DNA from: a virus
IMG/VR virus record: IMGVR_UViG_3300042988_000668
Span: 1 to 25,196 of that record
Direction: 5' to 3' (one strand)
DNA: 25,196 nt
The notes below the pieces were generated by a model. The model was not told the DNA's origin and did not search any database. It saw only the letters and a program-made list of their open reading frames with translations. The position numbers and the translations under genes were made by a program. This document shows, one piece after another, positions 1-25,196 of this stretch. Each line of letters begins with the position of its first letter. Position 1 is the stretch's first letter.

Positions 1-6
1 GAAGCT

Positions 7-189
7 ATGATTGCGCTGGCTTATGGCTTCAAAGTTAAAAACTCGTGCTATAAAACTCTTGTATTCCACTCAGACGGAAAGCAACTTTTTTACACAGGTA
101 AAACTGGTGTTTGTGTTTCTGGAGTAGTGCCAAGGGAGATCGAAGCTGATTGGTTTATTGTTGAAGGGGAAAACAATGAAAGCTTATAG
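7..189 (+). CDS. Small hypothetical protein, 5' end possibly outside window
   Basis: This 60-residue ORF ends in TAG at 189. The reading frame is open to the left edge, so the ATG at 7 may be internal and the true start may lie outside the window; no ribosome binding site can be judged. The protein is mixed polar and beta-prone, with two cysteines (C14, C36) and no recognisable domain. It overlaps the start of the next gene by 14 bases, as is typical of this cluster. I do not recognise a family, so no function is offered. Confidence 0.55.
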   Translation: MIALAYGFKVKNSCYKTLVFHSDGKQLFYTGKTGVCVSGVVPREIEADWFIVEGENNESL

Positions 190-457
190 AACTTTAGACG
201 GAAGTATGAAGGTTTGCGTTTGTGAGAATTGCCGCAAGGAAATGCTTGCAGATGGTGAACACGAGGGCCAGAAATTTACTGAGATTGATCAGCAGGTTCT
301 AGCGGAGTTGTCCGAGGATGGTGTTATCAAGTGTTTCTACTGTACTGAATCACTAGACTTTGATGGCTCAATTCTTATGGAATTTGAATATGATGATCAA
401 GCCTGGTGCGATACGTACAAAGAGCTAAATGAGTGGGTGAATAATCAACGAAGATAA
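176..457 (+). CDS. Small zinc-ribbon-like protein
   Basis: A 93-residue protein starting at the ATG at 176, which has AAGGGG about 8 bases upstream. An in-frame TTG at 158 is less likely. Two CxxC knuckles are visible, CENC near residue 18 and CFYC near residue 55, separated by an acidic segment. This spacing is compatible with a four-cysteine zinc ribbon. The C-terminal third is acidic and aromatic. It overlaps the preceding gene and is followed by the only sizeable non-coding gap of the plus-strand cluster, which holds a terminator. The zinc-ribbon call is inferred from cysteine spacing only, and the biological role is unknown. Confidence 0.72.
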   Translation: MKAYRTLDGSMKVCVCENCRKEMLADGEHEGQKFTEIDQQVLAELSEDGVIKCFYCTESLDFDGSILMEFEYDDQAWCDTYKELNEWVNNQRR

Positions 458-467
458 GTTTTTTCCG

Positions 468-521
468 ATGAATCCAATGCACCCACAGAAGAAGCATCGG
501 AGGAGAAATAGTAGGCCATAA
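468..521 (+). CDS. Possible 17-aa basic leader peptide
   Basis: A very short ORF (17 codons plus TAA) lies between the zinc-ribbon gene and the terminator at 546-579. Its product would be strongly basic (KKHRRR). The ribosome binding site is weak. The frame is open a few codons further upstream, so it may instead be a remnant of a longer gene. It is listed because a short ORF just before a terminator can be a leader peptide, but nothing beyond position and composition supports that. Confidence 0.2.
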   Translation: MNPMHPQKKHRRRNSRP

Positions 522-545
522 CGTAGGATAGTTCCTGTCCAATGT

Positions 546-579
546 GGCCCCGAATTGGTACTAAGATCGGGGCTTTTTT
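546..579 (+). terminator. Rho-independent terminator
   Basis: GCCCCGA (547-553) pairs perfectly with TCGGGGC (567-573), with a flanking G-T wobble and a 13-base loop, and is followed directly by six T residues (574-579). This is a canonical intrinsic terminator for rightward transcription. It lies only 15 bases before the ATG of the next gene. It therefore either ends the upstream operon or acts as an attenuator or antitermination point for the downstream cluster. Confidence 0.85.
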
Positions 580-593
580 AAAGGGGGCATAAA

Positions 594-929
594 ATGGACG
601 CAAAGCGATACGATAAGAAAATTGCAGAACTTGAACAGTCATTACAAGATGCAAAAACTAGCTATACCTATCAGGTGGATAGGCTATCTAAGGCTCAACG
701 AGAAAAGGAACGAGACAGAGAGAAAATGCTTTCTGGCTTGTTGACATTTCTTACTGAGTTAAATTCAAAATTAGGAGCAATCCAGGCGCAGATTATGACA
801 ACAATGGTACAGGTTCAGAAATTATACTCTGAGGATTCTCAAGAGCGTATTAAGAAAATTAACGAGGCTATGAGCTTTATCTCGTTAGGCCATACGGCTG
901 AGGCTGATTTTGAAGAACTGGAGGACTAA
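594..929 (+). CDS. Coiled-coil hypothetical protein
   Basis: A 111-residue protein preceded by AAAGGGGG at good distance from the ATG. Residues about 1-48 are highly charged with heptad-like spacing of hydrophobic residues. A second helical stretch follows at about 50-85, and the acidic C-terminus ends EELED. The whole protein is predicted, by inspection, to be helical or coiled coil. It is the first gene after the terminator at 546-579 and its stop overlaps the next start (TAATG). It has no enzyme motif or recognised family. A structural or host-protein-binding role would fit the composition, but that is speculation. Confidence 0.75.
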   Translation: MDAKRYDKKIAELEQSLQDAKTSYTYQVDRLSKAQREKERDREKMLSGLLTFLTELNSKLGAIQAQIMTTMVQVQKLYSEDSQERIKKINEAMSFISLGHTAEADFEELED

Positions 930-1201
930 TGAAAACAGCATCAATACTAGTATTCGTAATGACTGACAACAACTCAAGCTACACGTGTGGTATTTGTAAT
1001 GAGACTTTTTTATTTGATAGCGATTGGGATGATGATGCAGCAAAAAAGCAAGCTGTTGAAACCTTTCCTGAATGTGCAGGCGATCCAACTGATATTGTCT
1101 GCGATGATTGCTATAAGAAATTTTACTCTGATTACTTAAAGAATAAAGAAGAATATATTCAGTATCGAGAACAGCAATTAAAGGATAGTAACGATGACTG
1201 A
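929..1201 (+). CDS. Small zinc-ribbon-like protein
   Basis: A 90-residue protein. The ATG at 929 overlaps the previous stop and has GGAGG six bases upstream, so it is preferred over the ATG at 959. Cysteine pairs CGIC (about residues 20-23) and CDDC (about 58-61) could bind one zinc ion. Between them is an acidic DSDWDDD stretch, and the C-terminus is charged and helical. The N-terminus (MKTASILVFVM) is mildly hydrophobic but too short for a clear signal peptide. The cysteine layout resembles phage zinc-ribbon proteins of unknown function. The partner is not predictable. Confidence 0.7.
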   Translation: MKTASILVFVMTDNNSSYTCGICNETFLFDSDWDDDAAKKQAVETFPECAGDPTDIVCDDCYKKFYSDYLKNKEEYIQYREQQLKDSNDD

Positions 1202-1472
1202 CTTAAACAAATACATCGAGCTTAAAAAGGCGGTTGGGGAGTGGATAGACTCAATTAAAACAGCCAACGCCATGACCTGCGACAAATGCCCAGAAGATAT
1301 GAGGCGTTATTATAAGGCAGAAAGAAAGATTGGCCAAGCAGAGTCTAAGATAATGAATATTTACCATGAGATGAAAGATAGCCAATTAGAGCTAGTACCG
1401 ACACCATTCATAGACTTTACAGAAACCAAGAGTAATCGCAAATGGGTTACTAAAGAGCAGATGGAGGACTAG
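1194..1472 (+). CDS. Helical hypothetical protein with one CxxC
   Basis: A 92-residue protein whose ATG lies inside the end of the previous gene, with AAAGGA upstream. It is mostly helical and charged. A single CDKC motif occurs near residue 29, so if it binds metal it would need to dimerise or use other ligands. The C-terminal half holds a VPTPFIDFTETK segment that may be an extended strand or linker. I do not recognise a family. Translational coupling to its neighbour suggests joint expression with the zinc-ribbon gene upstream. Confidence 0.7.
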   Translation: MTDLNKYIELKKAVGEWIDSIKTANAMTCDKCPEDMRRYYKAERKIGQAESKIMNIYHEMKDSQLELVPTPFIDFTETKSNRKWVTKEQMED

Positions 1473-1643
1473 ATGAAACACTTAATATTTATTTTAAGCG
1501 CAGCAATTCTTGTTAGTGGATGTAGCAAATTTAACTCAGCTACTAGCGACTGCAAAAGGCAGAAGATAGAGGGCGTAGATTGCGTTGCCTGTTTCACTTT
1601 TAAAAGTGCCGTTGCCATTGATTGTAATTGGGAGGCGAAATGA
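1473..1643 (+). CDS. Small cysteine-rich lipoprotein
   Basis: A 56-residue gene starting at an ATG directly after the previous stop, with GGAGG upstream. The N-terminus MKHLIFILSAAILVSGC is a classical type II signal peptide with lipobox VSGC at residues 14-17. Lipidation would fall on C17. The +2 residue is Ser, which in E. coli rules favours the outer membrane. The mature part of about 40 residues carries four more cysteines (27, 37, 40, 51), allowing two disulphides in the periplasm. Its stop overlaps the next ATG (ATGA). Small phage lipoproteins made early often block superinfection (for example T5 Llp). That role is possible here by analogy, with no sequence similarity claimed. Confidence 0.8.
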   Translation: MKHLIFILSAAILVSGCSKFNSATSDCKRQKIEGVDCVACFTFKSAVAIDCNWEAK

Positions 1644-2020
1644 ACAGCACAGAAGCGATTCGATTACTTCAAGATTTAACCAATGGCACAGCCTCTATAG
1701 AAGATAGCTGCCTGATTAGTGTGCGTGAGATTGCAGATGTAACTATAACAATCCAGCAACTCTCCACCGAGAACGAGCAGCTAAAGGCGCAACTGGCAAC
1801 AGCGATAGTGCCTCGCTTCAAAGTTGGCGATACCGTTTTTGTAACTGATATTAGAGGCGGAGTTTACAACGATAAGATTGCAGGTGTGGAGGTTCGCTAT
1901 TTAAGCGAAGTATTTTATGACGATTCAGAGCCAGAAATCGAGCCTATGGAATATCACGAAAAGCAAATCTTTTCTAGCCAGCAAGAAGCCCAAGCGAGCT
2001 TGAACCAGAAGGAGGGGTGA
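1640..2020 (+). CDS. Coiled coil plus SH3-like barrel protein
   Basis: A 126-residue protein. The ATG at 1640 overlaps the lipoprotein stop and has GGGAGG at ideal spacing, so an upstream in-frame TTG at 1628 is rejected. Residues about 30-55 look like a short coiled coil. Residues about 58-126 start with FKVGDTVFVTD and end with an 'iF.S.qEA' segment. This matches a small beta-barrel pattern often seen in phage early proteins (KxGDxVy ... then a C-terminal strand/helix with F.s..eA). The next gene has the same opening pattern. The function of that family is not known to me, and the barrel fold is inferred by motif only. Confidence 0.7.
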   Translation: MNSTEAIRLLQDLTNGTASIEDSCLISVREIADVTITIQQLSTENEQLKAQLATAIVPRFKVGDTVFVTDIRGGVYNDKIAGVEVRYLSEVFYDDSEPEIEPMEYHEKQIFSSQQEAQASLNQKEG

Positions 2021-2023
2021 TAG

Positions 2024-2269
2024 GTGGAAATTAAGTTCAATACTAAATTTGAAATAGGTCAAACAGTCTATTGGTTTATTGGTTACGACATCAGAAAGGG
2101 GAAAGTTAGTTGGATTATACTAGAAGGCTTCCCCGATGGAAATGATAACTCAATCCCAAACTGGAAAGCTAAGTACCGAGTTGAATATTTTAACGGCATG
2201 ACTTGCCATGATTCAATTTTAGAAGATTGCTTATATGGAAGTTTAACAGAAATACAGGAATCAAAGTGA
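2024..2269 (+). CDS. SH3-like barrel small protein
   Basis: An 81-residue protein with a GTG start at 2024, chosen because GGAGGGG lies about seven bases upstream. It begins with KFEIGQTVYWFIG, followed by a basic turn and 'GKVSWIILEGF'. A strand-like 'KYRVEYFNG' follows, with a short acidic tail. The pattern parallels the C-terminal half of the gene just upstream, suggesting two related single-domain beta-barrel proteins. Its TGA overlaps the GTG of the next gene. No catalytic residues are evident. Confidence 0.7.
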   Translation: MEIKFNTKFEIGQTVYWFIGYDIRKGKVSWIILEGFPDGNDNSIPNWKAKYRVEYFNGMTCHDSILEDCLYGSLTEIQESK

Positions 2270-2547
2270 CTGAACTAGAAGGATTATTAGACGAAGCATT
2301 AAACGAGTGGGTAGCGCCAGAAGTTACAATAGACGGATGCTTTACTGATAGAGGCAAAGAAATGTTCGATGCAGCGTTTGCCTTTTGTACTTCAAGCGAA
2401 GGTATAGAGTTTTTAAGGCAAGTTGCTGACAAGGCAGCGCATGAAGCTATCGGCGTAACTGATTGCTCCGATGGCACTACATGTTTGAATGATAATTTCA
2501 GGGATTGGTGGCATAAGTTTTCTACTAAAGGAGTGTGGATAAGATGA
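2266..2547 (+). CDS. WW-motif family protein A
   Basis: A 93-residue protein. The GTG at 2266 overlaps the previous stop (GTGA) and has CAGGAA upstream; the earlier in-frame TTG at 2227 lacks support. A helical segment 'FLRQVADKAAHEAIG' is followed by a variable loop and then 'NFRDWWHKF' near the C-terminus. The same order (helix ending in A.EA, loop, F..WW.KF) occurs in the proteins at 3713-4018 and 4213-4461, so I treat the three as a paralogous family. It contains several cysteines. The function is unknown. Confidence 0.7.
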   Translation: MTELEGLLDEALNEWVAPEVTIDGCFTDRGKEMFDAAFAFCTSSEGIEFLRQVADKAAHEAIGVTDCSDGTTCLNDNFRDWWHKFSTKGVWIR

Positions 2548-2837
2548 AAGACTGGAAAGTTGGTGATGAGTTCTATTGTAAGGATTCTCACTTAGCAAAG
2601 AGGATTATTACTGCGATTGCACCACTAGGATTTGACGAAGATAGAAACTACTTTTGGTATGAAGAAACAAATTGCTTAGGGCAAATAGAGAAGCGATTTA
2701 CTGATGAGCCTTTAGAGCTTCAAGGGGCTATTGTTTACGCTCAAGAGAATGAGGATTTTTGGGCGCATATAAAGAGAGAATTACTACTAGAGGAAGATAA
2801 TCAATTTGACGAGGCAGAGTTAAGGGAGGAAACCTAA
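2544..2837 (+). CDS. Small protein with SH3-like N-terminus
   Basis: A 97-residue protein. The ATG at 2544 overlaps the previous stop (ATGA) with AAAGGAG about ten bases upstream; a GTG at 2535 would sit too close to that site. It opens MKDWKVGDEFYCKDS, again the K-V-G-D-x-[VF] signature seen in two upstream genes. It then runs through aromatic beta-like segments and ends in a strongly acidic helix. It is probably a diverged member of the same small-barrel group, and this assignment is weaker than for the other two. Confidence 0.7.
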   Translation: MKDWKVGDEFYCKDSHLAKRIITAIAPLGFDEDRNYFWYEETNCLGQIEKRFTDEPLELQGAIVYAQENEDFWAHIKRELLLEEDNQFDEAELREET

Positions 2838-3097
2838 TGAAATACTACGGAGAAGATATGAACAATCGTTGGATTGATTGCTACCTAGATGGAACACTAG
2901 AAGAGAAGAGACAAACTGCGAAGTTTGCCATTCAAGATGCAATTAGAGAGGCAATTAGAAGATTGGGGGATTTAGTCGAACGCCCAACGGAAGATGATGT
3001 TATTTGCGCTTGTAATTCTTGTTTTGAAGAAGCGCAGGATATTCTAAAAGATATGATAGGAGATGATAAGCATGAACAACGAGAAAGCACTAGATAA
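2837..3097 (+). CDS. Helical hypothetical protein with C-x-C-x2-C
   Basis: An 86-residue protein preceded by GGGAGGAA, with its ATG overlapping the previous TAA (TAATG). It has a basic-acidic helix (about 22-50) and a CACNSC cluster near residue 57 before a final acidic helix. The cluster could bind metal, but no second pair is present. The 3' end overlaps the next gene by 26 bases in another frame. I do not recognise a family. Confidence 0.65.
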   Translation: MKYYGEDMNNRWIDCYLDGTLEEKRQTAKFAIQDAIREAIRRLGDLVERPTEDDVICACNSCFEEAQDILKDMIGDDKHEQRESTR

Positions 3098-3365
3098 CAT
3101 CTGGCAGGACTACAAAGGATTAGAAAACCCTGCGGACTTTGAAGAACTTATGGCAGAGCATCACTTCAAAAATGGTTTTAGGGCGGGATATTCTTGTCTC
3201 AGAAGCCAGTGGTATCAATATTTTAATCGCATGATTAATATTGCTCACGCTCAAGGAACGCAAGAGAAAGGGTTTCGAGATTTAGTTGCCGTATTAAGCC
3301 AATGGAATCAGGACATGATTCTCAGTCAAAAGACAACCAGCAACCAGCCTAGCGGAAAGGAGTGA
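3072..3365 (+). CDS. Helical hypothetical protein
   Basis: A 97-residue protein. The ATG at 3072 is chosen over the ATG at 3063 because AGGAG ends at 3062, giving a nine-base spacer to 3072 and none to 3063. The segment 'HHFKNGFRAGYSCLRSQWYQYF' (split here as HHFKNGFRAGYSC plus LRSQWYQYF) recalls small phage proteins with a 'F..G..ag' helix, otherwise unassigned. It is aromatic-rich with no metal-binding pair. It lies inside the tightly packed cluster and overlaps the gene upstream. Confidence 0.65.
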   Translation: MNNEKALDNIWQDYKGLENPADFEELMAEHHFKNGFRAGYSCLRSQWYQYFNRMINIAHAQGTQEKGFRDLVAVLSQWNQDMILSQKTTSNQPSGKE

Positions 3366-3369
3366 GGGG

Positions 3370-3612
3370 ATGAAATTACACTTCAAAACTACTTATCTGG
3401 TTTGGGAGGATAAGCACCGAAGTCGATGCTGCTCTATCCCATGCCCCTGCTGCAAGGGCAGTATGTTTATTGAAAAGAATGAGTATCGAGATAATGAGTG
3501 GCAAACTTGCTGCTCAAGTTGTGGATTATGCTTCCCTAGTAATAAAAAGCGAGAGGACGCAGTTAAACTTAGCTTATCGTTACATAGTAAAATTACTAAA
3601 GGCACAAAATGA
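3370..3612 (+). CDS. Zinc-finger protein, Lar-like (restriction alleviation) candidate
   Basis: An 80-residue protein preceded by AAAGGAG. It has a cysteine-rich core: CPCCKG near residue 25, then W-x-x-C-C-S-S-C-G near residue 45, then a 'KKREDAVKLS' helix. The order CPxC(G/K)G ... CxxCG ... E-A is the layout of small phage zinc fingers in the Lar/restriction-alleviation family, whose first member in Rac prophage modulates EcoKI. The match is by motif only and the usual W-N ending is absent, so the specific role is tentative. Metal binding is more secure. Its stop overlaps the next ATG. Confidence 0.68.
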   Translation: MKLHFKTTYLVWEDKHRSRCCSIPCPCCKGSMFIEKNEYRDNEWQTCCSSCGLCFPSNKKREDAVKLSLSLHSKITKGTK

Positions 3613-3716
3613 CTAAGCCGAAAGCGATTACTTTCTGGTACGGCTGGATTTGGGGCTTTACTTACGGCCTAATAGCTTCCCTAGTTTTAGCTTTATTTTT
3701 CTACGAGGTAAAATGA
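3609..3716 (+). CDS. 35-aa single-span membrane peptide
   Basis: A very short gene, ATG at 3609 overlapping the previous stop (ATGA) and its own TGA overlapping the next ATG. The peptide has a short N-terminal part with two lysines, several tryptophans and tyrosines around residues 10-19, then a hydrophobic segment (about residues 14-32) ending F-F-Y-E-V-K. This is a plausible one-pass inner-membrane protein. The perfect two-sided start/stop coupling supports its reality despite its length. There is no strong Shine-Dalgarno sequence of its own, so coupling may be needed for expression. The function is unknown. Confidence 0.6.
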   Translation: MTKPKAITFWYGWIWGFTYGLIASLVLALFFYEVK

Positions 3717-4018
3717 AAACCTATAAAACCCTAGTTACCGAGGCTGCGGAGAAGTATGCGGATTGGCACGTTGATTTAAGCGATCCTGAAGCTGATGAGG
3801 AATCCATGAAAGAACATGCGTTTTGTTCGAATCATTGTGCGTCAGTACTGGAGTCGCCTGTAGTTAAAGAGCTAATCGAGCAGATTGCGAGGGAGGCACA
3901 ATTAAATAATTGTCCTGAGATTCTAATTAAGAAGGGTCAAATATCTTATTATCATACACCTTTTAATTGTGATTGGTGGGCTAAGTTTATGGGAGGGGAA
4001 GATGGCGATAAAGTATAA
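3713..4018 (+). CDS. WW-motif family protein B
   Basis: A 101-residue protein starting at the ATG at 3713 with GAGGT five bases upstream; a longer in-frame start at 3650 would run through the membrane peptide gene and is rejected. The helix 'VVKELIEQIAREAQ' is followed by a loop with a cysteine and then 'FNCDWWAKF' near the C-terminus. This order matches the proteins at 2266-2547 and 4213-4461. A CSNHC segment lies near residue 38, and the N-terminal third is acidic. No function is known to me. Confidence 0.7.
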   Translation: MKTYKTLVTEAAEKYADWHVDLSDPEADEESMKEHAFCSNHCASVLESPVVKELIEQIAREAQLNNCPEILIKKGQISYYHTPFNCDWWAKFMGGEDGDKV

Positions 4019-4220
4019 CCTCATAGCCAGTTACGGAATAGGAATAGCCTACTGTAAGTGCGGTGGCTACGTTAAGCAATGCGACAATTTAGGGAGCAAT
4101 CTCACAATAATCTGCATTAGATGTAAGAGCGTCTATGAATTGAACTTTGTAAAAGTACCTAAAAAAAGAATAGATCCTAAGTGGCTAAGAGCAATAATAA
4201 AGGAGGTGCAAGGTGAGTAA
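4002..4220 (+). CDS. Small zinc-ribbon protein
   Basis: A 72-residue protein. The ATG at 4002 lies within the end of the previous gene and has GGAGGGG just upstream; the in-frame ATG at 3969 lacks a ribosome binding site. Knuckles CKCGG (about residue 18) and CIRC (about residue 38) form a compact zinc ribbon with beta-like sequence between them, followed by a basic, helical tail (KVPKKRIDPKW). The fold call is good but the partner or nucleic-acid target is unknown. Confidence 0.72.
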   Translation: MAIKYNLIASYGIGIAYCKCGGYVKQCDNLGSNLTIICIRCKSVYELNFVKVPKKRIDPKWLRAIIKEVQGE

Positions 4221-4461
4221 GTCAATAGCGGAGCGATTTGCAGATTTTGCAGTTAAAATGGACTTCTCGACTTTCTCTGTAGTTGAGATAGTTAGTTGGT
4301 TAAGTAAGCAATCAGAGAATCGGCCAGTGTTCACGATTGATGAGGTTGAGGCGATTGCTAGAGAGTCCGCTTTTCGTATCGCTGTTAATGGAGAGCAAAC
4401 TAAAGGGCATTTTAATTGGTGGCAAGCCAAGAAGGCTGAATTATTGAAGGGGAAGGTATGA
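4213..4461 (+). CDS. WW-motif family protein C
   Basis: An 82-residue protein with a GTG start at 4213, supported by AGGAGGT six bases upstream. After an N-terminal helical part it shows 'VEAIARESAFRIA', a short loop and 'HFNWWQAKKAEL' near the C-terminus. This is the shortest of three proteins sharing helix + loop + F-x(0-2)-WW. Its stop overlaps the next ATG (ATGA). The shared motif suggests a common fold or partner, but the function is not known. Confidence 0.72.
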   Translation: MSKSIAERFADFAVKMDFSTFSVVEIVSWLSKQSENRPVFTIDEVEAIARESAFRIAVNGEQTKGHFNWWQAKKAELLKGKV

Positions 4462-4745
4462 GCGAGAATCCACTAGATGCTAAATTAGGGCCTACTTTAA
4501 TCTGGGTAATGAAAGATTTATCGTGGTTTGAATACCCGACTAAGATCGGGGAGATTAAAAATGTGCATGAAGCACAGCAAACATACTTGCAGCATAGTGC
4601 TTTAACTATGACCCTAGACCATCCGATTAAAAATACGCACCAATGTCAAAAGACTATACTAAAAAAATACAGACTTTTAAGGAAAAAAGTATTGGAACAA
4701 CTAGACGCAGATATTGAAGCGATTAAAGAGGCGTTTGTTATATGA
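4458..4745 (+). CDS. Hypothetical protein with C-terminal basic helix
   Basis: A 95-residue protein with GAAGGGGAAGGT before the ATG at 4458, which overlaps the previous stop. The first half is mixed and aromatic. The second half (from about residue 60) is a lysine-rich helix ending in an acidic segment. No conserved motif was recognised. The coding sequence contains a small CCCGA/TCGGG hairpin (4535-4550) whose right arm repeats 13 bases of the terminator at 546-579. It has no T run, so I give it no function. Confidence 0.68.
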   Translation: MSENPLDAKLGPTLIWVMKDLSWFEYPTKIGEIKNVHEAQQTYLQHSALTMTLDHPIKNTHQCQKTILKKYRLLRKKVLEQLDADIEAIKEAFVI

Positions 4746-5050
4746 CTAAGCGAAAGTTTGGCCGCCAGAAGCGGAGGCATTACAAGCAGGGGCTACACTG
4801 GAAACAACGAGGGATAGACTATACTGCGTTCTTAATTGGACAAAGGTTAGTCGATTACATAGCTAACACAAAAGAGTTTCAAGATGCCGTATCAACTACG
4901 ATTACTGAGTTTTTGCTAACTAATAACTCAACAATAAAATATGAGTCTGATGGCACTTTTAAGGAATACAAGGGATCGGGAATAGGGCCAGTATTCACGC
5001 CATTTGATTATGAATTTGTACAATCTGAGAATGCAAAGGAGATAGAATGA
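4742..5050 (+). CDS. Hypothetical protein with basic N-terminus
   Basis: A 102-residue protein starting at an ATG that overlaps the previous stop (ATGA). Its own ribosome binding site is weak (AGAGG about 12 bases away), so translation probably depends on coupling. Residues 1-25 are strongly basic and resemble a nucleic-acid-binding tail. The middle is a helix, and the end is acidic and aromatic. No family was recognised. Nucleic-acid contact is only an inference from charge. Confidence 0.65.
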   Translation: MTKRKFGRQKRRHYKQGLHWKQRGIDYTAFLIGQRLVDYIANTKEFQDAVSTTITEFLLTNNSTIKYESDGTFKEYKGSGIGPVFTPFDYEFVQSENAKEIE

Positions 5051-5457
5051 CAGAAATTAAAACATTTGTAGATTTGAAAGGTGTTAGGGATTTGCATATA
5101 TTTGCAACTAACACAGGGCTTCAAATGAGATCGACAAGCGACAGTTTGTTAGGCGGTCGTGAAAATTGGTCGCTGCTATTAACTTGGGAAGATTTAGTAA
5201 AAGCAAAGGTTATGATGACTGAATTGTCTGAGCCAGAACCTACCGAGCTAGAGAAGGCGGCAAGGGAATGGGCTTTGAGCGTTCGAGAGGATGACAACTT
5301 CAGCAATCAGAGTTTTAGCGACCAGCAAAAAGATGCCTATATTCAAGGTGCGAAGTGGCTGGCTGAGAGGCTTATAGCCCCCACTGGCCAATGTGAAACC
5401 TGGCTAAGTATTGGCGCAAAAACCAAAGTAAGAGAACTAACCAAGACGAGGGAATAA
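5047..5457 (+). CDS. Hypothetical phage early protein
   Basis: A 136-residue protein, the longest of the plus-strand cluster, with its ATG overlapping the previous stop. The N-terminal about 55 residues are beta-like. A helical part carries 'LEKAAREWALS' and 'KDAYIQGAKWLAERL', a pattern common in phage and prophage hypothetical proteins (AA.eWa ... d.yi.GA.W). The C-terminus is basic. AAAGGAG lies upstream of the ATG. The conserved pattern suggests a real family, but I cannot attach a function. Confidence 0.7.
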   Translation: MTEIKTFVDLKGVRDLHIFATNTGLQMRSTSDSLLGGRENWSLLLTWEDLVKAKVMMTELSEPEPTELEKAAREWALSVREDDNFSNQSFSDQQKDAYIQGAKWLAERLIAPTGQCETWLSIGAKTKVRELTKTRE

Positions 5458-5634
5458 ATGAAGGTTCGGTTCTACTTAGTACCAGTGCCGAAAAGACGAA
5501 GTAAAAAGCGAGTGGCGTATACCCTGGTTGAGGTAATAGAGATCAACAACATCGTAAGACGTGCAACAGAGTTAGATAGAGAGCAGTACCCAGAAGAATA
5601 CAAGAAATATTTAAGGAGCAAAGAGAATGATTAG
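5458..5634 (+). CDS. 58-aa basic hypothetical protein
   Basis: A short gene with ATG at 5458, preceded by GAGGGA and starting directly after the previous stop. The product opens MKVRFYLVPVPKRRSKKR, then continues as a charged helix with the pattern EQYPEEYKKYLRS. It is rich in Lys, Arg and Glu. It overlaps the next gene by eight bases. The reading frame is uninterrupted and the ribosome binding site good, so I regard it as real. The function is unknown. Confidence 0.62.
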   Translation: MKVRFYLVPVPKRRSKKRVAYTLVEVIEINNIVRRATELDREQYPEEYKKYLRSKEND

Positions 5635-5803
5635 GTTTTACACAACAGTTTTAGGCGACAAGTTCTACTGTCAGATCAACACTTGCAAGTACTCTACCTT
5701 CAAATGGTGTAACTCACTTGAGGAAGTAATGAAGTTCTACGAGGAACACTTAGCTACTTTACAACAGTTGCCTGAATCTTCTTGTAAGACAGAAGCTGCT
5801 TGA
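5627..5803 (+). CDS. 58-aa hypothetical protein, last rightward gene
   Basis: A short gene with ATG at 5627 and AAGGAG eight bases upstream. The product begins MIRFYTTVLGDKFY and has five cysteines (including C15, C20 and C28) in a beta-like N-terminal half, then a helix 'LEEVMKFYEEHLATLQQL'. Its last 50 bases overlap, tail to tail, the end of the leftward gene at 5754-5981. No terminator is visible at this junction. No family was recognised. Confidence 0.62.
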   Translation: MIRFYTTVLGDKFYCQINTCKYSTFKWCNSLEEVMKFYEEHLATLQQLPESSCKTEAA

Positions 5804-5981
5804 TAATGTAGATTAAGATTAGAGGTGCGGCTTTCTTCCAGTCTGAGATAATTGAATTAATCAATGCTGGATCTAGCTCTGCTGCTGCTAAAAATATAGC
5901 AACGTGAGAAAGTAAGTTTTCTACCGTAGACTGAAGGTAGCGCTTAGTAAAAAAATCTCGTACGGTTTCGATTCCAAACAT
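5754..5981 (-). CDS. 75-aa membrane-associated protein, holin-like candidate
   Basis: A 75-residue protein with a strong ribosome binding site (AAGGAG seven bases before the ATG at 5981). A moderately hydrophobic stretch at about residues 22-38 and a stronger one at about 49-65 (APLILIYIIKQLL) are separated by a charged 'SDWKK' turn, with basic ends. This resembles a small two-helix membrane protein, and it closes a lysis-type gene group. A holin or holin-accessory role is possible but rests on position and size. The end overlaps the convergent gene at 5627-5803. Confidence 0.65.
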   Translation of the reverse strand: MFGIETVRDFFTKRYLQSTVENLLSHVAIFLAAAELDPALINSIISDWKKAAPLILIYIIKQLLSYKKIQATVVK

Positions 5982-6075
5982 TTTTAATTCTCCTTATAAT
6001 CCACAGTAAAGGTTTACTAAAGTCCACATACAGCCAGGGCTTTTTACTCTCATTCCATTCATCATCATTTGCCAT
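5944..6075 (-). CDS. 43-aa nested basic amphipathic peptide
   Basis: An ORF whose ATG at 6075 lies inside the last codons of the lipoprotein gene (stop at 6065) and whose end overlaps the start of the 75-aa gene. There is no Shine-Dalgarno sequence, so expression would rely on translational coupling. The peptide is acidic for its first ten residues, then has 'FSKPLLWIIRRIKNVW' and an Arg-rich tail. That is amphipathic and cationic, as in membrane-disrupting peptides. Alternative in-frame ATGs exist at 6108 and 6105. It may be real or fortuitous. Confidence 0.42.
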   Translation of the reverse strand: MANDDEWNESKKPWLYVDFSKPLLWIIRRIKNVWNRNRTRFFY

Positions 6076-6280
6076 TGGTAGTTGTCGTTGTTGAAGTATT
6101 CCCATCATTAGAGCTAGTCTGGTCGTTATCCTCAATAGTAGATACTACCGAGTCGTTATCTTCTGAGATTGTCTGACTAGAGTCGTTGTTAGAGTCTTGG
6201 TTGTAGGTATCATTCTGATACTCTAAGCCATCTCCGCAACCAACTAACGCAAGTAATGCAAGTAATATAATCGCTTTCAT
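6065..6280 (-). CDS. 71-aa acidic lipoprotein
   Basis: The ATG at 6280 overlaps the previous stop (ATGA) and has AGGAGG upstream. The first 15 residues form a type II signal peptide with lipobox LVGC (12-15); the +2 residue is Gly, compatible with outer-membrane sorting. The mature chain is low-complexity, rich in Asp, Asn, Ser and Thr, with a run of six threonines near the end. Its position after a transglycosylase suggests an outer-membrane lysis partner (o-spanin position). Unlike typical o-spanins it is acidic rather than proline-rich, so that role is uncertain. Confidence 0.72.
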   Translation of the reverse strand: MKAIILLALLALVGCGDGLEYQNDTYNQDSNNDSSQTISEDNDSVVSTIEDNDQTSSNDGNTSTTTTTNGK

Positions 6281-6414
6281 TTAGCCTCCTGGTTAGATTT
6301 AGACTCGCTGACTTGCTTTGTGTCGACTGTTTTATCAGACCAGCCAAGACTAGCTGTTGCATGGAATGATCCACACGCTGAGAGTAACAAGAATAACGGA
6401 ATTAGGTGTTTCAT
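6277..6414 (-). CDS. 45-aa lipoprotein
   Basis: A small gene directly after the transglycosylase stop, with TTGAGG a few bases before the ATG at 6414. The peptide starts MKHLIPLFLLLSAC, with lipobox LSAC at residues 11-14. The remaining 31 residues are polar. Its stop overlaps the next lipoprotein ATG, so the two lipoproteins are likely translationally coupled. Such paired small exported proteins are typical of phage lysis or spanin units. The signal peptide resembles that of the early lipoprotein at 1473-1643 (both start MKHLI). The precise role is unknown. Confidence 0.68.
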   Translation of the reverse strand: MKHLIPLFLLLSACGSFHATASLGWSDKTVDTKQVSESKSNQEAK

Positions 6415-6419
6415 AAGCC

Positions 6420-6968
6420 TCAAAGGGTTATTAGTTTTTCAATCTCTTTAGACTCAATTCTGGCAATCACCTTATCAGCGTAAGCTGTAGCGCCATGTTG
6501 GTCAACCCAATTTCGACCAGCGTTGTAAGCGGATAGCGCCTTTCGGTAATCACCGCGATAGTGTTTTAGGTTTTCTGACAACACCTTACAACCAATTTGA
6601 ATGTTTTTTTCTGGCTCAAATAGTTCTGGTAAATAGCCCTCAAAGCCATGTTCTACGGCAGTTTCTCCCATAACTTGCATGAGGCCATACGATACTGCTC
6701 TTAGGCGTATTTCAGAATCAAAGCTAATATTCTTATGGAATGGCCCAGGAAGGCTTGAAGGAAGTTTGTGCGCTAAGTACTTCTCAAAGAATCCATCTTC
6801 ATACCGGAATGCGTACCGATTCCCCCCAGACTCTTGTAGGATTACAGCAGCTACAACTTCACGCGCAAGGCCGTACTGCGTAGCGTATCCCCGGATTGCA
6901 ATTTCATAAGGTTTGGGTGTTGGCTCTTTAGTAAGAACTAATGACATAAGAACCGCTAAAAGTTTCAT
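6420..6968 (-). CDS. Lytic transglycosylase (endolysin candidate)
   Basis: A 182-residue protein with an SLT-type lysozyme-like domain. The catalytic glutamate is E46 in 'ILQESGG', followed by 'YGLMQVMGETA' (about 94-104) and 'ALSAYNAG' (about 144-151). These are the three hallmark motifs of family 1 lytic transglycosylases, which cleave the MurNAc-GlcNAc bond of peptidoglycan with formation of 1,6-anhydro-MurNAc. The N-terminus MKLLAVLMSLVLT is a short hydrophobic signal or anchor, implying Sec-dependent export. It starts four bases before the stop of the XhlA-like gene and is followed by lipoproteins, so it is likely the lysis enzyme. No other endolysin is visible. Confidence 0.88.
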   Translation of the reverse strand: MKLLAVLMSLVLTKEPTPKPYEIAIRGYATQYGLAREVVAAVILQESGGNRYAFRYEDGFFEKYLAHKLPSSLPGPFHKNISFDSEIRLRAVSYGLMQVMGETAVEHGFEGYLPELFEPEKNIQIGCKVLSENLKHYRGDYRKALSAYNAGRNWVDQHGATAYADKVIARIESKEIEKLITL

Positions 6969-7288
6969 TTAGGCATGGCTTGTAAAAACTCTACTGCCTT
7001 TACTCCAATTAGACCACATATTAAAAGTATGATAATTCTGTAAATCTTATCAGACTGACTTAGGATAACTCTTGCTAAAAGCCGATTCCCGATATTATTT
7101 TTAGTGAGTGCCTTTTTAATATCCTCATGCACGTTCTGCATAGAGTCCTGGTAGACTTTTTGATTTTGATTAAAAGCTTCAAATTCTTCTTTAATCCCTG
7201 TTAGTTCAGTAACAATGGTCTTATCAAAGTACTCACGCTGATCTTGGAACAAGACATCAATCTTTTGCCGTTGGCCATTAGCTTGCAT
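6965..7288 (-). CDS. XhlA-like coiled-coil protein with C-terminal TM
   Basis: A 107-residue protein. Residues about 5-75 are charged and helical with coiled-coil character. Residues about 82-102 form one hydrophobic segment (IYRIIILLICGLIGVKAVEF) near the C-terminus. This layout matches haemolysin XhlA-type phage proteins, which sit in the inner membrane and act with a holin and endolysin. Its stop overlaps the transglycosylase start and its ATG overlaps the stop of the ejection protein gene. A holin or holin-partner role is likely, though family membership is judged by architecture only. Confidence 0.72.
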   Translation of the reverse strand: MQANGQRQKIDVLFQDQREYFDKTIVTELTGIKEEFEAFNQNQKVYQDSMQNVHEDIKKALTKNNIGNRLLARVILSQSDKIYRIIILLICGLIGVKAVEFLQAMPK

Positions 7289-9384
7289 TAGGCTAGATCC
7301 TTTTTGTAATGATTTAAAACAGACGTTGCATACTGCCTACCCACTGGCCCTAAGAATCTACGAATATCAGCGAGGGTTTTTCCCTTATGGATCTTCAGCA
7401 GGTTCTTCACTCGGCCTTCTCCAGAGTGGTACGCTGTCAGAGCAAGCTCAACATCTCCGTTAAACTCTTTAAGGAGCTTTTGAAGGTAGTACGTTCCAAG
7501 TTGAATATTTGTCTCTGGGTCTTTTAAGTCAACTTTTGACAAGCCCAGCTCTTTAGCAAGTTGCTTTGCAGTTGCTGGCATAATCTGCATTAATCCAGTT
7601 GCACCAACGTTAGACTTAGCATTAGGATTGCCGTTTGATTCCTGTTTAATCACCGCACGAATCAGCGGATGCGTTTTAATCCCTGCTGTCTGCTTTAACT
7701 CCTTTGTTGTTGGCTTTGGAGCAAGGGAGGCTTGAAGGCTTTGAGCAACATCAAGGGCATCGCCTTGGCGAATTGTTGGTTTGGATTCTGAGACTCTTTG
7801 AGTTGGAGCTTTTTTAGGATTGTTAGCACTTGCTGTTGTTACAGTTCCAATAGCTTTTGTTGGAAGTTTAGTTGCTTGATCTGCAAGCCAAGCACCAGCT
7901 TTTGCTGCCTTTAATGCTTGAACTGGAATGGTATTCTTAACAACACTTGCTATACGTTCAGCGACTACCAGTGGGGCAATCGCAGGGGCAGCATAACTTG
8001 TTACACCAGCAGCTGCATTTTTAGGTAACGATAAAACATCTTTTAATCCGCCTTGGAACCCAAACTTTTTAGAGGCATTAAATGCCTTAGTTTCAAAATG
8101 AGAGGCCGCAGAATAAGCTTTATTAGCATCTTTAAATGCAGTTCCAATTTCTGGGATATTAGCAATCTTTCCTAGTGCTTCAACTTTACCAGTTAGTGAT
8201 TCAGCAATAGAACCATAAAGCTGATTAGCAAAGTTTTGGACTACTTGTTCTTCTGATGGAAGTCCTTTGTTAAATGCAGATTTGTTTATTTCTCCGTACT
8301 TTGTTTTTAAAGTTTTTAAATCTGCAACAGTTTTGCCTGAGCTGTTCCATTCATCAACAACGCCGGACATTTTTTTCGCAAGTCTCTCTGCAAGTGCTGG
8401 ATCTAGCTTTGCATGTTCTGCAATAAAATTAATTTGTGGTGTGAAATCTGGTTCAGTAGCAACTAGGTATGCTCCTTTTGTTTGTGGAGGGAGATCCATA
8501 TTATCTAAAAAAGCTTGCTCAATATTAGCAGCATTATCAATTGCGTTTCCAAGTTTTACACCTTGCTCTCCTTTAAAGACAGAAACTCGATTGGCTATCT
8601 TAGCAGGGGAATCAGTTATTTTTGTTCTATCAAAGAATCCAGCATCTCTTAAATCAGCAGCTTTTTGTTGATTGACTCCAACTTGCGAGCCACCTTCAAC
8701 TGGTCTTTTGGATTTAAGACCAGTATCATCTACGAATCCAGCAATCTTATCTTTAAGAATTGGGTTATAACCAACTAATTCATTCTCAATTCCCTTAGCA
8801 ACTTTATTCATGCCTAGAGATGTTCCTTTAGCGGCTAGGCCAACACCTTTGGCGATTGCTGTTCCAGCAAGGCCCATTCCAGTATTACGCCCTAAATCCG
8901 ACATATCCTGTTCCGCCGTTGTTGGCGCATCAGCACCAGTAGCTTGATTGAGTTTGTTGAATCCAAGTAATCCAGCAGCGCCACCCAAAGCAGCCCCAAG
9001 AGTTGCACCAGCAGGGATTGATAAGCCAAAAGTAAAAGGCGCTAATGGAGTTCCAAGAGTAGCTCCAGTACTTCCACCAACACCAGCACCAGCAATACCA
9101 GAGGCAATCGAGCCAGTTCCACGAAGAGTTTTTTCTAATGTTCCATCCTTTAGTGAGCTTACAGGGCTAGTAATTGAATCATAAACATTTCCAAGTCCAC
9201 TTGGGATTGAAGTTACTGCATCATACAACGCTCCAGGGGTATCTTTCACACCTTGCCATGCACTAGATAAAAAACCAGCTGGTTCTGGTTGATCAAAGTC
9301 AGCTTCAGTAAAGATAGTTTTTGATACCGGACTTGTTATAGATGGCGCTGGATCAAAATCTGCTTCAGTAAAAAGTGTTCCCAT
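7288..9384 (-). CDS. Ejection/internal virion protein with C-terminal transglycosylase
   Basis: A 698-residue protein. The N-terminus carries a repeated motif FTEADFD (residues 5-11 and 25-31). Residues about 92-145 are Gly/Ala-rich and hydrophobic, suited to membrane insertion. A long, mostly helical middle follows. Residues about 565-698 form an SLT domain with catalytic E582 ('IKQESNG'), 'GLMQIMP' (597-603) and 'AYHSG' (651-655). Podophage ejection proteins (for example T7 gp16) combine a muralytic domain with membrane-conduit segments, but in T7 that domain is N-terminal, whereas here it is C-terminal. Its gene neighbours are other ejection-type proteins. It would breach peptidoglycan during DNA entry. 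Confidence 0.85.
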
Positions 9385-10532
9385 TAATCCACCGACTCAT
9401 ATTGACCATTACCTAAATCTCTAACTTGGATTGGAACACCTTTGATGTATTTGGTTACAATATTACTTGAAGCTGGTTGAGCATATTTCTGAAGTTGTGA
9501 TTCTAAATCTCCTGAAGCCATAGCCTTAGCCCCTTCAATAACTCCAAGCTTTTGTTGAGCAAAAATGCTTTGAGCCTGTTGAATAAGTCCTTTAATTTTA
9601 GCAGGTGGAATAGTCCAATCTCCTTGAATAATCTTCTTATAGGTTGCAGCATCATAATCAGTTGGCCTAGCCCCTTCAACCGCTTTTGTAATCGTCCTGG
9701 CAAGAAGATCTAATTTCGCTTGAAGTTTTCCAGCATCAGATGCTGAAAAGTTTTTCTTTAATTGAAATTCAACAGTTCCGGTTTTATCAAACTTTTGGTC
9801 AATATCAGCAACAACATTATCCATTGTTTTCATTAGACCAGCGGTTTCTTGAAGTTCTCTACGGCCAGTCTCACCAAGTAAGTCTAATGGAATTCCGCCA
9901 GTAGCAACGCGTTCTGCATCTAATTGTGCTTGCCGTTCAGCAGCCGCAATTTCACCCTTAGCTTTTGCAATACTAGGATCTACTATTAGTTGCCCACCTT
10001 CAGACGTTCCAACAATACCAAGATCCGCTTTAGCACGTTCAAGAGCTTTTCGTTTTTCAAAATCAATTGCTTCAGTGCTATACTTATAAAGAGCCTTATC
10101 AGCTTCCTTTTGCTTAGCAGCATTAACCGCGACTTCTGAATATGGAAGTAGCGCCTTTTGCATATCTAACTCACGAAGCTTTTCCTCCTGAGCATTCTGT
10201 GCCGACAATGCGGTCAATAATGCCTGAGCTTGGATCTGCTTAGCGGTCATATCCTCTGGTCGTTCAGCAGAAGTGAATGAGGGGCTAGAGCTAGAAAACG
10301 GAGAGCTTTTCGCATCAAGATACATTTCATCAGCAGCTGAATCACGCCCAAGGCCCATGAGAGTTCCAGAGCCTAGGCCTTGGAGTAATGGAAGTAAGAA
10401 CGCTTGAGTCGAACTAGTTGCGGTAGGAAGCTGAGATTGTGCAAGTGCAGCACCACCCATGTAGAACGGACTACGCTTGAGATATTCTTCTTCAGAAGCT
10501 AAGCCTGCAAGTTGCGAGTATAGGTCAACCAT
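9384..10532 (-). CDS. Helical internal virion/ejection protein candidate
   Basis: A 382-residue protein. The N-terminal 90 residues have a short hydrophobic, Gly-rich part followed by a Ser/Pro-rich linker. Residues about 95-230 are Ala/Glu/Lys-rich helices. The C-terminal part ends in a beta-like '[18 protein letters not shown]'. No enzyme motif is visible. It lies between the transglycosylase-bearing ejection protein and a Gln-rich protein, with start/stop overlaps (TAATG) on both sides. The set resembles a three- or four-gene ejection unit. The function is inferred from position and composition. Confidence 0.72.
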
Positions 10533-11455
10533 TACTTAAAGCCCCCTGTTGCCCATCCACCAAGAACAGCACCACCTACTTGCCCTAGAATACTAGCATA
10601 CGGATTAGGCTGCTTAGGCGTTGGATTAGCTTGCTGTTGAAGCTGAATCTGGTACTGGTCATACTCTTGCGGAGAGCTGAATCCGTACTGCGCCCAAACT
10701 GGTTGAGAGCCTCCACCGCCCCCGCCACCTTTCATAGCGGCCATAGCCATTTGAGCTTGAATCTGCGCCTGGGTCTGAGCCATCGAAGCATCCTCTGCTT
10801 GCTTCTGCATACCGCGCTGTTGGCTATACTGAAGATTCTGCATCGGCATTTGAGAGCGAGCGCCCATAAGATTGCTATAGTCTGAGAGCGCCTGGTTGCG
10901 CTGCTGTAAGCCTTCAGTAATGTAGTTCCCACGAGCCTGGGTTCCTACGTTAAACAGGCTTGAGGCGCCAGAAATGGCGTTCTGCTGACCACTAGCAAAG
11001 GCTTGAGTGCGAGCATCATTCTGAGATTGCTTCATCAATTGCTTTTGCTGATTGTACAACTCAGAGCCAACAGGTATTCCGCGATTAGCCATTTGTTGCT
11101 CGAAGTCCTCTGCTTCCTGTTGGAAGTTCGGGTTCATGCGCTGGTCGTAGGCATTGGCGTACGTTCCCATCTGGTTATTCACCCATTGATTGTAGTCACC
11201 AGTTACAGGAGCCTGAGGGCCACCGGCGTAATCAAAAGGCTGAGAATAAGACTGTTCAATCCCAGGCATCTGTTTAAGAGCTGTATCCCCAAGACCAATG
11301 TCACCAGTATTAGTTTGATTGATCGTCTTAGTTTGACGCTTATTTAAGTACTGGTACTTAGGCTGCCTTGGCTCTTTTCGCTTAGTCGAAGGCTTACTCC
11401 CTTTTGGAGGCTCTGCGGTTAGACCACTAGCTTGTCTTTTAGTTGATGCTGGCAT
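10532..11455 (-). CDS. Gln-rich internal virion protein candidate
   Basis: A 307-residue protein of very low complexity, rich in Gln, Met, Ala and Gly. It has a basic N-terminus, then 'MANRGIPVGSELYNQQ' around residues 120-136, a pattern I recognise from podophage structural proteins of unknown function. A Gly run (GGGGGGG) near residue 245 precedes a Gln-rich tail and a Gly-rich end. Its N-terminus is related to that of the 180-aa protein at 11462-12004 (R-Q-x2-G-[IL]-T-A-x-P-P ... P-S-T-[KR]-R). It is likely packaged in the virion and ejected with DNA. No enzyme motif is present. Confidence 0.72.
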   Translation of the reverse strand: MPASTKRQASGLTAEPPKGSKPSTKRKEPRQPKYQYLNKRQTKTINQTNTGDIGLGDTALKQMPGIEQSYSQPFDYAGGPQAPVTGDYNQWVNNQMGTYANAYDQRMNPNFQQEAEDFEQQMANRGIPVGSELYNQQKQLMKQSQNDARTQAFASGQQNAISGASSLFNVGTQARGNYITEGLQQRNQALSDYSNLMGARSQMPMQNLQYSQQRGMQKQAEDASMAQTQAQIQAQMAMAAMKGGGGGGGSQPVWAQYGFSSPQEYDQYQIQLQQQANPTPKQPNPYASILGQVGGAVLGGWATGGFK

Positions 11456-11461
11456 GGGTTA

Positions 11462-12004
11462 TTACTTGTAATAGTAGTTTTGAGGATTCATTGGCATTCC
11501 CTTCCAAGAATCTTGAGCTGGTCGAGAGGCTTGTTCCTGCAAACCAGGCCATTGGCCAGGCTGAAAAGGCATTGGGCCATTGCCAAACCCAGGTTGGTAG
11601 CCACCAAAATTAGGATACTGCATAGGCTGCCCCATTCCCTGAGCTTGATTCCAAGGCTGCGGATTGCCTTGCTGCTGAGGTTGCTGTTGTTGAGACTGTT
11701 GCTGTTGTGGGTGGCGGTTCATCCACTCCTGACGTGCTGCGATTCTATTAGGGTCGCCCTGACCAGAGTTCAGCTTCTGCTGAAGGGCTACCTGGCGTGG
11801 ATCAACAGTTGGTCGTGCCATTGGCATTTGTTGTTGTGGCATGGCGTTAGGATTCATCCCTTGAGGGCGCATCTCCATTCCAGGCATAGGCCTGGCAATA
11901 GGAGTGCCATCAGGCCGAAACTGTCGTCTTGTAGATGGTTGAGAGCCTTGTCTAACCTGTGGAGGTTGAGCCGTAATTCCAACACCTTGTCTATTCAATG
12001 CCAT
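11462..12004 (-). CDS. Pro/Gln-rich disordered virion protein candidate
   Basis: A 180-residue protein dominated by Pro, Gln, Met, Gly and Asn, with a poly-Gln-like stretch at about residues 99-113 and no hydrophobic core. Its first about 35 residues align with the N-terminus of the downstream 307-aa protein. It lies between tail nozzle and ejection protein genes. The composition implies intrinsic disorder. The shared N-terminus suggests a common docking or processing signal. A large ORF on the opposite strand is a shadow of this biased composition. Confidence 0.68.
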   Translation of the reverse strand: MALNRQGVGITAQPPQVRQGSQPSTRRQFRPDGTPIARPMPGMEMRPQGMNPNAMPQQQMPMARPTVDPRQVALQQKLNSGQGDPNRIAARQEWMNRHPQQQQSQQQQPQQQGNPQPWNQAQGMGQPMQYPNFGGYQPGFGNGPMPFQPGQWPGLQEQASRPAQDSWKGMPMNPQNYYYK

Positions 12005-12013
12005 AATTCCCCT

Positions 12014-13504
12014 TTAGGTGTACCCACCCTGATTATAAATCACTTCTATTGCTTGTAAACTCATTCTTTTTGTCGAGTAAGAGCCATCAATCCTGATTGA
12101 CGCACAACGCCCCATGCCATTAAGCCCCATTGTCGGCTGATAGAGCTTGTAGCTGGTATCTCCAGTTGTGGTTTCAGTATTTGTCGCTGTTACATCTTCA
12201 AAATCTACGTTCGCATCAAGCGTAAGACTTAGGTTTTCTGACTGGTAAACAATTGGCTTAGCTGAGACAAACTGCTTTAAATGCGCTCTGTCGCCGAAGT
12301 AGTTGTAGGCTGGGCGAAGCTTACAAGTTCTATTAGTGGCAGCATTAGTTAAAGGGTCTGTATCAACATATCCAGTCCAAGCCTTCATTACTCGGCCTTT
12401 AGTTGAACCAAAGTATAAATCTCCATTAAACACGCACCAGTGAAAAGCAGTAATTCCAGTCCATCTCCACCAACTACCAGTTACAGTATTCATTACAAAT
12501 TGCTCTGTACTAGCCCCAGAACTGGTAGGAATATTAAACACAAGCATATTGCCTTGAGGATAGAACACTCCACAAGCATAATCAGAATTAGATCCAACAC
12601 TAAGAATTTCTTTAAAGCTTGGGTTAATCTTATCCGACAAAGGAACAATATTTGGATCGCCTTTAAGAACATCTGACAACAGGATAATTCCTTGATAAGT
12701 CATAATAACAAGGTTTGCGCCCCAATAAATAAAGGAACGCGCTCCAATTGCAGGAGGCATATAAAACTGACCAACTAGCGACCAAGTTGTAGAGCCTGGA
12801 TAATCGCCCTGATAAAGCAAAACTTCCCCTTGATCAGAGATTGCAGCAAAATAAACTTGTCCATCAAGATTATTTTGCTGAACTGTTCCAATAAATAAGA
12901 GCTTCCCACCTAACTTGAAAAGAGATTGAAAATCAAAAGAAGTTGCTGCGCCAGTGATTGAATCTACTCCAAGATACCACATAGTTGCAGTAGACGCCTG
13001 AATGAAGTAAATGCGGTTCTTGTATGTTGTTGGGGTTCTAAGAGTAGTAACAGTAACCCCTGTAATCCCTAGAGCCACGTTAAAAGCAGACCCATTCCAA
13101 GTCGCGAGATAACTTGTACCTGCCGTAGTAATTGGAAACCAGATCCGATTCCTAAAATTTACAGTCCAAGTAGGAGAAGCAACAGGGAAGCCAGCATCAA
13201 TAAGACTGTTTACGGTAGCCCCTGCGGTACTAAAAATATATGTTTCACTAATATTATCTTGAGCCACTAAATGCTTAGTGCCATCTTGAGCATTAAATTC
13301 CCCAAGAGTAAGAACTTTTGTAGAGTCTGTAGTATCGGTTTGTGCAAAAGATGTTGTTCCTTTCCGAAGATCAACGCTTCCACCATCTGAGAAAAAGTTA
13401 ATCGCTTCTACTGCATACGATTCTTCCATCTCTGAAATTGGATCTTTAGTATTCCACCCTAAAACTGGAGGAAGGATAGTAGCTGATCGCGCAGTATCAA
13501 CCAT
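12014..13504 (-). CDS. Tail nozzle / packaged-DNA stabilisation-type protein
   Basis: A 496-residue beta-rich protein. The N-terminus 'ILPPVLGWNTKDPISEM' followed by 'AVEAINFFSDGGSVDLRKG' is the signature of podophage tail nozzle/tubular proteins (P22 gp10-like and related), which begin with a 'G.Nt...p...m....A....N.f.....v.lRkG' pattern. The rest consists of repeated W/Y-rich strands compatible with a beta-propeller. The protein would sit below the adaptor ring and close the DNA channel. Its position, two genes downstream of the adaptor, is as expected. Exact equivalence to gp10 or T7 gp12 cannot be settled here. Confidence 0.82.
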   Translation of the reverse strand: MVDTARSATILPPVLGWNTKDPISEMEESYAVEAINFFSDGGSVDLRKGTTSFAQTDTTDSTKVLTLGEFNAQDGTKHLVAQDNISETYIFSTAGATVNSLIDAGFPVASPTWTVNFRNRIWFPITTAGTSYLATWNGSAFNVALGITGVTVTTLRTPTTYKNRIYFIQASTATMWYLGVDSITGAATSFDFQSLFKLGGKLLFIGTVQQNNLDGQVYFAAISDQGEVLLYQGDYPGSTTWSLVGQFYMPPAIGARSFIYWGANLVIMTYQGIILLSDVLKGDPNIVPLSDKINPSFKEILSVGSNSDYACGVFYPQGNMLVFNIPTSSGASTEQFVMNTVTGSWWRWTGITAFHWCVFNGDLYFGSTKGRVMKAWTGYVDTDPLTNAATNRTCKLRPAYNYFGDRAHLKQFVSAKPIVYQSENLSLTLDANVDFEDVTATNTETTTGDTSYKLYQPTMGLNGMGRCASIRIDGSYSTKRMSLQAIEVIYNQGGYT

Positions 13505-14620
13505 TTACTTTTTCTCCTTAGCAGCTTTAACTAAATCAGAAAAACTAGTTCCCTTAGATTGTGATGGAGTAGAAAGCGCAGCAGCTACTTGAGAAACTTG
13601 CGCTGGCCTGTACATTACAGTTGCTGAGCTACCACCAGGAAGCTTAATCGTAGGGGCCGCGTTTTGTGGTAGTACAGCAGTTGTAGTACCAGCCATAGGC
13701 TTTATCGATGGCTTTCCTGAGAGAACTGAAAGCAATCTATCCTTAAGAGTTGAGTCAAAAGGATTAGCATTTAGCGCACCATACTTAGAATAGACTAAGT
13801 TCTGCCCTGATTCTTTTTGATAATCTAAAATCTTCTGTGCAGCATCCCTACGCTGCATTTCTGTAAAATCCTGCATCCAGTTTTTGCCAGTTGCTTTTTG
13901 CACTTCTCTAATAACATTGGCACTACCCCAAATATCATAGGGCGATTCAATCGGGCCTTGTTTCCCTTTGTTTTTAATAGCGTTTAGCTCATAGTCTTTC
14001 ATTTCTTGAGCCATCTTTGCGTAATCACCGCCAAGCGCCATGCGATCTTGATAGGTTTTTTCAGTACCCTCTGGGCTAAATTTTAATCCATTTTTCATCA
14101 GCTCATAATTAGCATCATCAATTCCACCCTCTTTATATAAGGCAGCAAGGTTTTTCTTTTCTCTATCTTTAGTCTTAGATGGTCGAAGAAATGTCGCGCG
14201 TGCAATTTCTGATAATCCACCAGTAGCCATACCAAGAGTAGCACGACCAGCAAGCCCCTCCCATCCTTTAGGCTTTTCCTTGCTGAGTAGATCTTTAACG
14301 CCTTTTCCAGCAGCTAATGTTCCAAGGAGTATTCCAGCTTGTGGGCCAATACCAAGAGATCCAAAACTAGAAAGCGTACTTGGAGCCGTTGCAGGGCCAT
14401 AGGTAGGACTAAAACCACCGCTTGCATTTAGTGGGCCAGCAAGCTCTGTTCCAGTCGTTGGAGCGGAGCTTGATAGCGCCTCTTTTAATCCAGCCTGAAT
14501 TACAGGCGCAGGAATTCCAACAGGGGAAGCTTGCTGTGCTTGTGCAGCAGCTAAAGCCTCTTGTCGTTGAGCCTCTTGCCACTTTTCAATTAGTAATTGT
14601 TGTTCGAGTGTTAGTGCCAT
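13505..14620 (-). CDS. Internal virion protein candidate
   Basis: A 371-residue protein, abutting the nozzle gene. It begins with an Ala/Gln-rich helix, then a Pro/Ser/Thr linker. A Gly/Ala-rich hydrophobic patch (about 88-110, with 'GIGPQAGILLGTLAAGKG') follows, and another at about 125-140. A central charged helical domain (about 145-290) precedes a low-complexity tail ending KAAKEKK. No enzymatic motif was recognised. The mix of disordered and membrane-seeking segments fits an ejected internal protein. The assignment is positional. Confidence 0.7.
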   Translation of the reverse strand: MALTLEQQLLIEKWQEAQRQEALAAAQAQQASPVGIPAPVIQAGLKEALSSSAPTTGTELAGPLNASGGFSPTYGPATAPSTLSSFGSLGIGPQAGILLGTLAAGKGVKDLLSKEKPKGWEGLAGRATLGMATGGLSEIARATFLRPSKTKDREKKNLAALYKEGGIDDANYELMKNGLKFSPEGTEKTYQDRMALGGDYAKMAQEMKDYELNAIKNKGKQGPIESPYDIWGSANVIREVQKATGKNWMQDFTEMQRRDAAQKILDYQKESGQNLVYSKYGALNANPFDSTLKDRLLSVLSGKPSIKPMAGTTTAVLPQNAAPTIKLPGGSSATVMYRPAQVSQVAAALSTPSQSKGTSFSDLVKAAKEKK

Positions 14621-14626
14621 AGTAAA

Positions 14627-15496
14627 TTACTGATTAAAATTTCCATCGGGATAACTCCATGGCCCCAAATATGGCGGCAGCCTTGAGTAGGTATTTACCG
14701 ATAACACTCCACCACCTTGAAGTTTTGTCTTTGCAATCTCAAGTTGTTCCTCGGCTCTAGCTCTAAGGTCTGCATAATCTAACCCTCTTTCACATTTAAA
14801 TCGCCATACCGCACCATCAACTATGAATTGATTATTAAGAATTACTTCATCAGAATCATAAACAAAATCAGGATAGGTTTCTTGTAGTGTCCAAGTAATC
14901 AAACCATCATTTAAACTGCTTGGAGTTGGTGCACTTGTTCCAGTTGTAGCAGCACCTGTTGAACCACGATTAAAAATGTAGCCATTGTAGGAACAGTACT
15001 GGAAGCCAGCCCAAGAGGTTGATGCTGTCCAAGTTTTAGGTCGTCTTGAAATGGTTGAACAATACTCATAAACGCACTCTTGACCATTATCATCACTGGT
15101 TGGAGTTGGGTCGATATAAAACTGCTTATTCTCCCATCCTTTAACTCGGAAGCGTTGTCTTGGAAGTGTTGTAATCAATCCTGACTTGTAGTTCTGCCAC
15201 ATAACAGCATCAACAGGTCCAATCAAAGGCCAGTGCTGATCTCTATTCCAAAGAGTTTCGTTTAGCTTGTAGTCGTAATCAGCAGGGAGCGCATAGGAAG
15301 CTGTGTCAGTTGCAAGGTCGAAAAGATACTCCTTCTGTAATTCAGGCCATGCAAAATCATCTTGCACTTCATCCAATGCCTGATTGATCATCGCTTTAAG
15401 CAGAATCATGTTATTGCTAGTTGAGCCAATAAAAGTCGCTGGTACTGGTAGCATTAATCTTTGAGCGCAAGCTTGAGCGATTGCAAGTACTGTCAT
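14627..15496 (-). CDS. Head-tail adaptor (tail tubular A-like)
   Basis: A 289-residue protein. It opens with 'LAIAQACAQRLMLPVPATF', continues 'ALDEVQDDFAWPELQKEY' and 'SYALPADYDY', and ends with a helix 'DYADLRARAEEQLEIAKTK'. This order (N-terminal helices, W-x-E-L, Y.LP.D, beta region, C-terminal helix) is that of podophage adaptor/tail tubular A-like proteins that bind the portal. A Gly/Thr-rich insert (about residues 165-205, with 'RGSTGAATTGTSAPT' and 'DGLITWTL') looks like a small accessory beta domain. TAATG overlaps couple it to a fibre-like gene upstream. Confidence 0.85.
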   Translation of the reverse strand: MTVLAIAQACAQRLMLPVPATFIGSTSNNMILLKAMINQALDEVQDDFAWPELQKEYLFDLATDTASYALPADYDYKLNETLWNRDQHWPLIGPVDAVMWQNYKSGLITTLPRQRFRVKGWENKQFYIDPTPTSDDNGQECVYEYCSTISRRPKTWTASTSWAGFQYCSYNGYIFNRGSTGAATTGTSAPTPSSLNDGLITWTLQETYPDFVYDSDEVILNNQFIVDGAVWRFKCERGLDYADLRARAEEQLEIAKTKLQGGGVLSVNTYSRLPPYLGPWSYPDGNFNQ

Positions 15497-16059
15497 TACC
15501 TAATCCTATAAGTGTAAGTATAAGCGCAACCAGTGTTGCTAGTGCTAGGCAAGACCCCTGCCATATAAACTCTATCGTCAGCAGTATCAGCTAGAATAGC
15601 AAATGCCCCTGTAATACCAGCATCCACAGAACCGACACCGCCAGCATCTTCTACAGCACTAAAATTTGAGGCAATCGGGAGACTCATCTCTATTCTAATA
15701 AAGCCAGAAGCTGTCGGATCAATATCGACACGCCCACTAACTGTAACTACTGAACCAACTCGCAAGTACTGTGCTGTATATGAGGTAGATGAAGCAACGT
15801 TCGTAACATTCGTCAGTGTCGGTGTGTAAGTACCAGAAGCAAGAACAGGGAGAGATTCAATCTTGTCATAAATTGCATTCTTAGTCGGAACTTGAGTGCT
15901 TCCATCCCAACCAGCAGCGTAAGGATCGTCTAAAACAGTAACGGCGCCAGTAAAAGTTCCAGTGGTAGTAGAAATTCCACTATCAAAGTTTCCATCCCCA
16001 ATCTGCTTAGCTTGTTGTGGGTTGAAGCCCACCTGCATTAAGTTTGCAATTAAGGGCAT
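15496..16059 (-). CDS. Beta-rich fibre-like virion protein
   Basis: A 187-residue protein. Residues 1-22 (NLMQVGFNPQQAKQIG) form a helical, anchor-like segment similar to the start of the 134-aa protein at 16851-17255. The segment 'DDPYAAGWDGSTQVPTKNAIYDKIE' (split as DDPYAAGWDG and STQVPTKNAIYDKIE) is a common phage fibre module. The rest is a small beta domain with Y-T-P-T-L...N. It probably decorates the virion surface or binds a receptor. It shares a base with each neighbouring gene (TAATG). Confidence 0.75.
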   Translation of the reverse strand: MPLIANLMQVGFNPQQAKQIGDGNFDSGISTTTGTFTGAVTVLDDPYAAGWDGSTQVPTKNAIYDKIESLPVLASGTYTPTLTNVTNVASSTSYTAQYLRVGSVVTVSGRVDIDPTASGFIRIEMSLPIASNFSAVEDAGGVGSVDAGITGAFAILADTADDRVYMAGVLPSTSNTGCAYTYTYRIR

Positions 16060-16580
16060 TATGCAGCAGCTTGATAGTAAACTGTTCCTAGTCTAGCAGT
16101 AACTGTGCCAGCTACTAACGCTTGTAGAGTGAGCTTCATTGTAATCGCAGTAGTTAAATCAAGTCCTGTGATTTCCTCGTAAGCGTTAAAGAAAGCCCCT
16201 GCTGAGTTTGTAGATCCTTGATTAACTCTAATAGTTGTAGAATTAACTCTAATAATAACCCCTTGCTTTACCCAAGAAAATACTCCAGAAGCAGTTATTA
16301 CAGAATATGCAGCTAGAATATTTGTTCCAGCGAAATTAACAATAACATTACCATTAGAACCTGTTGCAGTACTAATTCCAGCATAGTTAAAGAATAACTT
16401 ATCGCCATTAGCAGCTAATTGCCCTGCCGGGACTGTAAATGAGTAGGCATTAGTAACGGAAGTCCCACTACTTGCGGCATCGGTATAACCATCAAATAAT
16501 GTTGTAACTATGCTAGAGGCACTACTACCACCGCCAACTAATTCAAATTCACCAGTAAGTGGGTTTAATTTTAATCCCAT
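16059..16580 (-). CDS. Beta-rich small virion surface protein
   Basis: A 173-residue protein opening 'MGLKLNPLTGEFELVGGGS', a start common among small podophage structural proteins (linker peptide before a beta domain). The remainder is a beta-sandwich-like sequence with alternating hydrophobics and Asn/Thr/Ser/Gly. It has no cysteines and no enzymatic motif. The position between adaptor and decoration-type genes suggests a fibre or head-surface component. Confidence 0.75.
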   Translation of the reverse strand: MGLKLNPLTGEFELVGGGSSASSIVTTLFDGYTDAASSGTSVTNAYSFTVPAGQLAANGDKLFFNYAGISTATGSNGNVIVNFAGTNILAAYSVITASGVFSWVKQGVIIRVNSTTIRVNQGSTNSAGAFFNAYEEITGLDLTTAITMKLTLQALVAGTVTARLGTVYYQAAA

Positions 16581-16589
16581 GTTATCCTC

Positions 16590-16805
16590 TTATGTTAATG
16601 TAGCAGTAGATAATAATTCTTTTGTTGAGTCGACATAAACAACAACTAGAGTTGCTACCGTAGCCCCACTAGCCCCACCTAATTTAAATGTATACGTTTC
16701 TGTAGTGGAATCTGTTTGCGCCATAGAAACATAATCAGCGTTAGGAATAGCAATTCCATTTAATCTATAAGACGACCCACAACTTAAATTTTCTCTATAT
16801 CCCAT
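16590..16805 (-). CDS. 71-aa beta-rich phage protein
   Basis: A short protein with the pattern 'ETYTFKLGGASGATVATLVVVYVDSTKELL'; the core is Y-T-F-K-x-G-G, then G-x-T-V-A-T-[LI]-x-V-x-Y-x-D-S-T-K. I recognise this pattern from small structural-module proteins of podophages with unknown function. The upstream sequence (GCAATAGGGGCTTTACTTCC then ATGGGGG) includes a terminator-like hairpin. The gene may thus be transcribed by read-through. AGAGGATAAC precedes the next gene start. Confidence 0.7.
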   Translation of the reverse strand: MGYRENLSCGSSYRLNGIAIPNADYVSMAQTDSTTETYTFKLGGASGATVATLVVVYVDSTKELLSTATLT

Positions 16806-16826
16806 AATCCCCCATGAGGAAGTAAA

Positions 16827-16844
16827 GCCCCTATTGCTAGGGGC
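16827..16844 (-). terminator. Hairpin with GCAA tetraloop, weak terminator
   Basis: GCCCCTA and TAGGGGC form a perfect 7-bp stem around a 4-base loop that reads GCAA on the minus strand, a stable GNRA tetraloop. On that strand it is followed by TTTACTT, a short T-rich tract. It sits just after the stop of the 134-aa gene. It may be a partial terminator or RNA-end stabiliser within the late operon. Confidence 0.6.
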
Positions 16845-16850
16845 GTAATA

Positions 16851-17255
16851 TTAAGCTTCCTTAGCGTAAACTGAGACTAACCAGTCCGTAGAACTCAATC
16901 GAGTACATACGTTACCAGCAGCAGCAGCACACGTTACAGCAGCACCAGCAGATCCGCCGTTAAGCGTTCCACTTGCAGAGTGCGGAAAAATGTTAATTGC
17001 ATTAGCACCATTGTTTTGAACAATAACTGGCTGACCAATTGGAGAGTCTGGCAACTTAACGCCAGTACTTGCAGCAGCAGTACTAACCACGTTTACCAAG
17101 CTAACCAAAGCCAACGCATCACCAATAACCGTTCCAGCAGCTGTTAAGCCAGTAGAAACGCTTTTGGTGGGAGCAGCACTAATAGTTTGAGTAGCGATAA
17201 CACTCGCTGCCTGACTAGGTATTCCTGTTGCCATTAAATCTGATATTTCACTCAT
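16851..17255 (-). CDS. Small beta-domain virion protein
   Basis: A 134-residue protein. The N-terminus 'DLMATGIPSQAASVIA' resembles the start of the 187-aa protein (L-M-x2-G-x3-Q-x-A-x2-I). From about residue 50 a beta domain runs 'GVKLPDSPIGQPVIVQNNG', 'INIFPHSASGTLNGG', and ends '...SSTDWLVSVY'. This is a frequent phage fibre/decoration domain (LP....G....v.N.g...i.iyP.sG..inG.......W). It is the uninterrupted counterpart of the domain that is split by Cys-rich blocks in the protein at 21880-23463. Confidence 0.75.
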   Translation of the reverse strand: MSEISDLMATGIPSQAASVIATQTISAAPTKSVSTGLTAAGTVIGDALALVSLVNVVSTAAASTGVKLPDSPIGQPVIVQNNGANAINIFPHSASGTLNGGSAGAAVTCAAAAGNVCTRLSSTDWLVSVYAKEA

Positions 17256-17259
17256 TGTC

Positions 17260-17958
17260 TTATTCCTCTATAAATTTTCTACTTGTTTTTTTAGCTTGAA
17301 CGCTTTCAGTCGCAGCTTCCTTAGCTTGAGCATCAACACGCTCAGCTAGTTCCGCCATTTGTCGCCTCAAGCTTTCAATCTCTGCATCTTTCTCAGCAAG
17401 CTTAGCATCCACAGCAACGCCGGGGGCTAGTGCGTCAACTCGCATCTTATATGCTCTTGCTCTCTCACGATCATCCCGAGCGCCCATGCCGAAAATCTGA
17501 ACATCAGAATCGGACATTGTAGCAAGACGCTCTACTGAGAAAATCTTGTGAAACTTGTAAATCTCTGCACGAGCTGGATCGTTCTTAAACAACATGATGA
17601 TTGGAGTTCCAAGAGTATCTTCAGAAGCGTTGCGGACAAATAAGTTCCACTCATTTGGAAACTTCTTAATATCGGAAACAGTTGCAAGCTGATCTACTTT
17701 CCACTTTTTTGTTTCATGGTCAAAGTGAACTTTATCTTTAATTCGTCTACGAGTAATTAGGTTTCCTAGATTACGCTCTTTATGAATGTAGACAAAATTT
17801 TCAGTAACTAATTTACCTTCTACGCCTGATTTGAAAGGCATTTCTTCAGAGACTAATTCAAATTTAGTAATCATAGCTCCAGGGTTGGTGTCATTTTCCC
17901 CATCTACATGATCGAATCCTTCGTAACCTTCGATATGGATTGTTGGTTGTAAGCTCAT
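17260..17958 (-). CDS. Conserved structural-module protein of unknown role
   Basis: A 232-residue protein. It contains 'EKDAEIESLRRQMAELAERV', a clear C-terminal coiled coil (about 185-215), and before it 'DPARAEIYKFHKIFSVERLATMSDSD' (core: E-x-Y-K-x-H-x-I...E-x-L-A-x-M-S-D) and 'GMGARDDRERARAY'. The pattern 'Y..h.i.tvE.LA..sD......g.ga...r.rA' is familiar from podophage proteins encoded near the capsid gene, function unknown. The N-terminal half is mixed alpha/beta with many charged residues. It is preceded by a terminator-like hairpin. Confidence 0.75.
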   Translation of the reverse strand: MSLQPTIHIEGYEGFDHVDGENDTNPGAMITKFELVSEEMPFKSGVEGKLVTENFVYIHKERNLGNLITRRRIKDKVHFDHETKKWKVDQLATVSDIKKFPNEWNLFVRNASEDTLGTPIIMLFKNDPARAEIYKFHKIFSVERLATMSDSDVQIFGMGARDDRERARAYKMRVDALAPGVAVDAKLAEKDAEIESLRRQMAELAERVDAQAKEAATESVQAKKTSRKFIEE

Positions 17959-17977
17959 AAATTCCTCTTTTAATAAA

Positions 17978-18005
17978 TTTAGGGGTGAGTTGCCCCACCC
18001 CTAAA
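17978..18005 (-). terminator. Terminator-like hairpin after decoration gene
   Basis: TTTAGGGGTG (17978-17987) and CACCCCTAAA (17996-18005) form a perfect 10-bp stem with an 8-base loop, in the gap between two genes. On the minus strand it is followed by TTTATTAAAAG, a weak T tract. It probably reduces transcription beyond the highly expressed capsid and decoration genes. Confidence 0.65.
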
Positions 18006-18010
18006 GGTTG

Positions 18011-18478
18011 TTATGCGGCAGCAGTTGTCATATCACACGCAGCAAAGGCAGCAGCATTAGCAGCCGATGTAATTGTGGTAATCAACTTCAACCCATTGAT
18101 TAGAGTTGTAGCAGCATCATCAACAACACCAGCGGTTGCAGTAGTGTAGATTTTAACATCTTGCACGCAAGATGCAGCAAATCTACCTGTATGCTGACCA
18201 CTTCTCACTACCCAACCATATTCGTTATCAGCAAACGCTACTTGAGCGCAGCCAACACGTGCTGGTTCGGTCGAAGGGTTAGTTGTTGTGGTTGCACTAG
18301 CAGCTTGGAAATCATCATCTATCTTAACATAGTCATAGATAGTAATGGCTCCACTAGCCTGCACGTACTCCCATCTTGAACCAAGATCATCATAAGTTGA
18401 TGTTCCTAGATCAAATTTCTTGTCTGTTGACGTTTCGCGCAATCGCGCTCCAGTCAAATTTACGGAACTTGATGCCAT
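18011..18478 (-). CDS. Capsid decoration-type protein
   Basis: A 155-residue protein directly downstream of the capsid gene. It is beta-rich and Ala/Thr-rich, with 'VGCAQVAFADNEYGWVVRSG' in the middle and 'KIYTTATAGVVDDAAT' near the end, a pattern of small proteins co-encoded with major capsid proteins in many podo- and siphophages. The size and position fit a head decoration (cement) or head-fibre base protein. It has three cysteines. The terminator-like hairpin after it would set the end of a capsid-decoration transcript. Confidence 0.75.
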   Translation of the reverse strand: MASSSVNLTGARLRETSTDKKFDLGTSTYDDLGSRWEYVQASGAITIYDYVKIDDDFQAASATTTTNPSTEPARVGCAQVAFADNEYGWVVRSGQHTGRFAASCVQDVKIYTTATAGVVDDAATTLINGLKLITTITSAANAAAFAACDMTTAAA

Positions 18479-18495
18479 AATATTTTCCTTTTAAA

Positions 18496-19470
18496 TTAGT
18501 CGTTATTCAGAACACCAAGTCTGCGGAAGTTCTTAGCGGTAAGGTTACCCATCCACGCCAAGTACTCAATCTGAGAATCTTGATTGAAGCTATCACGCTT
18601 AGGCAATCTAACAAGATTGCGGTTAGTGTGGTAGCAAAGATCCATAACTTCTGGGTCAAGAAAGTACATAGTACTTGCTGGCATTCCAGAAATAGTAGGC
18701 TCAAGAACAACTTCAGCTCTCTTATATTTGTAAGTATCGAAACCGATCTTAGCAAGAGTCGCGTTGTTGTCAGTAAGTCTCTGTAATGGATGAACAGCAG
18801 CTTCATAGAATCCAAAAGTTGCGTTATCAGCCAAAATACCTTTAGTCTTACCTTTCCAAGCCTGGATAAGAATATCCAAACTATCCATGTACTGAACGAT
18901 GTTTGATGCAGATAATGCAACACCACCATCAGTTGTAGCACGATAGAACTGGTTCTTAGCAAAGCTGAAAGACGATCTAGAAATACCACCAACAGTTCCT
19001 GTTCCGTTATCAGAGATAAGGGCTTGGAGTCCGTTGATTTGATTTGAGAGTGAACCATCAGACAAAAGATCTTCGTTGAAGTTATTCTCGAAAGACATTT
19101 TAGCATTAAGTACACGAGAACGAATCAAGTCGCGGTTTTGGGATTTTCCAGAGTTCTGAAGAATCTCACGACCATTGGCCTGAATGTTAATCGCTACCTG
19201 GCACCACACATACTGGAACACACTGAATACTTCGTTGGAACTTGTATTCAATTGCTCATCCCCAGAGTAACGCTTATAACTTCCGTTTTCAGCGTACATA
19301 ATTGGGATTGCGATAGTTGGGCCACCATCTACACCGCGAACTGAACCATGCTCTTTTAGAAGCGCAGTAGTCGCATTTTTTGTCAGAATGTTATCGAACA
19401 ATTCGTCCTCTAACTCCTGAACAGTTACTGCCAGTAAATCACCAGCAAAGTTACTATTTGGACTTGTCAT
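18496..19470 (-). CDS. Major capsid protein, HK97-fold
   Basis: A 324-residue protein. It contains 'DGGPTIAIPIMYAENGSYKR' in the N-terminal part, corresponding to the N-arm/E-loop region ('DGG..I..Pi.Y..N....sYsG'). A 'GLQALISDNGTGTVGGISRS' segment lies in the middle, and the C-terminal 'LAWMGNLTAKNFRRLGVL' is a recognisable signature of a large HK97-fold capsid family (WMGNLT..N.RR.GVL). The length fits the family. It lies between scaffold and decoration genes. A small inverted repeat overlaps its ribosome binding site. A leucine-rich 202-codon ORF in another frame is a shadow. Confidence 0.93.
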   Translation of the reverse strand: MTSPNSNFAGDLLAVTVQELEDELFDNILTKNATTALLKEHGSVRGVDGGPTIAIPIMYAENGSYKRYSGDEQLNTSSNEVFSVFQYVWCQVAINIQANGREILQNSGKSQNRDLIRSRVLNAKMSFENNFNEDLLSDGSLSNQINGLQALISDNGTGTVGGISRSSFSFAKNQFYRATTDGGVALSASNIVQYMDSLDILIQAWKGKTKGILADNATFGFYEAAVHPLQRLTDNNATLAKIGFDTYKYKRAEVVLEPTISGMPASTMYFLDPEVMDLCYHTNRNLVRLPKRDSFNQDSQIEYLAWMGNLTAKNFRRLGVLNND

Positions 19471-19480
19471 TTAAAATTTC

Positions 19481-19494
19481 CTCGTTAATACGAG
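19481..19494 (-). promoter_or_regulatory. Hairpin overlapping capsid gene ribosome binding site
   Basis: CTCGT/ACGAG form a 5-bp stem around a 4-base loop just upstream of the capsid ATG (19470). On the minus strand the 3' arm ends in GAG of GAGGAAA, the Shine-Dalgarno sequence, nine bases before the ATG. The stem is weak, so it could modestly tune translation or be chance. Confidence 0.35.
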
Positions 19495-19501
19495 AAACAG
19501 C

Positions 19502-20629
19502 CTAGCGACCAACCGCGTCAAACGCTTTATTGATTGCAGAATCTAGCTTCTCGTTAAAATTATTTCCTTTCAAACGAGATTTCGGAGCTAGTATTGCGGC
19601 AGATGGCGCACCATTAACAGAGCTTGCAGCAGCTTGTGCCTTTTGAGCGTTAGCAGCTAAAGCAGCTGGATTTGGTTTTGCCACAGAGCCAGAGAAAGAC
19701 ATCACTTCGCTTTTTACTTCATCATATGCTTGTGTAAGCACATCAATTAGTGAAAGTTCAGGATTGGCTTGCCCTATCATTTCTGATCGTTGTGTGATTT
19801 GAGCCGCGAACTTTTCAGCAAAAGGTCGTCTTAATTGCCCTTGAGAATCAGTTGCATCCTTAAAGGAGTCAACTTGTCGGACAAATAATTCTCGCTCTTG
19901 AGATTGTCGGTACTCAGTCCACTCTTGCTCAACCTTTTGGGCTCTTGCAAGGGCTTCCTCAACACGTGGATCATTAGCGCTCTGTTCTTGGTAATACTGT
20001 TCTGAATCATCGTCATATAGGCTTTCAGGGGTTAGACCATTATCGGCCATCAACTTGCGAATACCAGATTTAATATCAGAAGTGAGAACCTTATCCCACG
20101 CTCTGTACCGCTCTAGTTCTTCGATTGGTGATTTAATGCCTTGCAGCACCATCCGATCTTTATTTGCTTCCCAACCATCATGGAGTTGTTTAGCAATTTG
20201 TCTTGCTCCTTCAGTCTCTTGCACAAACCGATTCCAGCCTTCAGATCGCTTGGTATCATAAGCAAGTAGGTTTTTGATCACCTCCTCCTTACTTCCCTGA
20301 GCAACGGCTTTCTTTAACTCGGCAGGCCAAAACGCAGGCATACTAGCTGGTTCAAACGTTTCCGCTTGAGTGCTTTCTGGCTCTACATTAGTGCTTTGGT
20401 CTGATACTGGTTGTTTTGCAGCGAACTTTCCGCTGGCATCACGTGTTTTAGCCTTTACTGGCTCTGGTGCTGGTTCCGCGCCTTCTGTCTCGGTAGACGC
20501 ATCAACACCTTCAATCTCTGGCGATTCGGGGGCTTCTGAAGTTTCAGGAGCCTCTGGTTCATCTGGAGTTAGGGAAGCTTCCGCAGCATCCATAGCCCTA
20601 TCTAACATCTCGTTATCTTCTAAGCTCAT
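19502..20629 (-). CDS. Capsid scaffolding protein
   Basis: A 375-residue acidic protein immediately upstream of the capsid gene. The N-terminal 60 residues are Glu/Pro/Ala/Ser-rich and disordered, ending 'KTRDASGKFAAK', a basic motif common in phage scaffolds. Next comes 'MPAFWPAELKKAVAQGSKEE', then long charged helices and coiled coil (about 225-265), and a basic C-terminal helix 'LDSAINKAFDAVGR' that could bind capsid protein. The composition, helical content and gene order (portal - scaffold - capsid) support the call. No protease domain is visible. Confidence 0.85.
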   Translation of the reverse strand: MSLEDNEMLDRAMDAAEASLTPDEPEAPETSEAPESPEIEGVDASTETEGAEPAPEPVKAKTRDASGKFAAKQPVSDQSTNVEPESTQAETFEPASMPAFWPAELKKAVAQGSKEEVIKNLLAYDTKRSEGWNRFVQETEGARQIAKQLHDGWEANKDRMVLQGIKSPIEELERYRAWDKVLTSDIKSGIRKLMADNGLTPESLYDDDSEQYYQEQSANDPRVEEALARAQKVEQEWTEYRQSQERELFVRQVDSFKDATDSQGQLRRPFAEKFAAQITQRSEMIGQANPELSLIDVLTQAYDEVKSEVMSFSGSVAKPNPAALAANAQKAQAAASSVNGAPSAAILAPKSRLKGNNFNEKLDSAINKAFDAVGR

Positions 20630-21006
20630 TTAACTAATCCTAACTTTTTAGCTCTTTCATAGCGTTCCTGGTTTTCTCTGGCTCGCCACTCTCTTTTTAT
20701 TGGATCATTAATAATAGACTCTGCTTTATCAATTTTGTCCATGATAACGGCATCTGTAATCTTATCTTTTACCTGTCTTGGTCGTTTTGACAATAGGTCA
20801 TTACCAACCACGTCTAAACCTAAGGATTTTGTAGCTTTCATATAGGCAGAAGTGGAATCGTAAACCTGCTCTGTTACTGGATGCCAGAGTGGGTTCTTTA
20901 GAGTGTCTTGGTGGATAAATGCAGAAGCCGATTCTTTTGGCTCTGAATTGTAAACCTCAACTAGCTCACCAGTTTCTTTGTCGTATTTATAGACAGTTCG
21001 GGCCAT
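20626..21006 (-). CDS. Conserved phage head-module protein
   Basis: A 126-residue protein starting at the ATG at 21006 (MARTVYKYD); in-frame TTG at 21024 and ATG at 21015 are alternatives, and ribosome binding signals are weak for all. The sequence 'SAFIHQDTLKNPLWHPVTEQ' and 'YDSTSAYMKATKSLGLDVVG' matches a pattern (f..Dt....HP.t...ydSksa.....ka.G...vGND) of small proteins encoded upstream of scaffold genes in podophages. A basic helical C-terminus follows. Its stop overlaps the scaffold start (ATGA). Its role is probably in head assembly but not defined. Confidence 0.75.
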   Translation of the reverse strand: MARTVYKYDKETGELVEVYNSEPKESASAFIHQDTLKNPLWHPVTEQVYDSTSAYMKATKSLGLDVVGNDLLSKRPRQVKDKITDAVIMDKIDKAESIINDPIKREWRARENQERYERAKKLGLVK

Positions 21007-21034
21007 AGTTCTCATTATCCACAAAAATTAAATT

Positions 21035-21412
21035 TCAGGAATCCATCATTATTAGCATTACAATCATTTCTTCCTCTGCTGCAAGAATCTGTTGTGCTAA
21101 AAATTGTCGTTTTCGCAATTCTTCCAAACGCTTAGCCTGTAGTGCCTCTCTTGCTGCTTCTTCAATCTTGGCATGGAGCTGCGCGTCTAAATTGTTGAGA
21201 TTATCAATAATTGCTGAGTATTCAGCAAAATAATCTTTGATTTCAGTTTCAACCGCCTCTAGTTCCTCTGGTTTTTCAACAGGTTCATTATCATCTTCTT
21301 CAAGAACTGCGGAGAAAATCTTTTTCTTTTTTACAATATCCTCATGCTGACTATCAACAACACCGCCTGCATCAAGGAAATGTTTTGGGTTGAGCAAAAA
21401 GAAAAAACTCAT
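21035..21412 (-). CDS. Coiled-coil protein with aromatic N-terminus
   Basis: A 125-residue protein beginning 'MSFFFLLNPKHF', a start recurrent among small podophage proteins near the portal/scaffold genes. The rest is acidic, then a Glu/Lys/Leu-rich coiled coil (about 65-118), ending in a Met/Ile-rich tail. It abuts the secreted-protein gene upstream. No metal or enzyme motif. A role in head assembly is plausible by location. Confidence 0.7.
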   Translation of the reverse strand: MSFFFLLNPKHFLDAGGVVDSQHEDIVKKKKIFSAVLEEDDNEPVEKPEELEAVETEIKDYFAEYSAIIDNLNNLDAQLHAKIEEAAREALQAKRLEELRKRQFLAQQILAAEEEMIVMLIMMDS

Positions 21413-21787
21413 TTAATAGGTTCCTCTACGCTTAACGATAAACAACCCATCATCACATAGAAATCTTTCCCCTAACGTAACTCTACGAGCATTACCAAAA
21501 ACTCTGAGGATGGAAATCTTGGCGCATCCGTTAACATTTCGCTTGTCATTACAGACTAGGGATTTTACGCCTGAACATTTATGATGGCCCCAATAATAAA
21601 CGCCAGCTTTGCGTGAGACTTTTACTACAACATCTTGCTTAGGGTCTGTCGGGAATTGCTGCCCCTGGTTGTATGAGTACTCCCAATAGTGGAGTGTTGA
21701 TTCTATCGTTCTAGGGAGCGCCATCGATAGTGTCGGGCAAAGTAAGCATAGAGATAGCAATAAGCTTTTGAAGGTCGTCATAATCAT
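21413..21787 (-). CDS. Secreted small cysteine-containing protein
   Basis: A 124-residue protein with an N-terminal Sec signal peptide (MTTFKSLLLSLCLLCPTLSM then A-L-P) and predicted cleavage after SMA. The start may be the ATG at 21787 or at 21781. The mature part of about 100 residues has four cysteines, in 'HHKCSG', 'LVCND', 'GCAK' and 'FLCDDG', suited to two disulphides. It is basic and beta-like overall. It follows the Cys-rich fibre-like gene, so both products may act outside the cytoplasm. No family was recognised. Confidence 0.75.
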   Translation of the reverse strand: MIMTTFKSLLLSLCLLCPTLSMALPRTIESTLHYWEYSYNQGQQFPTDPKQDVVVKVSRKAGVYYWGHHKCSGVKSLVCNDKRNVNGCAKISILRVFGNARRVTLGERFLCDDGLFIVKRRGTY

Positions 21788-21899
21788 CCCATAAATCTAA
21801 AACTAACTTACCTTTACAACATTCTGGAAACTCGTGATTGCATAGTCGTTCGTTAAACTCATCAAATTCCTTTTGTGCTCTATCTCTTTGCCATTTCAT
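21711..21899 (-). CDS. 62-aa charged hypothetical protein
   Basis: A short ORF overlapping the end of the Cys-rich protein gene by 20 bases and the start of the secreted protein gene by 77 bases. The peptide has a charged helix 'MKWQRDRAQKEFDEFNERL', then 'CNHEFPECC' and an acidic segment. The ribosome binding site is poor. The long overlap and short size make it uncertain, but the composition is protein-like and it fills the frame gap between two coupled genes. Confidence 0.48.
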   Translation of the reverse strand: MKWQRDRAQKEFDEFNERLCNHEFPECCKGKLVLDLWDDYDDLQKLIAISMLTLPDTIDGAP

Positions 21900-23463
21900 G
21901 CCAGCGCTTTGCTACTGAATAGGTTCCTGAACAACTAGAAAAATAGTTTGCTGCATTACAGCTTGATTCATCACCATAACCAGAACACGAACCACCACCA
22001 TCACAACTAGATCCATTCCATGAACAGTTAGTGTAATTCTGAGTGCAGCCACTAGTAGATCCGCAAGTTGATTGATTGCCGTTATAAGCTGAGCAATCAG
22101 CAGTTAAGTGAAAGTAGACTAACATGGTTGAATCTTTATAAACTGGCAGATTTAGCGAGCTACCGCCATCAATGTCATATCCAGAATACGGCACGATAGT
22201 ACAATCAGCTCCACCTGTTGCTACGTTTTTAATTCTATACTCGCGCCCATCGGGAGGTAAATTCGGCAGGGTTAGATTAAGAACACTCGACCAGCTGCAT
22301 CCAGTCTCATTTCCGCAATCAGTTGAGTTAGTAATCCCTGGGCAGCTAGGTGTTCCAGTGCATGCTGTTCCGTAATATCCAGAACAATTTCCAGTGTAGT
22401 AAGTACCAGTACAGGAATAGCTATCATAGCTTCCAGAGCATGAATCGTATGGACTACCAGAACAACTAGTAAAATAACTTCCTGAGCAATTAGGATCAGA
22501 CCACGAACACCCGCTTGTTGCCTCACAAGTTGTCTGGTCGCCATTGTAAACTGAGCAATCCGAAAAGTTGGAAGTACAGCCACTATGCCCTGAGCAATCC
22601 ATATCATTAGTTAATGAACTACAATCAAAGTAATTAACAGTACAGCCAGAAGTCATCGAGCAAGTTGATTCATCAAAACCAGAGCAACTTTGAGGATTAT
22701 TTGACCACGCGCAACTACCACCATAGGAGTCATCACTAGCTAAGCAGCTCGATTCATCATATCCAGAGCATGCGGAAGTATCAGCAGTACAGCCAGAAGC
22801 CCCAAGGCAATTCCCCATATTGTATTCAGAGTTATACACTGAGCAACTACTTCCAGGATCCCACGTGCAGCCACCATGCGAGTTCCTAGCTTCACACGCT
22901 GCCTGACCTGAGCCAGTATAGCTTGAACAGGCGTTAGAGGGCGTTCCGGTGCATGCTGCCGCACTTGTCCCATCGCACAGCACGTTTGTTGTTGCTGTGC
23001 TTAGAGTTTGACTAGACGTTACAAGAATAGTTTTATTCTCAAGCGTTCCTTGATTGCTTAGGGTTGACTGCCCTTGACTAGCAGAACCTGCGCTTACATT
23101 ACCAGCAAAACCACCCCAACCATAATGAGCAAACCCGGAAGGATAATTGTAAGAATAAAGCGATCCCCCTGTTGTATAGGTAGCAATGCCATTACCGCCC
23201 GATTCATACAGGTTAATTCCACCACTGGAATCAAACCCGATAGCCCCTTTAAGAGTGCCGCTAAAATACGCATCAATCCAGGAGTTAGTTCCAGTATTAT
23301 CAAACCGCAAGTGCCTGCTAGTGCCAGGTGTATAGTTACTTGCAGCCTTAGAGATCGTTTGAGTATCTGTGAAAGTGTTAGCCCTAAGCGTTGCGCCTGG
23401 GTTGACTGGTTGCGCTATCGCCACACTGGAGATAAACAACAGGGTTAGAAGCCTTAACACCAT
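21880..23463 (-). CDS. Secreted fibre-like protein with Cys-rich repeat inserts
   Basis: A 527-residue protein. Residues 1-18 form a Sec signal peptide (LRLLTLLFISSVAIA then QP). Residues about 22-150 look like a tail-fibre body (NPGATLRANTFTDTQTIS ... SIG-like 'GAIGFDSSGG'). A beta domain follows: strand 'SSQTLSTATTNVLCDG', then 'LNLTLPNLPPDGREYRIKN' (396-413), 'DCTIVPYSGYDIDGGSS' (420-436), strand to about 454, and a final strand near 515-521. Two Cys-rich blocks (about 168-391 and 456-513) interrupt it. I count 38 cysteines in total. The ATG has AAGGGAG upstream and overlaps the preceding stop. It is likely exported and disulphide-bonded, with the partner unknown. Confidence 0.82.
   Translation of the reverse strand: MVLRLLTLLFISSVAIAQPVNPGATLRANTFTDTQTISKAASNYTPGTSRHLRFDNTGTNSWIDAYFSGTLKGAIGFDSSGGINLYESGGNGIATYTTGGSLYSYNYPSGFAHYGWGGFAGNVSAGSASQGQSTLSNQGTLENKTILVTSSQTLSTATTNVLCDGTSAAACTGTPSNACSSYTGSGQAACEARNSHGGCTWDPGSSCSVYNSEYNMGNCLGASGCTADTSACSGYDESSCLASDDSYGGSCAWSNNPQSCSGFDESTCSMTSGCTVNYFDCSSLTNDMDCSGHSGCTSNFSDCSVYNGDQTTCEATSGCSWSDPNCSGSYFTSCSGSPYDSCSGSYDSYSCTGTYYTGNCSGYYGTACTGTPSCPGITNSTDCGNETGCSWSSVLNLTLPNLPPDGREYRIKNVATGGADCTIVPYSGYDIDGGSSLNLPVYKDSTMLVYFHLTADCSAYNGNQSTCGSTSGCTQNYTNCSWNGSSCDGGGSCSGYGDESSCNAANYFSSCSGTYSVAKRWHEMAKR
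21925..22098 (-). repeat. Second Cys-rich repeat block (protein-level)
   Basis: Codes for residues about 456-513. Units are 'CSAYNGNQSTCGSTSGC', then 'CSWNGSSCDGGGSC' and 'CSGYGDESSCNAANYFSSC'. They share the pattern C-S-x-Y-x(4-5)-C-x(3-6)-[SG]-[GS]-C with the larger block at 22291-22962. The block lies before the last predicted strand of the fibre beta domain. The repeats are conserved at protein level, not as exact DNA copies. Confidence 0.75.
22291..22962 (-). repeat. First Cys-rich tandem repeat block (protein-level)
   Basis: Codes for residues about 168-391, about eight units of 20-30 residues. Typical units are 'CSGFDESTCSMTSGC', 'CSSLTNDMDCSGHSGC' and 'CSVYNGDQTTCEATSGC', each followed by 4-8 residues before the next Cys, often W or N. 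Consensus: C-S-x-[YFL]-x(3-6)-C-x(3-8)-G-[GS]-C-[ST]-[WVSA]. A degenerate Ser/Gly/Tyr-rich stretch (about 326-370) has Cys every 7-9 residues. The layout recalls small disulphide-bonded repeat modules. Confidence 0.8.
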
Positions 23464-23843
23464 TGGATCAGCACTCCCTTGCTGCCTGTTCCGGCGTGAA
23501 TTGCATTAACTGCGCCGGTGTAATTTATCCCATTACACGATAGCGGAAGCGTTCCGTATTGGAATACTGGAATCTTAGAAGTGGTAGCAGTTGAGCCAAA
23601 CGAAACGTAGATCGTAGTATCTGATAGATTAATCAACCAGCCAGCACGTCTTGAACTATTTGATGCTAGGATTGTACTACTAGAAGTCGTTACGTTTACA
23701 GCCACCTCAGTAACGCTTGAAGTTTTTGGAGCATTAGCATTTACTACCTGTCTTAGTACACCACTCCCCTGGTCTTCTGCTTCGACAACAAAGTCTGGGT
23801 TATTCGAGCCCCATCCGTTACTAACAGTCGGATTATTCGCCAT
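23454..23843 (-). CDS. Small beta-rich head/fibre protein
   Basis: A 129-residue protein starting inside the last codons of the portal gene. 'TSSSTILASNSSRRAGWLIN' and 'SDTTIYVSFGSTATTSK' followed by 'NYTGAVNAIHAGTGSKGVLI' is a pattern widespread in small phage virion proteins (il..N..R.g..i.N.sd..iyv.fG.ta.ts......Y.G.v.ai...g...v...e). It is likely a head-surface or head-fibre protein. Its stop overlaps the start of the Cys-rich secreted protein. Confidence 0.75.
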   Translation of the reverse strand: MANNPTVSNGWGSNNPDFVVEAEDQGSGVLRQVVNANAPKTSSVTEVAVNVTTSSSTILASNSSRRAGWLINLSDTTIYVSFGSTATTSKIPVFQYGTLPLSCNGINYTGAVNAIHAGTGSKGVLIQWC

Positions 23844-25196
23844 CTGTAGACTCGCCTACGAAACCGCTTGGAGTTCTAACCACTTTATGTACTCGTTTCC
23901 CTCTTTTAGTTGGTGCAGCAGTTGCTTGCTTATCCGCGAGCTTTTCCTCGTGCGCCATGCGGAGCAGTTCTATTTGCTGCTCTTGAGCTAAGCGTTTTTC
24001 TTCGAGCTGTTTCTCGCCCTCACTGTTAATCACGCGGTACTTCTCAAGCTCAAGTCGTGCCTGTTCCATTGCTGACATGAATTGCGCCTTGAAAGTCTCA
24101 AGCTCTTTTTCAGTCTCTGCGATCTGTTGCTCGCTTTGAACCTTCAAGCCATCAATCTGAATCTTCTGTGATTCAAGTTGAAAGTCCATCTGCATTTTCT
24201 GATTTTTCTGCTCTAGTTCTTGCGTTCTAATCCACGGCTCAAACTGTTGCTTGAATTGCTCAGCAGATTGTTTCATCTGCAACTCTTGGCCCATAATCTG
24301 AACCTTCATCTGCTCGGTCTGATTTTTCGCCTGCTCTGTCTGAACTTTCATCTGCTCGTAATCAGGTGGTGGTGGGTTCTGAGCTGCCGCCTCGTCGTTA
24401 TCCTCAATCTCTTGCATTGCCTTTTCCCAAGCACCCTCAAGCGGCTTGCCAGTTCTAAAAGCTCGCGCTGCAAAAAGTGCGCTCTGGATCATCGGGTTCA
24501 TTAACTCAGGCCGAAACTGAGAAACCTGCGCGATATTTCCAACAAGTGCGTTCATAGCATTGATGTATTCCATGCGCGATTCTTTATCCTCTTCCTCATC
24601 ATTCGCCATTGTTGAATCAGTCTCGATTTCAACGCGGAAGGTTCTGAGTCTATCGTTTCTCAACAGTTCCAATGCTGCTGGAAAGTTCTGCTGGTCATCT
24701 GGTGGCATCTGATCACGTCCACACATTAGAGCAATCGTTTCATCTGCGAAAAACCCAGGCTCGAAAATCATCTCCGCCATTTTCGCAAGTATCTCTCGTG
24801 CAAATCTCTGCACATCCGTTGCGGCTCGCTCTGCTTTTGTTCCCATAGCGCGAAGCTTTCGCTTCTGTGCGCCTAGTGTTTCGTTAGGGTCTGAAAATCC
24901 ACGAGCAATATCAGGAATGCCAGTGATCTCAAAAATCTGCTGCAGTTTTTCTTGAATCGTTTGCTGCAAGACTGGAATCGCAGCCACACAATTATCAAAC
25001 GGCAGCCAATCTATGATACCAGCAAAGCCGCCCTTTTCTACAAACTGCGACCAGCCTTTCACAGGCCAGAGCTGGCCATCGTTTAAACCAAGCATGTTTT
25101 TAACATCGGTATTGAACTGCTCAGAAGTAGCACCAACTAAGCGCACGCAATCCACCATTGCAGCCTGTCTAATTATCGCAACGTTTAACTCCTCAG
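23833..25196 (-). CDS. Portal protein, C-terminal part
   Basis: The frame is open beyond the right edge: 12 codons precede the first in-window ATG (25158), so the N-terminus lies outside. About 453 residues are visible. 'FEITGIPDIARGFSDPNETLGAQ' (core GIPDIARG.SDP.ETLGAQ), then 'ATDVQRFAREILAKMAEMI' is a clear signature of podophage portals (GI.di.RG..dp.Et..AQ.....R......vqrfar.i). The C-terminal about 150 residues form a very long Gln/Glu/Met/Lys coiled coil that could build a P22-type barrel. The protein forms the dodecameric DNA channel in the capsid vertex. Terminase genes are expected beyond the edge. Confidence 0.9.
   Translation of the reverse strand, partial: EELNVAIIRQAAMVDCVRLVGATSEQFNTDVKNMLGLNDGQLWPVKGWSQFVEKGGFAGIIDWLPFDNCVAAIPVLQQTIQEKLQQIFEITGIPDIARGFSDPNETLGAQKRKLRAMGTKAERAATDVQRFAREILAKMAEMIFEPGFFADETIALMCGRDQMPPDDQQNFPAALELLRNDRLRTFRVEIETDSTMANDEEEDKESRMEYINAMNALVGNIAQVSQFRPELMNPMIQSALFAARAFRTGKPLEGAWEKAMQEIEDNDEAAAQNPPPPDYEQMKVQTEQAKNQTEQMKVQIMGQELQMKQSAEQFKQQFEPWIRTQELEQKNQKMQMDFQLESQKIQIDGLKVQSEQQIAETEKELETFKAQFMSAMEQARLELEKYRVINSEGEKQLEEKRLAQEQQIELLRMAHEEKLADKQATAAPTKRGKRVHKVVRTPSGFVGESTDGE

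Follow-up and report, generated by a model that had tools for sequence, protein, structure and literature searches.

The window, which is the whole stretch of DNA analyzed here, comprises the 25,196 bases of an IMG/VR virus record that may be a fragment. A preliminary description had reported an open reading frame at 21880-23463; this frame is real, with the correction that it lies on the minus strand, and its 527-aa product begins MVLRLLTLLFISSVAIAQ. By PHROGs profiles, its same-strand neighbors are similar to portal and major head proteins, which places the gene in a late structural cluster, as expected of a receptor-binding fiber. Given this position between portal and capsid genes, the product could be a head spike. 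The 124-aa protein encoded directly after it occupies roughly the place that a thioredoxin gene holds in relatives, is not itself a thioredoxin, and gave no match in a search for its family. Elsewhere in the window we noticed a transglycosylase-type gene at 7288-9384 (SLT domain, E 2.6e-33), a smaller gene of this type, judged by eye, at 6420-6968, and a gene at 12014-13504 with the PHROGs family label 'amidase' (phrog_5107), which is possibly mistaken: Pfam detects no amidase domain in its product.

Table 1. Coordinates of the fiber gene, its parts and related genes in the window (residue numbers refer to the 527-aa protein).
Feature	Coordinates	Strand	Basis or remark
134-aa protein used for comparison in the preliminary description	16851..17255	minus	Weak Phage_depo_C and scaffold-profile matches
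124-aa protein directly after the fiber gene	21413..21787	minus	Signal-like N-terminus, 4 Cys in the mature part
527-aa fiber or spike protein, predicted to be disulfide-rich; whole gene including stop	21880..23463	minus	Open reading frame and homologs
XD1-type scaffold segment 3, residues 515-527 (YSVAKRWHEMAKR)	21883..21921	minus	Alignment, model and structure alignment
Cys block 2, Cys457-Cys511, 8 Cys	21931..22095	minus	Tip of the final hairpin
XD1-type scaffold segment 2, residues 393-455	22099..22287	minus	Model and structure alignment
Cys block 1, Cys171-Cys389, 28 Cys	22297..22953	minus	Flanked by scaffold strands 160-163 and 395-398
XD1-type scaffold segment 1, residues 143-164	22972..23037	minus	Model and structure alignment
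N-terminal beta region, residues 28-125	23089..23382	minus	Homologous to the fiber shaft in relatives; modeled with low confidence
Signal-peptide-like N-terminus, residues 1-17 (MVLRLLTLLFISSVAIA, then QPV)	23413..23463	minus	Same layout in L006
Small structural-type protein upstream	23454..23843	minus	Homologous to the gene at the equivalent place in L006

Sequence searches with the 527-aa protein against Pfam, PHROGs, NCBIfam and PDB gave no match. Pfam Phage_depo_C (PF25692) matched neither this protein nor its scaffold with the blocks deleted, and the block-deleted scaffolds had sub-threshold matches only in Pfam and PHROGs. An AF2 monomer model (overall pLDDT 66.6, pTM 0.36; mostly 70-88 from residue 145 on) was compared with known structures. 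Within residues 138/145-527, the model forms a beta-sandwich of about 90-100 residues, of which 87-97 superpose on XD1-type domains in PDB with an rmsd of 1.7-2.7 Å and Z of 9.7-12.9 (VIA-align). The matches are the C-terminus of the Solidus tailspike, residues 73-178 of CBA120 TSP4, T4 gp10 (5iv5), T4 gp9 (1qex), and the Pa223 capsid spike; a Foldseek search of the model against PDB alone returned no match at E < 0.001. Because the superposition covers 87-97 residues only, both Cys blocks occupy loops, two in all, and take no part in the domain core. The preliminary description had proposed that the blocks are inserted into loops of one phage beta domain, an idea that blocks lying in the core would have contradicted. 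The superposition supports it, as do two relatives, L025 and L044, in which block 2 is missing or reduced. In the model, both blocks would be insertions into a single domain of about 95 residues of the T4 gp9/gp10 (XD1) type.

The name XD1 was given in the description of TSP4, where gp9 is the nearest match of the domain (PMC8825819). The window scaffold shares its fold with T4 gp9, T4 gp10 and the TSP4 domain (92-97 residues, rmsd 2.2-2.6 Å, Z 9.7-12.1) and differs from them in two ways: its XD1-type domain is C-terminal, and two of its loops carry Cys-rich inserts of about 220 and 55 residues, none of which are described for the three known proteins. XD1 loops thus tolerate hundreds of extra residues, a property useful for protein display. 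In a BFVD search, stretches of about 55-60 residues also matched predicted proteins of the giant viruses Fadolivirus, Edafosvirus and Pithovirus with an rmsd of 1.2-1.4 Å.

The preliminary description had also pointed to a 134-aa protein as an uninterrupted version of the same domain. This protein exists, at the coordinates it gave and on the minus strand. BLASTP between it and the interrupted domain gave nothing significant, and hhalign matched it to the block-deleted scaffold weakly (E 2.5e-4, probability 43%). It scored 16.1 bits against Phage_depo_C, below the cut-off of 25, and its model (pLDDT 40) was too poor to compare. These matches give weak support to a resemblance between the two proteins.

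The two blocks are dense in cysteine. Of the 38 Cys in the protein, 29 lie at residues 163-389 and 8 at 457-511, in agreement with the blocks that had been placed at about 168-391 and 456-513 from the sequence. In block 1, repeats that follow CSxYx(4-6)Cx4GCxW lead into a CxGxY ladder; hhalign (E 4e-12) shows homology between block 2 and part of this block. The fold searches of the whole model showed no known fold matching the blocks themselves, although the length of the model may hide one.

A plain protein scan found one relative, L001, which is 47% identical and comes from an otherwise different phage. Since the repeats are low in complexity, we turned to a degenerate DNA pattern for the repeat CSx[YF]x6Cx4GC[ST]W, scanned IMG/VR for it and read the matches in frame. 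Profiles built from these matches, a search that the preliminary description had proposed, recovered a related fiber in about 24 distinct IMG/VR contigs. No relative was found in INPHARED, PLSDB or genome_contigs (84,980 species genomes), where the BLAST low-complexity filter may hide matches, nor when divergent fiber members were tried against INPHARED. Two unannotated relatives occur among predicted structures of uncultured Caudovirales. Most of the relatives' fibers are 650-1400 aa long, against 501-527 aa in the window and L006. Many records are near-identical copies (for example L032/L033, L035/L036 and L029/L031), so the independent lineages number only about seven besides the window/L006 pair: a podophage-like group, L001, L025, L043, L044, L152 and L153, as grouped by gene neighborhood rather than by a tree.

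Comparison of these relatives showed that the cysteines come in multiples of four. In the fibers counted, the number of Cys is 24, 28 or 32 in block 1 and 0, 4 or 8 in block 2; the fibers of L152 and L153, which were found later, have 28 and 8. Block 2 is naturally absent in L025 and half-size in L044, so it can be present or absent. Going by the alignment, each gain appears to add a 3-Cys unit and one extra Cys in the CxGxY ladder. None of the 24 core Cys of block 1 varies across the 17 aligned sequences; this invariance, the homologs in about 24 contigs and the low dN/dS of the blocks (below) make a chance pattern untenable. There are no CxxC or CxC knuckles in the 527-aa protein, where Cys spacing is never below 6, and on this ground we rejected a zinc-knuckle or metal-cluster protein. 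The even Cys counts, their invariance and the lack of CxxC knuckles together favor disulfides over metal binding, and the Cys of the blocks are predicted to form disulfides.

The relatives revealed a second gene that appears to belong to this system. A thioredoxin-fold gene follows the fiber gene in 20 of 22 fiber records; in L152, an 85-aa ORF lies between the two. PF00085 alone has a match in 18 of the 22. Four partners combine a Pfam match above cut-off with a CxxC motif and so belong to the thioredoxin/glutaredoxin superfamily (PF00085 in L001, L025 and L153; PF00462 in L044), and the other partners tested fall just below the Pfam cut-off, with E of about 1e-5 to 1e-3. The motifs found are CPYC, CPNC, CGNC, CPHC, CPKC and CSFC. 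A reciprocal scan from the thioredoxin side found the fiber upstream at 16 of 16 loci, in two of which only the 3' end of the fiber gene is present, at a contig edge. L152 and L153, which were found with the Cys-block profile alone, carry the thioredoxin gene as well. The two records without it are L006 and the window, where PF00085 had no match in the 25,196-base, possibly fragmentary record. The preliminary description had observed the fiber itself correctly and missed both the linked gene in relatives and its absence here.

Near relatives also exchange the two genes as a unit. The flanks of L063, L064 and L065 share 78-84% DNA identity with L041. The fiber and thioredoxin stretch is deleted in L064 and replaced in L065 (L063 has the same genes) by genes that include a Gly_rich_2 protein and no thioredoxin. 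The partner gene therefore has the position expected of a chaperone gene, directly 3' of the fiber in 20 of 22 records and lost or replaced together with it in L063-L065. The four replacement genes of L065 (5920-8556), one of them Gly_rich_2, mark an exchange site for surface proteins.

Signal-like N-termini, judged from hydrophobicity and the appearance of a cleavage site, were seen on only three of the fibers examined: those of the window, L006 and L001. The term 'secreted' in the preliminary description is hence plausible. Both fiber records that lack a thioredoxin gene (the window and L006) have a signal-like fiber N-terminus, and in L001 the full-length fiber of 1388 aa and its thioredoxin (CPHC) both have one. 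Signal and missing thioredoxin thus form a complementary pattern. In L152, whose Cys-rich fiber has no such N-terminus, a structural-type protein at 3014-4345 does (MKKFLLKLLTATFTLNAFA).

The interpretation that we prefer, with a probability of roughly 0.6, is that the gene encodes a distal virion fiber or spike whose XD1 domain carries an inserted, disulfide-rich head, and that this fiber comes with a folding route. Its product would form the distal part of the fiber or spike, on the tail or on the capsid head, and two XD1 loops would be replaced by disulfide-cross-linked repeat modules. These modules may build a compact, resistant head that binds a receptor through a conserved rather than variable surface. 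Such a head needs correctly formed disulfides, so the fiber would travel with a means of folding it. In most of these phages this role would fall to the thioredoxin/glutaredoxin-fold protein encoded directly downstream, as a redox chaperone dedicated to the fiber: an oxidase, an isomerase, or a protein that holds thiols in the reduced state until lysis, an activity and direction that we infer. In the window and L006, the fiber with its signal-like N-terminus probably uses host periplasmic Dsb enzymes instead. As judged from sequence and gene order, this mechanism of fiber and redox partner is probable. Several points count against it. A cytoplasmic thioredoxin normally reduces disulfides rather than forming them, and a signal peptide on a virion fiber is unusual. 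The window lacks a thioredoxin gene of its own, and the linkage comes from only about seven independent lineages. The position between portal and capsid genes would also suit a head spike, and the overall scores of the model (pLDDT 66.6, pTM 0.36) count on the same side.

A broader form of this interpretation, to which we give somewhat less than an even chance, is that the disulfide-lattice module in XD1 and its thioredoxin-fold partner make up an oxidative-folding unit of the phages' own, a cassette that has spread between unrelated tailed phages. It would work by three interchangeable routes: a cytoplasmic fiber with a cytoplasmic partner, an exported fiber with an exported partner, and an exported fiber with host Dsb.

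It is also conceivable, if unlikely, that the blocks are mainly structural, a disulfide lattice that hardens the fiber tip against harsh or proteolytic surroundings and binds nothing. The invariant Cys, the conserved Ser/Gly/Tyr-rich spacers of low complexity and the changes in repeat copy number all suit a lattice. However, several non-Cys positions are invariant across very different phages, and the genes that replace fiber and thioredoxin in near relatives include a glycine-rich, adhesin-type protein; together these suggest a role in surface contact.

We consider it similarly improbable that the protein of the window and L006, though built from a fiber domain, does not belong to the virion and is instead exported to act at the host envelope, for example in superinfection exclusion. 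The signal-like N-terminus, the shortness of the protein relative to most relatives and the second exported protein adjoining it (21413-21787) speak for export. Yet the gene keeps its position among head and portal genes, the protein keeps part of the shaft homology, and L001 shows that a signal-like N-terminus can occur on a full-length fiber.

That the thioredoxin is a general passenger of the late genes, unrelated to the Cys blocks, seems to us very unlikely. Phage gene order is conserved by descent and many of the records represent one lineage, which speaks for a passenger. But in near relatives the gene disappears jointly with the fiber, PF00085 has no match in any of 48 capsid-protein relatives without this fiber, and none of the 16 loci of the reciprocal scan places the same thioredoxin next to a Cys-free fiber. 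Moreover, it stands beside the fiber in L001, L025, L043, L044, L152 and L153, and when the thioredoxins of four of these outlying lineages were aligned, their identity to those of the main group was just 18-25%.

The preliminary description had suggested that the loops diversify receptor or surface binding, and the conservation of the blocks does not bear this out. With Cys excluded, mean identity is 0.61 and 0.55 in the blocks, 0.46 in the N-terminal part, 0.57 in the scaffold before the blocks and 0.52 in the middle scaffold, so the blocks are the most conserved aligned part apart from the short strand region before them. Rather than showing the excess variation in the display region that marks hypervariable binding proteins, they exceed shaft and middle scaffold in conservation. 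Their dN/dS is 0.07-0.23 in pairs with estimable dS; the blocks are under purifying selection. We therefore consider variable display loops very unlikely. The loops of a fiber-tip domain are a natural site for such display and the number of repeat units does vary between phages, but the alignment shows no positions that are conspicuously hypervariable.

Returning to a disulfide-rich virion fiber with its own folding route, we compared it with known systems. Dense disulfide modules are a hallmark of animal extracellular proteins. The PedC/BrcD disulfide isomerases of bacteriocin maturation (TIGR01295) are co-encoded with disulfide-containing bacteriocins and, as is proposed for the fiber partner, are dedicated thioredoxin-fold helpers linked to one such product. 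They are of a different family, and the fiber partner would serve a structural protein of a phage; the L152 partner has a weak TIGR01295 profile match (E 6e-5), far below cut-off. Tail-fiber chaperones such as T4 gp38, Mu Tfa and Alteromonas V22 gp27 are encoded just downstream of the fiber (PMC7289586), as the thioredoxin partner is, and the partner is gained or lost together with its fiber. The partner differs in having a thioredoxin/glutaredoxin fold with CxxC, and the help proposed for it is redox help rather than trimerization alone. The lambda spanin is an exported phage protein that depends on disulfide formation in the host envelope (Berry 2013, as cited in PMC13412088), but it is a lysis protein with intermolecular disulfides, unlike a fiber with 38 Cys. 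Where dsbA has been reported as a phage-host factor, its effect was explained through the host surface and not through phage fibers (PMC13412088, PMC10249906).

The preliminary description had known of no described example. The literature that we searched likewise holds no description of dense disulfide modules in a tailed-phage fiber, of this fiber, or of a fiber-thioredoxin pair. The family of fibers with loop-inserted modules of disulfide type and a linked redox partner is real and, in the sources searched, undescribed. The linkage suggests that phages bring disulfide-folding machinery for a part of the virion, or borrow that of the host by exporting the fiber. If it holds, it shows how a disulfide-rich head is possible in a virus that is put together in a reducing cytoplasm, and signal-less fibers should need their own thioredoxin and signal-bearing ones host DsbA.

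Two further features were seen among the relatives. In L044, a second fiber gene (3523-4860) follows the glutaredoxin-type gene; it shares its N-terminus with the Cys-rich fiber of that record and has no Cys block in the part read. In the long fibers of L039 (5907-9374) and L042 (4142-7069), the region close to the N-terminus contains collagen-like repeats, GPQGPQG or GPAGPQG.
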